In this document: positions 1-64,000 of the stretch, piece after piece
Layout of the letters: the number at the start of each line of letters is the position of its first letter
How positions within the stretch are numbered: position 1 is the stretch's first letter
DNA from: Lachnospiraceae bacterium 3-1
GTDB lineage: Bacteria > Bacillota > Clostridia > Lachnospirales > Lachnospiraceae
Length of the DNA stretch: 64,000 nucleotides
Assembly: GCA_000403255.2 (NCBI GenBank)
Contig: KE159594.1
Location: 62,001-126,000, forward strand
Reading direction: 5' to 3'
Made by a program: the position numbers and the translations under genes
Notes under the pieces: model-generated
Databases searched by the model: none
The model's input: only the letters and a program-made list of their open reading frames with translations
What the model was told of the DNA's origin: nothing

Positions 1-761
1 GTTGAATTGCCAATTCCATATACCAACGCCCCATGCAAATCATTTGCAGCCGTATATTTTCCTGCTGTTTGAAGACTATTATCATCCAGGGCAATCACAA
101 AATCCACTTTTGCCAAGGTTTCCAGAAAATCTTTTCTATTGTCTGATAATGGTTCAGAAACAGACCAGCAAATTTCTGCCCCTTGCTGTTCCACAACATC
201 TAAAAAACCTTTTTTCCTACTGGACAAAGCCTCTACATCAGCATATTCCGTGAGTATTCCAAATGTTTTCCCATCTACATTCCCACTATAATCTTTTAGA
301 AGCTCTTCTGCCAGAGCCGCTCCCATCCCATAGTTATCTGGCTCTGTAACTGGAAATATAGAACTCTCTTTATCCTGGGACGCCGCACTTTCCACAAGCA
401 TCACTGGAACTTTTTTCTTAATGTCCTCCAATACTTTTTCTGTATCATTTCCTGGGGCTGGCTGCACAATCACCCCATCCGCTCCATTTTCAATTTCATA
501 TTCCAACAGTTTCTTCTCTTCTTCTGGAGTCAACGGCCCACCTGTATTTACTATGAATAATTCCATCTCCTGATCTTCTGCCGCCATTTTCAGACCATAC
601 TTCAAGGCAGACCACTGATTGTCATCTGAATCTTGAATTACCACAGAAATCCGGTATGGAGATTTCCCATTTTTTTCCCAAAACATAGTAAAAACCAATA
701 GAATAATCGCAAAAGCTAACACTGTCTCTGTCAAAACAAACATTTTTTTATGATTCTTCAT
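1..761 (-). CDS. Membrane-anchored periplasmic-type sugar-binding protein, 3' end cut by window edge
   Basis: The frame is open from an ATG at 761 to the left edge, so about 253 N-terminal codons are present. One hydrophobic segment (about residues 8-27) follows a basic start; no lipobox cysteine is visible, so it is probably signal-anchored. From residue 36 on it reads as a type 1 periplasmic binding fold of the RbsB/YtfQ kind (RISVVIQDSDDNQW, then GADGVIVQPAPGND). The start lies 8 nt after the kinase stop with an AGGA ribosome site, so it is the third gene of a regulator-kinase-binding protein operon. Such binding proteins often act as co-sensors for a YesM-type kinase; that role here is inferred. 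The ligand is not known, but the neighbouring mgl transporter suggests a sugar. Confidence 0.8.
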   Translation of the reverse strand, partial: MKNHKKMFVLTETVLAFAIILLVFTMFWEKNGKSPYRISVVIQDSDDNQWSALKYGLKMAAEDQEMELFIVNTGGPLTPEEEKKLLEYEIENGADGVIVQPAPGNDTEKVLEDIKKKVPVMLVESAASQDKESSIFPVTEPDNYGMGAALAEELLKDYSGNVDGKTFGILTEYADVEALSSRKKGFLDVVEQQGAEICWSVSEPLSDNRKDFLETLAKVDFVIALDDNSLQTAGKYTAANDLHGALVYGIGNS

Positions 762-769
762 ATTTTTTC

Positions 770-2614
770 CTAAATTTCTTTCTCCGTCATCCCTTCCCTG
801 GTAAATGCAGAACCCTTCTCAAGAATTTTTCTGTTTTCTTCAGTATAAGGAACAGCCGGAATACAAATAGAAACTTCTGTCCCTTCGTCCAGCTCACTTT
901 TCACTATAAGACCATATTCTTTTCCAAAGAGTACCTGAATACGCTTATTGACATTGAGCATCCCAACTCCAGATCCACGTTTTGGAATCCTGCTATCATC
1001 GGTCAATAGCAAACTGGCTTCCTCCTCAGGCATTCCCATGCCATTATCAATCACAGAAAGAATCACTTTTCCATTCTCCTGCTTTCCAACCACTTTTATC
1101 TCTCCACAGCCATCCAGATCTACCATTCCATAATTAATGGCATTTTCAAGGATGGGCTGCAAAATTAATTTTACGGTACAACAGCCATAGACAGCCGGAT
1201 CTATTTCAAAAACAACCGAAAAAGAATTTTTATACCGTATTTTTTGTATATTCATATAGCTTTTTGCATGCTGCAGCTCATCCCTAATACTGATGACCGT
1301 CCTTCCTTTTGATAGACTGACACGGAAAAACTTCGCCAATTCTGAAATCATAAAGGCTGCGTCGTCATTCCGCTTACTTTCCACCATCCAAATAATAGAG
1401 TCTAATGCATTATACAAAAAATGAGGATTAATCTGGCTCTGTAAAGCATCCAACTCACTTTTTCTTCTTTCATTTTGTTCCAGGACAATCTTTTTCATAA
1501 GCTTGTCAATCTGTTCATAAGAACTCTGTACCGAAAGGCCAAGATACCTGATTTCCTCAGAACCGCCAATATAAATTTCCGGTGTCTTCCCTGCTTCATA
1601 TTCCAAAATAGAATGACTCAGCTTTAAGATCGGACTGGAAATTCTCACAGAAACCACCCGATTTACAAATACCAGCATCATTGCCATCAGCAACAGGAAA
1701 ATAACACTAAAATACCGGATGTTAAACATTCCATAAGTAAATGCCGAATAGGGAATCACTCCCACCAGCTTCCATCCAGTATAACTGATGGTATTCACAA
1801 TCACTTTTCGGCGTTCCCCGTGAAATACCTCATCGTAAACCCCATCCTTATATGCAGCAGCCTGCAAACTGTTTTCTTCTGCAATGCCATTGCTGATTTG
1901 TATCTGGCGTGTATGGTAGATAATCTTTCCATCACCATCACAAAGATAAAAATACTGTCCGCTGTTTGAGGTATTAATTTGTTTCATCATCCTCTCAATG
2001 CTGGAATAGTCCATATCCACAAGTAAAACTCCAAGCTGCGTAGAGCCTTGCTTGGTTAATTCCACCACACGGCTTAAGGAAATTACCCAGTAATAACGAA
2101 ATGCCGCATCATCAAATAAATTCTGAATGTGCGGCGTGGAAAAATGCATATTTTCCATCTCACTCATCGCCTGCTGATACCAACCCTGCTGCGTAATATT
2201 TGGGTCCTCTTTCTGCAATACCACTGGTTCTGCCGCCACCAAGCTTCCAAAATTATTATATACTGCAATACTGCGTAAATTATCCCGGTTTGCTTCATAC
2301 AAAAGATTCATTCCCCGTTGGATCTCCTGGTCCTGACTTGAAAAGTCCCTTCCCTTTATTACATTATAATAAACGGAATCCGATACCCTGCGCATACTCA
2401 CCAGATAATCTTCCAGATTTTCTCCCGTCTGCTCCATCAGCTTTTGTGTACTGGATATCATCTCCTGGCGAGCCGAAGCAGAAAATCTAAGATACATCAC
2501 AACTCCCAAAATAAGCAGAATAGAGAGGGAGATCACCGAAAATGTAATCATAATCGTAGACTGTATTCCTCTTAGTCTCAACTTTTCCAATCCCTTGAAA
2601 TATCTATTTCTCAC
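770..2614 (-). CDS. YesM-type sensor histidine kinase
   Basis: Integral membrane sensor kinase of about 614 residues. Order: transmembrane helix near residues 22-43, a long extracellular sensor region of Cache type, a second transmembrane helix near 310-330, HAMP-like linker, the His_kinase domain of the LytS/YesM class with phospho-acceptor His in QINPHFLYNALD, and a C-terminal ATPase domain (DNGMGMPEE, GSGVGMLNVNKR). I chose the GTG at 2614, which overlaps the regulator stop by 11 nt and has GGAG upstream; longer ATG starts would lie deep inside the regulator gene. It should phosphorylate the adjacent YesN-type regulator. Close packing with a sugar-binding protein and the mgl transporter suggests sugar sensing (inference). 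Confidence 0.85.
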   Translation of the reverse strand: MRNRYFKGLEKLRLRGIQSTIMITFSVISLSILLILGVVMYLRFSASARQEMISSTQKLMEQTGENLEDYLVSMRRVSDSVYYNVIKGRDFSSQDQEIQRGMNLLYEANRDNLRSIAVYNNFGSLVAAEPVVLQKEDPNITQQGWYQQAMSEMENMHFSTPHIQNLFDDAAFRYYWVISLSRVVELTKQGSTQLGVLLVDMDYSSIERMMKQINTSNSGQYFYLCDGDGKIIYHTRQIQISNGIAEENSLQAAAYKDGVYDEVFHGERRKVIVNTISYTGWKLVGVIPYSAFTYGMFNIRYFSVIFLLLMAMMLVFVNRVVSVRISSPILKLSHSILEYEAGKTPEIYIGGSEEIRYLGLSVQSSYEQIDKLMKKIVLEQNERRKSELDALQSQINPHFLYNALDSIIWMVESKRNDDAAFMISELAKFFRVSLSKGRTVISIRDELQHAKSYMNIQKIRYKNSFSVVFEIDPAVYGCCTVKLILQPILENAINYGMVDLDGCGEIKVVGKQENGKVILSVIDNGMGMPEEEASLLLTDDSRIPKRGSGVGMLNVNKRIQVLFGKEYGLIVKSELDEGTEVSICIPAVPYTEENRKILEKGSAFTREGMTEKEI

Positions 2615-4220
2615 TATCTGGATGCTCCGTTCTATACTTGGAAGGTGACACTCCAAACCGCCTTTTAAAGACATAGCTAAAATAATTAGGATCGGAATAT
2701 CCCACCTGTTTTGCCACCATGTAACTTTTCTCATTCGTTTCAATTAAGAGACGAGCTGCCCAATCCATACGGTAATCTGTCAAATACCCAATAAAGGAAT
2801 TCCCCGTTTCTTTTTTAAATATGGTAGAAAAATAGGAATTTGACACACCTAATGCCTCACAAATCTTATCCAGGGAAAGTTCTGCATCTCCGTAATAGTT
2901 CTCAACATACTCTTTCGCCTTAGATACCAGAGATTTTGTAGATCTGCTGCGCACATGGATCAGCTGGTTCTGAAAGGAAAGACATAGATCAATCAGCCAT
3001 TTTCTTAATGCATCTGGCTCCAAATCCAACAGACTGCTATATAATTTTTTCATATCTTCCATATGGCCTTCCAGAATAAGATCATTATTTGCAGAAAACC
3101 GATAGAATGCACTGACCAGCTCCATAAGATCAATATGATGCTGTTGTAAAGACTTATCTGGGAATGAAATATGGTTCAAATATTTATTGGCGGCCTCCAC
3201 AATATCTTCCTTTGAGCCTATTCGGATTGCCTTAAACATACCTGACATTTCTGCATCATTGGACAAGCTGGATTTACCAATATCTTGGGGAACAATCTCT
3301 TTAATATTAATGGCTCTGGAAGCTCCATAAATTGCCCGATAGGAAACTGCTTCCAAAGCGCTCTGATAAGATCTGGGCAATTCCATAATCGTTCCGCAGA
3401 CCTGCCCAATCCCTACTGTTACAACGAGCCCTCCCCCGATCATCCGGTTGGCATATTTGCAAAACCGATCGCATTCATCCGTCAGTTCTGAAACCTCATT
3501 TTCATTGTTAAACTGTGCAATCAAAATAGTATTTCCAAGATAGGAAAAACTTTTGGCCTGCCATTTTTCTTCCAAACGTTCCTGGGCCTGCCTGCGAACA
3601 GAGGTAGACAACAGCAACGGACTCATATTCTCCTGTGTCTGCGTGAAAGAAGTGTATATGACTAGGCAGCAAAACAACGGACCTTGCAAAGATATTTGAT
3701 AATCCGAAAGATACCTGGGAATTTCTTCTTCCTGAACTCTTCCTTCAATCAAAGCCGAATAGAAATCGGCCTGCAAAAGGGGCAAGGACTCCATGTAATA
3801 ATTCTTAAGAATCTCTACATTACGTTTTTCACTGATCTCCTGATCCAGTTTTATTTTCAATTCTGTAAATACCCTGGTTAATTCCACAGAATTTACAGGT
3901 TTTAAAATATATTCCTCCACCTCCAAATGGATGGCTTCTTTTGCATATTCAAATTCATCAAATCCTGTAAACAGCAAAATTTTAGTTGCCGGAAACTCCA
4001 TTTTCACTCGATTTGACAACTCCATGCCGTCCATATAGGGCATTTTGATATCTGTCACAACTACATCCGGCTGGAATTCCTCTACCATTTCCAGAGCCTT
4101 CACTCCGTTATTGGCAAATCCAATCACCGAAAAACCAAGCTGCTCCCAATTAATTTTTTCCATAATCGCTTGTACGACTTCTTCTTCGTCATCCACCAAA
4201 AGTACCGTATACATGTCCAT
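2604..4220 (-). CDS. YesN-type response regulator, REC plus AraC HTH
   Basis: About 538 residues. The N-terminal receiver domain shows the acidic pocket (LLVDDEEE), the phospho-acceptor Asp in VVVTDIKMPYMDG and the Lys in EEYILKPVN. A central helical linker of about 280 residues follows, then an AraC-type double helix-turn-helix at the C-terminus (DKICEALGVSNSYFSTIFKK and VGYSDPNYFSYVFKRRFG). Start set at the ATG at 4220, behind GGGGAAAG; an in-frame ATG upstream would run through a dispersed repeat (4241-4291) and is rejected. It is the partner of the YesM kinase that overlaps its 3' end. The most likely target is the mgl operon just upstream or its own operon (inference). Confidence 0.88.
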   Translation of the reverse strand: MDMYTVLLVDDEEEVVQAIMEKINWEQLGFSVIGFANNGVKALEMVEEFQPDVVVTDIKMPYMDGMELSNRVKMEFPATKILLFTGFDEFEYAKEAIHLEVEEYILKPVNSVELTRVFTELKIKLDQEISEKRNVEILKNYYMESLPLLQADFYSALIEGRVQEEEIPRYLSDYQISLQGPLFCCLVIYTSFTQTQENMSPLLLSTSVRRQAQERLEEKWQAKSFSYLGNTILIAQFNNENEVSELTDECDRFCKYANRMIGGGLVVTVGIGQVCGTIMELPRSYQSALEAVSYRAIYGASRAINIKEIVPQDIGKSSLSNDAEMSGMFKAIRIGSKEDIVEAANKYLNHISFPDKSLQQHHIDLMELVSAFYRFSANNDLILEGHMEDMKKLYSSLLDLEPDALRKWLIDLCLSFQNQLIHVRSRSTKSLVSKAKEYVENYYGDAELSLDKICEALGVSNSYFSTIFKKETGNSFIGYLTDYRMDWAARLLIETNEKSYMVAKQVGYSDPNYFSYVFKRRFGVSPSKYRTEHPDSEK

Positions 4221-4240
4221 CTTACTTTCCCCACATATCT

Positions 4241-4291
4241 TGATTCCCGCGAGCAATGAGCCAAGCAGCCGCATTCCCGCGGATATTTGAC
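4241..4291 (-). repeat. Dispersed 50-bp repeat G, copy 1
   Basis: A GC-rich block containing GCAATGAGCCAAGCAGCCGC, shared with 18238-18290 in the same orientation. The two copies agree over about 50 bp except for a short variable middle and end in TATTTGACT. It lies directly upstream of the yesN-type gene. Function unknown. Confidence 0.6.
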
Positions 4292-4361
4292 TTCCTAATT
4301 ATTATATTATAACAAAGGTACAGGCAAATTCCAACCACACAGGGAAAATTTTCACATACAT

Positions 4362-4407
4362 GGGGCTGTCGCACTAACATAAATAACTATATTAGTGCGA
4401 CAGCCCC
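4362..4407. repeat. Palindromic repeat family 1, minimal copy A
   Basis: Perfect 16-bp inverted repeat (GGGGCTGTCGCACTAA at 4362-4377 and its complement at 4392-4407) with a 14-nt loop. The arms are the same terminal repeats that bound the 191-bp copy at 11203-11393. It sits between the mglC stop and the yesN-type gene, so it may also act as a transcript-end hairpin, but neither side has a convincing T-tract. Confidence 0.85.
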
Positions 4408-4418
4408 CGTTCACTTTA

Positions 4419-6071
4419 TTATTTTTTCTGTACATATTTCAGACAGTCAAGAGTTACCGCTGAAATAATAATAATACCTTCAAATACAAACTGCAGGTTT
4501 GTATCAATACCAAGAATGGTAAGAGAATAGGTAAGCGCAGTAAAAATTAACACACCAACCACTACTCCTGAAATTTTACCAATACCACCTGTAAAAGAAA
4601 CACCACCCACTACGCAGGCTGCAATGGCGTCCATATCCCAGCCCTGTCCATAAGCTGCAGAACCAGAACCAACCATTCTTGCACATTCCAGCCAGGAACC
4701 GAAACCATACAAAACACCTGCCAGCATAAATGCTCCCATGGTTACCTTGAATACTGAAATACCAGAAACAGATGCAGCTTCCGGATTTCCTCCCACTGCA
4801 TACAGATTCTTACCGAATGTGGTCTTATTCCAGATAAACCAGATAATTGCAATTGCTGCAACTGCCCAAAGGATAATGGTTGGAAATCCATTGACCTTAG
4901 GAATAATCATATTGGGAATCATCGGCTCAATAGCTCCGAAGGATACTCCCTTGGTGGCATAGGTGATGATACCAAAAATCATCAACATGTTCGCCATGGT
5001 TGAAATAAAGGGGTGCATCTTAAATTTTGCGGTAAAGAATCCGGCCAGGGATGTAAAGCAGGTACATAAGAAAATACATACCACCAATGCCAGAACCACA
5101 CGCACTGGAATCGGAAGCCCTGTAAAATCAAAAATATGTCCAAATACTCCACCTGTATTGATTCCCTGATGCATAATAATTGTAGCCGTTGTCATACCCA
5201 TACCAACCATACGTCCAATGGAGAGATCTGTACCGGTAAGTAAAATCAATCCAGCAACACCAAGAGCAAGGAACATTCTAGGCGAAGCCTGTTGGAGAAT
5301 ATTCAAAACATTATTATAAGTCAACAGCGGTGTATTCTTCACAATTGGGGTAATAATACACAACGCCACAAAAATCAGAACAATGACAATATAAAGTCCA
5401 TTCTGCAAAAGGAATGATCTGCGGTTAAAGGTATATTTATAATTTTCCCATTTTTGCGCCCTTGCTTCCGCAAATGTAAACTTGGACATACGCAGCATAT
5501 CAATCAGATGATATCTATGGGAAAAGGCCCCATGCTTCCTGTCCTTAATCTGCTGAAGATCTTTTTCAAGCTCCATCTTCGCCGCAAACAGCCGATTCTT
5601 ATGCACATATTTCTCATCTTTGATTTCATTATGATCCGAAAGCTTTGCAAGGGCCTCTTTGTGCTCTTTCTCCAGCCGTTGTACTTCTTTGCTGTACTTT
5701 TCTTTGGCAACAGCTTTTTCTCTCTCGCAGCTTTCTTTTACCTGCTGAAAATAGCTCTTATCATAATTAGCCTTCAAGAACTCTTCCGCCTCAGAAATCA
5801 ATTTTACAATTTGATCCTTGTTCTTTGACTCAACGGCCTTCGCCTGTTCTAATTCTGACTGATATTTGGCAATCTTGGCATCTTTCTCTGCCTTTGTATA
5901 AATGCGGTCCTTCTTTACACTGTCAATCTCATTCTGGATGAAAAGAACCTTATTTGTGCCATCCGCCCTTAGGCTGTCAATTTCTTTTTGAATTGCCCCG
6001 ACACGATCATCAATTGGCTTACGCAGCTTCATTTCCTGCTCAGCCGTAAGAATTTTATTATCCATATTCAT
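4419..6071 (-). CDS. mglC: Galactose/methyl-galactoside ABC transporter permease MglC with N-terminal coiled coil
   Basis: 550 residues, roughly 200 longer than enterobacterial MglC. The C-terminal half (from about residue 220) is a typical BPD_transp_2 permease: hydrophobic helices beginning GLYIVIVLIFVALCIITP, then GVAGLILLTGTDLSIGRMVGMG and NLYAVGGNPEAASVSGI. Residues 1-215 are soluble, highly charged and coiled-coil-like (repeated E/K/Q with heptad spacing). The extension is in frame, has no stop or frameshift, and is preceded by GGGAGG, so it is a real part of the gene. Gene order mglB-mglA-mglC. What the coiled coil does is unknown; docking, oligomerisation or assembly with MglA are possible. 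Confidence 0.92.
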   Translation of the reverse strand: MNMDNKILTAEQEMKLRKPIDDRVGAIQKEIDSLRADGTNKVLFIQNEIDSVKKDRIYTKAEKDAKIAKYQSELEQAKAVESKNKDQIVKLISEAEEFLKANYDKSYFQQVKESCEREKAVAKEKYSKEVQRLEKEHKEALAKLSDHNEIKDEKYVHKNRLFAAKMELEKDLQQIKDRKHGAFSHRYHLIDMLRMSKFTFAEARAQKWENYKYTFNRRSFLLQNGLYIVIVLIFVALCIITPIVKNTPLLTYNNVLNILQQASPRMFLALGVAGLILLTGTDLSIGRMVGMGMTTATIIMHQGINTGGVFGHIFDFTGLPIPVRVVLALVVCIFLCTCFTSLAGFFTAKFKMHPFISTMANMLMIFGIITYATKGVSFGAIEPMIPNMIIPKVNGFPTIILWAVAAIAIIWFIWNKTTFGKNLYAVGGNPEAASVSGISVFKVTMGAFMLAGVLYGFGSWLECARMVGSGSAAYGQGWDMDAIAACVVGGVSFTGGIGKISGVVVGVLIFTALTYSLTILGIDTNLQFVFEGIIIISAVTLDCLKYVQKK

Positions 6072-6080
6072 TCTGCCTCC

Positions 6081-7589
6081 CTACAGGTATTTGGCGCTGA
6101 GCCTTAAGAGTTCTTCCTGATTTGTCTCTTTTGTATTTACAATTCCGGAAAGATGCCCGTTTGACATTACTCCGATACGGTTAGTAATTCCCAGAATCTC
6201 CGGCATCTCAGAGGAAACAACAATAATGGTCTTTCCTTGCTTTGCCATATTGATAATCAGTTCATAAATCTCATATTTTGCGCCTACATCTATCCCTCTC
6301 GTGGGTTCGTCCATCATAAAAATCTGGGGGCCGCGCTCTAACCATTTTCCAAAAATTACCTTCTGCTGGTTTCCACCGGAAAGGTTTGCAATCATGTCCT
6401 CCGGGCCCATGCATTTGGTATGCATCACCTTAATCTCATTTGCAGTTGCCTTGGTCATCTTCTGCTGATCCAGCGCAATGCCGGATTTGTACTGAGGCAG
6501 GTTTGCAATTGTAGTATTAAAAATAAGATTGCCCTTGATAAACAGCCCGTTGGCTTTTCGTTCCTCTGTAATCAAGGCAAATCCATGCTCCATAGCTTCT
6601 AACGCACTGTTAAAATTCATCAACCGCTCTTTAAAATATACACGTCCAGCCGCTCTGGTACGAATTCCGAAAATAGTCTCCAAAAGCTCTGTACGCCCAG
6701 CGCCTACCAGACCGTATAGTCCAAAAATTTCTCCCTCTTTTACATCAAAGGTAATATCCTGTAAATGAGGCTCGAACTTTGTGGACAAATTCTGGATGGA
6801 TAAAATCACATTCCCTGGTGTGTTATCCACTGGTGGAAACCGATTCTCAAGAGAACGACCCACCATAGCCGCAATCAGCTCATTCATATCTGTATCCTTC
6901 GCACTCTTTGTCATGACAAGATTACCATCACGGAGCACAGATATTTCATCACAAATCTCAAAAATCTCATCCATTTTATGAGAAATATAAATCAACGAGA
7001 TTCCTTGGGATTTTAACATCCGCATCATTTCGAAAAGCTTATCTACTTCCTGTACGGTCAAAGAGGAAGTCGGTTCATCTAGTACGATTACCTTTGAATT
7101 ATAAGAAATTGCCTTTGCAATTTCACACATCTGTCTCTGCGATACTGACATATTCCGCATGGGCTGAGTTAAGTTCACTGTCATTCCCAATTTTCGAAAT
7201 AATTCAGATGCCTCTTTTTTCATTCTGCCTTCATCTACAATTCCCATGGAATTCACGGGATAACGTCCAAGAAACAGGTTGTCAAGCACATTTCTCTCCA
7301 GGCATTGATTCAATTCCTGGTGCACCATTGCGATCCCATTTTCCAGAGCATCCTTGGGTCCTGAAAAACTTACTTCCTTGCCATCAAGAAAAATGTTTCC
7401 CTCATCTTTCTGATAAGTTCCGAACAGGCATTTCATCATTGTAGATTTTCCTGCACCGTTTTCACCCATCAGCCCCATAACCGTACCCCGCTTGATATCC
7501 AAATTAATGTGATCCAGCACGCGGTTCCGGCCAAAAGACTTACTCATGCCACGTATTGATAAGACAGTATTATCTTTCTTATCTGCCAT
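6081..7589 (-). CDS. mglA: Galactose/methyl-galactoside ABC transporter ATP-binding protein MglA
   Basis: 502 residues with two tandem ABC domains, as usual for CUT2 sugar importers. The first has Walker A GENGAGKST, signature MSVSQRQM and Walker B VIVLDEPTSSL; the second has the degenerate Walker A GLVGAGRTE, signature LSGGNQQKV and Walker B MMDEPTRGIDVG. It energises uptake through MglC at the inner face of the membrane. I start it at the ATG at 7589 behind AGGAG (8 nt); two ATGs further upstream lack a site. The stop is 9 nt before mglC, so the two are cotranslated. A 10-bp stem-loop separates it from mglB. Confidence 0.95.
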   Translation of the reverse strand: MADKKDNTVLSIRGMSKSFGRNRVLDHINLDIKRGTVMGLMGENGAGKSTMMKCLFGTYQKDEGNIFLDGKEVSFSGPKDALENGIAMVHQELNQCLERNVLDNLFLGRYPVNSMGIVDEGRMKKEASELFRKLGMTVNLTQPMRNMSVSQRQMCEIAKAISYNSKVIVLDEPTSSLTVQEVDKLFEMMRMLKSQGISLIYISHKMDEIFEICDEISVLRDGNLVMTKSAKDTDMNELIAAMVGRSLENRFPPVDNTPGNVILSIQNLSTKFEPHLQDITFDVKEGEIFGLYGLVGAGRTELLETIFGIRTRAAGRVYFKERLMNFNSALEAMEHGFALITEERKANGLFIKGNLIFNTTIANLPQYKSGIALDQQKMTKATANEIKVMHTKCMGPEDMIANLSGGNQQKVIFGKWLERGPQIFMMDEPTRGIDVGAKYEIYELIINMAKQGKTIIVVSSEMPEILGITNRIGVMSNGHLSGIVNTKETNQEELLRLSAKYL

Positions 7590-7659
7590 TTTTATTACTC
7601 CTGTATGCATCATTGATAGTTACGAAATCAGACACACCTGCCTGGTTGTGATTTAAGAA

Positions 7660-7692
7660 GGGCTGCCAGAAAGAATTCCTTCCTGGCAGCCC
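7660..7692 (-). terminator. Intra-operon stem-loop between mglB and mglA
   Basis: GGGCTGCCAG at 7660-7669 pairs with CTGGCAGCCC at 7683-7692 around a 13-nt loop. There is no real T-tract, so it is more likely a leaky terminator or RNA-stabilising hairpin that keeps mglB transcript above mglAC, as known for other binding-protein operons. That role is inferred. Confidence 0.6.
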
Positions 7693-7746
7693 AGCTCTGT
7701 TACAGTTCAAATGCCTTACTATTGCCTAGCTTTGTCCACTGACAGC

Positions 7747-9093
7747 TTACTGGCTAAGCAAAGATGTGTAGGAAGCTGCATTATCTGTCTTAACCATATT
7801 GATTGCAAATGCATCATACTTATTCGGATCTGCAAGACGGTTTGTGATGTTAGACTCAGTCTGTCCGTCACCAGCAATATATTCAACTTCAAGATTCAAA
7901 ATGTCATCATAACTCTGAAGCAGAGGCTGATAAGTAGAGCCTAAGAAGTTATCGCCAGAATTATAGATATTCAGCCATACATTCTTCTTTGCGTGAGAAC
8001 CTTCCTCCAACTGGTTGGATACTGGCTCATAAACCTTGGTGGAATCTGTAAAGTCCTGATAATTGTCAGCAGTAACTGCTACATTCAATGCATAATAGGA
8101 ACGCTCTTCTTCTCTGTATACATATACATCATCTGTCAAAACATTGCCTGCTTCGTCTGCTGTTCCGATTCCTGTATCAATGTCAACGCCGTCTAATGCG
8201 TTACGAAGAACTCTTAAGGTCAAATAAGCCTGTACGTCTGCATGCTGGCTGATGGTTCCGCCGTATCCTTCTGCGATTGCTGCAACTGCATCACTGTTTG
8301 CATCATAACCGAAGGTAGGAACTTTATTAGCGTTGGACCATGCATTAAACATGGACATTCCCATACCATCATTGTTGGAAACTACAACGTCGATCTGGTC
8401 ACCAAAAGAAGAAGACCATGTTCCAATTGAATTTCCTGCGGTAGCTGCATCCCAGGTAGCTCCTTGAGGATTCTTCATTTCCTGAGAAGCCAGCTCACGA
8501 ACAACATATTTCTTGCCGCCAACTTCAATTTCGCCATCCTGTACCACAGTTGCCGTTCCGTCTGTATTCGTACCTACAGGATCACTGTTAATATTTCCAT
8601 CCTTGTCTACGCCTGTTCCAAGAGCCTTACGAACGCCTCTGGTACGTGCAATAGAATCATTATGTCCGATATCGCCGATTGCCAAAACATAGCCGATGGT
8701 GCCATCGCCGTTACGGTCAATCTCATCAATATGAGCTTCGATATATTCTTTTACCATGGTTCCCTGAAGCTCTGCACCCTGATTTGCATCAAATCCAACA
8801 TAATATGTATTCTCATTGAAACTCAAAGCTGCTGAATCCAATTCTCCTGTGGAGCTGTTGGAAGGCTGACGGTTGAACCATACCAAAGGTTTATCTTTAT
8901 TTGCTACATCTCCTGTAGAACCAGTATCTTCTGTTCCAGCATCTTCACCAGCATCTTCTGCACCATCATCTGCAGGTTCCTGTGTTTCCTCTTTCTTATC
9001 TGCCGGAGCATTGCCGCCTCCGTTGTTTCCGCATGCTGTAAGGGAAAGCCCCAGGGCCAGTGCCAAAGTTACAGAAATAAATTTCTTCTTCAT
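7747..9093 (-). CDS. mglB: Galactose-binding lipoprotein MglB
   Basis: About 448 residues. A lipoprotein signal peptide ends in LSLTAC with the lipid-carrying Cys at residue 21, followed by a low-complexity Asp/Glu/Thr-rich linker (about residues 28-60) typical of Gram-positive lipoproteins. The body is a type 1 periplasmic binding fold; DRNGDGTIGYVLAIGD resembles the calcium loop of enterobacterial MglB, which argues for the galactose/glucose branch. It captures sugar outside the membrane and hands it to MglC. The ATG at 9093 has AAAGGAGA upstream; a longer in-frame start at 9240 runs through the promoter and is rejected. First gene of the mgl operon. Confidence 0.93.
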   Translation of the reverse strand: MKKKFISVTLALALGLSLTACGNNGGGNAPADKKEETQEPADDGAEDAGEDAGTEDTGSTGDVANKDKPLVWFNRQPSNSSTGELDSAALSFNENTYYVGFDANQGAELQGTMVKEYIEAHIDEIDRNGDGTIGYVLAIGDIGHNDSIARTRGVRKALGTGVDKDGNINSDPVGTNTDGTATVVQDGEIEVGGKKYVVRELASQEMKNPQGATWDAATAGNSIGTWSSSFGDQIDVVVSNNDGMGMSMFNAWSNANKVPTFGYDANSDAVAAIAEGYGGTISQHADVQAYLTLRVLRNALDGVDIDTGIGTADEAGNVLTDDVYVYREEERSYYALNVAVTADNYQDFTDSTKVYEPVSNQLEEGSHAKKNVWLNIYNSGDNFLGSTYQPLLQSYDDILNLEVEYIAGDGQTESNITNRLADPNKYDAFAINMVKTDNAASYTSLLSQ

Positions 9094-9141
9094 AATGAAT
9101 ATCTCCTTTCCTCCTGCGCTGTGCGCTTTGTTAATGTTGAC

Positions 9142-9170
9142 AGTATAGCCCACAGCTTTTCGATTCAGAA
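9142..9170 (-). promoter_or_regulatory. Putative promoter of mglBAC
   Basis: On the minus strand a good -10 (TATACT, 9142-9147) lies 17 bp from a poor -35 (TTCTGA, 9165-9170), about 50 nt before the mglB start. The weak -35 would fit an activator-dependent promoter. No clear catabolite-response element was seen. Confidence 0.45.
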
Positions 9171-9298
9171 TAGAATATTTTTTACTCATCATTGAAATTT
9201 TTACGATTTTTTCCGTGATATCCAACAATATCCAAGACATTTTTGAAGATTTTTACAGCAATACCAACAAAAACCACCACAAAAAACTCTTGACAGAA

Positions 9299-9332
9299 TT
9301 TACTTCCATTTCTTTGGCTTTTATACTATAAT
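9299..9332 (+). promoter_or_regulatory. Putative promoter of the HAD phosphatase gene
   Basis: TTTACT at 9299-9304 and TATACT at 9322-9327 are 17 bp apart; an overlapping TATAAT sits at 9327-9332. A TTGACA at 9290 is too far from either -10. The rest of the 9094-9412 interval between the divergent genes holds nothing else recognisable. Confidence 0.4.
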
Positions 9333-9412
9333 GAGGAGATTGTAACATTGATATCATGTTAGAAGTTTTACAATTGACGAAAAGACGAAAGATTCGAAGA
9401 AAGGAGACTCCT

Positions 9413-10210
9413 ATGATTCAATACATTGCAAGTGACCTTGATGGAACACTGCTGCCAGATGGCGGCGATTGTATAGACTCTGAAATTTTTGACCTTATTT
9501 TAAAATTAAAAGAAAGGGGAATTCGATTTATTGCTGCAAGCGGAAGACAATATCAAAGCATGCAGACTTTGTTTGAGCCAATTCGAGATGAGATTTCTTA
9601 CATTACAGAAAATGGTTCTCTCTGCATTCATAACGGACAGGTGATTTTCCGAGGCACAATTGAACGGGAACTTGGCCTTCGTATTATAGATGCCGCAAAA
9701 GAATATGGAGAATGCCATATACTGCTTTCCTGTGAATCCCGACATTACACCAATTCAAAAAACACAGACTTTATCCATCATATACGTGACGTCCTTCATA
9801 ATGAACTTGCTGTTATTGAGGATTTACATCAGGTTCAGGAACCTTTTTTGAAGTTAGCCATTTGTGATTTCAATGGAACTGCCCAGCTAGATCCATTTTT
9901 TAAAGAACGTTTTTCTTCCGAAATCCGAGTGGTTACTGCAGGCAGTATATGGGTAGATTTTCTGGCTGCAGATGCGGACAAAGGGAAGGCCCTTGCTGTT
10001 CTCTTAAAACACCTTGACATTCCCCCTGAAAACGGCATTGCTTTTGGTGACCAACACAATGATATCGAAATGCTTCAATTTGCAGGCACAAGCTATGCCA
10101 TGAAAACTGCTGCCCTTGGAGTGTCAGATTACGCTGACCAGGTAACAGATTCCGTTGTTACAGTATTAAAAAGCATTTTGAATAACTCTAAAACGAAGCA
10201 GGAAGAATAA
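9413..10210 (+). CDS. Cof-type HAD family hydrolase
   Basis: 265 residues, the usual size for the Cof/YidA-type branch of the HAD superfamily. Motif I is SDLDGTLLPD with the nucleophile Asp near residue 8; motif II Ser is in FIAASGRQ; the C-terminal motif is IAFGDQHNDIEML, with the Mg-binding Asp residues. A C2-type cap lies between. These soluble enzymes dephosphorylate sugar phosphates or flavin-related phosphates; substrate not predictable. Start chosen at 9413 behind AAGGAGA. It is divergent from mglB, and a link to sugar-phosphate turnover is only suggested by position. A 14-bp stem-loop follows the stop. Confidence 0.88.
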   Translation: MIQYIASDLDGTLLPDGGDCIDSEIFDLILKLKERGIRFIAASGRQYQSMQTLFEPIRDEISYITENGSLCIHNGQVIFRGTIERELGLRIIDAAKEYGECHILLSCESRHYTNSKNTDFIHHIRDVLHNELAVIEDLHQVQEPFLKLAICDFNGTAQLDPFFKERFSSEIRVVTAGSIWVDFLAADADKGKALAVLLKHLDIPPENGIAFGDQHNDIEMLQFAGTSYAMKTAALGVSDYADQVTDSVVTVLKSILNNSKTKQEE

Positions 10211-10215
10211 TGCCC

Positions 10216-10254
10216 AAGCTTCGTCTCCTTTTGAAACATCAGGAGACGAAGCTT
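10216..10254. terminator. Stem-loop after the HAD gene
   Basis: Perfect 14-bp inverted repeat AAGCTTCGTCTCCT (10216-10229) with its complement at 10241-10254, loop of 11 nt. No T-tract on either strand. It lies between two convergent genes and probably marks both transcript ends. Confidence 0.6.
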
Positions 10255-10278
10255 CCATTAGAGGTGAAAGATGCTGCC

Positions 10279-10959
10279 TTAATCCTTTTCCATATTACGC
10301 AAATGAAGGTATACCGTATTTTTACTAATATTCAATTCCCTTGCGATAAACGATACGGAATCCTTTAAATTAAAAATCCCTTGCATATATAACCGATGTA
10401 TGATTTCTTTATTCTTATTTGCGCTGCTGATACTAGTATCCTTAAAAACTTTCTCTCTAGTATCCCAAACCGTAGTCTTTAGTAAATCCGTACTATTCTG
10501 AGAAAAATTCTCATGCAGCTCTGTAATCCTTGAAACATCACAACACCCAGACATTGACATAAAACTCTGAAAAAAATCTGAGACGGAGGTGTTCATATAA
10601 AAATTAATACACAGCAGGCCAATAATCCTGTCACCTTCGCCTTTAATGGGAATCGTAGCAGATTTTAAGGGTTCCCCTCTGCTGTTCTGGGAAAAATATG
10701 TGATGCCCTGAGCATTCTTTTCATCCCTTCGTATCTCTTCCAGCATATTTAACGCTACATCTGTAATTGGCGCCCCTTCTGTTCGTCCAGTATGAAATCC
10801 ATTAATTACTTTCATGGCAGAGTGCTCATAGTTCTCCAGACTATGCAAAACCATCTCATAGCCCCTTCCTAGATATTCTGTTAATCCATCCAGAAGCTGA
10901 CAGTAAGAATTTAAAATCAAACGGTCTATTTGTGTAAGTGTTAAATTATTTTTTTTCAT
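10279..10959 (-). CDS. YheO/DauR-type transcriptional regulator
   Basis: 226 residues. The N-terminal part matches the PAS-like YheO domain (VLHSLENYEHSAMKVINGFH, then TITYFSQNS-like core and IIGLLCINFYMNTSV); the C-terminal 60 residues form a helix-turn-helix (KDSVSFIARELNISKNTVYLHLRNM). The family regulates amino-acid related genes; DauR controls D-Arg catabolism. It is divergent from ridA, and an NSS amino-acid symporter follows, so control of amino-acid transport or turnover is plausible (inference). The start has AAAGGATTTC upstream. Confidence 0.85.
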   Translation of the reverse strand: MKKNNLTLTQIDRLILNSYCQLLDGLTEYLGRGYEMVLHSLENYEHSAMKVINGFHTGRTEGAPITDVALNMLEEIRRDEKNAQGITYFSQNSRGEPLKSATIPIKGEGDRIIGLLCINFYMNTSVSDFFQSFMSMSGCCDVSRITELHENFSQNSTDLLKTTVWDTREKVFKDTSISSANKNKEIIHRLYMQGIFNLKDSVSFIARELNISKNTVYLHLRNMEKD

Positions 10960-11039
10960 AAGAAATCCTTTCTGACATATACAAAAATCCTTTGGTAATT
11001 ATTATATAGACGTTTTCATCAAATTCAATACAAATTTTT

Positions 11040-11111
11040 GTAACAATTCAGCCCTTTCAGCTCTGAAATAGAGCTTTATTCAAAGGATTTTCATACTGAC
11101 AGTATAAAAAT
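11040..11111. repeat. Truncated half copy of palindromic element 2
   Basis: About 72 bp matching one half of the 118-bp element at 24318-24435 (reverse orientation), from GTAACAATTCAGCCC through TTATTCAAAGGATTTTCATA to CAGTATAAAAAT, with few mismatches. The other half is missing, so this is a decayed copy. It lies between the YheO-type gene and the ridA promoter. Confidence 0.75.
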
Positions 11112-11166
11112 ATGGATGGGTATTTCCATATTTGAGACAAATTTTCATTTACTGAATAATATTTTA

Positions 11167-11195
11167 TTGACTAAACAAAATAAATGTGTTATATT
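11167..11195 (+). promoter_or_regulatory. Strong vegetative promoter for ridA
   Basis: TTGACT (11167-11172), 17-bp spacer, TATATT (11190-11195). Predicted transcription start near 11202, at the very edge of the palindromic repeat at 11203-11393, so that repeat would make up nearly the whole 5' leader of ridA. Confidence 0.7.
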
Positions 11196-11202
11196 TTATG
11201 AA

Positions 11203-11393
11203 GGGGCTGTCGCACTAACATAAATTACAATATATAAATTTGTTCAAAAGGTTTACATTGCAAAGCAATGCAAACAAAATGCACAAAAAATATCTTGGGA
11301 AGCTAGCTTCCCAGAATAATTTTGTGCATTCTGTCTTTGCCGCATGAGCGGCAAGACCTTTTGAACAAGTAACTATATTAGTGCGACAGCCCC
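11203..11393. repeat. Palindromic repeat family 1, full-length copy B
   Basis: 191 bp bounded by 16-bp perfect terminal inverted repeats (GGGGCTGTCGCACTAA at 11203-11218, complement at 11378-11393). Inside are nested inverted repeats: TTGTTCAAAAGGT with ACCTTTTGAACAA, TTGCAAAGCAA, AATGCACAAAA with TTTTGTGCATT enclosing TGGGAAGCTAGCTTCCCA, and TTGCCGCATGAGCGGCAA. It could fold as a multi-branched structure. Copies A, C and D in this window are internal-deletion versions. No coding potential seen. Confidence 0.88.
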
Positions 11394-11436
11394 TATAAAA
11401 CAAAAAACATTATCGTAAATAAAGGAGAATCACATT

Positions 11437-11811
11437 ATGAAAACAATTTCTACTACGAATGCACCAGCAGCAATCGGCCCTTATTCCCAGGCAAAAATAT
11501 TAAATGGAATACTTTATACATCTGGACAGATACCATTAGATCCAAAAACCAGTGAAGTAGTTGGAACTGACATTACAGAACAGACAGAACAGGTGATGAA
11601 AAATATAGAAGCTATCTTAAAAGAAGCTGGAACTAATTTTGAAAACGTCATCAAAACAACCTGTTTTCTTGATGATATGAATGATTTTGCCACATTTAAT
11701 GGGATTTACGAGAAATATTTTACTGGAAAACCGGCCCGCTCTTGTGTAGCTGTACAACAATTACCAAAAGGAGTCCTTGTAGAAGTAGAAGTGATAGCTT
11801 ACATCTCCTAA
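11437..11811 (+). CDS. ridA: RidA family enamine/imine deaminase
   Basis: 124 residues, full length for RidA/YjgF/UK114. Hallmarks seen: IGPYSQAKILNGILYTSGQIP at the N-terminus, TTCFLDDMNDFATFNGIYEKYF in the middle, the conserved Arg in KPARSCVAV and the C-terminal VLVEVEVIAY. The soluble trimer hydrolyses reactive enamine/imine intermediates released by PLP enzymes such as serine/threonine dehydratase. Ribosome site AAAGGAG is well placed. Its leader is the palindromic repeat described at 11203-11393. The divergent YheO-type regulator and convergent NSS symporter suggest an amino-acid handling locus. Confidence 0.95.
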   Translation: MKTISTTNAPAAIGPYSQAKILNGILYTSGQIPLDPKTSEVVGTDITEQTEQVMKNIEAILKEAGTNFENVIKTTCFLDDMNDFATFNGIYEKYFTGKPARSCVAVQQLPKGVLVEVEVIAYIS

Positions 11812-11824
11812 AGCAAGATTCTCT

Positions 11825-11879
11825 GCCTGCGGCGGGTCGCTTTGCGACAGATTTCATTCCCGTCGCAGACAGGATTTTT
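11825..11879 (+). terminator. Terminator after ridA
   Basis: CCTGCGGCGGG pairs, with one or two wobbles, with CCCGTCGCAGACAGG around an inner TCGCTTTGCGA hairpin, followed by ATTTTTT. Rho-independent type for the plus strand; the convergent symporter gene ends just beyond it. Confidence 0.7.
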
Positions 11880-11929
11880 TGATATATGACTGGTCATAAT
11901 ATTTTCTGATTTCATTCTATGGAAAGCTC

Positions 11930-13336
11930 TTATATAACTGTCAATATCCCTACAGATTTCAGTAACAAAATCACCAGAAGAACCGGTGCAACAAAACGTA
12001 TCATTACAATATACAACTGCTTTCTGCCAAATTTGCACCCATTCTTTTCCACCTCTTCAATTACTGTCTTGGGTTTCAATATCCAGCCAATCAAAATACA
12101 TGTTCCAATTGCTACCAAAGGCATCAGACAGTTGTTGCTAATGTAATCCATGATATCTAAAATCTGTGCATGGGCGCCATTTGGTAAAACAATGTCAAAA
12201 TACAGCCTATTGTAACCAAGACACACCAACACCGCTCCTGTCAACGCAATGATTGTTTCCAGGATGGTTGCTTTCACCCTGGACATATGGAACTGATCCA
12301 TAAAACTGGACACTACAGCTTCCATAACGGAAACAGCGCTCGTCAAAGCCGCAAACAAAACCATAGCAAAAAACAATGCGCCAATGAGATTTCCGATTCT
12401 TCCCATAGAAGAAAAGACCTTTGGCAAGGACACAAACATCAAGCCTGGGCCAGACGCTTCCATTCCCTCTCTTCCCATAAAAGTATAGACTGCTGGAATA
12501 ATCATAACACCTGCCAAAAACGCAACTGCCGTATCACAAATTTCAATTTGGTTGATAGATTTACCCAGATTTGCATCATCCTTGACATAAGAACCGTATG
12601 CTATCATAATTCCCATTGCCACACTAAGACTGAAAAATAACTGTCCCATAGCATCCAACAACACAGTAAAAAATTTCTTCACAGTCAGCCCTTCCAGACT
12701 GGGAACTACATAAATCTTTAAGCCCTCCAATCCAGTTCTTGTCACTCCTGTCTCGTCCGTAAAATGAATAGTCAAAGAAAATATTGCAATTCCAACTACC
12801 ATAAGAAACAGCAATGGCATCAATACCTTTGAAAAAGACTCAATCCCATGGTTCACACCTCGGAATATAACAAAAGTAACTGCCAGCAAAAAAATAACCA
12901 TGAAAACCAATGGTTCTACCGTACTGGTAATATAACCTGTGAAATATCCATCAGCAGCTGCATTGCTTCCTTCTCCAGTTAAATAGGCAAAAAGATATTT
13001 TATAACCCATCCGCCAATCACACTATAGTAAGGCATAATAATTACTGGTACTAAGCATGCAAGCACTCCAAGAAACTTCCACTTTTCCTTTAACTTTCCA
13101 TAGGCCGTCAAAGGGCTTTGTTTTGTTTTCCTTCCTATGGCAATTTCAGTAGTCAGCAATGTAAATCCGAAGGTAAGGGCCAAAATCAGATAAATAACCA
13201 GATACAGCCCTCCTCCGTCCTTTGCTGCCAAATAAGGAAACCGCCAGATGTTTCCCAACCCTACTGCGCTTCCGGCTGCCGCAAGCACAAATCCAATTGA
13301 TCCTGAAAATGAATGTCTGCTTTTTTCTTTTTCCAT
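11930..13336 (-). CDS. Neurotransmitter:sodium symporter (NSS) family transporter
   Basis: 468 residues, about 11-12 membrane helices. The NSS signature appears at the N-terminus: GSIGFVLAAAGSAVGLGNIWRFPYL, where the unwound helix 1 binds sodium and substrate; GGLYLVIYLI and the helix 6 region DAMGQLFFSLSVAMGIMIAYGSY also fit. Bacterial members import amino acids with sodium; the actual substrate cannot be read from sequence. The start at 13336 has only a modest ribosome site (GGGAG is 20 nt away). It faces ridA and probably belongs functionally with ridA and the YheO-type regulator. Confidence 0.92.
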   Translation of the reverse strand: MEKEKSRHSFSGSIGFVLAAAGSAVGLGNIWRFPYLAAKDGGGLYLVIYLILALTFGFTLLTTEIAIGRKTKQSPLTAYGKLKEKWKFLGVLACLVPVIIMPYYSVIGGWVIKYLFAYLTGEGSNAAADGYFTGYITSTVEPLVFMVIFLLAVTFVIFRGVNHGIESFSKVLMPLLFLMVVGIAIFSLTIHFTDETGVTRTGLEGLKIYVVPSLEGLTVKKFFTVLLDAMGQLFFSLSVAMGIMIAYGSYVKDDANLGKSINQIEICDTAVAFLAGVMIIPAVYTFMGREGMEASGPGLMFVSLPKVFSSMGRIGNLIGALFFAMVLFAALTSAVSVMEAVVSSFMDQFHMSRVKATILETIIALTGAVLVCLGYNRLYFDIVLPNGAHAQILDIMDYISNNCLMPLVAIGTCILIGWILKPKTVIEEVEKNGCKFGRKQLYIVMIRFVAPVLLVILLLKSVGILTVI

Positions 13337-13460
13337 GTTTTCTGTGGGGAAATCTCCCTCTTCCTTCCTGTATAATGATGCTGCCTAAATTTCTGACAGA
13401 TAGACAGATTTTAAACAACTGTTACTATTATACATAAACCATTCCTGTTTTTCAAACTTT

Positions 13461-14387
13461 TTATATTCCAAACATCTCTCTTGTACTTTCTACTTCCTGA
13501 ATCTCACAGCCAACTTGTGCCGCAATCTGTTCATTTGTCAGAGAAGGATCTTGTTTTGCTATCTGAAAAATTCTTCCTGATAAAATTAAGCCTTCCTCTC
13601 CAATACGAATTCCAAAAGAAATCCCTTCCATAAACTGATATAGTTCTGCTGCCTGCTCCTTCCATTTCCTGGGTTTTTGCATCCGCAGCATAAGCAGGAA
13701 TCAACTTATAATACTCAATCCCCTGGAGCACATGGGGATGGGCGCCAACCACCAAATCTGCTCCTGCATCTATGTACGCCTTTGCAAGCTGTCTCTGGTA
13801 TTCCTGAGGGCTATTCTCTCGTTCTATTCCCCAATGGACATACACGGTCAAAAAGTCACATTGCTGTTTCGTCTGACGAATGGCTTCACAAAGCGCTCCA
13901 CTATCATAGGTACACAACATTCCTGGCTGTTGGTTTTCAATATTCCACTCTGCCACTGGAATGACCCTAGAGGCCCCCAGAAATCCAAAAGTCTTCTGTC
14001 CAGCTTCCGCAAAAAAGGGCTTGGCTGCCTGAGCTTTATCGATTCCTGCACCCACATAAGCAATCCCTGCTGCATTTCCAACAGCAATTTTTCAGATACG
14101 CTCCCTCCAATGCCTTCCCTGGTATACTGCTCCAATACATAATTGCTCAGATAAATGTCCCCTGCAAAAATCATGGCTACTTCCTGATTGCCTTCTTCCA
14201 TCTGAACATCCTCACAAAAGTCCTTCTGGCTACTCTTTTCTTCTGCCCTTTGGCTCTCTTTTTCTATGACAAAACCCTCTGCTTTTTCATCATAGCCTTC
14301 CGCTTTATAAAGCCAGAAACACAATCCAGCTCCAACCAATGTCAACACCAGCATAGAAACTATTGCCCTACAAATGCTCTTTTTCAT
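13461..14387 (-). pseudogene. Decayed CapA family (poly-glutamate capsule-type) protein
   Basis: Pieces of one CapA-type metallophosphoesterase lie in different frames. The N-terminal piece (start 14387, site AAGGAGGA) has a signal-anchor helix and VAMIFAGDIYLSNYVLEQY. Near 14068 the text jumps from LLLEMQQ straight to GIAYVGAGIDKAQAAKPFF with a frame change, which removes the middle of the domain, including the NxE and ANNH metal motifs. The next piece (to about 13700) has FGFLGASRVIPVAEWN and VVGAHPHVLQGIEYYK, then jumps to LIPAYAADAKTQ, again skipping residues. Near 13660 a further frameshift moves to the piece EQAAELYQFMEGISFGIRIG. Two internal deletions plus a frameshift make a sequencing error unlikely. 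Confidence 0.8.
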
Positions 14388-14488
14388 CTCAGTCCTCCTT
14401 AAAAAATTCCACTTTATTGTACCATTGATTTTTATACCAATCAATGGTACAATAGCAAAGGAAAATTTGAAGAAAAGGGAGGGTTCTC

Positions 14489-14950
14489 ATGGCTACATGG
14501 CAAATCATATTAATTGTAATTACCGTTCTTTTGCTTGCAGCAACCATTGCACTTTACATAGTAGGCAAAAAATCACAAAAGAAAAAAGAGGAACAGGACG
14601 CCCAAATCGCTGCGACTGCACAGACCATATCAATGCTGATCATCGATAAAAAGCGGATGAAACTAAAAGATTCCGGACTTCCTGCGGCAGTCATTGCCCA
14701 GACCCCGAAAATCGTGCGAGGCTCCAAAATGCCAATCGTAAAGGCAAAGGTTGGACCTAAGATTATGACATTTATCTGCGAAGAAGAAATCTTTGACAGA
14801 ATCCCTACCAAAAAAGAGGTGAAAGCCGTTGTCAGCGGACTTTACATTACCTCTGTCAAGGGCCTTCGTGGTTCCATTGAACCCATTGCTAAGAAAAAGA
14901 AATTACTGGACAGGCTGAAAGAAAAAGCAGAAGCAAAAACAAAAAAATAA
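14489..14950 (+). CDS. Conserved-looking membrane-anchored protein of unknown function
   Basis: 153 residues, function not recognised. One transmembrane helix at about residues 5-25 is followed by a Lys/Glu-rich stretch (KKSQKKKEEQD) and a small basic domain (ISMLIIDKKRMKLKDSGLP, IVKAKVGPKIMTFICEEEIFDRIPTKKEVKAVVSGLYI) with a Lys-rich tail. Strong site GGGAGG and clean codon use mark it as a real gene. The domain would be cytosolic if the Lys-rich flank is inside. It is followed by its own stem-loop. Not part of an operon. Confidence 0.75.
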   Translation: MATWQIILIVITVLLLAATIALYIVGKKSQKKKEEQDAQIAATAQTISMLIIDKKRMKLKDSGLPAAVIAQTPKIVRGSKMPIVKAKVGPKIMTFICEEEIFDRIPTKKEVKAVVSGLYITSVKGLRGSIEPIAKKKKLLDRLKEKAEAKTKK

Positions 14951-14992
14951 GCTGCGCACCAACCAATTTGTATCCGTGCACAACTTATTTTT
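14944..14992 (+). terminator. Terminator after the 153-residue protein
   Basis: AAATAAGCTGCGCAC pairs with GTGCACAACTTATTT (two G-U pairs) and is followed by TT. Plus-strand terminator directly at the stop codon. Confidence 0.65.
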
Positions 14993-14997
14993 GCAAA

Positions 14998-15106
14998 GAG
15001 GCTGTCGCATTAACATAAATTACAATACATAATTTTGTGCATTCTGTCTTTGCCGCATAAGCGGCAAGACCTTTTGAACAAGTAACTATATTAGTGCAAC
15101 AGTCCT
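14998..15106. repeat. Palindromic repeat family 1, internally deleted copy C
   Basis: Terminal arms GAGGCTGTCGCATTAA (14998-15013) and TTAGTGCAACAGTCCT (15091-15106) are diverged versions of those in copy B. The interior matches the right part of B (TTTTGTGCATTCTGTCTTTG, CCGCATAAGCGG, CCTTTTGAACAAGTAACTAT) but lacks the left inner arms, so it is a deletion derivative. Between galU and the 153-residue protein. Confidence 0.82.
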
Positions 15107-15125
15107 TTTTGTTACCCCTTAACCA

Positions 15126-16016
15126 CTAATCATATTGAAGCATCTCTTCCATATTATTATGAAGGTTTTGTAAATAGCCCTTCATCTCATCTTTTAATTC
15201 TTCACTACGCAAAGCAAATTCAATGTTTGCTTGAATAAATCCTGTCTTGGTTCCCACATCATACCGATGTCCTTTAAAATCATACGCATACATCGCCTGC
15301 TCTTTGGCCAGCCGCTTCAACGCATCTGTAAGCTGAATTTCACCGCCTTGGCCTGCATCCTGGGTTTCCAGGAACCCAAAAATCTCTGGCGTAATAATAT
15401 AACGTCCCAATACTGCAATATTGGAAGGAGCTTCTTCCAAAGAAGGCTTCTCCACCATATCTCTTACCTTATAGACCCGTTCATCCACTTGCTTTCCTGC
15501 AATAATTCCATACTTATTCACTACCTCATGGCCAACAGCCTGTACACCAAGAATGGAAGTTTGATATTCCCGAAATACATCCAACATCTGCCCAAGACAA
15601 GGCTGTTTCGATACAACCACATCATCCCCTAACAAAACTGCAAAAGGTTCATTCCCTATAAAATGCTGGGCAGCCAGGATTGCATGACCTAATCCGCGAG
15701 GTTCTTTTTGACGGATATAATGAATATTGGCCATCTCAGAAATTTCTTTTACCATATCCAGCATTTCCTGCTTCTTCCCTTTTTCCAGTTCCAGCTCAAG
15801 CTCAATGGAACGGTCAAAATGATCTTCAATTGAACGCTTATTGCGGCCAGTCACAATAATAATATCCTGGATACCAGCCTCCACTGCCTCCTCAATAATA
15901 TACTGGATGGTTGGTTTGTCCACAATGGGAAGCATCTCCTTAGGCTGCGCCTTTGTAGCTGGCAAAAACCTGGTTCCCAGCCCTGCCGCTGGAATAATCG
16001 CCTTTTTTACTTTCAT
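15126..16016 (-). CDS. galU: UTP--glucose-1-phosphate uridylyltransferase
   Basis: 296 residues, normal length for GalU. The nucleotide-binding signature is at the N-terminus (AAGLGTRFLPATKAQPKEMLPI), with DKPTIQYIIEEAV, VLLGDDVVV (metal/UTP contact) and YDVGTKTGFIQANIEFAL at the C-terminus. It makes UDP-glucose for glycolipids, polysaccharides and the Leloir pathway; together with MglABC this fits galactose use and envelope synthesis. Site AGGAGAAGGTACT precedes the ATG. The DUF1934 and murI genes lie just upstream on the same strand. Confidence 0.95.
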   Translation of the reverse strand: MKVKKAIIPAAGLGTRFLPATKAQPKEMLPIVDKPTIQYIIEEAVEAGIQDIIIVTGRNKRSIEDHFDRSIELELELEKGKKQEMLDMVKEISEMANIHYIRQKEPRGLGHAILAAQHFIGNEPFAVLLGDDVVVSKQPCLGQMLDVFREYQTSILGVQAVGHEVVNKYGIIAGKQVDERVYKVRDMVEKPSLEEAPSNIAVLGRYIITPEIFGFLETQDAGQGGEIQLTDALKRLAKEQAMYAYDFKGHRYDVGTKTGFIQANIEFALRSEELKDEMKGYLQNLHNNMEEMLQYD

Positions 16017-16038
16017 AGTACCTTCTCCTTATACATCA

Positions 16039-16491
16039 TCAGGAAAGAGTGAAATTTCCTGACTCCTTTGATTTGATATTCATGGTAATGGAACAGTCTG
16101 CCAAATGCTCATAATTAACTTCCAGATTATACTTCACCTTCACATCAATCGTATCCTCGGTCTCTGCAATATCTACGCTTTTTGCATCAATACCGATTAA
16201 AAGACTTCCAAAAGGCGTATTATAATAAGAAACATTTTTTCTGTTTTTCTCGAAAATCATATGGACATTGGAAATACCTTTCTTAGTAATATCAAGGGAA
16301 TCTTCAGTAAGCTTGATAACATTTTTTATATTCCCGTCAAACCCTTCCATGACCTCATCATACAAAATATAATGTTTGCCATTTTTCTTATAATAGTCAC
16401 CGGCTGTAATCATTTCTATCGGCTCTACATCTTCTTCGTCCCTGGCTGCAAACTGCAGTCCACTGATTGATAACAGTACATCTTTTGTCAT
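16039..16491 (-). CDS. DUF1934 domain-containing protein
   Basis: 150 residues. The pattern (DVLLSISGLQF, EMITAGDYYKKNGKHYILYDE, KVKYNLEVNYEHLADCSITMNIK) matches the DUF1934 family of small beta-barrel, lipocalin-like proteins of Firmicutes, whose function is not established. No signal peptide, so cytosolic. It starts 3 nt after the murI stop, so it is translated from the murI transcript; murI-DUF1934 pairing is what the sequence shows here. Confidence 0.85.
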   Translation of the reverse strand: MTKDVLLSISGLQFAARDEEDVEPIEMITAGDYYKKNGKHYILYDEVMEGFDGNIKNVIKLTEDSLDITKKGISNVHMIFEKNRKNVSYYNTPFGSLLIGIDAKSVDIAETEDTIDVKVKYNLEVNYEHLADCSITMNIKSKESGNFTLS

Positions 16492-16494
16492 AGG

Positions 16495-17328
16495 TTACTC
16501 CTCAATATGTATTAATTGTGCTTTTTTGATTTCACAGGGCAAAATGGAATTGGCAAAGTTTTTAAACTTTTCTGCTGCATCACTGACATAAAACTGATAT
16601 TTCAGTGAAGATACCGCCCCTTTTCCATCATTGGTAATCTGGTGCTCTTTTAACAGCCGCCACAATCCCTGTGCCGTCTCATAAGCCGGATTCACCAAAT
16701 TAACCTCTTCCCCCATAATGTCCCGTATCGTAGACCTTAGCAGGGGATAATGGGTACACCCCAGAATCAAGGTATCGATATCTGATTCCTGAAAAGATGC
16801 AAGATACCGTTTCGCCACTTCTATGGTAACTGGATCCTTCAGCCAGCCTTCTTCCACCAAAGGCACAAACAAAGGACATGCCTTCCCCAGAACTACAGCC
16901 TTGGGATTATGCCTATGTATCATCTCTGTATAAATCTGGCTCCCCACAGTTCCCTCTGTACCAATCACACCAATTTTTCCATTTCGGGTAGCTTCCGCAG
17001 CTACCTTGGCGCCAGGCTTCACCACACCGATAATCGGCATTTTCATTTCCGGCCGTATCTCTTCCAATGCAAAAGCGCTTGCTGTGTTGCAGGCAACCAC
17101 AATCGCCTTCACTCCCATGGATTCCAGAAAATGAATAATCTGTCTGGAATAGCGGATAATGGTCTCCTTTGATTTGCTCCCATAAGGAACTCGAGCAGTA
17201 TCTCCAAAATAAATAATGTTTTCCTCTGGAAGCTGACGCATAATTTCTCTTGCTACTGTCAGTCCTCCCACCCCGGAATCAAAGACTCCTACCGGGGCGT
17301 ATCTCTTATCTTCCACGGCTTCTCTCAT
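16495..17328 (-). CDS. murI: Glutamate racemase
   Basis: 277 residues. Catalytic cysteines are Cys80 (VVACNTASAF) and Cys191 (LILGCTHYPLL), with the phosphate/carboxylate loop GVFDSGVGGLTV and GDTARVPYG. It is cofactor-independent and makes D-Glu for peptidoglycan in the cytosol. I start it at the ATG at 17328 behind GGAGATAAG; an ATG further up lies inside a 38-bp palindrome that overlaps the promoter. DUF1934 follows after 3 nt. Confidence 0.95.
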   Translation of the reverse strand: MREAVEDKRYAPVGVFDSGVGGLTVAREIMRQLPEENIIYFGDTARVPYGSKSKETIIRYSRQIIHFLESMGVKAIVVACNTASAFALEEIRPEMKMPIIGVVKPGAKVAAEATRNGKIGVIGTEGTVGSQIYTEMIHRHNPKAVVLGKACPLFVPLVEEGWLKDPVTIEVAKRYLASFQESDIDTLILGCTHYPLLRSTIRDIMGEEVNLVNPAYETAQGLWRLLKEHQITNDGKGAVSSLKYQFYVSDAAEKFKNFANSILPCEIKKAQLIHIEE

Positions 17329-17341
17329 CTTACTTATCTCC

Positions 17342-17379
17342 ATAAAACAGGTCATACATATGTATATTACCTGTTTTAT
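17342..17379. promoter_or_regulatory. 38-bp palindrome overlapping the murI -10, candidate operator
   Basis: Perfect 11-bp outer arms ATAAAACAGGT and ACCTGTTTTAT around a near-palindromic core centred on CATATG; 16 of 19 positions pair. The murI -10 lies inside it. A dimeric or tetrameric repressor site is likely; no regulator is identified. Confidence 0.6.
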
Positions 17380-17392
17380 AGTAAAAATGCAA
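17364..17392 (-). promoter_or_regulatory. Putative promoter of murI
   Basis: On the minus strand TTGCAT (17387-17392), 17-bp spacer, TAATAT (17364-17369). Confidence 0.55.
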
Positions 17393-17467
17393 GGGGCGTC
17401 GGAAATTTTCAAAATTTTTACACCTTAGGATCTGCATGAATTTTCCAAACAAAAAACTTCTCTAATT

Positions 17468-18082
17468 TTATTGCATTTTTTCCTTGATCCAATCAAGGAG
17501 CGCAAATCTCACCTCATAATTTTTATTTTCCATAAGGCTCTTATATTCTTCCTTTGTTAAAACCTGCTCCAGAGATTTTTCTGCTTCCTCATCCACTACC
17601 TCATAGACACTGTTAAAAAAGCAGAGATTGGGGTACATCACACACCACCAGTTCTTTCCTTTTCCTTCTCCAATTACAACCTCTAATGCTTCGTATCTTC
17701 CTGCTGGAAAGGTATAGCTTCCATATGTTTTTTGCGGAAAATCCACCTTAGCCAGTCGTGCTTTTACCGAATAGTCAAACCCTTCCTTCTGAATCACCTT
17801 TTCTGCCTGCTTCTCAATCTGGGCCAAATGATCCCTTACAACTTGACGGCTCTCCTGTATACCAGAAACCTCTGAAAGAACAGGCTGCATACAGGTTCCA
17901 ATTGCATCCCGCACTTTTAATTTCAATTCCTGATCCTCTGCTGCATCACTGTTTGCCCTTACGTGGAACCGTATGACTTTCCCTGCAATTTCCTCTGTCA
18001 TATTCTGACTTTGATATAGATGGTATCCATATAGAAGCAGCAATGCTACAAGTACTGCTCCTGTCTGTATTATTTTTTTCAT
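17468..18082 (-). CDS. spoIIR: Stage II sporulation protein R
   Basis: 204 residues. An N-terminal signal/anchor helix (residues 5-20) is followed by the SpoIIR core: VIRFHVRANSDAAEDQELKLKVRDAI, TYGSYTFPAGRYEALEVVIGEGKGKNWWCVMYPNLCF. SpoIIR is secreted from the forespore and triggers SpoIIGA processing of pro-sigma-E in the mother cell. In Bacillus it is a sigma-F target. The site AAGGAGAG lies within a 12-bp inverted repeat (18089-18145). A single-gene unit between murI and the DJ-1 gene. Confidence 0.95.
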   Translation of the reverse strand: MKKIIQTGAVLVALLLLYGYHLYQSQNMTEEIAGKVIRFHVRANSDAAEDQELKLKVRDAIGTCMQPVLSEVSGIQESRQVVRDHLAQIEKQAEKVIQKEGFDYSVKARLAKVDFPQKTYGSYTFPAGRYEALEVVIGEGKGKNWWCVMYPNLCFFNSVYEVVDEEAEKSLEQVLTKEEYKSLMENKNYEVRFALLDWIKEKMQ

Positions 18083-18088
18083 ATTAAA

Positions 18089-18145
18089 ATACTCTCCTTA
18101 ACCCTGAATCGTTATTGTTACGTTTCTGCCGGCTAAGGAGAGTAT
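18089..18145 (-). promoter_or_regulatory. Inverted repeat that could mask the spoIIR ribosome site
   Basis: ATACTCTCCTTA (18089-18100, plus strand) and TAAGGAGAGTAT (18134-18145) are perfect complements 33 nt apart. The spoIIR Shine-Dalgarno lies in the arm at 18089-18100, so the leader could sequester it. A possible sigma-F-like pair on the minus strand (GAATA, 15 nt, GGCAATACTC) would place the start inside the upstream arm, in which case the hairpin would not form fully. Confidence 0.45.
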
Positions 18146-18237
18146 TGCCATAAATTTCCAAACTTATTCTTAGAATCTATCCAATTTCATACGATGAACC
18201 CCGAAAGCTGTCATTCTCACATTCCATACAGCATTCC

Positions 18238-18290
18238 TTTATTCCCGCAAGCAATGAGCCAAGCAGCCGCGCTGGCGAGGGTATTTGACT
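18238..18290 (-). repeat. Dispersed 50-bp repeat G, copy 2
   Basis: Second copy of the block at 4241-4291, with the identical core GCAATGAGCCAAGCAGCCGC and the same TATTTGACT end. It begins exactly at the stop codon of the DJ-1 gene. Confidence 0.6.
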
Positions 18291-18837
18291 ACTTATAAAT
18301 AATTGCTTCTGCCAACTCTTTGGCCTTTTCCTCGGTTGTATAATAGGCTGCCAGTCTCAGTGCAAAAGGAATCGCCGTTCCCATACCCCTGCTGGTAATC
18401 ACGTTCCCCGCTTCCGCCACCTCTTCATAGATCACTTCTGCTTCGCAAAGCTTATCCTCAAAGCCCGGATAGCAGGCTGCTTTCTTCCCTTTAAGAATTC
18501 CGGCCTGTCCAAGCACACTGGGAGCCGCACAGATAGCCGCAACCAGCTTTCCTTCCTGGGCAAAAGATTGAATGATTTGATTCACACCCAAATGACTGCC
18601 CAGATGGGTAGTGCCTGGCATTCCGCCTGGCAATACAACTCCGTCATATTGAGCAAAATCTACTTCTTCAAATAATACATCTGCCAAAACCCCAATCTGG
18701 TGGGAACCATGGACCTCCCTTTGTCCTGTAATGGAAATCATCACAACTGTAAGCCCCGCTCTGCGCAGGAGATCCACTACCGTCAGCCCTTCAATTTCTT
18801 CAAACCCTTCTGCCAAAAACACACCTATCTTTTTCAT
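18289..18837 (-). CDS. DJ-1/PfpI family protein (YajL/ThiJ-like)
   Basis: 182 residues, full length. The nucleophile-elbow Cys is in LVAAICAAPSVLG (about residue 104), with GFEEIEGLTVVDLLRRAGL at the N-terminus (conserved Glu) and VVLPGGMPGT. Family members act on methylglyoxal-type damage or as chaperone-like stress proteins in the cytosol; the specific activity is not predictable. Ribosome site AAAGGGATGGG. Stands alone between spoIIR and the alpha-glucosidase; repeat G abuts its stop codon. Confidence 0.9.
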   Translation of the reverse strand: MKKIGVFLAEGFEEIEGLTVVDLLRRAGLTVVMISITGQREVHGSHQIGVLADVLFEEVDFAQYDGVVLPGGMPGTTHLGSHLGVNQIIQSFAQEGKLVAAICAAPSVLGQAGILKGKKAACYPGFEDKLCEAEVIYEEVAEAGNVITSRGMGTAIPFALRLAAYYTTEEKAKELAEAIIYK

Positions 18838-18916
18838 GATTCACCCATCCCTTTCTTAACAGCTCTCTGGCTTTCTAACATACCTGATTTTCACACCTGT
18901 ATTATAGCAAAGGGAT

Positions 18917-20632
18917 TTATTCGTGTAAAGCACATTCTAATACCATAACACCGCAGCCTGCAAGGGTCAGATTGTCTTCTGCTTGATTCTCTGGCAAGTT
19001 GGAAAGCAGTACCTTCTTCCCTGGATATTCCAAAGGCAGCTCTACCGAATCTTTTCCAAAATTTGCTGCAATCAGTACCCGTTTTCCAGCATTTCCTACC
19101 TCTTGACCCGCTTCTTCATCCAAAATCCGGTAAAATGCCATGATATTATCCCACTCCCCATACACAGGCGCAAATCTTCCATAGGTAAATACCTCTTTAA
19201 ACTCCTTTGATTTGCGTAGGGCAATCAATTTTTGATAATAATGGAGCACAGAATCCTCATCCATCTGCTGATCCTTTACATTGATTTTGGAATAATTTGG
19301 ATTCACCTTCATCCATGGGGTTCCCTGGGTAAATCCTGCTCCTTTCTCCCCACTCCATTGCATAGGAGTTCTAGCATTATCCCTGCTCATCTCTGCGCAT
19401 ATGCGAAGCGCCTCTTCTTTGGGCACCCCTGCCGCCCTTGCCGTTTGGTACTGGTCCTTGCTGCTGATATCATCCCATTCCTCACTGCTGTTCCACACAC
19501 AATTTTGCATTCCAATTTCCTGCCCCTGATATAGGAAAGGAATTCCACGAAGCAATAAGCTGATCGTACCCAGCATTTTTGTCCCAGCAGCATTTCTTGC
19601 ATACTCTGGCAAGAACCTGGAAACACCCCTTGGCTCATCATGATTTTCAATGATATTTGCCTTATATCCTACCTTCTGCACTTCCAACTGAGAATTTACA
19701 ATGGCTTTCCGCCACTGGTTGAAATCAATCCCTAGCGCATCGTACCAGCCATGCTCTCCGTCGCTAAGACAGTGGGCGCTGAAATCAAAAATCGTGGAAA
19801 AATGCCCATCCTCCCCAATGAATTCCGGCAATTCTTCTTCGTGCATATTAAACACTTCCCCAACGGTAAAAGCATCATACTTTGCAAAAGTATTGTTTTT
19901 CAAATCTTCCAACAGTTCTCCCACCCCGTGAGTTTGTTCCACTGCCCTGGAGTATCCTGCCAATCCGTCTGGACCATCTGGCTCCAAATCTGGAAAGTTG
20001 ACATCCTTTTTAATATTGATAATCGCATCAATTCGAAATCCGGCCACTCCTTTTTCCATCCACCAGTTGATCATATCATAGATTTCCTGCCGCAGCTTTG
20101 GATTCTCCCAGTTCAAATCTGGCTGCTCCTTGGCAAATGCATGGAAATAGTACTTATTGGTCCCTGGCACTGGTTCCCAACAGCTTCCTCCAAAGTAGGA
20201 ACGGTAATTGCTAGGCAGCCCTCCATTCTTTCCTTCTCGGAAATAAAAGTAATCTGCATATTCCCCCTCTGGATCTGCAAGGGCTTTCTGGAACCATTCA
20301 TGTTGGTCAGAACAATGATTGATTACCAAATCCATCACAATATAAATGTCTCGTTTTTTTGCTTCAGCCAGCAGCTCTTCAAACTCCTCCATGGTACCAA
20401 ATTCCGGCGCAATTCCATAATAATCTGAAATATCATAGCCCTGGTCTACAAACGGCGATTTATAAATGGGTGAAATCCAAATCAAGTCAATCCCAAGCTC
20501 CTTCAAATAATCCAGCTTTGAAATAATTCCCTGGATATCCCCAATTCCATCCCCATTCGTATCATAAAAGCTTTTGGGATAAATTTGATATGCTACTTTG
20601 TCATGCCACCATTTTTTCATCTTTGTTTTCAT
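18917..20632 (-). CDS. GH13 alpha-glucosidase (oligosaccharide hydrolase)
   Basis: 571 residues, typical for GH13 subfamily 31 (MalL, TreC, alpha-glucosidase). Catalytic residues: nucleophile Asp202 (GFRIDAI), acid/base Glu259 (FTVGEVFN), transition-state Asp332 (ENHDEPR); a calcium loop DTNGDGIGD is near residue 24. The residue after the nucleophile is Ala203; oligo-1,6-glucosidases usually have Val there, so an alpha-1,4 preference is likelier. No signal peptide: acts in the cytosol on imported oligosaccharides. Start at 20632, behind AAGGAGGAGA; an ATG 30 nt upstream has no site. An AraC-type regulator is divergent and probably controls it. Confidence 0.93.
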   Translation of the reverse strand: MKTKMKKWWHDKVAYQIYPKSFYDTNGDGIGDIQGIISKLDYLKELGIDLIWISPIYKSPFVDQGYDISDYYGIAPEFGTMEEFEELLAEAKKRDIYIVMDLVINHCSDQHEWFQKALADPEGEYADYFYFREGKNGGLPSNYRSYFGGSCWEPVPGTNKYYFHAFAKEQPDLNWENPKLRQEIYDMINWWMEKGVAGFRIDAIINIKKDVNFPDLEPDGPDGLAGYSRAVEQTHGVGELLEDLKNNTFAKYDAFTVGEVFNMHEEELPEFIGEDGHFSTIFDFSAHCLSDGEHGWYDALGIDFNQWRKAIVNSQLEVQKVGYKANIIENHDEPRGVSRFLPEYARNAAGTKMLGTISLLLRGIPFLYQGQEIGMQNCVWNSSEEWDDISSKDQYQTARAAGVPKEEALRICAEMSRDNARTPMQWSGEKGAGFTQGTPWMKVNPNYSKINVKDQQMDEDSVLHYYQKLIALRKSKEFKEVFTYGRFAPVYGEWDNIMAFYRILDEEAGQEVGNAGKRVLIAANFGKDSVELPLEYPGKKVLLSNLPENQAEDNLTLAGCGVMVLECALHE

Positions 20633-20866
20633 CCTTGTCTCCTCCTTAATTTTCCACTGCATGTTTATCCAAAAGATACTTTTTATTTTTTAACTCTATC
20701 TTTCTTTGTAAGATACTGCTATTATAATAATATATTTTGGAATTTTCTTGCAATATATTTCCCTGCTATAACACAATCCTGCTCTTATAAGAAAATTTTG
20801 TTGTGATTCCCTTTACAGAATTCTCAAACACAGGCAACCATAAGAACTGAGATAGGAGACTTTTTT

Positions 20867-21778
20867 ATGAAAAAATTGAATTCATTAATTCTGGAACAAA
20901 AAGAAGACGCCAAACATGGAGATTCCTTTTTTCCCATCCAAAAATATATTACTTTCCTCTCGCCCCAGTACCCAGTGTTGACGACCCATTGGCACGAGGA
21001 GGCGGAATTTACCTTAATTCTCAAAGGGCAGGGAACCTACCATATTGAATTGACACAATATTACCTGGAACCTGGAGATTTGATTTTCGTTCCCCCTTTG
21101 GCCCTGCACTCTGCCTCCACGCCAAAAGGCTGTGAATTCCTTTCCGAGACCTATGTATTTCATATGAATTTTCTAGGTGGAAATTCCACAGATATCTGTT
21201 CCACCAGATATTTACAGCCCTTGGCCCAGCATGAAATGATTCTGCCCAGTGTCATCAAGCCGGAGCACCCTGCCTACCTCTCCTTGCGAAAAATATTCAA
21301 CCAAATCAGCAATTTGTATGATGGAGGGATTCCTGGATATGAATTAGCGCTGAAAGCTTTACTTTTACAAACGGTTTTTCTGCTGCTGCAATATAAGGAG
21401 ACAGCGCCCGCCTCTGACACCTCCAATGCTATCCATTCGGAGAAATTAAAAACTGTCCTGGATTATATGGAGCTGCACTACATGGATTCCATTCTGGTAT
21501 CCGATCTGGCCAAAATGTGCTACTTTAGCGAGTACCATTTTATGCGCTTTTTTAAAAAACATATGAATATGACCTGCATGGAATTTTTGAACAACCTGCG
21601 CCTGGAAAAAGCCGTGGAGCTTCTCAAAGACGATACTGCTTCCATCCTGGAGGTCTCCCTGTCTGTGGGATTCCACAATCTTTCCTATTTCCACCGGGCA
21701 TTTAAAAACAAATACCGCATGACGCCTGGAGAGTTTCGGAATAACGTAGATAAATCCGACTTTGCACCTCCAACTTAA
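20867..21778 (+). CDS. AraC family transcriptional regulator with cupin domain
   Basis: 303 residues. N-terminal cupin sensor (THWHEEAEFTLILKGQGTYHIELTQYYLEPGDLIFVPP), C-terminal AraC HTH (VSDLAKMCYFSEYHFMRFFKKHM and VSLSVGFHNLSYFHRAFKNKYRMTPGEFR). Site AGGAGA with 6-nt spacing. It is divergent from the alpha-glucosidase with a 234-nt shared control region (20633-20866), where an AT-rich minus-strand -10 (TATAAT type near 20720) is visible. It most likely activates the glucosidase gene in response to a sugar (inference). Confidence 0.9.
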   Translation: MKKLNSLILEQKEDAKHGDSFFPIQKYITFLSPQYPVLTTHWHEEAEFTLILKGQGTYHIELTQYYLEPGDLIFVPPLALHSASTPKGCEFLSETYVFHMNFLGGNSTDICSTRYLQPLAQHEMILPSVIKPEHPAYLSLRKIFNQISNLYDGGIPGYELALKALLLQTVFLLLQYKETAPASDTSNAIHSEKLKTVLDYMELHYMDSILVSDLAKMCYFSEYHFMRFFKKHMNMTCMEFLNNLRLEKAVELLKDDTASILEVSLSVGFHNLSYFHRAFKNKYRMTPGEFRNNVDKSDFAPPT

Positions 21779-21857
21779 GCAGCCTGCACACTTTAAGGGG
21801 GATAGACCTTTCACTGAAGAAGTAACTATTTATTATTACTCACTTTCAATATCTCCA

Positions 21858-22460
21858 TTAAATATCTTTCTGTGCTAATATCCTTGTTGACAAATACCAA
21901 GACATTGCAAATAAACACAATGCAACAAATACCGTTATAACTAAAGTAGAAATTGTATGTCCCAATAACAAAATTAAAGCAATAAAGATACCAGCAGATA
22001 CAGGATAGGCAAGGATAGTTCCTATAACACTTTTACTTTCATCAAGCATAATGTAAAACGGTAAGATAACACTTCCAGATAATAATGCCATTGTCAAACT
22101 GACAGAAACGAACAATCCCATCATTTCTGTGCCCCCACCAATCATAAGATTTGCTATGGCGCCAAAAACTACACCAAATACCAAACCTACAATACTTAAC
22201 AACAAGTACATTATATACTTACTGCTGATATATGATTTCCTGCTAACGGGAGTGGTTATAATAGTTTTTAGACACCCAGAAGATTTATCTACGTTGATTG
22301 TAGATGTAACATTCATTCCTAGCATAACAGTGGCTAAAACTGTTAAAACCCACGGATTGGCTAGATAAGATAAACTTGCGCCAATGACAATAAAAACAAC
22401 TGCCAAGATCGCCAATATTGACCGAATAATATAAAAATCTTTTAATAATAATCCTTTCAT
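21858..22460 (-). CDS. ABC-2 type transporter permease
   Basis: 200 residues with six predicted membrane helices (LAILAVVFIVIGASLSYLA, VLTVLATVMLGMNV, and more), and the ABC-2 type element STINVDKSSGCLKTIITTPVSRKSYISSKY between helices 2 and 3. Its start overlaps the ATPase stop by 4 nt (ATGA). Together with the upstream ATPase it makes a small exporter of the kind controlled by YtrA-type GntR regulators; cargo unknown, possibly a peptide antibiotic or lipid. Confidence 0.88.
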   Translation of the reverse strand: MKGLLLKDFYIIRSILAILAVVFIVIGASLSYLANPWVLTVLATVMLGMNVTSTINVDKSSGCLKTIITTPVSRKSYISSKYIMYLLLSIVGLVFGVVFGAIANLMIGGGTEMMGLFVSVSLTMALLSGSVILPFYIMLDESKSVIGTILAYPVSAGIFIALILLLGHTISTLVITVFVALCLFAMSWYLSTRILAQKDI

Positions 22461-23314
22461 CTTACTTCCCCCTTTACATACATAAGCATGATTTCATCAA
22501 TGCTTGCTGGTACAATCACAGCATTTGGATGTTTTTTCTGTGCCGATTGTCTGTTGTCTATTAACACTTGCCATTCATAATCTTGCTTTCTATAAGCTAT
22601 GATTTCTTCTTTGTGGATTTCATCGAAAAGTCTAGAGCCACATTTTATAATGCCGTAATTTTCTAATAATTCATCCTTTGGCTTTTGAAAAACAATTTTC
22701 CCGTCATGAATAAATACAATATAATCTGCTACCTTCTCAAGATCACTTGTGATATGAGAAGATACCAAAATTGAATTTTCCTCATCTTGAATAAAATCTA
22801 AAAACATATCCAATATCTCTTCTCGCATAATAGGGTCTAGTCCACTTGTAGCTTCATCGAGTATCAGCAATTTAGAATGATGTGAAAAAGCAACTGAAAT
22901 TGAATATTTCATTTTCATGCCTTTAGAAAATTCTTTTATTTTCTTATTAAGCGGAAGTTTAAATTTGTTTAACATTTCCAGGTATTTCTTTTTGTCCCAA
23001 GTTCCATAAATGTTTTCAAACACATTGCCAAGTTGCTTTGGAGTAAGTACATCAGGATAATTGTTACCATCAAATACGACACCAATATTATCCTTGCATA
23101 CAGTATCAATATCATGTTCTCCAAATATAGTAACTGTTCCACTATCTTTTGTTGTTAAACCTAAAACAATATTAATTGTTGTGCTTTTTCCTGCTCCGTT
23201 TTCACCAATCAATCCTACAATACTTCCTTGCGGAACGGTAAAGGAAATATTATCGAGTTTGAAGTCTTTATATTGTTTGATTACTCCATTGAGTTCTAAA
23301 GCATATTTTTCCAT
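22457..23314 (-). CDS. ABC transporter ATP-binding protein
   Basis: 285 residues. Walker A GENGAGKSTT, signature FSKGMKMKYSISVA (degenerate LSGGQ), Walker B LLILDEATSGLDP, switch His in SSHIT. A C-terminal extension of about 80 residues is typical of the BcrA/YtrB subgroup. Start at 23314 with AGGAGG that overlaps the GntR stop region; an upstream ATG at 23344 would lie inside the regulator gene. Middle gene of a ytrA-type operon and partner of the 200-residue permease. Confidence 0.9.
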   Translation of the reverse strand: MEKYALELNGVIKQYKDFKLDNISFTVPQGSIVGLIGENGAGKSTTINIVLGLTTKDSGTVTIFGEHDIDTVCKDNIGVVFDGNNYPDVLTPKQLGNVFENIYGTWDKKKYLEMLNKFKLPLNKKIKEFSKGMKMKYSISVAFSHHSKLLILDEATSGLDPIMREEILDMFLDFIQDEENSILVSSHITSDLEKVADYIVFIHDGKIVFQKPKDELLENYGIIKCGSRLFDEIHKEEIIAYRKQDYEWQVLIDNRQSAQKKHPNAVIVPASIDEIMLMYVKGEVR

Positions 23315-23318
23315 AATC

Positions 23319-23693
23319 TTATTCCTCCTCGTATAATAGGGCAAGTAAGGCTTGTAATTTATCCAACTTTATTCCACTTACTTTTGCAATTTCAATCGCT
23401 TCTGTAAAATAATTTTCTATTTTCTTTTGTTGTTCTTCCAAATAGAAATCTTGATTCTGAACAGATACAAAACACCCTTTTCCTGCCGTTGTTTCAATAA
23501 AACCATCTTTTTGAAGTACATCATAAGATTTTTGCACGGTTAAAACGCTTATATGCAATGACTTTGCCAATCCTCTTATAGAGGGAAGCGCTTCTCCTGC
23601 TTTTAAATCTCCATTGATAATCATTGCCTTTATTTGTGAAGAAATTTGCTCATAAATTGGTATGCTGGCATGATTATTGATAAAAATTTCCAT
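23319..23693 (-). CDS. YtrA-type GntR family transcriptional regulator
   Basis: 124 residues: winged HTH at the N-terminus (ASIPIYEQISSQIKAMIINGDLKAGEALPSIRGLAKSL, VLTVQKSYDVLQKDGFIET) and only a short C-terminal helical tail, which is the YtrA arrangement. First gene of an operon with an ABC ATPase and permease. A 31-bp palindrome overlaps its own -10, so autorepression released by envelope stress or antibiotics is likely (inference from the family). Confidence 0.92.
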   Translation of the reverse strand: MEIFINNHASIPIYEQISSQIKAMIINGDLKAGEALPSIRGLAKSLHISVLTVQKSYDVLQKDGFIETTAGKGCFVSVQNQDFYLEEQQKKIENYFTEAIEIAKVSGIKLDKLQALLALLYEEE

Positions 23694-23711
23694 TATACCA
23701 CCGTCCCGTCT

Positions 23712-23765
23712 TATACTGTATTACTTGAACAAGTACAGTATAATATTAAACAATACACTTGTCAA
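23712..23765 (-). promoter_or_regulatory. Promoter and operator of the ytrA-type ABC operon
   Basis: Minus-strand TTGACA (23760-23765), 17-bp spacer, TATACT (23737-23742): near-consensus. A 31-bp inverted repeat (23712-23742) with perfect 9-bp arms TATACTGTA/TACAGTATA and inner CTTG/CAAG covers the -10 and start site. Confidence 0.8.
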
Positions 23766-23929
23766 GGGGTTATTTGGGATAATAGGAAAAGACAAGGTAT
23801 TTCCTATAGAATAAAAAAGTCATATATAAGGTTTTACATAATTATCCAGAAAACATAATATTTTCCATTATATTTTTTTCCTCTTTGCAGATAATAACAC
23901 CATGGTAAGCAACAACATTTCGAGGCGGA

Positions 23930-23964
23930 CATCATTCCAAAGAATGAGCCATTTCGGAATGATG
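23930..23964 (+). other. Stem-loop in the SASP leader
   Basis: CATCATTCC (23930-23938) pairs with GGAATGATG (23956-23964), loop of 17 nt, about 50 nt before the SASP start. No T-tract. May stabilise the mRNA. No convincing sigma-G promoter was found in 23766-24013; the rest of that interval shows nothing else. Confidence 0.4.
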
Positions 23965-24013
23965 TTCTTGCCAGAAAGAAAACAAGAAGAAAAATATTTG
24001 GAGGTGAATCGAA

Positions 24014-24238
24014 ATGGCTAACAGCAATTCTGGTTCTAACACAAGTAAAATGGCAGTACCTCAGGCAAAAGAGGCTATGAACCGTTTTAAACAGGAAGTC
24101 GCATCTGAAATCGGCGTACCTTTGAAAGAAGGTTACAATGGTGACTTAACATCTGCTCAGGCTGGTTCCATCGGCGGAGAAATGGTTAAGAAGATGATTA
24201 TGAAACAGGAACAGCAGATGTCTGGTGGACAGCAGTAA
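24014..24238 (+). CDS. Alpha/beta-type small acid-soluble spore protein
   Basis: 74 residues. Conserved core: MNRFKQEVASEIGVPL, which carries the GPR protease cleavage region, then GYNGDLTSAQAGSIGGEMVKKMI, the DNA-binding helical part. It coats spore DNA and protects it from UV and heat, and is degraded at germination. Strong site TTGGAGGTG. Single gene with its own strong terminator. Expected to be sigma-G controlled; the promoter could not be placed with confidence. Confidence 0.95.
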   Translation: MANSNSGSNTSKMAVPQAKEAMNRFKQEVASEIGVPLKEGYNGDLTSAQAGSIGGEMVKKMIMKQEQQMSGGQQ

Positions 24239-24266
24239 CTTTTATCCAACAGAAAAACTGCACCAT

Positions 24267-24307
24267 AAAAATCCCTCTGCCCTGGATTCTCCAGGCAGGG
24301 GGATTTT
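24267..24307. terminator. Terminator after the SASP gene
   Basis: AAAATCCCTCTGCC..TGG pairs with CCA..GGCAGGGGGATTTT around TTC; A-tract and T-tract on the two flanks. Strong rho-independent terminator. Confidence 0.88.
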
Positions 24308-24309
24308 CT

Positions 24310-24443
24310 GTGATATTGTAACAGTTCAGCGCTTTTGGCTTTCTACATTGCTTTATTCAAAGGATTTTTATACTGTCAGTATGAAAATCCTTTGAATAAA
24401 GCTCTATTTCAGAGCCAAAAGGGCTGAACTGTTACGTGATATT
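24310..24443. mobile_element. MITE-like palindromic element 2 with 8-bp target duplication
   Basis: A 118-bp nearly perfect palindrome (24318-24435), ends GTAACAGTTCAGC and GCTGAACTGTTAC, with inner arms TTATTCAAAGGATTTTTATA. It is flanked on both sides by the direct repeat GTGATATT (24310-24317 and 24436-24443), which is what a transposition event leaves. It has no coding capacity. A truncated half copy lies at 11040-11111. Confidence 0.8.
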
Positions 24444-24460
24444 TAACCGCCAGAGTAATA
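24438..24460 (+). repeat. Short repeat F, copy 1
   Basis: GATATTTAACCGCC followed by AGAGTAATA; 22 of 23 bases agree with 26984-27006 in the same orientation. Element 2 inserted directly beside or into it. Confidence 0.6.
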
Positions 24461-24558
24461 CCTATTTACTTTCACCACTATCTTTTGTATACTATATTGT
24501 GTTTAAACCTTGCTTTTACTTAATGTTTTTCACAATATTGTTTTACAGGAGATTTTTC

Positions 24559-25029
24559 ATGGAAATTGAACGAAAATTTTTAATCCAATCACCGCCTGAT
24601 AACCTGGAATCCTTTCCATACCACCAAATTGAGCAGGGATATCTCTGCACAGATCCGGTTGTCCGTATCCGCAGGCAGGACGAGGAATATTACCTCACCT
24701 ACAAATCCAAGGGCCTGATGGTTCGGGAAGAATACAACCTGCCTCTGACCCGGGAAGCCTATATCCATTTGCGCCCCAAAATAGATGGCGTCCTAATAGC
24801 TAAAAAGAGATATTTGATTCCACTGCCCCCAAGCCACACTATTGAACTGGATATTTTTGAAAATGACCTTGCTCCTTTGGTTCTAGCGGAAGTAGAATTT
24901 TCCACGGAACAAGAAGCAAATGCTTTTGTCCCTCCAGAATGGTTTGGGGAAGATGTGACTTACTCTGAGAAATACCATAATAGTATGTTGAGCCGAAAAT
25001 CAAATACCCCACAGCAGCCTACGTCATAA
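24559..25029 (+). CDS. CYTH domain protein (triphosphate tunnel metalloenzyme)
   Basis: 156 residues, typical for single-domain bacterial CYTH proteins. The signature EIERKFL is at residues 2-8, followed by the basic/acidic tunnel strands (VVRIRRQDEEYYLTYKSKG, IELDIFENDLAPLVLAEVEFSTEQEA). These cytosolic enzymes hydrolyse inorganic triphosphate or other triphosphates. Start at 24559 with AGGAG. It is convergent to the RelA/SpoT-domain operon; both handle triphosphate-containing compounds, but a functional link is speculative. Confidence 0.9.
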   Translation: MEIERKFLIQSPPDNLESFPYHQIEQGYLCTDPVVRIRRQDEEYYLTYKSKGLMVREEYNLPLTREAYIHLRPKIDGVLIAKKRYLIPLPPSHTIELDIFENDLAPLVLAEVEFSTEQEANAFVPPEWFGEDVTYSEKYHNSMLSRKSNTPQQPTS

Positions 25030-25090
25030 CCTAACATGTGAAACTTATATTTGGAATAGCTTTATGTGCAATTCAAAGAATTATAAATAG

Positions 25091-25139
25091 AAGCTTTCCT
25101 GCATTTCCTGCCTTTACAGCAGGAAATGCAGGAAAGCTT
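25091..25139. terminator. Long stem-loop between convergent genes
   Basis: Perfect 21-bp stem (AAGCTTTCCTGCATTTCCTG and one more base at 25091-25111, complement at 25119-25139), loop of 7 nt. No T-tract, but the very stable stem lies between the CYTH gene and the operon end and likely closes both transcripts. Confidence 0.65.
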
Positions 25140-25183
25140 CGGATAAAATTGATATCATTGAAACGTATTGCAATTGCCTAATC

Positions 25184-25741
25184 TTATGCATTTTGATAAT
25201 CTACAGAATATTGATAACCTCTTCCAGCCGCAAATGCTAAAAGGATCATTTCAATATTTTTTGCAGAATAATCTCTGTATTTTAAATAATATAACAATGT
25301 CTCAACAAACGTATCTACTACCTTTTTCTTATTATTCATAATCGGTACATTCTCTGGTTCAGAAAATAGATAGCTTCTTAACAGGCAGCAAACAAATTTT
25401 TCATTGATAAATGACAATTTGCCTGCACTTTCTTCTTTTATGACCTGTATCGGTTTATGTCTTAGCATCCAAAACGATAAATAGGCATATATTTTTGAAT
25501 CATGTACCTTCTCAATATTCTGGAAATCCTTCAAGCGATCAATATCAACAAAATAATCTACAATCACATGATTCAATATATCTGATGAAATAATAGCCTC
25601 ATCTACGATCTGTTCCGCTTCCATAAAATCACACATCAAATCATACACCCATTGGTAGCGTGACGTAATTTCTTTCTCGTCAAACTTGTCCAAAAGATAT
25701 TGGTAGTTATCTGCTGACATTACTTTTTCTTTTTCATCCAT
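25184..25741 (-). CDS. Protein of unknown function, third gene of the RelA/SpoT-domain operon
   Basis: 185 residues, not recognised. No signal peptide; predicted mostly helical, acidic N-terminal half (KEKVMSADNYQYLLDKFDEKEI, EQIVDEAIISSDILNHVIVDYFVDIDRL) and a hydrophobic stretch FVCCLLRSYLF. Start at the ATG at 25741 (AGGAG, 8 nt), which overlaps the stop of the 71-residue gene (ATGGATGA). That tight coupling implies a fixed ratio with the upstream proteins. It could be an antitoxin, partner or effector, but nothing in the sequence decides this. Confidence 0.75.
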   Translation of the reverse strand: MDEKEKVMSADNYQYLLDKFDEKEITSRYQWVYDLMCDFMEAEQIVDEAIISSDILNHVIVDYFVDIDRLKDFQNIEKVHDSKIYAYLSFWMLRHKPIQVIKEESAGKLSFINEKFVCCLLRSYLFSEPENVPIMNNKKKVVDTFVETLLYYLKYRDYSAKNIEMILLAFAAGRGYQYSVDYQNA

Positions 25742-25949
25742 AATACTCACTCCTGTCAGCCGCAATTCGTTCATCCATCAAAAATCGCCCACATGAGCCA
25801 AGATATACACGAAACCGATATCTGTGAAGCTCCTCTAAGCCCTCTGCAAAATCCGGTCCATGGTTCGTGCGGTAATCTTTTTGAAACACCCCTGTTTTCA
25901 ATTCCGTCACCAATTTTCTCCCATATTCATTTCCCATCCTTTTTTTCAT
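25734..25949 (-). CDS. Small protein of unknown function, second gene of the RelA/SpoT-domain operon
   Basis: 71 residues, basic at the N-terminus (MKKRMGNEYGRKLVTELKTG), then a compact part RYRFRVYLGSCGRFLMDERI. Not recognised. The ATG overlaps the synthetase stop (ATGA) and has a strong AGGAGGG site; its own end overlaps the next start by 8 nt. These overlaps on both sides make it a real, cotranslated gene. Small coupled proteins beside a synthetase-like enzyme are often antitoxins or regulators; that is only a suggestion. Confidence 0.72.
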   Translation of the reverse strand: MKKRMGNEYGRKLVTELKTGVFQKDYRTNHGPDFAEGLEELHRYRFRVYLGSCGRFLMDERIAADRSEYYG

Positions 25950-26911
25950 ATTGAAACCCTCCTATTTCTTAAACGAGACCTGAATGCTTTTAGCTCCTGA
26001 TATGCTTGCTCTATCCTGCCTATGGATTGATCAAAGGATTGTATCTGCTCCGCCGTCGCGCTCCAGGAACCATCACGCAAATCCTCAACCGACTCTGATT
26101 CAAATATCTCACGCATATTTTCGCCTATATCATTAGAAATATTTGTCAAATCGCATAAAATCTGTGATAAAGATTCTAGTGCAGAATGGCTCTTATTCTC
26201 ATCCTGTTTATATACATAGTTGTGATCACAATCACTCCACGCTTCATCGTATATGGTCCTGACCTGAATTTCAATATAAAATTTTTTAAAACTTACCGTA
26301 TAATGTATGCTTCGGTATCCCTTTTTATGAAGCCTCGTCTCCAAACCCTGTGCTTTAAATTCGTCTACCTGATCCCCTTGGGCATAATAGACTTTTGGTA
26401 TCTCTGCCAATAAAGAACTCCCGGATTCTGCGTGAGGTATCAATTGTCCGTTTTCATATAACTGCAAATTTTCCACATATGGAAATGTTCTCAGAATTTC
26501 CCGATGAATCACTTCCCATTTACCTCTGTAATTAACAATTAGCCGCATTCCAATCAAATCAGTAATGACGTCTTTATAATTCTCACCATTGATTTTATAA
26601 TACGGACTTTGTAAATTTGTCAAATTCTCGTATCTTTTTGTAATAACCTTAACCAACAGGCTGTCAATGGTCTTAATCCTGCTGCTATGTAAATGTACCC
26701 CTTGAAACCCTTCAATGATTCGTTGAAACTCCACTTTCGCTTCTTCCAGCTCTCGTCTCCATCTGCTTTGATAATTATCATAAATCTTACGGCAGATATC
26801 TTCAATGCGAAATGAACTGTTCCGTGCCTGGTCTGCCTGATCCATTTCATCAACACGCGCCTTCAGTTTCTTTTTCTCTAAAAGGTTCTCCCAGTATCCT
26901 TCCCAGTCCAT
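25946..26911 (-). CDS. Long RelA/SpoT-domain (p)ppGpp synthetase-like protein
   Basis: 321 residues. The synthetase domain spans about 75-240: RIKTIDSL (ATP side), DLIGMRL (Asp118 metal, Arg123), KGYRSIHYTV (Tyr199, His203, GTP side), and YIEIQVRTIYDEAWSDCDHNYVYK (Glu214, Gln216, Arg218). All key residues are present, so it should be active. There is no hydrolase domain. An N-terminal helical part (1-70) and a C-terminal part (240-321) distinguish it from the RelQ-type protein at 41973. Such 'long SAS' proteins include toxic pyrophosphokinases. First gene of a coupled three-gene operon. Confidence 0.85.
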   Translation of the reverse strand: MDWEGYWENLLEKKKLKARVDEMDQADQARNSSFRIEDICRKIYDNYQSRWRRELEEAKVEFQRIIEGFQGVHLHSSRIKTIDSLLVKVITKRYENLTNLQSPYYKINGENYKDVITDLIGMRLIVNYRGKWEVIHREILRTFPYVENLQLYENGQLIPHAESGSSLLAEIPKVYYAQGDQVDEFKAQGLETRLHKKGYRSIHYTVSFKKFYIEIQVRTIYDEAWSDCDHNYVYKQDENKSHSALESLSQILCDLTNISNDIGENMREIFESESVEDLRDGSWSATAEQIQSFDQSIGRIEQAYQELKAFRSRLRNRRVSI

Positions 26912-26936
26912 ACTTTTCTCCTATGTATTTCTCCAA

Positions 26937-27006
26937 CGGTTAAATATCACAAGATTTTGCTTGCCCAAACCTCCATCTGACACGATATTTAACCGCCGGA
27001 GTAATA
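26937..27006. repeat. Short repeat F, copy 2, within an inverted repeat
   Basis: Copy 2 (GATATTTAACCGCCGGAGTA and three more bases, 26984-27006) has an inverted partner CGGTTAAATATC at 26937-26948, so the pair forms a 12-bp stem with a 35-nt loop upstream of the RelA/SpoT-domain operon. Copies 1 and 2 flank the CYTH gene plus this operon. Confidence 0.55.
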
Positions 27007-27110
27007 ATTACCGCTCTGTGTATAGTTTCTAAATTGTACCATTAGAAAAAGCAAAAATCAACCCTTCAGCAAAAATTTGCCTCAAATTCAGTATATGATT
27101 CTTGGGCCCC

Positions 27111-28295
27111 TTACTCCCAGTTTAACATGGAAATATCCACCTGAAATACCTGCTGCACTTCCCTGCTATATTCCTCTGGCAAATTCTGATAAATTCGATA
27201 CAGCCTGCGATTCAATGCCCCCAAGGAAATGTAGCTGTTTGTCATGTCAAGCCCATATTTTTGTTGCAATTTTTCACCAGTCCCAGCCAAATCTGCGGTA
27301 AGCTGCTGCTCTATTTTTTTCTCCAAACGCCACTGTTGGGAAACAGAATTCATCTCACCTGATTTCAGCCTTCCCTTTCCTGTCACAGATACTGTTACAA
27401 CCGGAAGCTCTCCTTCCTGCTTTATGGATTTCTTCACATGGATATCTGAAATTTCCACCACTAAGTTTTTGGTGGGCTCACAGGTAAATTTTTCTAGAAG
27501 GCCCTGACTAAAAAAAGCCCTCATAGCATCCTCAACGGTAAGAATGCCTTGATAATTAAAATTAGAAATTGCCGCATACCCATTGATCACAGGCCGGTTC
27601 CCTTTTTCTTCTAGTACAGGAACCAATAAAAGCTCATTCTGATTGTGCCATTGATTCATCAAGCTTCCCACTGTGGCAATTTTATTTTGCTTAAAATCCT
27701 TTTGGCTTTCCAGCATTTCCTCCAGATAAGTCCCCATGGACCCTTCTGTTTCTTCCGTAAGGCTTAAAATCTCTGCTGCAGAGCTGTCACCTACAAAGAG
27801 ACTGGTATTTCTTGCAGAAGCCTCCCGCTGCTCCCAGGCTGACAGCAAAGCACGAAGCTGTATCCTATCTGAAAAAATATTTTTTCCTAATACCACTGCC
27901 TTCATATGGTTGTAATCCAACAAACGGTTGGTGTTGTTTTCATAAGATTTTTCCACATGGTACATATCTGCCCCTTCCAGGGATAAACCCATGGCAGTAT
28001 CCACCGTTTTTCCTTTTTCCGAAATCTGAGCCAAATCTGGAAAGTCAAAGCTCACCACCAAACCCCGAGATTGCCCTTCCTGCTTTTCAAAGACTTCTTC
28101 TTTTTCCTCATCCTCTTTGTTTTCCTCTCTCTGCAAGTCAATGCCTACAGCCAACGGAAAACTGCGCTGTTCCAGCTCGGTAGTTGCACATCCACTCATC
28201 ATCATTCCTGCTGCCACCAGCAAAACCAGCTTGTTTCTTCTCCATATCATGCCAAAATTCCACAGAAAAATATGAGTTATTCCTTTTTTCCTCAC
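27111..28295 (-). CDS. gerC: Spore germination receptor subunit C (Ger(x)C lipoprotein)
   Basis: About 394 residues. Lipoprotein signal with lipobox MMMSGC, then the Ger(x)C pattern: FPLAVGIDL, RLLDYNHMKAVVLGKNIF and a C-terminal domain with VEISDIHVKKSI and AGTGEKLQQKYGLDM. It is the outer-face lipoprotein subunit of the GerA-type nutrient receptor in the spore inner membrane. I use the GTG at 28295, which overlaps the gerB stop and has AAGGAGG; an internal ATG at about 28250 would give a shorter signal peptide and is the alternative. Confidence 0.9.
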   Translation of the reverse strand: MRKKGITHIFLWNFGMIWRRNKLVLLVAAGMMMSGCATTELEQRSFPLAVGIDLQREENKEDEEKEEVFEKQEGQSRGLVVSFDFPDLAQISEKGKTVDTAMGLSLEGADMYHVEKSYENNTNRLLDYNHMKAVVLGKNIFSDRIQLRALLSAWEQREASARNTSLFVGDSSAAEILSLTEETEGSMGTYLEEMLESQKDFKQNKIATVGSLMNQWHNQNELLLVPVLEEKGNRPVINGYAAISNFNYQGILTVEDAMRAFFSQGLLEKFTCEPTKNLVVEISDIHVKKSIKQEGELPVVTVSVTGKGRLKSGEMNSVSQQWRLEKKIEQQLTADLAGTGEKLQQKYGLDMTNSYISLGALNRRLYRIYQNLPEEYSREVQQVFQVDISMLNWE

Positions 28296-29407
28296 TCTTC
28301 TTTTCCTCCTTCTTTTTCCGTCTTCCAGCGAAATCGGATATGGTAAGCAAACAGCAAAACCAGCAAAATCACCGCCATTCCTGGCAAAACAATCCATTTT
28401 TGATAAATTTCATACACTTCCGTCAAAAATGTATTTGCAAAAAATCCCATTCCTGCCACGAAAGCTAACACCAGTGAAATACACATACTATAACGGTTTC
28501 CCGACTCATGAAACAATTCTTTTAAAATCAGTGTACTTTGAAACACGCCCGTATGCATCAAGGCAAACAATGCAAAAAACCACACGGAAACCATAATCAC
28601 ATCCTGCCTGGTAAAAAATCCCCCCGGCAAATTTATCATACTCATCAGCGTGATCACAGGGCGTCTTAGAACACCCATGGTATTTGTTCCAAACACGCCA
28701 AGCAAAATCAGATAAATCACTGCATTCAAAATGGTAACCCCAATCAAAGCGACCCCTCCACAAGAAACAATTTTCTCTGAGTTCTTACAAAAAGGTTTTA
28801 AAAATAAAACTGCCGTCAAGGGCAGCAGAAAAATCCAGTAATTCACACTGCCATTCCACAAATCCCCACCCCCGGAATACAACATAGGCGCCCAATAATC
28901 CGTATGAACTTCCTGCACTGCGAAAGCCAGCATGATAAGCAAAGGAATTCCAAGGAACCAAAAAATAATTTCATAAACCCTTGCCCTTCCTTCAATTCCC
29001 CGTATGGTTCCATATCCTGCCAGGAAAAGCAGCAGCACACTTACCCAGAAATATGAGCCTTCTGGCAGCAGCCATGTAAGAACAAGCACTGTGGTCTGAT
29101 AGAGTACAAACCCACAAAGGGTTACAAAATACAAGTAGTAAAATACCATAAAAATATCCCCCATAAGCGGCCCTACCGTATCCTTCATATACTGATAATA
29201 GCTCCCTTGTACATGGCGTATATTCTTCTGCATTAGCCACAGCATCCCTCCTGCGCCTGCCATTCCAAACAGAAGACAGAATACGCCGTCTGCTCCTGTC
29301 ATGGATGAGAAAATTCTTGGAAGCATCAGGCTGCTCAATCCAAAAATATCCAAAATCAAAAGCCTTCTTACCTGCCGTAACGATATTTTCCAATTATCCG
29401 CAAACAT
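28292..29407 (-). CDS. gerB: Spore germination receptor subunit B (GerAB-type permease)
   Basis: 371 residues with about ten membrane helices, as in the GerAB/APC-superfamily spore permease. Starts SLRQVRRLLILDIFGLSSLMLPRIFS and shows TTVLVLTWLLPEGSYFW and LFALMHTGVFQSTLILKELF. It binds the germinant. It lies 16 nt after gerA and overlaps gerC by 4 nt, so the three are one operon in the order A-B-C. Confidence 0.93.
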   Translation of the reverse strand: MFADNWKISLRQVRRLLILDIFGLSSLMLPRIFSSMTGADGVFCLLFGMAGAGGMLWLMQKNIRHVQGSYYQYMKDTVGPLMGDIFMVFYYLYFVTLCGFVLYQTTVLVLTWLLPEGSYFWVSVLLLFLAGYGTIRGIEGRARVYEIIFWFLGIPLLIMLAFAVQEVHTDYWAPMLYSGGGDLWNGSVNYWIFLLPLTAVLFLKPFCKNSEKIVSCGGVALIGVTILNAVIYLILLGVFGTNTMGVLRRPVITLMSMINLPGGFFTRQDVIMVSVWFFALFALMHTGVFQSTLILKELFHESGNRYSMCISLVLAFVAGMGFFANTFLTEVYEIYQKWIVLPGMAVILLVLLFAYHIRFRWKTEKEGGKEE

Positions 29408-29423
29408 ACCTAACCCCCTCTTT

Positions 29424-30923
29424 TCACTGATCTTTATCCTGATTTGTAAGCTTCAGTCTGGTGCGCGCACCCTCCCTGGTGTAAATAGGGCGTTTTTTCA
29501 GGAAATCCAGCGGAAGCCGCAAAAAGGTGTCACGCTCATCTCGGTATCCATTCAAATCTGCCCCAACAAAAGGCGCCAAATATGGAATTCCAAAGCTTTC
29601 CAAATGTGACAAATGAATCAGAATCCCAAGCATTCCAACAAGAAAACCAAAAAATCCCATGGAACTGCACAAAAAAATAAACAGAAACTTCAAAATACGA
29701 AAGGCTGTGGCAAATTCTTCATTGGGTACTGCAAAAGAACAAAGAGCCGTCAACGCCACAACAATTACCACGATTGGACTGACAATATTTGCATCCACTG
29801 CCGCCTGGCCAATAATCAAACCGCCTACAATTCCAATGGTATTTCCATTTGCGCCTGGAAGTCTGACGCCTGCTTCTCGCAAAAGTTCAAAAGCAACCTC
29901 CATCAATACAATTTCCACCGCCGCCGGAAAGGGCACTCCCTGTCTGGCCGCTGCCAAAGATAACAGCAAATCCGTAGGCAGAATCTGAGTATGGAAATTA
30001 GTCATAGCCAAATACAAGCCAGGAAATGTCATGGCAAGAAAAGACGCCAGATACCGGAGCAGCCTGGTAAAAGAGGCAATTTCCCAACGACTGTAATAGT
30101 CATCACTGGTTTGAATAAAGGTATTATAAGTTGCCGGAAAAATCAAAGCCACCGGAGAGTTATCCGACAGCAGCACAATCCTGCCATCTAAAATGGCCAT
30201 GGCTGCCCGGTCCGGCCGCTGGGTAGTCTGAAACTGAGGAAAAGGAGAATATTTTCTCTTTTCAGTAAGCTGCTCAATAATTCCGCTGTCTAAGCTTCCG
30301 TCAATCTCAAATTCACCCAGGCGTTTCTCAATCTCCTCCAGCATTCCTGGATAAATCAAATCTTTCATATAAACCAAATCCACATTGGTATGGGTCCGTT
30401 TTCCTGCAAAGCTTTCTTTTACTTTCACATGAGGACTCCTCAGCCGCTTTCGAATCAGGGCAGTATTCAACTTAACTGATTCGGAAAACCCCTCGTTGGA
30501 GCCACGGATTACCTTTTCCGATTCCGTTTCATAAACACCCCTTCCGGGATACCCTTTATCTGGTATTTTCAATGCTTTCCCATAGCCATCCAAAAAAAAC
30601 AGCGCATCCCCAGTCAACATCCCCTGGGCAGCATCCTCAATGGTTGCAAAAGGCTGGGAATCTGAAATATCTTCTACATTTTCTTCCACATAAGAAACAA
30701 GTTCTTCCTCTGGCATCTTCCTCAGTGTCTGCAATAATTTTCCAATGGCCGAATCCTTCCAGTCAACACTGCTTAAGGCAACTTCAATGTAGGCAATATA
30801 ACATTCCTTCTCCAGCTTCTGCCCTACCTTTATTTTTCGCTTTTTAATATCTGCACAGTCAGAAAAAAGTATCTCAAACTGGCTGATATTTTCTTTCAAA
30901 TCCGGGGTAATCTGGATTGACAT
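29424..30923 (-). CDS. gerA: Spore germination receptor subunit A (GerAA-type)
   Basis: 499 residues. N-terminal soluble domain, then the family core ESVKLNTALIRKRLRSPHVKVK and DRAAMAILDGRIVLLSDNSPVALIFPATYN, then 4-6 helices (LRYLASFLAMTFPGLYLAMTNFH, GVPFPAAVEIVLMEVAFELLREAGVRLPG). GerA-type A subunits form the oligomeric ion channel of the germinant receptor. First gene of gerABC. The site is AGAAGGAGAACA. Confidence 0.95.
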   Translation of the reverse strand: MSIQITPDLKENISQFEILFSDCADIKKRKIKVGQKLEKECYIAYIEVALSSVDWKDSAIGKLLQTLRKMPEEELVSYVEENVEDISDSQPFATIEDAAQGMLTGDALFFLDGYGKALKIPDKGYPGRGVYETESEKVIRGSNEGFSESVKLNTALIRKRLRSPHVKVKESFAGKRTHTNVDLVYMKDLIYPGMLEEIEKRLGEFEIDGSLDSGIIEQLTEKRKYSPFPQFQTTQRPDRAAMAILDGRIVLLSDNSPVALIFPATYNTFIQTSDDYYSRWEIASFTRLLRYLASFLAMTFPGLYLAMTNFHTQILPTDLLLSLAAARQGVPFPAAVEIVLMEVAFELLREAGVRLPGANGNTIGIVGGLIIGQAAVDANIVSPIVVIVVALTALCSFAVPNEEFATAFRILKFLFIFLCSSMGFFGFLVGMLGILIHLSHLESFGIPYLAPFVGADLNGYRDERDTFLRLPLDFLKKRPIYTREGARTRLKLTNQDKDQ

Positions 30924-30954
30924 ATTGTTCTCCTTCTTAAATAAATTAATCTTA

Positions 30955-30985
30955 AAAAGGATAAGCCGTCATTGCTTATCCTTTT
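30955..30985 (-). terminator. Terminator of the GntR/FCD gene
   Basis: AAAAGGATAAGC and GCTTATCCTTTT form a 12-bp stem, followed by T residues on the minus strand. It separates the regulator from gerA. Confidence 0.75.
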
Positions 30986-31023
30986 CCATACATTTATTAT
31001 TATATTTTCCCGGATTTTCCTTT

Positions 31024-31698
31024 TTATTCCTGTTCCTGAATAATATTTTTCACCACAATTTCCTGGTTTTCCACATGATGACTGACAATCTCCACTACGG
31101 TTTTCTTATCCTTACACTTTAGTCCCTCATAAATCTCTTTATGTTCCTCAATCAGTCTTGGATAGCTGCTTTTATTTTTCAGATATTCCACCCGGTAGCG
31201 GTACATTTGCTCCCTGAGATTATTCAGCATATTTTCCAGCTTGGGATTATCCGCCGCCTGGTAAATAACATCATGAAATTCCACATCTGCCTGAGCAATC
31301 TCTTTCACGTCTCCTCTTCTGGCGCTTTCCTCAAAATTCTTCAATGCAACGTAAAGTTTTTCCAACTGTTCTTCTCCGATATTGTCACAAGCCAATCCAA
31401 CAGCAAGCTCGTCCAAGGCTTTTCGAATCTGAAGAACATCCTCCATATCCTTTTCCGTCATTTTTGCAACCTCTGCACCCTTTCTTGGGGTTGTCACTGC
31501 CAGTCCCTCCAACTCCAGCATACGAATGGCTTCACGGATTGGTGTACGGCTTACTCCCAGCTTTGAAGCAAGCTGTAGCTCCATCAGCCTCTCTCCTGGC
31601 TTTATTTCTCCTTTTAGAATCGCTTCCCTCAAGGTATGAAACACCACATCCCTCAATGGAAGATATGCATTGGTATTCAATTCTAATTTGTCTGTCAT
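31024..31698 (-). CDS. GntR family regulator, FadR/FCD type
   Basis: 224 residues. N-terminal winged HTH (LRDVVFHTLREAILKGEIKPGERLMELQLASKLGVSRTPIREAIRMLELEGLA) and C-terminal helical FCD domain (IAQADVEFHDVIYQAADNPKL, His residues for a metal site). FCD regulators respond to small carboxylates. Start at 31698 behind AAGGAGAGAG; a longer start at 31755 would run into ispE. It lies 31 nt after ispE, probably cotranscribed with it. Target not apparent. Confidence 0.9.
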   Translation of the reverse strand: MTDKLELNTNAYLPLRDVVFHTLREAILKGEIKPGERLMELQLASKLGVSRTPIREAIRMLELEGLAVTTPRKGAEVAKMTEKDMEDVLQIRKALDELAVGLACDNIGEEQLEKLYVALKNFEESARRGDVKEIAQADVEFHDVIYQAADNPKLENMLNNLREQMYRYRVEYLKNKSSYPRLIEEHKEIYEGLKCKDKKTVVEIVSHHVENQEIVVKNIIQEQE

Positions 31699-31729
31699 TC
31701 CCCACTCTCTCCTTCCTTTGGGGCTTCCC

Positions 31730-32662
31730 TCAAAAAATTCCTGTTTCTGTGCCATTGACCCTGGGGTCTGTGGATGGACTGACCGAATATGATGCAGGAT
31801 TGTTATAAATATCTGTCAAATACACCTGTTTTGCCAAATCTCCTTTTCGAAGTTTTTGGTATGTCTCCCTGGCCAACTCCTCGTCCTGAAACAATCCAAA
31901 CACCGTTGGACCACTCCCACTCATCATGGCATTCAATGCCCCGCCTTTTATCATTTCTTCTTTTATCTGGGCAATCACTGGATAATTGGGAATTGTAACA
32001 CTTTCTAACACATTGCCCATATGTGCCGCAATTCCCTGTAAATCTCCTTCTTTGATGGCTTTTGTCAAAGATTCCATATCTGGATGCAACGTACTGTCAT
32101 CCAATTTCAAATTTTCATATACAAATTTTGTAGATACACTAATGGGCGGCTTTGCAACCAGTACCTTGCATGTGGGCATGGGAGGCAATACCGAAAGCTG
32201 TTCTCCAATCCCTTCCGCAAGCGCTGTTCCTCGCATGATACAGTAAGGAACATCTGCCCCAATCTTTACCCCTCGCTCCATCAATTCTTTTCTGGAAAGC
32301 TTAAGCCGAAACATCCGGTTCATTCCAAACAACACCGCCGCTGCATCTGAGCTTCCGCCTGCCATCCCAGCCGCTACTGGAATAAATTTCTTCAAATCAA
32401 TCGCTATGCCCCCCTCAATGTCAAATTCATCCATCAAAAGCTTTGCGGCCTGATACACCAGGTTATTTTCATTTTCTGGGAGATAAAATAAATTTGTCTT
32501 TACCCGAATTTCTGATTTTTTCATTTTTTTTAATACAATTTTATCATAAAGGTGAATGGTCTGCATAACCATTTTTACCTCATGATATCCATCCTCCCTG
32601 CGCCGGAGCACATCCAGGCCCAGATTTATTTTGGCCAGGGCTTTTAGTCTCATTTCAAACAT
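31730..32662 (-). CDS. ispE: 4-diphosphocytidyl-2-C-methyl-D-erythritol kinase
   Basis: 310 residues. GHMP-kinase motifs: AKINLGLDVLRRREDGYHEV at the N-terminus and the ATP loop PVAAGMAGGSSDAAA, plus the C-terminal MMSGSGPTVFGLF. It phosphorylates CDP-ME in the MEP isoprenoid pathway, in the cytosol. Start chosen among ATGs at 32665 and 32662 (site AGGAG); earlier in-frame ATGs have no site and lie in the AT-rich region before the gene. The divergent MCP-type gene begins 235 nt upstream. Confidence 0.94.
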   Translation of the reverse strand: MFEMRLKALAKINLGLDVLRRREDGYHEVKMVMQTIHLYDKIVLKKMKKSEIRVKTNLFYLPENENNLVYQAAKLLMDEFDIEGGIAIDLKKFIPVAAGMAGGSSDAAAVLFGMNRMFRLKLSRKELMERGVKIGADVPYCIMRGTALAEGIGEQLSVLPPMPTCKVLVAKPPISVSTKFVYENLKLDDSTLHPDMESLTKAIKEGDLQGIAAHMGNVLESVTIPNYPVIAQIKEEMIKGGALNAMMSGSGPTVFGLFQDEELARETYQKLRKGDLAKQVYLTDIYNNPASYSVSPSTDPRVNGTETGIF

Positions 32663-32825
32663 CATGTTTCTCCTGTATTTTGTATACACTTTTTTCCTGT
32701 TTATAGTTAAACATTTTTTCTGCAAAAAGTCAATCTTTTCTATATTTATTGCTACCCCTTTTAACAGTAACAAACTGTTACCTATTTTGACATATTTTTT
32801 CATATGCGTCTTGCATAAAATTCCC

Positions 32826-32854
32826 TTGACTGTTATACTAATTTTATATAATAT
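32826..32854 (+). promoter_or_regulatory. Putative vegetative promoter of the MCP-PhnD gene
   Basis: TTGACT (32826-32831), 17-bp spacer, TAATAT (32849-32854), with TATAAT overlapping at 32847. No sigma-D-like motif was convincing here. Confidence 0.5.
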
Positions 32855-32896
32855 TGCCAAATACCATGGAACCTGTTGGGTATTTTTAGGAAGGAA

Positions 32897-34693
32897 ATGA
32901 GTTATTTGTTTAAAAATTTTTTATCAAAATCACAAACATCCAAGTCAGAGCAAACAACAACCGTCACTGGAAAATCAGAAACGAACCCGCTTTCTGCAAA
33001 AGAACAGAGCCGAATCATTACAGAAATCAGCGACATGCTGGAAACTCTCGGTTTTGACACCGAACATCTCCTTTGGATTGCCAAACAAAATAAAGAGGCT
33101 TTCTCTACCCTTGTAAACCACAATCAGCAGATTGCAGCCTCCTCTGAAGAAAACTTAGAACAAGCTACCTTTGTAGAGGAGAAAATCCAGCAAGTCAACA
33201 AGAACAGCGAAACCATGAATGAGCACATTCAACTGGTAGAGGAAAAGGCAGATGCTATTTTAAGAAATATCATTGAAAAAAATGAAACCATCAATGAAAC
33301 TTATCGTATGCTTCATGACCTGAATGAAACTTTACGTCTCACCCAGGAAACAAACTTAAAGCTGTTGGAATCTTCCCAAAGCATCCACAAGATTGTAGAG
33401 TACATCAAAAATATTTCCGAAGAAACTACTCTGCTGTCTTTGAATGCTTCCATTACCGCTGCGCATGCAGGAGAGGCAGGGAAAGCATTTGCAATCGTGG
33501 CCGGAGAAGTGGGGAAGCTTTCTGACGAAACAGATTCTTTTATTAACGAAATTGAAGATATCGTGAAGGAATTGGAAGAAAATATTCATAATAGCCATGA
33601 AGCTACCAAACACTCCGAAGATTCCATTCACAAGCTAAATGGTTTTGTAGAGAGCACCGTTGGAATTCTTACGGGAACCCATGATTCTTTGACAGAAATC
33701 AAAAGAAATATGGGAAATTTAACTACTGTTTCCCAAACCAATGTGGAGGTATCTTCAGATGTAACCAAAGCTTTGGAGAAATTGACGGATATTATTTCCA
33801 CTTCCGCCAGCCAGTCCAATGATTCTATTGAGCTTATCTCCCAGCATCAGAAGAAAACGGAGACATTGCTCTCCTGTTGCGACAGCATCAGTACCATGTG
33901 TGAAAACATTCAATATAGCATGTGCTCCATTCGTGGAGACAATGAAATTGCCATTGGCATCAACCCCTTTACCTCACCCAATGATATCAAAAACATGTAT
34001 CAGCCAGTACTGGCACGCATTTTTGATTCTTTGGGATGGAAAGTAAAGATTATTATTGCAAAGGACTATCTTTCTCTGGGCGAACAGATTCAAAAAGGCG
34101 CTATTGACGGCGGATGGTTTTCTCCCCTGGCTTACATAACTGCAGCCGAGATGACTCCCCTTGTTCCTATTGCCACGCCTCTCATTAACGGCAAAGATTA
34201 TTATAATGGTTATATTATTACCAGAAATGATTCTGGAATTCAAACATTAGACGACTTATCCGGCAGGACCTTTGCCTATGTGGATAAAAACAGCGCTTCC
34301 GGCTATCTCTATGCAAAGCACAGCATCAAAGAGGCTGGTCTTGACCCAGAAACTATTTTTTCCAACGTTTCATTTGTAGGCAGCCATGATCAGGTTATTC
34401 TGGGTGTCCTAAATGGTGACTTTGATGCTGGCGCAACCTACAATGAAGCATATGAGAAAATGCAAAAATCAGGAACAGATATGTCTGGAATAAATATTAT
34501 TTCCACCACTGGAAATATTCAAAAGGATGCCATTGCATTTAGCAAAAACATAGATGCTGAGCGGATTTTGCTTATTAAGAATGCCTTTATTCATTTTCAG
34601 AATTTCTCCGGTATCACTACACCGGTTACTGGCTTTGTGGAAGCGAAAGATAGCAATTACAATTTAATTCGCCAAGTTCAAAATGCAAAATAA
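32897..34693 (+). CDS. Soluble methyl-accepting chemotaxis-like protein fused to a PhnD-like binding domain
   Basis: 598 residues with no signal peptide or membrane helix. The N-terminal two thirds is coiled coil with an MCP signalling tip, [20 protein letters not shown] then [14 protein letters not shown] (about residues 180-213). From about residue 348 it is a phosphate/phosphonate-type binding fold ([20 protein letters not shown], then [40 protein letters not shown] and [14 protein letters not shown]) as in PhnD/PtxB. Usually that domain is secreted; here it would be cytosolic. It may report an intracellular oxyanion or organophosphate to CheA/CheW. Start at the ATG at 32897 (AGGAAGGA); a TTG at 32876 is the alternative. 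The 206-residue protein follows. Confidence 0.88.
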
Positions 34694-34705
34694 TAGCATA
34701 GAGTG

Positions 34706-34732
34706 TTAATTTTTTCCTCTTTTCTCCGATAT
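34706..34732 (+). promoter_or_regulatory. Sigma-D (sigma-28)-like promoter
   Basis: TTAA (34706-34709), 15-nt spacer, TCCGATAT (34725-34732): close to the Bacillus motility consensus TAAA-N15-GCCGATAT. A sigma-A type TATAAT overlaps at 34730 but has no -35. Confidence 0.55.
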
Positions 34733-34809
34733 AATTGATAGAAGTAACTAAAAATAGCAATAGCCAGGTTACGGATAACCAGATTTTTCGCCAAGGAGGG
34801 ACAAATACT

Positions 34810-35430
34810 ATGAGCGTAAACAGTGTTAATAGTGTAAACAGTACCGCAGCTTATACCACACCTGTTCAGCAGAACAGCACAAAAGCCGCTGGGAACACCG
34901 AAACTTCCAAGCAGACTACGGATAAGGGCGTTGTATACGAGAAAGGCAATGCTTCTAAGACTTCTTCCAAAAACAGTATCTATTCCAAAGACGACATCGT
35001 TGCACGTATGAAGAAAGATACAGAAGCTAGAACTGCTCAGCTTCGGAGTCTGGTAGAGAAGATGATGACCACTCAGGGAAGCAAAATTGGTCAGGCTGAT
35101 GACATGTGGAAATTCCTTGCCAAAGGTAATTTCACCGTAAGCGCTGATGTAAGGGCACAGGCTCAGGCTGATATTGCAGACGATGGTTACTGGGGTGTAG
35201 AACAGACCTCTGATCGTATTGTTGAATTTGCAAAGGCTTTAACTGGCGGCGACGCTTCTAAAATGGAAGAGATGAAAGCTGCTTTTGAAAAAGGCTTTAA
35301 AGCTGCAACTGGAGCTTGGGGATCTAAATTACCAGATATCTCCAACAGGACTTACGACGCCGTAATGAAGAAATTTGACGATTGGGCTGGAAAGACTACC
35401 GAGACTCCAGAAACTACAGAGATCGCATAA
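34810..35430 (+). CDS. 206-residue protein of unknown function, possibly motility-regulated
   Basis: Not confidently recognised. N-terminal 60 residues are Ser/Thr/Asn-rich and disordered-looking (SVNSVNSVNST repeat); the rest is helical with DVRAQAQADIADDGYWGVEQ, TSDRIVEFAKALTGGD and MKAAFEKGFKAATGAWGSKLP. The spacing of an aromatic/GD motif before AFEKGF recalls DUF5610-type proteins, but this is weak. No signal peptide or membrane helix. Strong site AAGGAGGG. A sigma-D-like promoter precedes it and an MCP-type gene lies upstream, so it may belong to the flagellar/chemotaxis regulon (inference). Confidence 0.8.
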   Translation: MSVNSVNSVNSTAAYTTPVQQNSTKAAGNTETSKQTTDKGVVYEKGNASKTSSKNSIYSKDDIVARMKKDTEARTAQLRSLVEKMMTTQGSKIGQADDMWKFLAKGNFTVSADVRAQAQADIADDGYWGVEQTSDRIVEFAKALTGGDASKMEEMKAAFEKGFKAATGAWGSKLPDISNRTYDAVMKKFDDWAGKTTETPETTEIA

Positions 35431-35470
35431 ACTATCATCCCAATAAGAACTTTCAATGATAAGTTTACCA

Positions 35471-35508
35471 AAAAGAAGAAACTGGATTTCTGGTTTCTTC
35501 TTTTCTTT
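35471..35508 (+). terminator. Terminator after the 206-residue protein
   Basis: AAAAGAAGAAAC (35471-35482) pairs with GTTTCTTCTTTT (35493-35504), followed by CTTT. Confidence 0.8.
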
Positions 35509-35609
35509 ATGATATATAGAAGGGACGATATGTTTATGGCTATTATGCTTCTTTCTTGTTTTGCCTAAAATATTGTTTTTACGTTATTTTTGTGTTACTT
35601 TACATTTAG

Positions 35610-35741
35610 GATTCGGGTGTCAAAAGCCACACGATAGGAAAAATTTGTGGTCAGTATCCTTTTGATTCCATTATCAAGGTCAATATCTACGATGACCTGC
35701 TGATCAATTTCTCCGAGATTGCTGATCTGCTAGACATTTAA
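35610..35741 (+). pseudogene. Possible 3' remnant of a gene
   Basis: A 43-codon open stretch without a start: GVKSHTIGKICGQY, then PFDSIIKVNIYDDLLINF and SEIADLLDI before TAA. It reads like the C-terminus of a real protein and a strong terminator follows. The frame is closed by TAG just upstream. Family not recognised. Confidence 0.3.
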
Positions 35742-35750
35742 CCAAAAAGA

Positions 35751-35806
35751 AAAGAGAGCCCCATGGGATTTCAAGCTCTTGAAATTCCATGGGGCTCTCT
35801 CTTTTT
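35751..35806. terminator. Bidirectional terminator, end of scfA-scfB-secDF
   Basis: AGAGAGCCCCATGG...GATTTCAAG pairs with the complementary arm ending CCATGGGGCTCTCT; T-tracts on both strands. It ends the minus-strand secDF operon. Confidence 0.88.
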
Positions 35807-35863
35807 AAGAATCAAAGGCTGACATCGGTATCAACCGACAATCTATATCATTGTATGAAAAAA

Positions 35864-38008
35864 CTATTTTTTTGCAAACTTCACTTTAAACACATACCAC
35901 AATGCACCGGTAATACATACGGAAGAATAACCGCCGCAGATAATACCTGCCATCAACGGAAGAGCAAATTCACGGATAGAACTTACGCCCAGGATAAACA
36001 GTACAAATACCATAATAAAAGTAGTCAATGAGGTATTGATACTTCTGGATAAGGTCTGGCTAATACTCTTGTCCGCAATTTCCATCAGGCTGGCTGCATC
36101 TCTTTTCTTTGCTCCGCCAAGATTCTCACGGATACGGTCAAAGATAACAATCGTTGCATTGATGGAATAACCTACAATGGTCAGCATACATGCAATAAAA
36201 GTATTTCCTACGGAAGTCTTTGCAATGGCATAAAATGCAAGTACCACCAACACATCGTGTAACAATGCAATCACCGCACTTCCTGCAAATCGGATATCCT
36301 TAAACCGGAACCAAATGTAAATCAGCATGAAAATCGTCGCAGTAACTACCGCCCAAATTGCATCTGATTTCATTTCATTACTTACGGTAGAGCTAATATT
36401 TTCTGCAATAATTCCGTCTTCACTAACTCCAAACTGGTCAATCAACGCTTGATTCAAAGATTCACGTTCTGCCAATTCTAAGGAACGGGTTTTAATTACC
36501 ACCTGATTGGTTCCCTCAATCTTCTGTGTCTGAACATTAGGATCGCCTGTCACTTCCTCTATTGCTGGAACAATTTTTTCATCAATCTCGCTGATGGAGT
36601 AATCCTCATTAAAAGTTACTGTGGTAGAAGTTCCACCTACGAAGTCAAGGCTATAATTTAAAATATTTCCGTCTTTGGATTTATTGATTCCCATTCCCAC
36701 AGCTCCTGCTGCAATCAGAAGCAAGGATACTGCAAAACATACCATACGCTTGTTCAGGAAATGCATGGTATTCCTTTCCTTCGTAGCTCCATAATACTTA
36801 GCGTCCTGCAAGCCCAAGGCGTAGAAAGACTTCATCAGCCAACGGGTCACTACCAATGCCGTAAACATGGACAAGACAATACCAATTCCTAATGTATAAG
36901 CAAATCCTTTCACGGAACCAGAACCCCGAACTCCTAATACAACCGCAGCAATCAATGTGGTAATATTACCATCTAAAATAGCGGAAAGAGCTTTCTCATA
37001 ACCAATCTTAATGGCAGAATTCACAGTCTTGCCTGCGCCAATCTCCTCACGGATACGGGCAAATATAATAACGTTAGCATCCACTGCCATACCAATAGAT
37101 AAAATAATACCTGCAATACCTGGCAATGTCAGCGTAATATCAAAAATCCAAAGGGCCCATACCGTCAACGCAGAATAAAGTACAAGAGCAAGACTGGCAG
37201 TAAATCCAGGCACACGATACATCACCATCATAAACAGCATAACCAGTACTAAACCAATCAACGCCGCTTTGAAACTGGTGGAAATCGCTTCCTCACCCAA
37301 CTGAGCGCCTACCACCTTTGAATGCAGCTCTTCCAGCTCCAATGACAAAGATCCAATACGGATAATGGAAGCAAGCTCCTCTGCAGCCTCAAAACTTTCC
37401 ATATGGGTAATCTGCGCCTGCCCTCCAGTAATGGCTTCGTCCACACTAGGCTGACTGATGGTCTCTCCATCATAGACAATGGGCAGCGTTTTCCCAATAT
37501 TATCCTCGGTTGCCTTGGCAAACTTTTTTGCTCCCTCGTCTGTCAATGTTAAATCCACCACATACTGACGGTTTCCCATATTATCTGTAAAGGTGCCGCC
37601 CTGAGCATTCTGGATATCTGTTCCTGAGACAAGTGTTTCCCCTGCCTCATTCTGGAATTCCAAAGAACCTGGCTTGCCTAGCTCTTCTAAAATTTCATTT
37701 GCATCAGAGACTCCTGGAATCTCAATATTTATTCGGTTATTTCCTTCCTGATATACGGTAGATTCCGTACTATAAGTCTCCACACGCTTTTGCAGCTTAT
37801 AGACAGTATCCTTCATATCTTCTGCTGATGGATTGTCCTCTACTGCCTGATAGGTGATGCTGACACCCCCTGCAAGATCCAGGCCCAGCTTAATATTACG
37901 GTTCTCACCTACGCCAACCGTTGAGACAATGGTCCCAGCATACCAGGTCATACCAACCATGATAGCTAAAATCAGAACCAGAATCCCCGTTGCTTTACTT
38001 TTCTTCAT
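35864..38008 (-). CDS. secDF: Protein translocase subunit SecDF (fused)
   Basis: 714 residues with SecD and SecF fused in one chain. SecD half: signal-like first helix, LGLDLAGGVSITYQAVE, P1 domain, and IAGIILSIGMAVDANVIIFARIREE; SecF half begins about residue 420 with SLDFVGGTSTTVTFNE and contains VIALLHDVLVVLAFY and TIVGYSINATIVIFDRIREN. Membrane protein that helps pull secreted proteins through SecYEG using the proton or sodium gradient. It follows scfB by 24 nt, a pairing common in Clostridia. The strong terminator at 35751 ends the transcript. Confidence 0.95.
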   Translation of the reverse strand: MKKSKATGILVLILAIMVGMTWYAGTIVSTVGVGENRNIKLGLDLAGGVSITYQAVEDNPSAEDMKDTVYKLQKRVETYSTESTVYQEGNNRINIEIPGVSDANEILEELGKPGSLEFQNEAGETLVSGTDIQNAQGGTFTDNMGNRQYVVDLTLTDEGAKKFAKATEDNIGKTLPIVYDGETISQPSVDEAITGGQAQITHMESFEAAEELASIIRIGSLSLELEELHSKVVGAQLGEEAISTSFKAALIGLVLVMLFMMVMYRVPGFTASLALVLYSALTVWALWIFDITLTLPGIAGIILSIGMAVDANVIIFARIREEIGAGKTVNSAIKIGYEKALSAILDGNITTLIAAVVLGVRGSGSVKGFAYTLGIGIVLSMFTALVVTRWLMKSFYALGLQDAKYYGATKERNTMHFLNKRMVCFAVSLLLIAAGAVGMGINKSKDGNILNYSLDFVGGTSTTVTFNEDYSISEIDEKIVPAIEEVTGDPNVQTQKIEGTNQVVIKTRSLELAERESLNQALIDQFGVSEDGIIAENISSTVSNEMKSDAIWAVVTATIFMLIYIWFRFKDIRFAGSAVIALLHDVLVVLAFYAIAKTSVGNTFIACMLTIVGYSINATIVIFDRIRENLGGAKKRDAASLMEIADKSISQTLSRSINTSLTTFIMVFVLFILGVSSIREFALPLMAGIICGGYSSVCITGALWYVFKVKFAKK

Positions 38009-38032
38009 GATTTCTTCCTCTCTTACCTCATC

Positions 38033-39436
38033 TTATTGGGTCAAATTCAGCATATTCTGCTGGATTTCACACGTTTCCTCTGCTTCTTCTGCCAGAGCAG
38101 CCTTTATCATAATGGCACATTCAATCCGCTTTTTCTGCAGCTCGCAACCAATATCATACGCATCTGTAATGCTTCCATGAAAATTCCAGGAATTGGCAGC
38201 ACAGCCACCGCTGCAATAAAATTTTGCAAAACAGTTTCTGCATTTTTCCTTTGCATACACATTACAAAGCTTGAATTCCTTTTGCAACTCCTTATTCTTC
38301 ACACCCTCTGTCACATTTCCCATGAGAAATTCTTCATTTCCCACAAACTGATGACAAGGATACAAATCTCCCCAAGGAGTGACTGCCAAATATTCTGTAC
38401 CGGAACCACAGCCAGACAATCGCTTTGCCACACAAGGCCCACCCTCTAAATCTATCATAAAATGAAAGAAATGAAAACCCCTGTTTTCTTTTTGGCGTTT
38501 TATCATTTCTACTGCCAGCCTATCATATTCTTCAAACAATTTCGGCAAATCTTCTTCCTGCAAAGCATAGCTCTCTGTGGGCTTTGCCACCACAGGTTCT
38601 ACAGAAATCTGTTGAAACCCCAAATCAGCCAAATGCAGCACATCTTTGGAAAAATCCAGGTTATTGTGGGTAAATGTGCCTCGCACATAGTATTTCTCCT
38701 GATTCCTGCTCTCTGCAAATTTTTGGAACTTCGGCACAATCAAATCGTAGCTTCCCGCTCCCTTTCGAAAGGGACGCATCCTGTCATTGACCTCTTTTCG
38801 GCCATCAATGCTAAGCACCACATTTGCCATTTCCTGATTAGCAAACTCCATAATCTCATCATTCAAAAGCACGCCGTTGGTGGTTAAAGTAAACCGGAAA
38901 TTCTTATTATGAAGCTTCTCCTGTTCCCTGCCATAAGCCACTAACCTCTTTACCACTTCAAAATTCAAAAGCGGTTCCCCACCGAAAAAATCCACTTCCA
39001 GATTTCGGCGGTTTCCTGACTCTGCAATCAAAAAATCAAGGGCAGCCTTTCCTACCTCGTAAGACATTACTGCCCTTCTTCCATGATATTCTCCTTCCTC
39101 CGCAAAGCAATAGCGACAGGCCAGATTACAGTCATGGGCGATATGCAGACACAATGCCTTTACCACTGTGGGCCGTTCCTTAAACTGCTCCATATAATTC
39201 TCATACTCATCTTCAGTAAACAACTGCTGTTCCTGTACCAGAGTTTTTACTTCCTCATACCCTTCCAGGATCTCCTCCTTCGGATAGCTCTCACTTAGAC
39301 GGGAAATAATCTCCTCCTTTGTACATGTCTCAAACAATGGAATCACATCATAAACCAGGTCGTCTACTATATGTATAGCCCCGCTATTTACATCCAAAAC
39401 AATATTATAACCATTATTTTTATATTGATGAACCAC
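38033..39436 (-). CDS. scfB: SCIFF ranthipeptide radical-SAM maturase
   Basis: About 467 residues. N-terminal peptide-recognition (RRE-like) region YNIVLDVNSGAIHIVDDLVYDVIPLF; radical SAM motif CRYCFAEEGEYHG (CxxxCxxC as CNLACRYC); C-terminal SPASM-type auxiliary cluster cysteines in CVAKRLSGCGSGT, CHQFVG, CNVYAKEKCRNCFAKFYCSGGC. It makes thioether links in the SCIFF peptide encoded 163 nt upstream. I prefer the GTG at 39436 (GAGGA site), which gives the usual HQYKNNGYNIV start; an in-frame ATG at 39514 is the alternative. Confidence 0.92.
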   Translation of the reverse strand: MVHQYKNNGYNIVLDVNSGAIHIVDDLVYDVIPLFETCTKEEIISRLSESYPKEEILEGYEEVKTLVQEQQLFTEDEYENYMEQFKERPTVVKALCLHIAHDCNLACRYCFAEEGEYHGRRAVMSYEVGKAALDFLIAESGNRRNLEVDFFGGEPLLNFEVVKRLVAYGREQEKLHNKNFRFTLTTNGVLLNDEIMEFANQEMANVVLSIDGRKEVNDRMRPFRKGAGSYDLIVPKFQKFAESRNQEKYYVRGTFTHNNLDFSKDVLHLADLGFQQISVEPVVAKPTESYALQEEDLPKLFEEYDRLAVEMIKRQKENRGFHFFHFMIDLEGGPCVAKRLSGCGSGTEYLAVTPWGDLYPCHQFVGNEEFLMGNVTEGVKNKELQKEFKLCNVYAKEKCRNCFAKFYCSGGCAANSWNFHGSITDAYDIGCELQKKRIECAIMIKAALAEEAEETCEIQQNMLNLTQ

Positions 39437-39598
39437 TGTCAGTTCCTCACTTTCTATCTTTTGGAAACCGCGTAAAATTTTACACAATTCCTTACCACAA
39501 CCAAACGTACACACAAATGACCGCTCGTTGAATGCGAACGGTCTGTGCTTACATGCTATGTTCTTCTGGTTCTAAAACCTAAGTCTGCTTGATAGAGA

Positions 39599-39739
39599 TT
39601 ATTTGTTCTCACAGCTCTGATTTCCTACGGTACAGCTTGTCTTGCATGCAGATTGACAAGATGTCTGGCATTCTCCACAGCCGCCTCTTTTTACTGTGTT
39701 CTGTAATCTCTTTGTATTTAATGTCTTTACATGTTTCAT
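39599..39739 (-). CDS. scfA: SCIFF (six-cysteines-in-forty-five) precursor peptide
   Basis: 46 residues with six cysteines at positions 21, 24, 28, 32, 36 and 43: leader MKHVKTLNTKRLQNTVKRGG, then CGECQTSCQSACKTSC and a short tail. Matches the SCIFF family of ranthipeptides, in which the maturase links Cys to a Thr alpha-carbon. Site AGGAAG is well placed. It is short, so it is easily missed. The peptide is nearly universal in Clostridia and its role is unresolved. Cotranscribed with scfB. Confidence 0.95.
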   Translation of the reverse strand: MKHVKTLNTKRLQNTVKRGGCGECQTSCQSACKTSCTVGNQSCENK

Positions 39740-39779
39740 AACGATACTTCCTTTCTGTTCTTCTTAATCCTTATGGCAA

Positions 39780-39808
39780 AGTATAACACACTTTTTTTCA
39801 GATGAAAA
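39780..39808 (-). promoter_or_regulatory. Putative promoter of scfA-scfB-secDF
   Basis: Minus-strand TTTTCA (39803-39808), 17-bp spacer, TATACT (39780-39785), about 40 nt before scfA. Confidence 0.5.
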
Positions 39809-39811
39809 GCA

Positions 39812-41050
39812 TTATTTCAAAAATTCCACGGAAGCTTTAAACTGGTCACAATCAATGACTACATCAAATGTTCCGCCTAATGCGGCCGTATAAGTATTGA
39901 CAATGGCAAGCCCCAATCCATTCCCCTCGGTAGTCCTTGACTCATCTCCTCTGGCAAAACGCTCTACAATCTGCTCTCTGGTAAAATTCATCTGGTAACT
40001 GGACGTATTGGTAATTTCAAATCGTACTTTCTGCCTTGTCTCCTCTGGATTCCCTTCCTCCGGTACATGAACAATGGATGACTTTAAGAAAATTCTGGTA
40101 TACTCCTGAGAATATTTCAATGCATTTTCCATCAGGTTCTGGACAATTCGATACATATAACTGCTGTCCGCCATAAAATTCGTAGACTCGCTGGTAAGTA
40201 TCACCACAAATTCCCTGCCACTCTCTGTAATCAAGTCTGCCATATCTGCCTGTACCTGTTCAATCAGGCAGTTCAACTCCATTTGCTCAATTTTCAAGTC
40301 TATATTTCCGCTGCTGGTCTTTGCCAGATCAAACAAGCTGTCTATCATTTCTTTTAGCTTCTGGGCTTTTCTGGAAAGCACGTCAATGTAATCAGACAAC
40401 ACATCGCTCAGTTCTTCCTTTTTCATCAATTCAATGTAGCCTACGATGGAAGTCAAAGGGGTTTTTAAATCATGGGACACATTGGAAATCAAATCTACTT
40501 TCATTTGCTCACTGCGCAGTGCAGCCTCTAAGCTTCTCTGATTAATCTGTTTCAGGTTTTCCATATAAAGCTTCAATTTTTTCTTCATATAAAAAGTAAT
40601 TACAAAATTAGCCACAATCCATTGAATTACCACAGTACCGATGGGTATATAAGCAGAGCTTAAATTTCCAAATATCCAGGAATGCTTCATCCTGTAGTGA
40701 AAATTTTTAGCTGCCACAAGTAAGAAAATCACTGCAATGACCCCGATACAAATCATTAATTTCCGCTGCTTTTTTTCCCATTCCTGAAAAAATTGCTCCG
40801 ACTGTACATTCCATGTTCTATTTGTAAGCCTCAGCCAAAACATAATCAGGCTGGATATTCCCACCCCGAAACACAGGTTCATGATACCGCCTATGAAAAG
40901 ATTGTTCTCTGTGGTCACATACCGATAAGATAACATATCTGCCATAAGCAGGCATCCCAGCACAACACTTGCCACCCCTAGAAGCAGCCATATTTCATCT
41001 CTTTTCACAATTATTTTAATCAGTCTTTGTATCTTCTTATTTTGTCTCAT
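39812..41050 (-). CDS. Sensor histidine kinase (VanS/PhoR-like)
   Basis: 412 residues. Four membrane helices in the first 170 residues (EIWLLLGVASVVLGCLLMADML; FIGGIMNLCFGVGISSLIMFW; LMICIGVIAVIFLLVA; IGTVVIQWIVANFVITFYM), almost no extracellular loop, then DHp with His in NVSHDLKTPLTSIVGYIELM, N-box NLMENALKYS and G-box NGLGLAIVNTY. So it probably senses in or near the membrane. I start at 41050, overlapping the regulator stop by 14 nt. It pairs with the OmpR-type regulator. VanS-like resemblance is generic. Confidence 0.9.
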   Translation of the reverse strand: MRQNKKIQRLIKIIVKRDEIWLLLGVASVVLGCLLMADMLSYRYVTTENNLFIGGIMNLCFGVGISSLIMFWLRLTNRTWNVQSEQFFQEWEKKQRKLMICIGVIAVIFLLVAAKNFHYRMKHSWIFGNLSSAYIPIGTVVIQWIVANFVITFYMKKKLKLYMENLKQINQRSLEAALRSEQMKVDLISNVSHDLKTPLTSIVGYIELMKKEELSDVLSDYIDVLSRKAQKLKEMIDSLFDLAKTSSGNIDLKIEQMELNCLIEQVQADMADLITESGREFVVILTSESTNFMADSSYMYRIVQNLMENALKYSQEYTRIFLKSSIVHVPEEGNPEETRQKVRFEITNTSSYQMNFTREQIVERFARGDESRTTEGNGLGLAIVNTYTAALGGTFDVVIDCDQFKASVEFLK

Positions 41051-41762
41051 ATTTTTCCATTTTATATCCAATTCCCCACACCACCTTTACATATTTTGGA
41101 TTTTTTGTATCTATTTCCAGTTTTTCCCGAATATGGCGAATATGTACCATCACCGTGTTTTCCACTGTGTAGCTGGCCACTTCCTTCCACACTCTCTCAT
41201 AAATTTTCTCTGCGGAAAACACCTGCCCGGGATGTTCCATCAAAAGCTCCAGTATTTTATATTCTGTGGCGGTCAGCTTTACCTCTGCACCATCCACAAT
41301 GGCCTTTTTGCTTTTCCGGTCCAACACCAGACTTCCATTTACAATTTGGTCTTCCTGAGCCTTAGGATCACTGCCGCCCCAGGTATGGTAACGCCTTAAC
41401 TGGGCTGCTACCCGGGCGGTAAGCTCCGCCGGATTATAAGGTTTTGCAATATAATCATCCGCCCCCATCACAAGACCAGAAACCTTATCGCTTTCCTCTG
41501 TCTTAGCTGACAGGATGATAACTGGGATTTTATTATGTTCCCTAATTTTCATCAATGCTGAGAGTCCATTTAGCCTAGGCATCATCACATCCAGAAGAAT
41601 TAAATCCACATCATATTCTTTTAGCATATCTAACGCTTCCAGTCCATCGTAAGCCTTTAGAATTCGGTATCCTTCATATTCCAAAAGCTTCCCTAAAGAA
41701 AACACAATCTCTTTGTTGTCATCCACAACCAAAATGGTTTGTTGTTCCGTCTGTTGTTCCAT
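41037..41762 (-). CDS. OmpR/PhoB family response regulator (VanR-like)
   Basis: 241 residues. Receiver: ILVVDDNKEIV, phospho-acceptor Asp in DLILLDVMMPRLNG, Lys in DYIAKPYNPAEL. C-terminal winged HTH with LTATEYKILELLMEHPGQVFS and the end VKVVWGIGYKMEKYE. This ending is like VanR-group regulators. The vanG-type genes at 51-54 kb are far away, so a link is only a possibility. Start at 41762 (AAGGAGAAAAGG). Confidence 0.93.
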   Translation of the reverse strand: MEQQTEQQTILVVDDNKEIVFSLGKLLEYEGYRILKAYDGLEALDMLKEYDVDLILLDVMMPRLNGLSALMKIREHNKIPVIILSAKTEESDKVSGLVMGADDYIAKPYNPAELTARVAAQLRRYHTWGGSDPKAQEDQIVNGSLVLDRKSKKAIVDGAEVKLTATEYKILELLMEHPGQVFSAEKIYERVWKEVASYTVENTVMVHIRHIREKLEIDTKNPKYVKVVWGIGYKMEKYETK

Positions 41763-41881
41763 GTCCTTTTCTCCTTGCATTTTTCTTACAGATATTATAA
41801 TAATGATTTCAAAAATAAAACTAAATGAATTCCTTAAATTTTCCTTAAACCTACACGTGCCGCCTATTGTGGCAGAAGAAA

Positions 41882-41908
41882 AAAGAGCGGTGGCAAGTTC
41901 CGCTCTTT
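41882..41908 (-). terminator. Terminator of relQ
   Basis: AAAGAGCGG and CCGCTCTTT form a 9-bp stem with T residues following on the minus strand, 64 nt after the relQ stop and before the response regulator. Confidence 0.75.
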
Positions 41909-41972
41909 GATGGATTATTCTGTCTTTTCTTTTCCGTTTTGATTCTCTATCAGCTTTTGGATGACGCTACGT

Positions 41973-42626
41973 TCACTCTTCCATCACTCTCTGCTGTTCT
42001 TTCGCCTGTATAATTGCCTCATTCAAAGAAAGCATTTTTGCATCCAACATGGACACAATTTCTGCGCACTCCCTCAAATCCTGGCTGATATACTCTGGAG
42101 CGTTTCCTTCAAATTTATAATAAATCTTATGCTCTAAGCTTGCCCAAAAATCCATGGCAATGGTTCTGATTTGGATTTCCACCTTAGTGTCCACAACCCC
42201 ATTACTTAGAAAAATAGGGACTGTCACTAACATATGAAAACTTTTATATCCACTTTCCTTAGGATTCTTAATGTAATCCTTAATCGAAACTACTGTCAGG
42301 TCATTTTGCCTGCCTATCATTTCTGCCAGCCGATAGATATCAGAAGTAAAAGAACACACCACCCGAATTCCTGCAATGTCGTTGATATGCTTTACCATAT
42401 TATCAATGGTGCTTTCATATCCATGGCGTTTCAACTTCTTCACAATGCTTTCTGGAGACTTAATCCTGGATTTTACATATTCAATCGGATTGTACTTATG
42501 TACATGTCGAAACTCATCATTCAAAATATCAACTTTGGTGCCTACTTCTTTCAAAGCTGAATTATATAGGAAAATAACTGTTTCCCAACTGGTTACGCCT
42601 TCATTAAATTTTTCAGGTACTTCCAT
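41973..42626 (-). CDS. relQ: Small alarmone synthetase RelQ-type
   Basis: 217 residues, the classic single-domain SAS1/RelQ layout. Motifs: KSRIKSPESIVKKL (ATP), NDIAGIRVVC (metal Asp), ESGYKSFHMLV (GTP), KVEIQIRTIAMDFWASLEHKIYYK; then the C-terminal helix for tetramerisation (LDAKMLSLNEAI). Makes (p)ppGpp in the cytosol. It is the housekeeping counterpart to the longer RelA/SpoT-domain protein at 25946. Ribosome site GGAAAATAAAAGGAAATGG. Confidence 0.93.
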   Translation of the reverse strand: MEVPEKFNEGVTSWETVIFLYNSALKEVGTKVDILNDEFRHVHKYNPIEYVKSRIKSPESIVKKLKRHGYESTIDNMVKHINDIAGIRVVCSFTSDIYRLAEMIGRQNDLTVVSIKDYIKNPKESGYKSFHMLVTVPIFLSNGVVDTKVEIQIRTIAMDFWASLEHKIYYKFEGNAPEYISQDLRECAEIVSMLDAKMLSLNEAIIQAKEQQRVMEE

Positions 42627-42707
42627 TTCCTTTTATTTTCCATCCTTTCCTGCTTTGACAAGCTTTTTCCTTGCACCAGAGCGTAATCTGATCAAATACT
42701 GCCAGAC

Positions 42708-44009
42708 CTATCCCTGCTGCACAGATTTGCTTTCCAGCATCTTATCAATTGTTACCAGCTTTACACAAATTACAAAAATATCGGTTGCAATCTTCAAATC
42801 ATCCAGCGTAGGATAAGTAGGTGCAATACGGATTGTACTATCTTTTGGATCTTTTCCATAGGGGAAAGGCGCTCCGGCCGGAGTCATAGTGACGCCTGCT
42901 TTTTTCGCTTTTGCAACAATTGCCTTTGCACAGCCTTCCAGCGCCTCGAATGCAATAAAATATCCGCCCTTGGGTGCAATCCAGGTCCCAGCATCCCTTC
43001 CTTTTAATTCACACTCGAATTTATCAATAATCATTTCAAATTTCGGGCGCAAAATATCTGCATGTTTGCGCATATGCTCTGTCATACCGTAAATATCCTT
43101 GAAAAACCTTACATGTCGAAGCTGATTCACCTTATCGTGTCCAATGGTTGCCACTTGCATCTGTTCTTTGATTTCCACCAGGTTATTGGCAGATGTGGCA
43201 ATCGCAGCTACACCCGAACCCGGAAAACTTATTTTTGACGTTGAACAAAACTTATAGACCATATCTGGGTTCCCAGCGCGCTTACATTCTGCTAAAATTT
43301 CCACCAAATTATCCTGGTCAATGTCATACAGATGATGCACGCCATAAGCATTATCCCAATAAATGCGGAAATCCTTTGCTGCTGGTTTCAGCCTTGCAAA
43401 ACGGCGGACTGTCTCATCTGAATATGTGATTCCCTGGGGATTGGAATATTTCGGCACACACCAGATTGCTTTGATTGCCTCATCCTTGCTGACCAAATCT
43501 TCTACCATATCCATATCTGGGCCAGTTGGAAGCATGGGAATATTAATCATCTCTATCCCAAAATATTCTGTTATTGTAAAATGCCTGTCATAACCTGGCA
43601 CTGGGCATAGAAACTTCACCTTATCCAACTTACACCATGGCGTATTTCCCATCACTCCATGGGTCATAGATCTTGAAACGGTATCATACATAATATTCAA
43701 ACTGGAATTACCATAAATAATAATGTTATCTGGATGACATTCAATCATATCTCCAAGAAGCACTTTTGCCTCCTGAATTCCATCCAACACCCCATAATTC
43801 CGGCAATCCGTTCCATCCTCACAGCTTAAATCCATATTGCTGTTCAATACGTTCATCATTTCCATAGACAAATCCAACTGTTCCGCTGAAGGTTTTCCTC
43901 TGGACATATCCAATTTCAATCCGCTTGCCGCGTATTTCCTATAAGCAGCTTCCAATGCTGTCTTTTCTTTCAATAATTCTTCTCTGCTCATCTCCTGATA
44001 TGACTGCAT
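42708..44009 (-). CDS. Aspartate aminotransferase type Ic (MocR-like aminotransferase)
   Basis: 433 residues. Begins LLKEKTALEAAYRKYAASGLKLDMSRGKPS and contains PVPGYDRHFTITEYFG, VPKYSNPQGITYSDE, IYWDNAYGVHHL (Asp/Tyr PLP contacts) and the PLP Lys in CSTSKISFPGSGVA. This is the class with PF12897, seen in Clostridia and actinobacteria and characterised as a distinct aspartate aminotransferase group. Cytosolic; exchanges aspartate and 2-oxoglutarate. Site AGGAGGAATG. A good promoter (44089-44117) precedes it. Confidence 0.88.
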   Translation of the reverse strand: MQSYQEMSREELLKEKTALEAAYRKYAASGLKLDMSRGKPSAEQLDLSMEMMNVLNSNMDLSCEDGTDCRNYGVLDGIQEAKVLLGDMIECHPDNIIIYGNSSLNIMYDTVSRSMTHGVMGNTPWCKLDKVKFLCPVPGYDRHFTITEYFGIEMINIPMLPTGPDMDMVEDLVSKDEAIKAIWCVPKYSNPQGITYSDETVRRFARLKPAAKDFRIYWDNAYGVHHLYDIDQDNLVEILAECKRAGNPDMVYKFCSTSKISFPGSGVAAIATSANNLVEIKEQMQVATIGHDKVNQLRHVRFFKDIYGMTEHMRKHADILRPKFEMIIDKFECELKGRDAGTWIAPKGGYFIAFEALEGCAKAIVAKAKKAGVTMTPAGAPFPYGKDPKDSTIRIAPTYPTLDDLKIATDIFVICVKLVTIDKMLESKSVQQG

Positions 44010-44088
44010 ATCTCATTCCTCCTGAACTTCTCTTCTTGGACTGTCAAACAGCCTTGTCGAAATCATCTCTTTTTACTCAACCTTTCCT

Positions 44089-44117
44089 ATTATGCACCAT
44101 TCTTCCCAAATTGTAAA
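44089..44117 (-). promoter_or_regulatory. Putative promoter of the aspartate aminotransferase gene
   Basis: Minus-strand TTTACA (44112-44117), 17-bp spacer, CATAAT (44089-44094). Confidence 0.55.
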
Positions 44118-44247
44118 GTATTTTCTTTCACAACTTTACATTTGTCCGCATAAGAAAGACTTTTCAAGAGAAAAGAGCTGGCCCAGATATTAATAAAAAT
44201 TTTAAATTATAAAAAAATCTTTTACAGCATGTGAACTTCGCAATTAC

Positions 44248-45564
44248 CTATTCTCTTAAAAATGACAGATGGGATTTGATCTGCTTTTCATATCCATTTT
44301 CGGTGGGCTCATAGAAGATTTCCTCCGTCAAGCCATCTGGCAAATACTGCTGTTTCACATAATGATTTGGAAAATCATGGGCATAGAGATATCCCTGGCC
44401 ATGTCCAAGCTTCTGGGCGCCACGGTAATGAGAATCCTGTAAATGCACCGGAACAGGCGCAGTTTTTGTGGTCTTTACCACTTTCATGGCGCGGCCAATC
44501 GCCAGACAGGACGCATTGCTTTTCGGAGCGCTGGCCACATAGGTAACTGCTTGGGAAAGAATAAGCTGTGCTTCCGGCATACCAATCCGCTCAATTGCCT
44601 GGGCAGCGCTGACTGCCACCACCAATGCATTGGGGTCTGCATTTCCCACATCTTCAGAAGCGCAAATCATAATGCGTCTGGCAATGAATTTGATATCTTC
44701 TCCCGCATAAAGCATTTTCGCAAGGTAATAAACTGCTGCATCCGGGTCAGAGCCCCGCATGCTTTTGATAAAAGCAGAAATGGTATCGTAATGGTTATCT
44801 CCTGTCTTATCATACTGCACCACTCTCTTTTGAATACATTCCGAAGCTACTTCCAAGGTAAGATGAATTTTCCCATCCTCACTCCGGGGTGTGGTAAGCA
44901 CTCCCAATTCTACAGCCGTTAAAGCTGCCCTTGCATCTCCATTTGCCACATCAGCCAAAAATTCCAATGCGTCCTCTTCAAGTACAGCATCATAGCCTCC
45001 CATTCCCTTTTCCTTATCGGTAACCCCACGCAAAAGTATTGTTTTAATATCCTCCTTTTCCAATGGCTTCAATTCAAAAATAACAGACCGGGACAGTAAA
45101 GCTCCATTTACCTCAAAATACGGATTTTCCGTTGTAGCCCCAATCAAAACGATGGTGCCATCCTCCACAAAGGGCAGCAGATAGTCCTGCTGAGATTTAT
45201 TAAAACGGTGAATTTCATCAATAAATAAGATAGTCTTCTTTCCGTACATCCCCTGATTATCCTTTGCCTGACCCACAACCTCTTCCATATCCTTTTTCCC
45301 TGCCGAAGTGGCATTAATCTGAGTAAATTCCGCACTAGTGGTATTGGCAATAACCTTGGCAAGGGTTGTTTTTCCAGTTCCAGGCGGTCCGTAAAAAATA
45401 ATAGAGCTGAGCTTATCCGCTTGAATGGCACGGTACAATAACTTATCTTTTCCTATTATATGCTGCTGCCCTGCTACTTCTTCCAATCTGGCAGGACGCA
45501 AACGGCTGGCCAGGGGAGATTCCTTTTCCTGATTCTTCTCCCTCATATAATCAAATAAATCCAT
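44248..45564 (-). CDS. rarA: Replication-associated recombination protein RarA/MgsA
   Basis: 438 residues, full length. AAA+ core: SRLRPARLEEVAGQQHI, Walker A YGPPGTGKTTLAKVIA, Walker B TILFIDEIHRF, sensor LIGATTENPYFEV; then the C-terminal tetramerisation part (SASEDVGNADPNALV, HLQDSHYRGAQKLGHGQGY). It acts at stalled replication forks. Site AAGGAGGAACC. Alone between the aminotransferase and polysaccharide deacetylase genes. Confidence 0.94.
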   Translation of the reverse strand: MDLFDYMREKNQEKESPLASRLRPARLEEVAGQQHIIGKDKLLYRAIQADKLSSIIFYGPPGTGKTTLAKVIANTTSAEFTQINATSAGKKDMEEVVGQAKDNQGMYGKKTILFIDEIHRFNKSQQDYLLPFVEDGTIVLIGATTENPYFEVNGALLSRSVIFELKPLEKEDIKTILLRGVTDKEKGMGGYDAVLEEDALEFLADVANGDARAALTAVELGVLTTPRSEDGKIHLTLEVASECIQKRVVQYDKTGDNHYDTISAFIKSMRGSDPDAAVYYLAKMLYAGEDIKFIARRIMICASEDVGNADPNALVVAVSAAQAIERIGMPEAQLILSQAVTYVASAPKSNASCLAIGRAMKVVKTTKTAPVPVHLQDSHYRGAQKLGHGQGYLYAHDFPNHYVKQQYLPDGLTEEIFYEPTENGYEKQIKSHLSFLRE

Positions 45565-45707
45565 GGAGGTTCCTCCTTATCTCTTTGTGATTTCAGCCAG
45601 CGCATCCTCTTTCTTCCTCTTCGCCCGCTGGCCTTGTGGTCAGCTTTCATCATACCACGTTGGAAAGAATCCGTCACCTATTTCTTTTTCACCCAAAAGC
45701 AGCGTAC

Positions 45708-46454
45708 TCATTCAAACAAAAGCTGATCCACGGTTACAAATTCATATCCCTGTTTTTGCAAAGTGTCTATAATTTCCATAGCTGCTGTAACCGATGTCTC
45801 ATACCCATCATGCATCAAAATAATATCATTTTCCTGTACATTCTTAAGGACCTTCTCTACAATTTTGGCATGGTTCTGACTGGACCAGTCTAAAGTATCC
45901 ACATCCCAGAGCACCTCAACCATATTTACTTCACAGTCCAGCTTCTCATGCCAGTCTCCAAAGGGCGGCCGCAAATAAGAAGGATATAATCCAGTAATTC
46001 CGTAAATCAGCTCATTGGTTCGACCTACCTGATTACACGCCTGCTCCATGGGCAATTTACTCAACTGTTCATGCTTATAAGAATGATTTCCTATCAAGTG
46101 TCCATCCTCCTGAATCTGTTTTACAATCTCAGGATATTTCTCTACCTCCTGTCCTAAGAGAAAAAAGGTTGCTTTCACATTCCGCTCCTTCAATGCCACA
46201 AGCATTTCTGGCGTATACTGAGGATGAGGCCCGTCATCAAAGGTAAGTGCGATCTTCTTCTTTTCCCCAGATACATTTTCTTCCTGGGCAGCGCCAGATG
46301 CCTGCCTTATCGTCTCCAAGCCCCCGGCCGCTGTTTTTAGACCCTGCTGCAGTTTGGCTCCCTTTCCTGTTCCAGTGATTACCATGAGAAACAAAAAACA
46401 AACGCAGCATACATCAAACATCAGACACTTTTTCCATATGTTTTTTCCCTTCAT
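45708..46454 (-). CDS. Polysaccharide deacetylase (NodB domain), secreted or anchored
   Basis: 248 residues. An N-terminal hydrophobic segment (residues 12-28) is a signal or anchor. NodB motifs: TFDDGPHPQYT (catalytic and metal Asp), GNHSYKHEQL (metal His pair), RPPFGDW, WDVDTLDW and IILMHDGYE. Members remove acetyl groups from peptidoglycan GlcNAc or related polymers outside the cell; exact substrate not known. Not clearly in an operon; the GntR/membrane-protein pair ends 41 nt upstream. Confidence 0.92.
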   Translation of the reverse strand: MKGKNIWKKCLMFDVCCVCFLFLMVITGTGKGAKLQQGLKTAAGGLETIRQASGAAQEENVSGEKKKIALTFDDGPHPQYTPEMLVALKERNVKATFFLLGQEVEKYPEIVKQIQEDGHLIGNHSYKHEQLSKLPMEQACNQVGRTNELIYGITGLYPSYLRPPFGDWHEKLDCEVNMVEVLWDVDTLDWSSQNHAKIVEKVLKNVQENDIILMHDGYETSVTAAMEIIDTLQKQGYEFVTVDQLLFE

Positions 46455-46495
46455 CTATTGAATACTCCACAGATATTTCCCTAAAATATATGATA

Positions 46496-47914
46496 TCAGG
46501 GCTGTATTTTATTCAGAATATCTCTGGTTATCTTCTCATCATTGCTCCCTAGCAAGTACCATTTTCCATCTGTACTTTCAATCATAAGAAATGGCGGCTC
46601 TTTAGGATTTAAGCAGACCTTAAAATCCCTTCGGTAAGTATCACTATAGAAATCGCCTTTCTTCACTGTTTTCATTCCCGTTCCACTTTGCCGTCTGATT
46701 TCAGGTTCCTCCTCCAATAAAATTATTTGCTCCATATCCTCCTGATTAATCTGATACACTGCTTTCCAATGCTTTGCTGTCAGTGTCCCATCTTCATAAT
46801 AAAGTGTCACAGGGGTAAATTCTTCCAAAATACTCCATCCACAGGCTCCAAAGGTACCGCCAATGATAGCAATCCATAAGAGAATAAAAGCGCATTTTAT
46901 TCCAGGCTTCGCCATATTGCAGGTAATCCCGATACCGGCCCGCTGCTCTACCATCATGCGGCTGTCGCTCTTATTATAGTAAAACATTCCCCAAATCCAG
47001 TATTTGTCATCATCCTCTTGGGCCAAACATTCCTGTGCCAAATATTTTTTACTGGTTTCATCCATCCTTTTCCAATAATAAACTATCGCCCCTATACTAG
47101 CCATTCCAAATATCAGACTTACCACCCCCACCAGCCAGGGAAACCATTGGGCAGGCACATAAAAGGAAGCTAAGATTGCCCAATTAAATACTCCTGTCAG
47201 CCAAACCAAAAGGGTACATAACCGCCCCCAGTAATACTTGCGTATTTCCGCTACCTGCAAATTCACCTGACTGTTATAAGTAAACACCTTTGTCCTCTGC
47301 TTTTCATAAAATTTCAAATATAGGGGAAAACACCATGCCGCCCCTGCAACAGATATCAAGATTACTTCGCAAATCCAAAGCTCTGGCAGCCATGGACAGG
47401 GCCACAAACAGTACAGAAATAGCTCAGCAATCGGTGCAAGCAGGGTAAATACACAGCCAGCATACAGGCTCTTTTTGGATATCTGTGGCTTATCTGCTCC
47501 TGCTGCTGTCACATCAATCAGTATTTCATCTTCCCTTTTCTGGATTTCACTTTCCGGCAGAGATGCAAAATACTTCTGCTTCTGTTCTTTCATTCTTTTA
47601 TTTGCCCTCTGAAAAGGGAACATGAAATAAATAATCGAAAAAAATGTCCATACCATCATCCCAGTAATTACCAGCGACTCATGTTCCGGTAACAGTGTCA
47701 AAAAAAACATCAGCAGACAAACCAGCAGGGCCCTTTTTAATTCCTTTTTATAAATTCTCTTTATTTCCAATATCTCGGACTGCTCTCTTGCTCCGTTCCA
47801 CAATGTAATTCCAAACTGCGTCCCATTTTTTTCACTTTCCAAAAACCAACATGCCCCAAACATCATGGGCAGTACTGGCAGCATACAGACTGTCATAACA
47901 ATTTTCATTGCCAT
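46496..47914 (-). CDS. DUF1648/DUF5808-type membrane protein in a ytrA-type operon
   Basis: About 472 residues with 9-10 membrane helices. The middle has the YWIWGMFYYNKSD and VEQRAGIGITCNMAKPG patterns of DUF5808, and an ASFYVPAQWFPWLVGV region like DUF1648. The C-terminal about 120 residues form a soluble domain. It starts behind AGGAGG at 47914, following a YtrA-type regulator by 58 nt. Such proteins accompany GntR regulators in Firmicutes (for example the SdpI-like group) and are thought to be involved in stress or immunity to peptides; here inferred. Confidence 0.8.
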   Translation of the reverse strand: MAMKIVMTVCMLPVLPMMFGACWFLESEKNGTQFGITLWNGAREQSEILEIKRIYKKELKRALLVCLLMFFLTLLPEHESLVITGMMVWTFFSIIYFMFPFQRANKRMKEQKQKYFASLPESEIQKREDEILIDVTAAGADKPQISKKSLYAGCVFTLLAPIAELFLYCLWPCPWLPELWICEVILISVAGAAWCFPLYLKFYEKQRTKVFTYNSQVNLQVAEIRKYYWGRLCTLLVWLTGVFNWAILASFYVPAQWFPWLVGVVSLIFGMASIGAIVYYWKRMDETSKKYLAQECLAQEDDDKYWIWGMFYYNKSDSRMMVEQRAGIGITCNMAKPGIKCAFILLWIAIIGGTFGACGWSILEEFTPVTLYYEDGTLTAKHWKAVYQINQEDMEQIILLEEEPEIRRQSGTGMKTVKKGDFYSDTYRRDFKVCLNPKEPPFLMIESTDGKWYLLGSNDEKITRDILNKIQP

Positions 47915-47972
47915 AAGCGACCTCCTATCCCTATCCAAAAAATCTTAAGTTTTCGTTATAGATAAAGAAATA

Positions 47973-48338
47973 TTATCTCCCATAAATTTCCCTACACAGC
48001 TGCAAAAATTCCTCCTGAGAAATTCCAGCAGTCTTTGCCTCTGCTGTCAACACCTCCAGTTCTTTTTTTATCTTCTTTTCTACCGCCTTCTTCTTACCAC
48101 TGGCACACTGAACCACGGCGCCATTACGCCTGTCTGTGATAATATATCCTTCCTGTTTTAAAAGCTGATATGCTTTGTTCACAGTCATTGTATTGATTCC
48201 CACTTCCTGGGCCAGAGCCCGAATAGTTGGAAGCCTGTCGCCATCCATAAAAATCCCATCTGCCACTGCCTGCACAATCTGGTCTCGAATTTGCTGATAG
48301 ATGGGCACGCTGCTTGCAAAATCCAGTTTCATTATCAT
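47973..48338 (-). CDS. YtrA-type GntR family transcriptional regulator
   Basis: 121 residues. N-terminal winged HTH (SSVPIYQQIRDQIVQAVADGIFMDGDRLPTIRALAQEVGINTMTVNKAYQLLKQEGYIITDRRNG) with only a short C-terminal tail. First gene of an operon with the DUF1648/5808-type membrane protein. A 35-bp palindrome covers its -10. Start at the ATG at 48338 (AAGGTGG). Confidence 0.92.
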   Translation of the reverse strand: MIMKLDFASSVPIYQQIRDQIVQAVADGIFMDGDRLPTIRALAQEVGINTMTVNKAYQLLKQEGYIITDRRNGAVVQCASGKKKAVEKKIKKELEVLTAEAKTAGISQEEFLQLCREIYGR

Positions 48339-48357
48339 AGATCAGTTTCCACCTTTG

Positions 48358-48403
48358 CCTTATTTGTATTATTTAGTATAATACAAATAAGGCAAAAAAA
48401 CAA
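48358..48403 (-). promoter_or_regulatory. Promoter and operator of the second ytrA-type operon
   Basis: Perfect 14-bp arms CCTTATTTGTATTA (48358-48371) and TAATACAAATAAGG (48379-48392) around TTTAGTA. The minus-strand -10 TATACT (48375-48380) lies in it, with a weak -35 TTGTTT (48398-48403) at 17 bp. Typical autorepression layout. Confidence 0.75.
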
Positions 48404-48412
48404 GAAAAAAAA

Positions 48413-48455
48413 TGTATGAAAGAATCACACCTGCAACAGCGTATTCTTTCATACA
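48413..48455 (-). terminator. Terminator of the glycosyltransferase gene
   Basis: TGTATGAAAGAAT and ATTCTTTCATACA form a 13-bp stem, followed on the minus strand by a run of T. Confidence 0.85.
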
Positions 48456-48499
48456 ATCTTTGTGTCACCAAGGGTATCCTGAATTTTGGGATAACATTC

Positions 48500-49516
48500 C
48501 TAATTAAATCCAACTACTTTCTGCGATATCTTATAGGCCGCAACCGAAATCTTTCTTCCTCCCTTTCCTGGTAAATTCATGGCCTGCCCCATAATTCCAT
48601 TCCGCAAATGCCAAAACAGACGAATATCATAATTCTTCAGATATTTCCACAGCTCCCGCTTTTTCTCCAAATTCTCCTTCGTCCCAGAACGAATTAGCAT
48701 AATCGTAGAAACAACCGTAATAATTTCCAGATAATTAAACATATATTTCCGAAGTCTGCGATTTGGCAATTTCCACAAGTCCACGGTTTCCACCATAATT
48801 TTATTTACCTTAATCTGCTGGTCAATCCGCTGAATCATCACCTTCTCATTCACTGACTGGTCCTCCCTGCCAATATAATAACGGTAAAAATCCACATTCA
48901 GATAATACATATTTTTTACATGGGGCAATGGCACATAAACAAAAAGATTATCCACATAAAAAGTGTGCTTGGGCAGCTCCAGTCCACATTCCCGCAGCAG
49001 CTGGGTACGATAAATCACAGAATGCATCAAAATATACTGGCCCTTGCGGAAATGCTTCGCCTCATTCCAGCTGAAAATTTTATTTTCTGGCAAGGTTCCT
49101 GTATACTTCATTACCCTTTTATGTCTTGCCCCTTCCTTTTCATATACAAAATTGCTGATTAACATATCAAGAACAGTCTTTCCTCCGGACAATTCCCGCA
49201 AAGTGGAAAGAATCTTCTGGTATGCTTCGGCATCCACCCAATCATCGCTGTCCACCACCTTAAAATATAACCCAGAGGCATTGCGAATACCAGCATTCAC
49301 CGCTTCTCCATGACCTCCATTTTCTTGATGAACCGCCTTTACAATCGTTGGATATTTTTGGGCATAACTGTCTGCAATCTCGGCTGTGCGGTCTGTAGAA
49401 CCATCATCTACCACGATAACCTCTACATCTTCTCCTCCAATCAACAGGGATTCAATACAATGTTCCATATAATCCTGTGAATTATAGCTTGGGATTACAA
49501 TTGATAATAACTTCAT
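48500..49516 (-). CDS. Family 2 glycosyltransferase
   Basis: 338 residues, GT-A fold. LSIVIPSYNSQDYMEHCIESLL, VIVVDDGSTDRTAEIAD, and the metal-binding VDSDDWVDAEAY. The C-terminal third is basic with hydrophobic patches, which may sit at the membrane face. It adds sugars to a cell-wall or lipid-linked polymer; donor and acceptor not identifiable. Site AAAGGAGAAAAG. Monocistronic, with a promoter at 49635-49663 and a strong terminator. Confidence 0.92.
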   Translation of the reverse strand: MKLLSIVIPSYNSQDYMEHCIESLLIGGEDVEVIVVDDGSTDRTAEIADSYAQKYPTIVKAVHQENGGHGEAVNAGIRNASGLYFKVVDSDDWVDAEAYQKILSTLRELSGGKTVLDMLISNFVYEKEGARHKRVMKYTGTLPENKIFSWNEAKHFRKGQYILMHSVIYRTQLLRECGLELPKHTFYVDNLFVYVPLPHVKNMYYLNVDFYRYYIGREDQSVNEKVMIQRIDQQIKVNKIMVETVDLWKLPNRRLRKYMFNYLEIITVVSTIMLIRSGTKENLEKKRELWKYLKNYDIRLFWHLRNGIMGQAMNLPGKGGRKISVAAYKISQKVVGFN

Positions 49517-49634
49517 TACTTTTCTCCTTTTTGAAATCTTAGCCAGCTTTTTCTTCTGTCACTGTCTTATTAGTTTTCACACAAATTTCTTCTATTACTC
49601 TAGCGATTAAATGCCAATCACAAAATTCTCTATC

Positions 49635-49663
49635 ATTATACACATACTGCCAAAAATAAGCAA
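49635..49663 (-). promoter_or_regulatory. Promoter of the glycosyltransferase gene
   Basis: Minus-strand TTGCTT (49658-49663), 17-bp spacer, TATAAT (49635-49640); leader of about 110 nt. Confidence 0.6.
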
Positions 49664-49815
49664 ATTTTTCCTTCATATTTTCTTCAAAGATTTCTATACA
49701 AAAACATTACAAGAAAAAAATTTGTTCATATATTCTTTACACAATTCTCATATTATGAACACATCACAGTCACATTTCATGGATATACTAGATAACATAA
49801 AAGAAAACATTACTT

Positions 49816-49938
49816 TTATTTTTGAATATCTTTTTCATAGCCTTGCCAAAAGGCAAGGTCCTCCCGCTTATACAGTGTATCCTCACTTTTTATAATATAT
49901 ATCTTTTTCATATGAAAGCCGGTGCGACATTTCTGCAT
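49816..49938 (-). CDS. Possible small protein, 40 residues
   Basis: A short open frame between mutY and the glycosyltransferase: MQKCRTGFHMKKIYIIKSED, then TLYKREDLAFWQGYEKDIQK. It has a GAGGAG site, but only 3 nt from the ATG, and the site sits in a hairpin (49917-49943). Composition is protein-like, but no family is recognised. It could be chance. The remaining 49517-50023 interval holds the promoter and two hairpins. Confidence 0.3.
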   Translation of the reverse strand: MQKCRTGFHMKKIYIIKSEDTLYKREDLAFWQGYEKDIQK

Positions 49939-49953
49939 CGGCTCCTCTTTTTT
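49917..49953 (+). terminator. Rho-independent terminator-like hairpin on the plus strand
   Basis: AGCCGGTGC (49917-49925) pairs with GCATCGGCT (49935-49943), followed by CCTCTTTTTT. No plus-strand gene is evident upstream. Confidence 0.5.
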
Positions 49954-49970
49954 CAGACATTCCCAAAGCA

Positions 49971-50021
49971 CGTCTTACCATTACTTTCTAGCTCCCCAGC
50001 AGACAGTAATGGTAAGACACG
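49971..50021 (-). terminator. Stem-loop after mutY
   Basis: GTCTTACCATTACT and AGTAATGGTAAGAC form a 14-bp stem immediately after the mutY stop; no T-tract. Confidence 0.55.
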
Positions 50022-50023
50022 AT

Positions 50024-51079
50024 CTAAACCAAATATTTCATGTAAGCGCCAAAAGCCGCAGGAATTGGATATCTCTCCTGTGACTCTGCAGTTTCCACAA
50101 ACAACATATTGCCTTTTTCTTCGGAAAGCTCGTCTACCCGAACAACATATCCCGTCATATGCCACTCCACATGGGAAAAAATATGCTTTGCTGGTTCCAG
50201 TTTTTGGATACGAATCGGGGACAAATTCTGCTCCTTCGCCCAAATCACCGCTTCCTTTTCGCTCAGATGTCCACTGGTATTGGGCAACTCATACATCCCT
50301 GCCAAAAGCCCTTTGGCTGGTCTTTTGCGGAGTACTATTTTTTCCCCATCCCGAATAATGAATACTGTTTTTTCTTCTATTTTCCTTGGTTTCGCCTTGG
50401 TTTTCACCGGAATTTCTGCCCAAAGATTCTGCTTTTTTGTTTCACAAAATTCCTGCCACGGACATTTTTCGCACAGGGGCGCACCATTAGGCAGACAAAC
50501 CGTAGCTCCTAATTCCATTAAGGATTGATTAAAGGCGCTGGCATGATTCTTAGGTATGATTTTCTGTAGCGCTTGTTCCGTCTTTGTGCGGAACGACTGT
50601 TTCATAATATCAGAACGATCCGCCGATACCCTGGTAATTACTCGCAAAACATTTCCATCTACCGCCGGAACAGGGATTCCGTAGGCAATTGAGGCAATGG
50701 CTCCTGCGGTATAATGACCAATTCCCTTTAATTTTAAAAGCTGCTCATAATCTGCCGGAAGTTTCCCTTCATACTTCTCCATAACCTGCTGGGCTGCTGC
50801 CTGCATGTTCCGTACCCGGTTATAATATCCAAGACCTTCCCAGAGCTTTAACAGTTTTTCCTCCTGACACTGGGCCAGGGCGCCTACATCAGGCAAGGCT
50901 AACAAAAAGCGTTCAAAATATGGCTTTACCGCTTCCACTCTGGTCTGCTGCAGCATAATTTCTGATACCCAGACGCGATAGGGAGTGGGCGCCTCCCGCC
51001 AGGGCAGCGTTCTTGCGTTTCCCTGAAACCATTGAAGTAGCGGTTCAACAATTTTTTCTAATGGAAAATTCTCTATCAT
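50024..51079 (-). CDS. mutY: A/G-specific adenine glycosylase
   Basis: 351 residues. Catalytic Glu in the N-terminal MLQQTRVEAV region, helix-hairpin-helix LKLKGIGHYTAGAIASIAYG with the Asp in PAVDGNVLRVI, four-cysteine iron-sulfur motif in CLPNGAPLCEKCPWQEFC, and a C-terminal NUDIX-like domain (KPAKHIFSHVEWHMTGYVV). It removes adenine opposite 8-oxoguanine. Start at 51079 (AGAGGA); an earlier ATG at 51115 has no site. Follows the racemase gene by 66 nt. Confidence 0.94.
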   Translation of the reverse strand: MIENFPLEKIVEPLLQWFQGNARTLPWREAPTPYRVWVSEIMLQQTRVEAVKPYFERFLLALPDVGALAQCQEEKLLKLWEGLGYYNRVRNMQAAAQQVMEKYEGKLPADYEQLLKLKGIGHYTAGAIASIAYGIPVPAVDGNVLRVITRVSADRSDIMKQSFRTKTEQALQKIIPKNHASAFNQSLMELGATVCLPNGAPLCEKCPWQEFCETKKQNLWAEIPVKTKAKPRKIEEKTVFIIRDGEKIVLRKRPAKGLLAGMYELPNTSGHLSEKEAVIWAKEQNLSPIRIQKLEPAKHIFSHVEWHMTGYVVRVDELSEEKGNMLFVETAESQERYPIPAAFGAYMKYLV

Positions 51080-51145
51080 ATCATTCCTCTGCTTTAGTGA
51101 TTTATTCTTGTTCATTATAACTGAATTTTGGAAATTTGGCTACTA

Positions 51146-52264
51146 TTAAACCGCCACTCGCTCCAACCGTTCTCCCATTCTACTTAAAATTTCATTACTG
51201 ATGGTTCCGGCCCATCCAGCCATATCCTCTGCGCGGATTTCTATCTCCCCAGATTTTCCAATCAAAACAGCCGCGTCTCCAGGCTTTACCTGTTCCATTC
51301 CACTAAAATCCACAAGCATCTGATCCATACAGATACGTCCAATGATGGGAGCAATTTTCCCATTGCAAAGGACCTGACCCCGATTTGACAAATTACGCGG
51401 AATACCGTCTGCATATCCAATAGACAAAATGCCAATTTTGTGATTTCTATTTGCGCAATATGCAAGCCCATACCCAGCGCTTTCTCCCTGATACAGCATT
51501 TTCACACTCTCCACCCTGGCTTTTAAGGATAATACTGGTTTTAGCTTGACAGATGCATTTACCTTATCCTGCTTACCACTTAAAATCCCATATAAAGCAA
51601 TTCCGGCCCTGGCATAATCAAAGCATAATTCAGAATAATTTAAAATACCATAGCTTCCCTGTAAATGTTGTTTAAATCCATGGATTCCCCTTCGGTGAAG
51701 CTCTTCTACCACATACTCAAAATGGTGAATTTGTTCCAGCGTATACGCTTGCTCTCTGGCATCTTTGCCGTCTGACACACACAAATGAGAATAAATTCCA
51801 GTCACTGTTAGATTCGGCATCTGAAATATTTTTACAATTTCTTCCACATTTTCCCACCATTCTCCCAGGCGGTGCATTCCTGTATCAATGCCTACATGAA
51901 CCGTGAATTTTCGCCCGTCATTTTGTAGTTCCCTTGCATAATTTCCATCCACCACCGTTTGGATCAAATGGTATGTAATCAAGTCTTCAAATTGCTCTGG
52001 ATGCGTGTATGAAAGCACAAGAATTTCTCCAGTAATTCCCTCCTGACGCAGCTTTATGCCCTCAGCAGCAGAGGCCACACAAAAGCTTTGGATTCCCTGC
52101 TCCTGTAATGCCTTAGAAATCAACGCCGCTCCATGTCCATAAGCATTTGCTTTTACGGCCGGCATCAAAGCGCATCCTGATGGAAGTAACGAACGGAACT
52201 CCTCTACATTATGTTTCAAATGTTCTATATTAAGCTCAATCCATGCACGTCCTTTTTGATACAT
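51146..52264 (-). CDS. vanT: VanT-type serine/alanine racemase, racemase domain only
   Basis: 372 residues, PLP alanine-racemase fold. PLP Lys38 (MPAVKANAYGHG) and the second catalytic region ICMDQMLVDFSG; GILSIGYADGIPRNLSNRG is VanT-like. At the C-terminus TISNEILSR puts Asn357 where alanine racemases have Tyr (TINYE); in VanT enzymes Asn at this place favours serine (family knowledge). It lies 11 nt after an acyltransferase-like membrane protein and a vanG-type ligase, so D-Ser supply for a modified peptidoglycan is likely. In known vanG clusters the membrane and racemase domains are one protein. It could also serve as a plain alanine racemase. Confidence 0.85.
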   Translation of the reverse strand: MYQKGRAWIELNIEHLKHNVEEFRSLLPSGCALMPAVKANAYGHGAALISKALQEQGIQSFCVASAAEGIKLRQEGITGEILVLSYTHPEQFEDLITYHLIQTVVDGNYARELQNDGRKFTVHVGIDTGMHRLGEWWENVEEIVKIFQMPNLTVTGIYSHLCVSDGKDAREQAYTLEQIHHFEYVVEELHRRGIHGFKQHLQGSYGILNYSELCFDYARAGIALYGILSGKQDKVNASVKLKPVLSLKARVESVKMLYQGESAGYGLAYCANRNHKIGILSIGYADGIPRNLSNRGQVLCNGKIAPIIGRICMDQMLVDFSGMEQVKPGDAAVLIGKSGEIEIRAEDMAGWAGTISNEILSRMGERLERVAV

Positions 52265-52275
52265 CCTCTCACCTC

Positions 52276-53310
52276 TCATGTTCTGTTTTTCATAAATTCC
52301 ATCATTTTTGCTGTTACAAAAGAAAGAACCAACGACACTGCACAAACTGTCAAATAATGAACCAGCGACTGCTTTACAAACAAGTCTGTCATTTTCACTG
52401 CATCTGCTGCCCCACGCACCAGAATAATACTAATTGGATGGATGATATAAACACACATGGACAAATCCCTGGCCAATGCAAAGGAAGTCACATCCATAGA
52501 AAGCAACAGTTCAAAGAGGAAAAACATCACAGGAATTAACAAAAGATACATGCTGTTATGCTTCTGCCATTCCATCGTAAAGGTTAGAAATCCTTCTCCC
52601 AACATACCTGCCATAGATATCAGCAATCCAAGGGCTGCTTTGCGTGTAACCATTTCCAACTTCCCATTGGCAATCACAACACCCATCCACAAGTAAATTG
52701 GTGCAAAGAAAATCCCATTCCTGGTATAAGAGCTAATACCAAAAATTCCTTCATAAAAGGTCTTAAGAACCGGAGCCTGACTGACTAGCTGATAATAACT
52801 GTCTCCTGCTGTTCCCACCACATAAAGGAGAAAAGTAATCAAAGATATGGTCAGAGGGCTAAAACAATGCATCATCCCAATTAACAGCAAGCACCCCATC
52901 AAAACTGCTGGAAGATACCAAAGATGATAAAAGGTTCCATCAAAAAATATTTCCTTTAACCACTCCCATGGACTATCACTCCACTGTTTCGCATAAATTT
53001 TCACTGGCAAATACAAAAGAATTGCTGCACCATATAAAATAATTGTTTTTTGTAGAAACTTTCTCACTTTTAAGGATGCCGTTTCCGCTTTATTTGAAGT
53101 GCGGCCCTGAAATTTCTGATAGGGCGCCAACACAAAAAAACCTGTTACCATCAAAAAGAACGGAACTCCCACCCTTCCCATACAGTAAGTCACAAGAAAA
53201 TCCCCTGTCTCACTGAAAGACTGCAGTGGTCCTGTGTGAATTGCAACAATAAACAATGCCGCAACCAAGCGAAACTGATCAATCGCCCCATAATTTTTTC
53301 TCTGTCTCAT
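52276..53310 (-). CDS. Acyltransferase_3-like membrane protein, VanT membrane domain equivalent
   Basis: 344 residues with about ten membrane helices. N-terminus IDQFRLVAALFIVAIHTGPL and VGVPFFLMVTGFFVLAPYQ match the Acyltransferase_3 fold that forms the N-terminal half of VanT. It is encoded directly between the vanG-type ligase and the separate racemase, with 31 and 11 nt gaps. Together the two proteins (344 plus 372) equal the length of one VanT. In VanT this part is thought to import L-Ser. Here it is a separate protein. No catalytic function can be demonstrated from sequence. Confidence 0.85.
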   Translation of the reverse strand: MRQRKNYGAIDQFRLVAALFIVAIHTGPLQSFSETGDFLVTYCMGRVGVPFFLMVTGFFVLAPYQKFQGRTSNKAETASLKVRKFLQKTIILYGAAILLYLPVKIYAKQWSDSPWEWLKEIFFDGTFYHLWYLPAVLMGCLLLIGMMHCFSPLTISLITFLLYVVGTAGDSYYQLVSQAPVLKTFYEGIFGISSYTRNGIFFAPIYLWMGVVIANGKLEMVTRKAALGLLISMAGMLGEGFLTFTMEWQKHNSMYLLLIPVMFFLFELLLSMDVTSFALARDLSMCVYIIHPISIILVRGAADAVKMTDLFVKQSLVHYLTVCAVSLVLSFVTAKMMEFMKNRT

Positions 53311-53341
53311 GATTCCTCCACTTCATACATCAAGCGCCCTC

Positions 53342-54391
53342 CTACAATTCTAACAGTCTGATCAAAAGCTCTTCAAAAGGAATTCCGGCCTCCTTCATCA
53401 TATTGGGATAGCGGCTGTGGGAAGTAAAGCCGGGAATCGTATTTACCTCATTAAAATAAATTTCTCCCTTTGGTGTTAGAAACATATCAACCCTTGCAAA
53501 ATGGCTGCACCTAAGGGATCGGTAAATCACCTTGGCTGTCTCCTGTATTTCCTTTGCTTTTTCAGGGGAAATCCTGGCAGGAACATGGATTTTTGAGGAT
53601 TTCAGCGTATACTTTTCTGTATAATCAAAAAATCCTTCTGACAATTCAATTTCATCTACCACGCCTGTCATCAATTCTTCTTTTCCTAGCACTGCGCAAC
53701 CCACTTCAAATCCTTCTATCATCTCTTCCAAAATCACATAAGAGTCATATTCAAATGCATGCTCTACTGCGTTTTGCAAGTCCTCTACCTTTTCCACTCT
53801 GGTAATCCCGAAAGATGAGCCTGCCCGCAAAGGCTTTACAAAAAGTGGATATCCCAGTTCTCTTCCCCAGATTCTTAGCTGCATAACATTCATTTCTGCT
53901 TCCGAAATAGTATAAGATTTTGGTACTTTTACACCGCATTCCCCAGCAAGCCGATGGGCCGTCTCTTTATCCATGCAAATAGCAGAGCTCATGGTATTGC
54001 AGCCAATCAAAGGTATCTCCGCAAGCTCCAACACCCCTTGCACGGTTCCGTCCTCCCCATTTTTCCCATGTAAAATGGGCAAAGCCCCGTCTAAGGAAAT
54101 AGTTTCGCTCCCCTGTGCTTTCAGCAAAATAATTCCATGAAGTTCCTTATCTGGCGAAACTACAACTGACACACATGTCTCTTCGCTGTACCAATTGTCG
54201 GAAGCTATATGTTCCGGTTCTCCCTGATAAAGATACCATTTACCATCTCTGGTAATTCCAATTAAAATCGGCTCATACCTTCTGATATCCATATGGGTAA
54301 TCACTGCATAAGCTGATTGCAGGGACACCTCATACTCACTGGAGCATCCTCCAAATAAAATTGCAATTTTTTTTCTGTATCCTTTTTCCAT
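53342..54391 (-). CDS. vanG: VanG-type D-alanine--D-serine ligase
   Basis: 349 residues, ATP-grasp fold. LFGGCSSEYEVSLQSAYAV, ILHGKNGEDGTVQG, VKPLRAGSSFGIT, and metal-binding FNEVNTIPGFTSHSRYP. The omega-loop is EKYTLKSSKI (Glu259-Lys260-Tyr261), as in VanC/VanE/VanG; Ddl enzymes read differently and D-lactate ligases have EKG-type loops. So D-Ala-D-Ser is the likely product, lowering vancomycin affinity. It leads a three-gene set with the VanT-like pair. VanXY is absent here, so whether it confers resistance is open; it may be intrinsic. Site AAAGGAG. Confidence 0.88.
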   Translation of the reverse strand: MEKGYRKKIAILFGGCSSEYEVSLQSAYAVITHMDIRRYEPILIGITRDGKWYLYQGEPEHIASDNWYSEETCVSVVVSPDKELHGIILLKAQGSETISLDGALPILHGKNGEDGTVQGVLELAEIPLIGCNTMSSAICMDKETAHRLAGECGVKVPKSYTISEAEMNVMQLRIWGRELGYPLFVKPLRAGSSFGITRVEKVEDLQNAVEHAFEYDSYVILEEMIEGFEVGCAVLGKEELMTGVVDEIELSEGFFDYTEKYTLKSSKIHVPARISPEKAKEIQETAKVIYRSLRCSHFARVDMFLTPKGEIYFNEVNTIPGFTSHSRYPNMMKEAGIPFEELLIRLLEL

Positions 54392-54508
54392 AATTTTTTC
54401 TCCTTTTTCTGTATTTCAATTACCAAGTTATTGTCTTCTTTCATCTAACCGTTATCTTACCTTCTGCAAATGACAGACCAGTGACTTTTACATGACAAAA
54501 TTGTCATA

Positions 54509-54551
54509 AAAAATCCTGTTTTGTAAATTAATTTTACAAAACAGGATTTTT
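54509..54551. terminator. Bidirectional terminator downstream of the accessory module
   Basis: 19-bp stem (AAAAATCCTGTTTTGTAAA at 54509-54527, complement at 54533-54551). A- and T-tracts on both sides. It ends the minus-strand module and insulates the vanG-type operon. Confidence 0.88.
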
Positions 54552-54676
54552 AATTACTTTAATATTCTGTTGATTCTTTCCTAAGAAAATGTTAAAACTT
54601 CCATAACGAAACGTGGAATACCGACAAAATTAAAGGACTCTTTCTGTATGAAAGAGATAAAGTTTTATGCCATAAC

Positions 54677-55195
54677 CTACAAGCTATCATAGTTTTCCTT
54701 AATATAACATTCATAAACAGAATCTTTTAACTTTGTCCATTTCTTGCTGATGGAAACTTCAAAAGATTTTGAAATAAATCCATACTGCATTGATTTATTT
54801 ATTATTTCACTATATGTATCAAAAATTTGCTCTGTAATTTGTTTCGCCTCTCTCCAGAGTTCCTTACTAAAAAATCTTATAATTTCAACTTCCATCAAAC
54901 ATTCATGTGCATCAGACATCATCGTCTCTGAGAGCTCTTTCATTATATCTCCATTAACTCCCACTGACATCATTTTGTATAACTTATCATTAATATATCT
55001 TATTTTCTCATCTTCTATTTTCAATACTGTATCTATAATAGCTTGCTTATACAACTCACTAAATTTAAAACTTAACTTTTCCTTTTTTTGTTCTTCTCTA
55101 TCACTCTTAAAATTCCTAACAGTAACACAAATTGCCACAACCGCACAAATTGCTGCTATTGCATTAGATATACTTCCCAATATACTCCAAGCCAT
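54677..55195 (-). CDS. Membrane-anchored protein of unknown function, third gene of STAS/GHKL module
   Basis: 172 residues. One N-terminal membrane helix (about residues 4-24, ILGSISNAIAAICAVVAICV), then a long, charged, helical cytosolic part (KSDREEQKKEKLSFKFSELY, ELSETMMSDAHECLMEVEII). Not recognised. Start at the ATG at 55195 with GGGGGGA, 19 nt after the DUF4325 stop. Its place at the end of an ATPase/STAS operon and single membrane anchor would fit an effector that acts at the membrane, but that is only a hypothesis. DNA is more AT-rich than the flanks. Confidence 0.7.
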   Translation of the reverse strand: MAWSILGSISNAIAAICAVVAICVTVRNFKSDREEQKKEKLSFKFSELYKQAIIDTVLKIEDEKIRYINDKLYKMMSVGVNGDIMKELSETMMSDAHECLMEVEIIRFFSKELWREAKQITEQIFDTYSEIINKSMQYGFISKSFEVSISKKWTKLKDSVYECYIKENYDSL

Positions 55196-55214
55196 TTTGT
55201 GTCCCCCCAATACC

Positions 55215-55535
55215 TCAGCTTAGCCCCCGCATAACATAATCAAAATCATTCTCTATATTCTTCTTCAAAGTGTCGTTTAATTCAGTCCCGTCAGGATATT
55301 TAAAAACATACTTTTGCCGGAATTCATGCCCCATGCTCCTAATACTTGTTTCAAACATTCCACCAAAAAAAGAAGGATTCACGCCCCACGTATCCTCCGG
55401 CAATAAAACTGTAATTTGCCCATTTTTTTCCAATTTATCAAGCTCTAATTCTTTTCTTGCTATGACCCCCATATCCCTGTCCGTAAATATCCTTGCACCT
55501 GCCTCCTTGTACTTTCCAAGATCTATACTATTCAT
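55215..55535 (-). CDS. DUF4325 STAS-like protein
   Basis: 106 residues. The text RIFTDRDMGVIARKELELDK, NGQITVLLPEDTWGVNPSFFGGMF and DFDYVMRGLS fits DUF4325, a small STAS-like family usually found beside histidine-kinase-like ATPases. The start overlaps the ATPase stop by 8 nt, with AAGGAG, so the two proteins are made in a coupled way. STAS proteins switch GHKL ATPases by binding or being phosphorylated (family knowledge), and this pair may work like an anti-sigma/anti-anti-sigma switch. No membrane segment. Confidence 0.78.
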   Translation of the reverse strand: MNSIDLGKYKEAGARIFTDRDMGVIARKELELDKLEKNGQITVLLPEDTWGVNPSFFGGMFETSIRSMGHEFRQKYVFKYPDGTELNDTLKKNIENDFDYVMRGLS

Positions 55536-56853
55536 GCTTTCTTTCTCCTTTTTCTTTTTGAATATAGCGTTTATCCAAATAAAATCTTAATGAAATTACT
55601 GTCCCAGGAAAATTCTCTTCTAATTTTCGAACATTCGCTTCATCTGGCGGTTTATAAATATTATTTTCCTCATTAAACGCAATAATTTTCTTTTTTCCAG
55701 TTCCAAATACTGGATCATTCTTAAATTCTTTTGCCTTCATTCTATATGAACCACCAAACTTAATATACGTCCTACCTGATATAATTGTCATTTCAGGCAT
55801 CTGCCCATCGTCACACTTTCCCATTAAATTTAAATTTTCTATTAAGCTTACTGTTCCTGTCCCTCTGGTTTCATATCCCTCTATGTTCTTATCTCTTAAT
55901 CGGCTTATTCCTTCCTGTAATGCAAGAACAGTGCATACCATTTCTTCATCCCAATTAAAAGATAAAAATTGATCGTGCCTCTCTAAAAAATATTCTAACC
56001 TTTCTCTCGTTTCTTTACTGGAATCATACTTTAACCCTTCGTAAATAGTCTTGCCCAAATTCAGAAAAAGTAATTGCATTTCTCCATAAGGTTTACTAGA
56101 ATTATCTTCATAATGACCCTGCGTATACCATGTTGCCTGCTCTCCGCCGTGAATCTCACAATTATCAAGAACTTCTCCTAGCAAAGTCGCCATAAGCAAA
56201 ATACCTTCATCTTTCAATTTCATTCCCTGATGTATGAGACATTTATTAAAATAATCCGTTAACCTAGTTGCAATTTTTCCTGACTTCTTTTTTTCTTCAC
56301 CAAAACCACCTGACACTGTCTCAAATTTTTCAACATTTGCTCCATCATACTCAAATTCATACTTTGCATTTAAATGATACAACAATCCGCTTTCCAACAA
56401 TACATCTCTTACCATTGGATTCTTTGGAATTGCCCCAGCTAAAGCCAATTTATTTCTCTTTCTTCTATGTTTCATAATAACAAAAAGAATGATATCCATA
56501 ATCGTACTGGCTGAAAGTCCCAAAAACTCACACTTTGAATAATCAAAGTTTATCTTTTTCACGCATTCAACTTTTCCAATAGTATATAATTTTCTTAATG
56601 ACCGAATGGTCTCATCTGGCCGTTCAGAAATAGAAAATCTCTCAGGAATTTCTATCAGTAATTCTCCTTCCTGAATATGAAAATCTGACAATGCAAAATT
56701 TTCTTTTTCTAAATGTGCCATCACTTTTTGGTAATCCGCAACAAAACTCTTCTTTTTCATAGTCTCTTTCCATACACTAGATTTACTCCGATTTTCTTTA
56801 GGAATAAGTAATGTTCTAAATAAAACATCATGATATCCATACGTCTTCGACAT
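55528..56853 (-). CDS. STAS-like plus GHKL-type ATPase protein
   Basis: 441 residues. Residues about 90-170 look STAS-like (KINFDYSKCEFLGLSASTIM). From about 215 a GHKL ATPase follows: N-box LLGEVLDNCEIHGG (Glu, Asn, His), degenerate G1 FLNLGKTI (Asp replaced by Asn), and G2 YETRGTGTVSLIENLN. C-terminal part after 360 is unassigned. No HisKA domain and no membrane helix, so it is not a normal sensor kinase. It leads the operon with DUF4325 and a membrane protein. The start has no clear ribosome site. Locus next to an IS4-type remnant suggests acquisition. Confidence 0.8.
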   Translation of the reverse strand: MSKTYGYHDVLFRTLLIPKENRSKSSVWKETMKKKSFVADYQKVMAHLEKENFALSDFHIQEGELLIEIPERFSISERPDETIRSLRKLYTIGKVECVKKINFDYSKCEFLGLSASTIMDIILFVIMKHRRKRNKLALAGAIPKNPMVRDVLLESGLLYHLNAKYEFEYDGANVEKFETVSGGFGEEKKKSGKIATRLTDYFNKCLIHQGMKLKDEGILLMATLLGEVLDNCEIHGGEQATWYTQGHYEDNSSKPYGEMQLLFLNLGKTIYEGLKYDSSKETRERLEYFLERHDQFLSFNWDEEMVCTVLALQEGISRLRDKNIEGYETRGTGTVSLIENLNLMGKCDDGQMPEMTIISGRTYIKFGGSYRMKAKEFKNDPVFGTGKKKIIAFNEENNIYKPPDEANVRKLEENFPGTVISLRFYLDKRYIQKEKGERKHE

Positions 56854-56958
56854 AAAAAATCTTAACCATATAATAGTATATTATTAACTAAGACTTCCCA
56901 TACCTAAAATGGAATTCTCACTTTAAAAATTCAATATTTCAGCTAACAAAATAATGAT

Positions 56959-57409
56959 TTATGACATTACAGCCTGCGGATGAAGTGCATTATGCAGATA
57001 TTCCGGCAATCTGAACTCAAAATCAATTGTAAATGCGGCCAACTGTTCATCACTAAGTTTCAAAATCTCCTGAAGGCTTGCCAGTAAAGCATCCCAAAGG
57101 ATGCTGATAGAACGGTTAAAGCTAATATCTGCCATTTCACCAACAAGGAAAAAGAATAGTTCGCCCAATGTCCTCTGGTCTTCATTCTGCCTCTGCTCCG
57201 TTGCGAGTAGCATATATTTGGCAAACAGGATAGCTGCATGAGCTGTCAGTGCATCATAAGATAAACTTTTGTAGAATTCAGGAAGCGATAGAAAGTGTTC
57301 CTGGAAAACTTTTCCTTAATAGAACCCGTACGTTGCTGCATATACATGCTTTTTTCAACAAAAATGTTGCTAAGTTTATAACGCAGTAAAGAAACAGGAG
57401 AAATGCCTT
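56959..57409 (-). pseudogene. IS4-family transposase remnant
   Basis: An N-terminal piece (about 57300-57409: ISPVSLLRYKLSNIFVEKSM, then FSRNTFYRFLNSTK) and a C-terminal piece (56959-57280: LSYDALTAHAAILFAKYMLL then GELFFFLVGEMADISF) are in different frames and directly joined, so the catalytic middle (DDE residues) has been deleted. No terminal repeats identified. Marks the right border of the accessory module. Confidence 0.7.
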
Positions 57410-57609
57410 TTTATTGGCTGAAATATTGAATTTTCAAGGTTCAACACACCTTATTGGTGTGGGAAATCTTAGCTAATAAATAACAGTAGAAAGTTTCATT
57501 TATCAATGGGATATTGTCATCATTTCTTATATTTTACATCAAGAACCTTTGAAAAACAAGTGAAGTTTTTCATTCTGATGCAATTAAGAAAACATAAGGA
57601 ATACTATAT

Positions 57610-57744
57610 GTGGAAAAAAACTGCCAAAACGACAAAGATATGATAAAAATACTAGATACGTTGCTTAAAAGTGAAAAAAATTCAATACCTGCCGAAACTC
57701 CTGAACACCATTCTTCCAAACTTCGGGCAGGTAAGGAACTATAG
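57610..57744 (+). CDS. Possible small protein, 44 residues
   Basis: GTG start behind TAAGGAA; MEKNCQNDKDMIKILDTLLK then a Pro/Glu/His tail SIPAETPEHHSSKLRAGKEL. Charged and helical at the N-terminus, similar in type to small cargo proteins of conjugative elements, but not recognised. An inverted repeat (CCTGCC..GGCAGG) lies near its end. Low confidence. Confidence 0.25.
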   Translation: MEKNCQNDKDMIKILDTLLKSEKNSIPAETPEHHSSKLRAGKEL

Positions 57745-57782
57745 GCTATTCTATGTGTTCAATTCTTGTAACTATTCAAACC

Positions 57783-57926
57783 CCCAAGCCACAGACATGC
57801 CAGTATAGCTGTCATTCATCTCTTATGAGACTTCTGTCTGTGGCTTGGGAGATTTTCACCTCCCTGGAAATAACAATTCCTCTCTTTTAAAAGAAATCTG
57901 AACGTTCCGGACTGGTATTTCCAGGG
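57783..57926. repeat. Two consecutive long inverted repeats downstream of tpiA
   Basis: CCCAAGCCACAGACA (57783-57797) with its complement (57835-57849), and CCCTGGAAATA (57862-57872) with TATTTCCAGGG (57916-57926). No T-tract. They may close the gapA-pgk-tpiA transcript or be a decayed element. Confidence 0.55.
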
Positions 57927-57945
57927 GGTTCTGAATCGTTACCAA

Positions 57946-58695
57946 TTATTTATAATTAACAATCTTTCCAAAATCTGCTTTCAGGGAAGCTCCTCCCACA
58001 AGACCACCATCAATATCCGGTTTGGAGAACAGCTCAGCTGCATTTCCTGCGTTCACAGATCCGCCATACTGGATACGGATTGCTTCTGCGGTTGCCTCAT
58101 CATATACCTCTTTGATGCATGTACGAATTGCTGCACATACTTCTTCTGCCTGATCAGAGGTAGCTGTTTCGCCTGTTCCAATTGCCCAGATTGGCTCATA
58201 AGCAATAACTGCTCCTTTTGCCTGATCTGCAGTTACATTCTGGAATGCAATCTTAATCTGCATACGAATCCAGTCAATATAAATTCCCTGTTTTCTCTGG
58301 GTCAAAGATTCTCCACAGCAAATGATTGGTGTAATTCCATGCTCGAATGCTTTCAGCACTTTCTTATTTACTGTCTCATCTGTCTCTGCAAAATATTCTC
58401 TTCTCTCAGAATGGCCGATTACTACATATTTTACACCAGCGTCTGTCAACATATTTGGAGCGATTTCTCCAGTATATGCACCGCTTTCTTCAAAATACAT
58501 ATTCTCAGCGCCAATGTTGATGTTAGAACCCTTTGCTGCTTCCATTGCAGGAATAATGTCGATTGCGGGTACACAGAACACTACATCCACTTCATCGTTT
58601 GCTACCAATGGTTTCAACTCATTTACCAAAGCTACTGCTTCGCTTGGAGTTTTGTTCATTTTCCAGTTTCCTGCAATAATTTTTTTTCTTGCCAT
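57946..58695 (-). CDS. tpiA: Triosephosphate isomerase
   Basis: 249 residues. [12 protein letters not shown] (Lys), [10 protein letters not shown] (His), [11 protein letters not shown] (catalytic Glu), QYGGSVN. Converts dihydroxyacetone phosphate and glyceraldehyde 3-phosphate. It follows pgk by 29 nt; with gapA further upstream it forms the lower-glycolysis cluster in the order gapA-pgk-tpiA. Confidence 0.97.
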
Positions 58696-58724
58696 AATCT
58701 TATCCTCTTTTTAAATTTTATTTT

Positions 58725-59933
58725 CTATTTATCAGTTGCTGCTGCTACACCAGGAAGCTCTTTGCCTTCTAAGAATTCCAGAGAAGCTCCACCGCCAGTG
58801 GAGATATGGCTCATCTTATCGCCAAATCCTAACTGGTTTACTGCTGCTGCAGAATCGCCACCACCAATAATTGTAGTTGCATCTGTCTCTGCCAATGCCT
58901 TTGCTACAGCAATGGTTCCTTTTGCAAGGGTTGGATTCTCAAATACTCCCATAGGTCCATTCCAAACAACTGTCTTTGCAGATTTCACTGCATCTGCAAA
59001 CATCTCTGCTGTCTTGGGCCCAATATCGCATCCTTCCCGGTCTGCCGGCATATCCTTTACGTCATATATTACTACATCCACTGGCGCATCAATTGGATTT
59101 GGGAACTCTGTGATTGTTGCAGAATCAACAGGAAGCAGTAATTTCTTTCCAAGCTTTTCTGCCTTTGCAAGCATCTCTTTACAATAATCAACCTTTGTAT
59201 CATCTACCAAAGATTTTCCAATCTCATACCCCTGTGCTTTTAAGAAAGTATAAGCCATACCGCCGCCGATAATCAAAGTATCGCATTTTTCCAACAGGTT
59301 GGAAATAACATTCAATTTATCTGCAACCTTTGCGCCACCTAAGATTGCAACAAAAGGTCTTACCGGATTCTCTACTGCATTTCCAAGGAAATCAATTTCT
59401 TTCTGCATTAAGTAGCCCACTGCTGCAGTATCCACCAATTCAGAAACACCTACATTAGAGCAATGTGCCCTGTGAGCAGTTCCGAAAGCATCATTTACGA
59501 AAATATCACAAAGGGAAGCTAAGTCTTTGGAGAATGCTTCTCCATTCTTGGTCTCTTCTGCACGATAACGGGTATTCTCTAACAAAATAACTTCGCCATC
59601 TTTGATTGCTTCTACGGCTGCTTTCGCATTGGGTCCTACCACCTCAGGATCTGCTGCAAATTTTACTTCCTGGCCTAACAACTCAGAAAGTCTCTTTGCC
59701 ACTGGCGCTAAAGATAATTCTGGCTTCGGTTCTCCCTTGGGCTTACCAAGATGAGAGCAGAGAATTACCTTTCCGCCGTCTGCAATCAATTTTTTAATGG
59801 TTGGCAGCGCAGCTACCAGACGATTCTCATCTGTGATCTTCCCTTCCTTCAAAGGTACGTTAAAATCGCATCTGCAAAGGACACGTTTGCCCTTTACATC
59901 AATATCATCTACGGAAATTTTATTTAAAGACAT
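58725..59933 (-). CDS. pgk: Phosphoglycerate kinase
   Basis: 402 residues. [20 protein letters not shown] (substrate Arg/Asp), [21 protein letters not shown], and C-terminal [17 protein letters not shown] and [16 protein letters not shown]-making step of glycolysis. Site AGGAGGTAAAG. A terminator-like hairpin (60025) separates it from gapA, so expression may be partly independent. Confidence 0.97.
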
Positions 59934-60024
59934 TATTCTTTACCTCCTGTTGCACGAATGCGCATATTATTTTTTATCGGAAGACACTTTCTCGTAACAA
60001 GGTCTTTCCTGATAGAAGAAAAAG

Positions 60025-60051
60025 GGGTCCGGTCCTCAAAAGACCGGACCC
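60025..60051 (-). terminator. Terminator between gapA and pgk
   Basis: GGGTCCGGTC and GACCGGACCC form a 10-bp stem; on the minus strand CCTTTTTC follows. May be partial, giving more gapA than pgk transcript. Confidence 0.75.
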
Positions 60052-60091
60052 TTTCTGAGTCTTATCTGCCTCGACAGCCTGTCGTGCAGTA

Positions 60092-61108
60092 TTATGCTAA
60101 TTCACTGAAATATTTGATTGTACGAACCATCTGGCTTGTGTAGCTGTTCTCATTGTCATACCAAGAAACAACTTGTACCTCATATAAATCATCTGAAACT
60201 TTGGAAACCATGGTCTGTGTAGCATCGAATAAGGAACCAAATCTCATACCTACGATATCGCTGGATACGATTTCATCCTCGTTGTATCCGAAGGATTCAT
60301 TGGCTGCTGCCTTCATAGCTGCATTGATACCGTCAACTGTTACATCATTGCCCTTAACAACTGCTGTTAAGATAGTGGTAGATCCTGTTGGGGTAGGTAC
60401 ACGCTGTGCAGAACCGATTAATTTGCCATTTAATTCTGGAATAACAAGACCAATTGCTTTTGCAGCGCCTGTGCTGTTCGGAACGATATTTACTGCTGCT
60501 GCGCGGGATCTTCTCAGATCGCCTTTTCTCTGAGGTCCGTCTAATGTCATCTGGTCACCTGTGTAAGCGTGAATTGTACACATGATACCAGACTGGATTG
60601 CTGCATATTTGTTCAATGCATCAGCCATCGGAGCCAGGCAGTTTGTGGTACAGGAAGCTGCGGAAATGATGGTATCTTCAGCCTTTAATGTCTCATGATT
60701 GGTATTGAAAACGATCGTAGGAAGATCATTTCCTGCTGGAGCAGAGATAACAACTTTACGTGCGCCTGCATTGATATGAGCCTGTGCTTTGTCTTTGGAG
60801 GTGTAGAATCCGGAGCACTCCAGAACAACGTCTACTTTCAGGTCTCCCCATGGGCAATTATTTGCATCTGGGAAAGCGTAGATCTTGATTTCTTTTCCAT
60901 CAACAGTAATGGAATCTTCACCAGCAGTAACCTTGTCTGCTAATGCATATTTTCCCTGAGATGAATCATACTTCAACAGATGAGCCAACATTTTGGGGCT
61001 TGTTAAATCGTTGATTGCTACTACTTCGTATCCTTCTGCACCAAACATCTGTCTGAATGCCAAACGACCAATACGTCCGAAACCATTGATTGCTACTCTT
61101 ACTGACAT
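60092..61108 (-). CDS. gapA: Glyceraldehyde-3-phosphate dehydrogenase, type I
   Basis: 338 residues. NAD-binding [16 protein letters not shown], catalytic Cys153 in [12 protein letters not shown], and [19 protein letters not shown]. Glycolytic oxidation step. Start at 61108 (AGGAGGAA); a longer ATG at 61162 has no site. First gene of the gapA-pgk-tpiA cluster. No CggR-type regulator in the window. Confidence 0.97.
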
Positions 61109-61171
61109 GTTAATTCCTCCTAAATTTTGAATGAATTTATTTTGCTTGGATATATTACCCAACTTGTTTAT

Positions 61172-61200
61172 ATTTTAACGAATATTACTGAAAAATTCAA
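61172..61200 (-). promoter_or_regulatory. Promoter of gapA
   Basis: Minus-strand TTGAAT (61195-61200), 17-bp spacer, TAAAAT (61172-61177). Confidence 0.65.
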
Positions 61201-61240
61201 GAGGATTTTTACTTTTTTATTCATATTTCTCATTTTTCTT

Positions 61241-61269
61241 TTGACAATACCCGAAATTTGGGCTATTAT
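61241..61269 (+). promoter_or_regulatory. Promoter of the PHP phosphatase gene, with palindromic spacer
   Basis: TTGACA (61241-61246), 17-bp spacer, TATTAT (61264-61269). The spacer contains CCCGAAATTTGGG, a near-palindrome that could be an operator. Confidence 0.65.
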
Positions 61270-61322
61270 CTCGTTAAAACATTCACAAATTTTCATTTAA
61301 CAAAAGAAAGGGGGTTTTTCTC

Positions 61323-62126
61323 ATGCTATGGGACACTCACATGCATTCACATTTTTCTACCGACAGTCAGGCTGATATCCATGAAATGATCCAGGCTTCC
61401 AAAGAAGCTCGTCTAGATGGCATCTGTTTTACCGATCATCTGGATCTTGACTATGCGCCATTCTCTGACGACTTCTTACTGGACATCCCTGCATATCTGA
61501 ATGAAATGCAAGCCGTTCAGAGAGAATTTTCTAATGAATTTCCAATCTGCATTGGTATAGAAATCGGACTTCAGCCTCATTTGGAAAAGACCCTTCCTGA
61601 AATCATAAAAGCAAATCCCTTTGATTTCGTCATTGGTTCTTCCCATTTGGTACACCGCCAGGACCCTTATTATCCCGAATATTATATTGGAAAAACAGAG
61701 GATGAAGCCTATCGGGAATACTTTGAATCTATCTTGGAAAACCTTGCTGTTTTCAACTGCTTCGACATCTATGGACACATTGACTATATCGTTCGCTATG
61801 GTCCCAACAAAAATCAATTATACACTTATGAGAAATTTTCAGATATACTAGATGAGATCCTGCGCACATTGATAGAAAAAGGAAAAGGAATTGAGATCAA
61901 CACCGCTGGCTTCAAATACGGCCTTGGACATCCCAATCCAACCGAAGCTGTTCTGAAACGTTACCGGGAACTGGGCGGAGAAATCATTACCATAGGCGCA
62001 GACGCTCACAAACCACAGCATGTGGCTTATGAATTCTTCCGGGTCCCTGAAATTTTAAAAACCGCTGGCTTCAAATATTATACCGTATTTCACCAACGAA
62101 AACCGGTATTTCACAAATTGGATTAG
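61323..62126 (+). CDS. PHP-domain histidinol-phosphatase (HisJ/HisK family)
   Basis: 267 residues. PHP metal motifs: DTHMHSHFSTDS, CFTDHLDLDYAP, GIEIGLQPH, YGHIDYIVRYG and IGADAHKP. Length and motif order match the histidinol-phosphatase group of PHP proteins; related members act on other phosphoesters. Site AAAGGGGG. No his operon nearby, so the histidine role is from family only. Divergent from gapA. A palindromic repeat starts at its stop codon. Confidence 0.88.
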   Translation: MLWDTHMHSHFSTDSQADIHEMIQASKEARLDGICFTDHLDLDYAPFSDDFLLDIPAYLNEMQAVQREFSNEFPICIGIEIGLQPHLEKTLPEIIKANPFDFVIGSSHLVHRQDPYYPEYYIGKTEDEAYREYFESILENLAVFNCFDIYGHIDYIVRYGPNKNQLYTYEKFSDILDEILRTLIEKGKGIEINTAGFKYGLGHPNPTEAVLKRYRELGGEIITIGADAHKPQHVAYEFFRVPEILKTAGFKYYTVFHQRKPVFHKLD

Positions 62127-62197
62127 GGGCTGTCGCACTAATATAGTTACTTGTTCAAAAGGTCTTGCCGCTTATGCGGCAAAGACCTTTTGAACTA
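62126..62197. repeat. Palindromic repeat family 1, copy D (inverted, one-sided)
   Basis: Begins GGGGCTGTCGCACTAATATA, corresponds to the right end of copy B read in reverse, through GTTCAAAAGGTCTTGCCGCT, and then closes with GCGGCAAAGACCTTTTGAAC as a perfect hairpin. The second GGGGCTGTC arm is missing. It starts at the PHP gene stop and ends just before the beta-propeller gene stop. Confidence 0.8.
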
Positions 62198-62207
62198 ATC
62201 TTATCTT

Positions 62208-64000
62208 TTACGGAACTAATTCTTCCATCTTACTTCCATCCTTCAAGCTATACGCTTCTATTCTCCCATTTGCATACAACAGATAAAAGCAATCTCCGAT
62301 ATAGGTTCCTCGCACCGTTCTAGCAAAAATATCACTACAATCAATCTCCATTACTGTTTTAAAGCTTCCATCTTCAAATGTAAACAACAAATAACTATAT
62401 TTGTAGTCCTCTTCGTGATACCCTTCTGCATAAAATCCAAATAAATTTTTATCCGTGTCAATCAAAACAGCTTTGTAATTATATAACGCGTCTGCATAAT
62501 CGTATTCAGACAAGTGCAGCTTGGATTGCTCCTTCACATCTGAGGGGTTAGAAATATCAAACATGGAAAGCTTGATTCCATCCGCAGCGCCTGTATTTTC
62601 ATCGGCTTCCATCCCAATTCCAAGAAGAAGATTTTTGGAATAAAAATGCAGATACTCAGAAAAACCGCTGATTTTCAATTCCCCTAAAATTTTCGGTTTT
62701 CTAGGATTCGACAAATCCACCGAAAACAACGGATCTGTTTGTCGGAATGTAACAAAATATCCAGCGTTCCCCATAAATCTTGCAGAATAAACCAATTCAT
62801 CCTTTGCTAAATTTTCAATTTTTCCTACAACTTTTAATTTCTTATCCAGCACATACAAGCTATTATAGGTTTCAAATTCCACACTGTCTGTTCCCAGCGC
62901 TTCACCTGTGATATCATCTTTCACCTCTGTTACATTTTGCTCTTCCACTGTGGTTACCATACGCAGATATCCTTTATATTCATTCATTGCCATGTCATCT
63001 CGCAGAGTTCCTTTTACTGTGCCCTCTGCTTCTTTTTTCATCTTTCCATCCTGATAGGAAAAACAGTATATGCTGGTATTGTCACTCTTTTTCCCCTCTG
63101 TTCCCACATCTGCATACCTGCTGTCTGCAATGTAAATATGATTGGGGCTCACGTAAAACCGATCTGCTGCCGTCACAATAGCTGTAGTATCTATAAATTT
63201 GTCTGGCTGTTCCATGTCAATGGATGCCATAACAAGATACGCCGCTGTATCTGTATCGTCGGGCAGATAAATCTTGTCTGGGGATAATATTTCCCCATCG
63301 AATTCCGGTAGATATGCCTGGTAATCTTTTTCCAACCTGGGCTTGTAGGCATTGCAAATATTAAAGAAATACAAATATCCATCTGAAATTCTAGAATCCT
63401 GATAATTTCCTTTCACTGTAAATGTATGATATTCCTTCGGATTGGTACGGTCTTTGATATCGTATATATGGATTTTACTATATGCCATTTCCCGATAACC
63501 AGATTCCTGATCGGCCAAGAAAACATCTTCCACAAAGTTTTTGACTGCATTTAGGGGATTCCCACTTTCTGTCTCCCTTTCCACATCATTTAACCAACCA
63601 GATTCTATGACTACCATTTTATCATTCCACAGGTAAATATTATTGATTTCATTATCAAAATCACCGATTTTTGCAACCTCCTTCAATCCGTCCTTGGTAT
63701 CCACAATCTGTACTGCATATTTTGAGTTCCGTTCTTGGCGAATCACTTGATAGAGATAGCGGCCATCATTTTTTATAATATCTGCTTCTTCTACATCTTC
63801 TTCCTGCTGATTTGTCTTTCCATAATCTCCTGAGCCTTCCTGTGCTCCGCTTCCTTCAGACATTTCTGTTTCCGGAACAGCGGCGTCTGCCATCTCTTCT
63901 TTGGAGTTGTCTACGCTGAAACTTGCCCCTGCATCTGCTCCTGATTCTTCCGCCCGTTCCTCCTTATGAGCCTGAATTCCCTCCTGCTTTCTCCAAATTT
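62208..64000 (-). CDS. Secreted beta-propeller domain protein, 5' end cut by window edge
   Basis: The frame is open to the right edge (597 codons seen). The signature VEEADIIKNDGRYLY and later YSKIHIYDIKDRTNPKEYHTF, GYFVTFRQTDPLFSVDLSNP match the Beta_propel family (PF09826), extracellular proteins of Bacillus and Clostridia. A disordered acidic linker (Glu/Ala/Gly/Ser-rich) precedes the domain, as expected after a membrane anchor that lies beyond the window. Function of the family is not established. An ATG at 63893 is internal, not the start. Confidence 0.85.
   Translation of the reverse strand, partial: IWRKQEGIQAHKEERAEESGADAGASFSVDNSKEEMADAAVPETEMSEGSGAQEGSGDYGKTNQQEEDVEEADIIKNDGRYLYQVIRQERNSKYAVQIVDTKDGLKEVAKIGDFDNEINNIYLWNDKMVVIESGWLNDVERETESGNPLNAVKNFVEDVFLADQESGYREMAYSKIHIYDIKDRTNPKEYHTFTVKGNYQDSRISDGYLYFFNICNAYKPRLEKDYQAYLPEFDGEILSPDKIYLPDDTDTAAYLVMASIDMEQPDKFIDTTAIVTAADRFYVSPNHIYIADSRYADVGTEGKKSDNTSIYCFSYQDGKMKKEAEGTVKGTLRDDMAMNEYKGYLRMVTTVEEQNVTEVKDDITGEALGTDSVEFETYNSLYVLDKKLKVVGKIENLAKDELVYSARFMGNAGYFVTFRQTDPLFSVDLSNPRKPKILGELKISGFSEYLHFYSKNLLLGIGMEADENTGAADGIKLSMFDISNPSDVKEQSKLHLSEYDYADALYNYKAVLIDTDKNLFGFYAEGYHEEDYKYSYLLFTFEDGSFKTVMEIDCSDIFARTVRGTYIGDCFYLLYANGRIEAYSLKDGSKMEELVP

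Follow-up and report, generated by a model that had tools for sequence, protein, structure and literature searches.

VanG-type genes are usually taken as vancomycin resistance genes. This raises the question what the vanG-type locus of Lachnospiraceae bacterium 3-1 does, which occupies positions 54391–51146 (minus strand) of the window, i.e. the whole stretch of 64,000 nucleotides of contig KE159594.1 analysed here. We consider the locus, with a probability of roughly two in three, to be a functional D-Ala-D-Ser module which belongs to the chromosomal core of its genus, is derived, operates without D-Ala-D-Ala removal and is probably induced by a Bce-type system.

The ligase and the split VanT

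As proposed by a first-pass annotation made from the letters of the sequence, the locus encodes a ligase and the membrane and racemase halves of VanT; all three open reading frames are intact, lie on the minus strand and are arranged in tandem. The first gene (53342..54391, −) encodes a VanG-type D-alanine:D-serine ligase of 349 aa which passed the NCBIfam model NF000091 for VanG (551.7 bits, cut-off 495) and matched best, among PDB entries, the VanG structure 4FU0 (E 3e-126). The motifs EKYTLKSSKI and FTSHSRYPN, on which the earlier assignment relied, were confirmed and are identical in 4FU0; the omega-loop pattern EKYTLK[ST]S.I was found in all ligases of the genus (27/27). The protein also exceeded the cut-offs of three broad D-Ala-D-Ala subfamily models, and all other D-Ala-D-Ser and D-Ala-D-Lac models shown scored below their own cut-offs. 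Its preference for D-Ser is predicted from family membership.

The second gene (52276..53310, −) encodes the membrane half of VanT with 344 aa, a member of the Acyl_transf_3 family (PF01757, E 1.8e-24). Matches to NF033132 (vanT-CELN; 269.7 bits, profile positions 3–327) and NF000033 (vanT-L-mem; 176.3 bits) stayed under the respective cut-offs. The third gene (51146..52264, −) encodes the catalytic half, a predicted serine racemase which passed NF033131 ‘VanT catalytic subunit’ (563.4 bits, cut-off 460) and has 4ECL as best PDB match. The length of 372 aa given earlier holds from the ATG at 52264, located 12 nt past the stop of the membrane gene, which is the likely start; a TTG at 52345 is merely where the mechanically called reading frame begins. 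At the position of the alanine racemase tyrosine, an asparagine was found in 70 of 70 aligned loci, and the PLP-binding lysine is likewise kept in 70/70 rows; the genome’s own Alr has tyrosine. We take this asparagine to be a feature of VanT racemases, with the role described in the VanTG literature. A single fused membrane-racemase protein is absent from the genus, as two open reading frames were seen in all 26 assessable loci; in the wider set, whose outside loci comprise the best 80 of 360, VanT is fused in 19 of 74 rows. A split VanT is already known.

No VanXY adjoins the locus and no VanY/VanXY motif occurs there, which agrees with the first description. Searches of the draft genome (estimated completeness 96.75%) revealed no PF02557 or PF01427 match at E values up to 0.001 and hence no VanXY relocated to another place in it.

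Operator and regulators

Upstream of the ligase gene we identified a putative Bce-type operator/promoter of 59 bp (54448..54506, −), located 115 to 57 bp ahead of the vanG ATG. Its 37-bp core (54506–54470) contains three GTCA repeats 11 bp apart and is followed by GGTAAGATA at 54461–54453, a candidate −10 element. The window site fits the operator pattern without mismatch. The operator stands ahead of vanG in 26 of the 27 VanG genomes of the genus, and in the congener G026 it precedes vanH of a vanHAX-like cluster in place of vanG. All genomes of other genera of the family which possess it (12/12) have a Bce-like ABC operon behind it. The window genome itself carries the same operator type in front of vanG (G000:C24:116470) and in front of a Bce-like ABC operon (C23:25467). 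As control we relied on the reversed pattern, which gave 0 matches in the genomes searched (29 of the genus, 200 of the family); a shuffle control of the operator matrix is weak because the matrix includes the window site. Two positions differ between vanG-front and most ABC-front operators (T vs C), which could mean that two different regulators are involved. G016, an 88% complete genome, has the vanG operator and yielded no Bce-like kinase.

Directly upstream of the operator lies a terminator-like hairpin with a T-run (54509..54551, −), whose folding energy of −21.1 kcal/mol (z −9.1) was reached by 0 of 200 shuffled sequences. It is preceded by the conserved element TTTCTTAGGAAAGAATCAACAGAATATTAAAG (54557..54588, −), and a related core was found upstream of vanG in 13 of the 27 genus VanG loci scanned. 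By eye the element resembles sequence upstream of vanR, and it is possibly an old VanR site.

The statement that no regulator is adjacent held for the surroundings of the locus. A VanRS pair is located on the same contig, 62 kb from vanG and outside the window, which rules out that a regulator is missing from the whole genome. VanR scored over its cut-off (363 vs 350) and VanS just below (388.7 vs 400 bits); relative to the vanG-adjacent pair of a congener the values are 90% for VanR and 78% for VanS. As VanRS is well conserved and situated at most 7 kb from vanG in 16 genomes of the genus, VanR could still act on vanG. The locus might then confer ordinary VanG-type glycopeptide resistance with VanR in trans, the displaced VanRS and the missing VanXY only lowering its level. 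The retention of the intact VanRS pair is consistent with this explanation, and Clostridium acidurici offers a precedent of VanG genes apart from VanRS with low-level resistance, though with VanXY, according to the available part of PMC3519856. However, the best match in the window to the published VanRG 12-mer is 9/12, so that canonical VanRG boxes are unsupported as the operator of this locus. Such 12-mers were found in 3/26 loci of the genus and 11/51 outside loci (best 80 of 360), a rarity which is not significant by itself (Fisher p 0.36). Furthermore, G006 and G026 have the Bce-type operator, and in both, among the matches listed, the sole match to the VanS model is paralogue-like by length and model span. 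We consider resistance driven by VanR in trans unlikely and still worth serious attention; a predicted Bce-type envelope-stress regulator probably switches on vanG, instead of VanR or beside it. Neither the module nor its operator was described in the titles and abstract starts listed from the open-licence PMC literature.

Distribution and selection within the genus

VanG over cut-off was found in 27 of 29 genomes of the genus, the exceptions being G007 and G026. A further ddl and a further alr, for which the first-pass annotation had advised to look, are both present elsewhere in the draft genome, and its suggestion of an intrinsic D-Ala-D-Ser pathway is well supported by this distribution and the separate housekeeping genes. 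The ligase gene precedes the membrane and racemase genes in all 26 genus loci with readable downstream genes, and in 15 of the 27 VanG loci mutY is found at most 2.2 kb downstream. Between the window and its sister G021, both XY-less, dN/dS amounted to 0.115 for the ligase, 0.138 for the membrane half, 0.074 for the racemase half and 0.108 for mutY. The module is under purifying selection.

One may ask whether D-serine is made mainly for a purpose other than precursors, e.g. release or wall editing, as no enzyme for D-Ala-D-Ala depletion was found in the genome and a split racemase could act apart from the ligase. The first position of the ligase in 26/26 readable loci and the constraint on its sequence argue against such a use, which we grant a slim chance. 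Slimmer still is the chance of a decaying, non-functional resistance locus heading for loss: VanXY is gone, VanRS is displaced and two congeners have no VanG over cut-off, whereas dN/dS between the two XY-less sisters is low and mutY-like, the racemase lysine and asparagine are invariant and the operator is free of mismatches.

Repeated loss of vanXY

Among the 27 VanG genomes of the genus, vanXY is intact and adjacent in 9, broken in 1 and absent in 16, and one locus runs into a contig end. Where present in these loci, it sits between the ligase and the membrane gene. In the scored loci as a whole, vanXY is absent or not intact in 33 of 76, with outside loci which, being the best 80 of 360, lean to close relatives. 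At least 7 changes of the vanXY state were required on the genus tree (G005, G026 and G028 left out) and 20 on the wider ligase tree with the same best 80 of 360 outside loci (L084, L052, G005, G026 and the Ddl outgroup dropped; 21 if loci cut by contig ends are kept). A single clade of the XY-less genus rows, a group picked after the trait was known, was rejected (p-AU 9e-50; G011 also left out). Distances of XY co-vary with those of the ligase (r 0.92, 43 loci).

Remnants of vanXY were detected in other loci, two of them clear (G025, L058) and two short, with E values which refer to a small set of gaps: the one in G016 (E 0.002) comprises the exact vanXY end including the stop, and the DNA of the one in G018 (E 0.24) nearly equals the vanXY start of its sister. 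Candidates in G011 (E 0.002, 33% over 46 aa, mid-protein), G003 (E 0.46) and G014 (E 0.26) were not counted. Away from vanG, congeners showed PF02557 matches that were mostly weak and strong in G022, G004 and G015, and short PF01427 pieces occurred in G027 and G023.

Since the XY-less loci are not a single clade and remnants persist elsewhere, vanXY has apparently been lost repeatedly, and its absence from the window locus looks derived. The idea of an ancestor-like pathway older than the mobile vanG cluster, which the first-pass annotation had entertained and to which the frequency of three-gene loci lends some appeal, was not borne out and is hardly credible given these remnants, the co-inheritance of XY and ligase, the constant place of XY in genus loci and the repeated changes of state on the trees.

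Proposed function

In the D-Ala-D-Ser module that we favour, L-serine would probably be taken up by the membrane half, a role which we assume for it, and converted to D-serine by the racemase half; VanG would couple D-Ala to D-Ser. MurF would use D-Ala-D-Ser beside D-Ala-D-Ala from the housekeeping Ddl, and precursors would be mixed because no VanX/VanY-family enzyme that removes D-Ala-D-Ala was found. The window lineage would have lost vanXY, and VanRS would have parted from the operon to its present distance. Most likely, stress by lipid-II-directed peptides would raise expression via the Bce-like response regulator, either alone or together with VanR, as the operator fronts Bce-like ABC operons elsewhere in the family. 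Low or no glycopeptide resistance is predicted: according to the available part of PMC4405338, vanXY and vanT are strictly required for resistance by vanG in Enterococcus faecalis, so that the three-gene form may confer none.

One can speculate, tentatively and as something possible rather than probable, that the D-Ala-D-Ser cassette of the genus was captured by a Bce-type regulon. Lipid-II-binding peptides, not glycopeptides, would then induce D-Ser precursors together with the ABC transporter, and a partial replacement of D-Ala-D-Ala would suffice, hence the repeated discard of VanXY. The regulatory slot would take different cassettes, as the vanHAX-like cluster behind the same operator in G026 suggests.

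A genus of gut Lachnospiraceae has retained the D-Ser-making part, which is under purifying selection, and has repeatedly dropped the part reportedly needed for resistance in E. faecalis, and the D-Ser module stands behind the operator of another stress system. This bears on the origin of resistance cassettes from commensal physiology and makes the locus a testable example of a resistance cassette that may have been put to a different use. Caution is advisable with metagenomes, in which vanG/vanT hits alone do not equal vancomycin resistance.

Comparison with known systems

VanT is one protein in Clostridioides difficile and Clostridium acidurici, and the VanL cluster has VanXY. Clostridium innocuum, in work of David from 2004, reportedly forms D-Ser precursors intrinsically and shows at most slight D,D-peptidase activity; this intrinsic D-Ala-D-Ser resistance resembles the window module by description only. 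The VanL-type cluster shares with the window locus the separate membrane and catalytic VanT proteins (NCBIfam vanT-L-mem, vanT-L-cat), but the window ligase and racemase score as VanG-type and under the VanL cut-offs.

As far as the available part of PMC4405338 describes it, the E. faecalis vanG operon (VanG 4FU0, VanTG 4ECL) has in common with the window locus the ligase and racemase families, the omega-loop, the racemase asparagine and the order ligase-(XY)-T. Unlike it, the window locus has no VanXY, a split VanT and no adjacent VanURS, its promoter carries a Bce-type operator instead of a VanRG 12-mer array, and it is a resident chromosomal locus of a genus. The vanG cluster of C. difficile (PMC11326576) and VanG of C. 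acidurici (PMC3519856) are clostridial as well, and in the latter VanRS is also apart from the resistance genes; in contrast to the window locus, both have vanXY, as judged from the available parts of these sources.

For Bce/Psd/Aps-type detoxification modules, the operator consensus AnnTTACnAnnnnGTnAG was published (PMC10858260, available part), and the window site resembles it by eye with about one core mismatch. In those modules, as far as that part covers them, the operator fronts ABC genes, as it does in the family studied here, whereas in this genus it also fronts a cell-wall precursor operon.

Absence of vanXY looks derived

Among the 29 genomes of the window's genus, 27 encode a VanG over the cut-off. 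In these genomes, vanXY, the D,D-peptidase gene, was intact between ligase and membrane gene in nine, broken in one (G025) and absent from 16; the last locus (G005) is cut by a contig edge. Remnants were clear in G025, where the front part is gone and the frame broken, and in L058, a locus outside the genus, where the back half is left and the catalytic motif absent. What is left in G016 is short, 14 codons from the very end of the gene (71% identity, E 0.002); the weakest remnant, in G018, covers the first codons (E 0.24 by protein), its DNA being almost identical to that of sister G024. The ligase-membrane gap of the window (31 nt) contains no vanXY remnant.

The distances of VanXY correlated with those of the ligase (r 0.92 across 43 loci and 0.82 across the nine of the genus), as did ligase with racemase distances (r 0.88 over 70; 0.90 over 24 in the genus) and ligase with MutY distances (r 0.60, 14 genomes). 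The vanXY state changes at least seven times on the genus tree and at least 20 times among 76 loci of the wider set, whose outside loci are the best 80 of 360 and lean to close relatives; as the trees are unrooted, these changes carry no direction. Because of the remnants, the fixed position of the gene and its co-inheritance with the ligase, the absence of vanXY looks derived, by loss that would have occurred many times. A single clade of the 15 genus rows lacking vanXY (24 rows in the tree) was rejected by a tree test. By eye, the 191-nt ligase-membrane gap of G021 (L164) resembles direct repeats of about 57 nt.

Organisation and conservation of the module

Three tandem genes on the minus strand form the module: the VanG-type ligase (54391–53342), the VanT membrane protein (53310–52276) and the VanT racemase (ATG 52264–51146), followed by mutY (51115–50024). 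The VanG-type assignment of the first-pass annotation was confirmed, since the ligase scores over the NCBIfam VanG cut-off and shares omega-loop and ending with its best solved relative, E. faecalis VanG (4FU0). The racemase likewise exceeds its NCBIfam cut-off, here that of the VanT catalytic subunit; among solved structures, VanTG (4ECL) is its closest relative. At the tyrosine column of alanine racemases, the window racemase carries Asn, a marker of serine racemases, in line with all 70 aligned racemase rows; the genome's own Alr carries Tyr. A further ddl and alr, for which that annotation had suggested a search, are both present. Besides the vanG-type ligase gene, the genome has a housekeeping ddl at G000:C23:247968-248996, and a canonical alr is found on G000:C12; the D-Ala-D-Ser pathway would therefore be additional.

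VanT consists of two proteins, as first annotated, and the same applies to all 26 assessable genus loci. A split VanT has precedents: NCBIfam contains models for the membrane and catalytic subunits of VanT-L and for the catalytic subunit of VanT-G. In the wider ligase set VanT was split in 55 rows and fused in 19, with at least six changes on the tree. One outside locus (L086:7074-8183) is reduced to two genes, with the racemase directly after VanG and the membrane half absent. In the membrane half (window 52276-53310 and relatives), an aligned Arg and His separated by ten residues occur in 75 of 75 rows; this pair is arranged like the catalytic Arg/His of acyltransferase-3 proteins and would not be needed by a simple transporter.

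Judged from sequence, the module is maintained. A comparison of the window with sister G021, both lacking vanXY, gave dN/dS values of 0.115 for the ligase, 0.138 for the membrane protein, 0.074 for the racemase and 0.108 for mutY; the Biopython routine used is experimental, and dS ranged from 0.77 to 0.92. The presence of mutY within 2.2 kb after the module in 15 of 27 VanG genomes makes the vanG locus look resident. Immediately before the module (window 54677-56853) lie three ORFs, 441, 106 and 177 aa long, for which Pfam gave no match and whose cluster numbers are absent from all other locus rows.

Expected resistance

As no VanX/VanY-family match was found in the draft window genome, D-Ala-D-Ala would not be specifically removed, and mixed D-Ala-D-Ala/D-Ala-D-Ser precursors would be expected for that reason. 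Strong vancomycin resistance is not expected from the window module, because VanG, VanXYG and VanTG are reported as strictly required for resistance in E. faecalis (PMC4405338). Blautia producta, another member of the Lachnospiraceae, carries scattered van annotations including vanTG, with no vanG ligase among those in the excerpt of PMC8146736, and tested vancomycin-sensitive. Among the matches listed, the closest ligase is that of an uncultured Lachnospiraceae (L012, 83%); the nearest named loci include Petralouisia muris (L014), Lachnospiraceae bacterium A2 (L015) and Eubacterium sp. 14-2 (L022), with 76 to 81% ligase identity to the window.

Candidate regulators of vanG

The statement that no regulator is adjacent holds at the locus but not genome-wide: VanS and VanR (C24:178451–180422; 78% and 90% identity) are located on the strand of vanG, 62 kb upstream and outside the window. 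VanRS is well conserved. In 16 genus genomes a VanS orthologue (74–100% to VanS of G028) precedes vanG by no more than 7 kb; in nine it is more distant or on another contig. VanR is beside it except in G005 and one view of G024, where the stretch ends. At this identity none was found in G006, G007, G011 and G026; G011 has a VanRS pair at 44 and 55% instead, and absence from the other three was judged from kinase length and model span only. A SocA/Panacea-domain ORF (L193:3263-4270) adjoins the displaced VanRS of the window genome, and by eye a look-alike lies between VanRS and vanG in G014.

Upstream of vanG we identified a putative 37-bp operator, TGACNNNNTTGTCATNNNAAAGTCACNNNNNTGTCAT, in which GTCA occurs three times at a spacing of 11 bp, its first copy lying within an inverted repeat. 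It starts 115 bp before the vanG ATG of the window with no mismatch and occurs (≤3 mismatches) in 28 of 29 genus genomes, the reversed pattern in none of the 29. It is found at vanG in 26 of 27 VanG genomes, the exception being G011 with its divergent VanG, and 105 bp before vanH in G026. The window operator is immediately preceded by a hairpin of very high stability and by a conserved TCTTAGGAAA element (54509-54588); in this order they would insulate the promoter of vanG. In G026, L177 (G026:C1:3285640-3298644) is the sole congener locus with a D-Ala-D-Lac-like ligase in place of VanG; behind the operator follow a vanH-like gene and the ligase, both below cut-offs, and a VanX over its cut-off, and an other-strand ORF resembles an IS110 transposase.

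Sixteen genomes, including G007 without VanG, carry the operator at another locus. Behind all 15 of these 16 places that were read lies an ABC operon (ATPase 227–245 aa, permease 916–977 aa), and 14 of the 15 sites are just 3' of a kinase gene; the two stretches in which the response regulator was seen ahead of the kinase are L242 (with Pfam assignment) and L246. Twelve further stretches around this kinase were scored for the site only; in ten of them the operator matrix places one immediately 3' of the kinase gene, the exceptions being G002 and the C6 copy of G020. The Bce-like kinase was found in 27 of the 29 genus genomes; the two without it are G016 and G011, the latter lacking the operator as well. 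Most ABC-front operators are distinguished from the vanG-front ones by two positions.

Across the family, 200 genomes from 199 genera were scanned with a pattern loosened for both operator forms (≤1 mismatch). Matches were obtained in 14 genomes: the window genome, G022 and 12 of other genera. In all 12, an ABC ATPase gene lies 79 to 311 bp downstream, and in nine the stretch read shows a response regulator and kinase upstream; vanG was at the operator in none of the 12, and the reversed pattern was absent from all 200. From this distribution, the operator is taken to be part of the Bce-like module; the window's genus has it at vanG too. No operator was seen in vanG upstream sequences from other genera (48 distinct regions, best matrix score −6.8); one of them, L082, scored slightly above its own shuffles. 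The published VanRG 12-mer (PMC4405338) matched at ≥11/12 in 11 of the 51 loci outside the genus, where shuffles predict 1.1, and in three of the 26 within it, where they predict 0.7; the difference between the two shares is not significant (p 0.36). Candidate regulators of vanG are the Bce-like regulator and VanR, acting singly or together. By eye, the window site resembles the Bce-type consensus published in PMC10858260.
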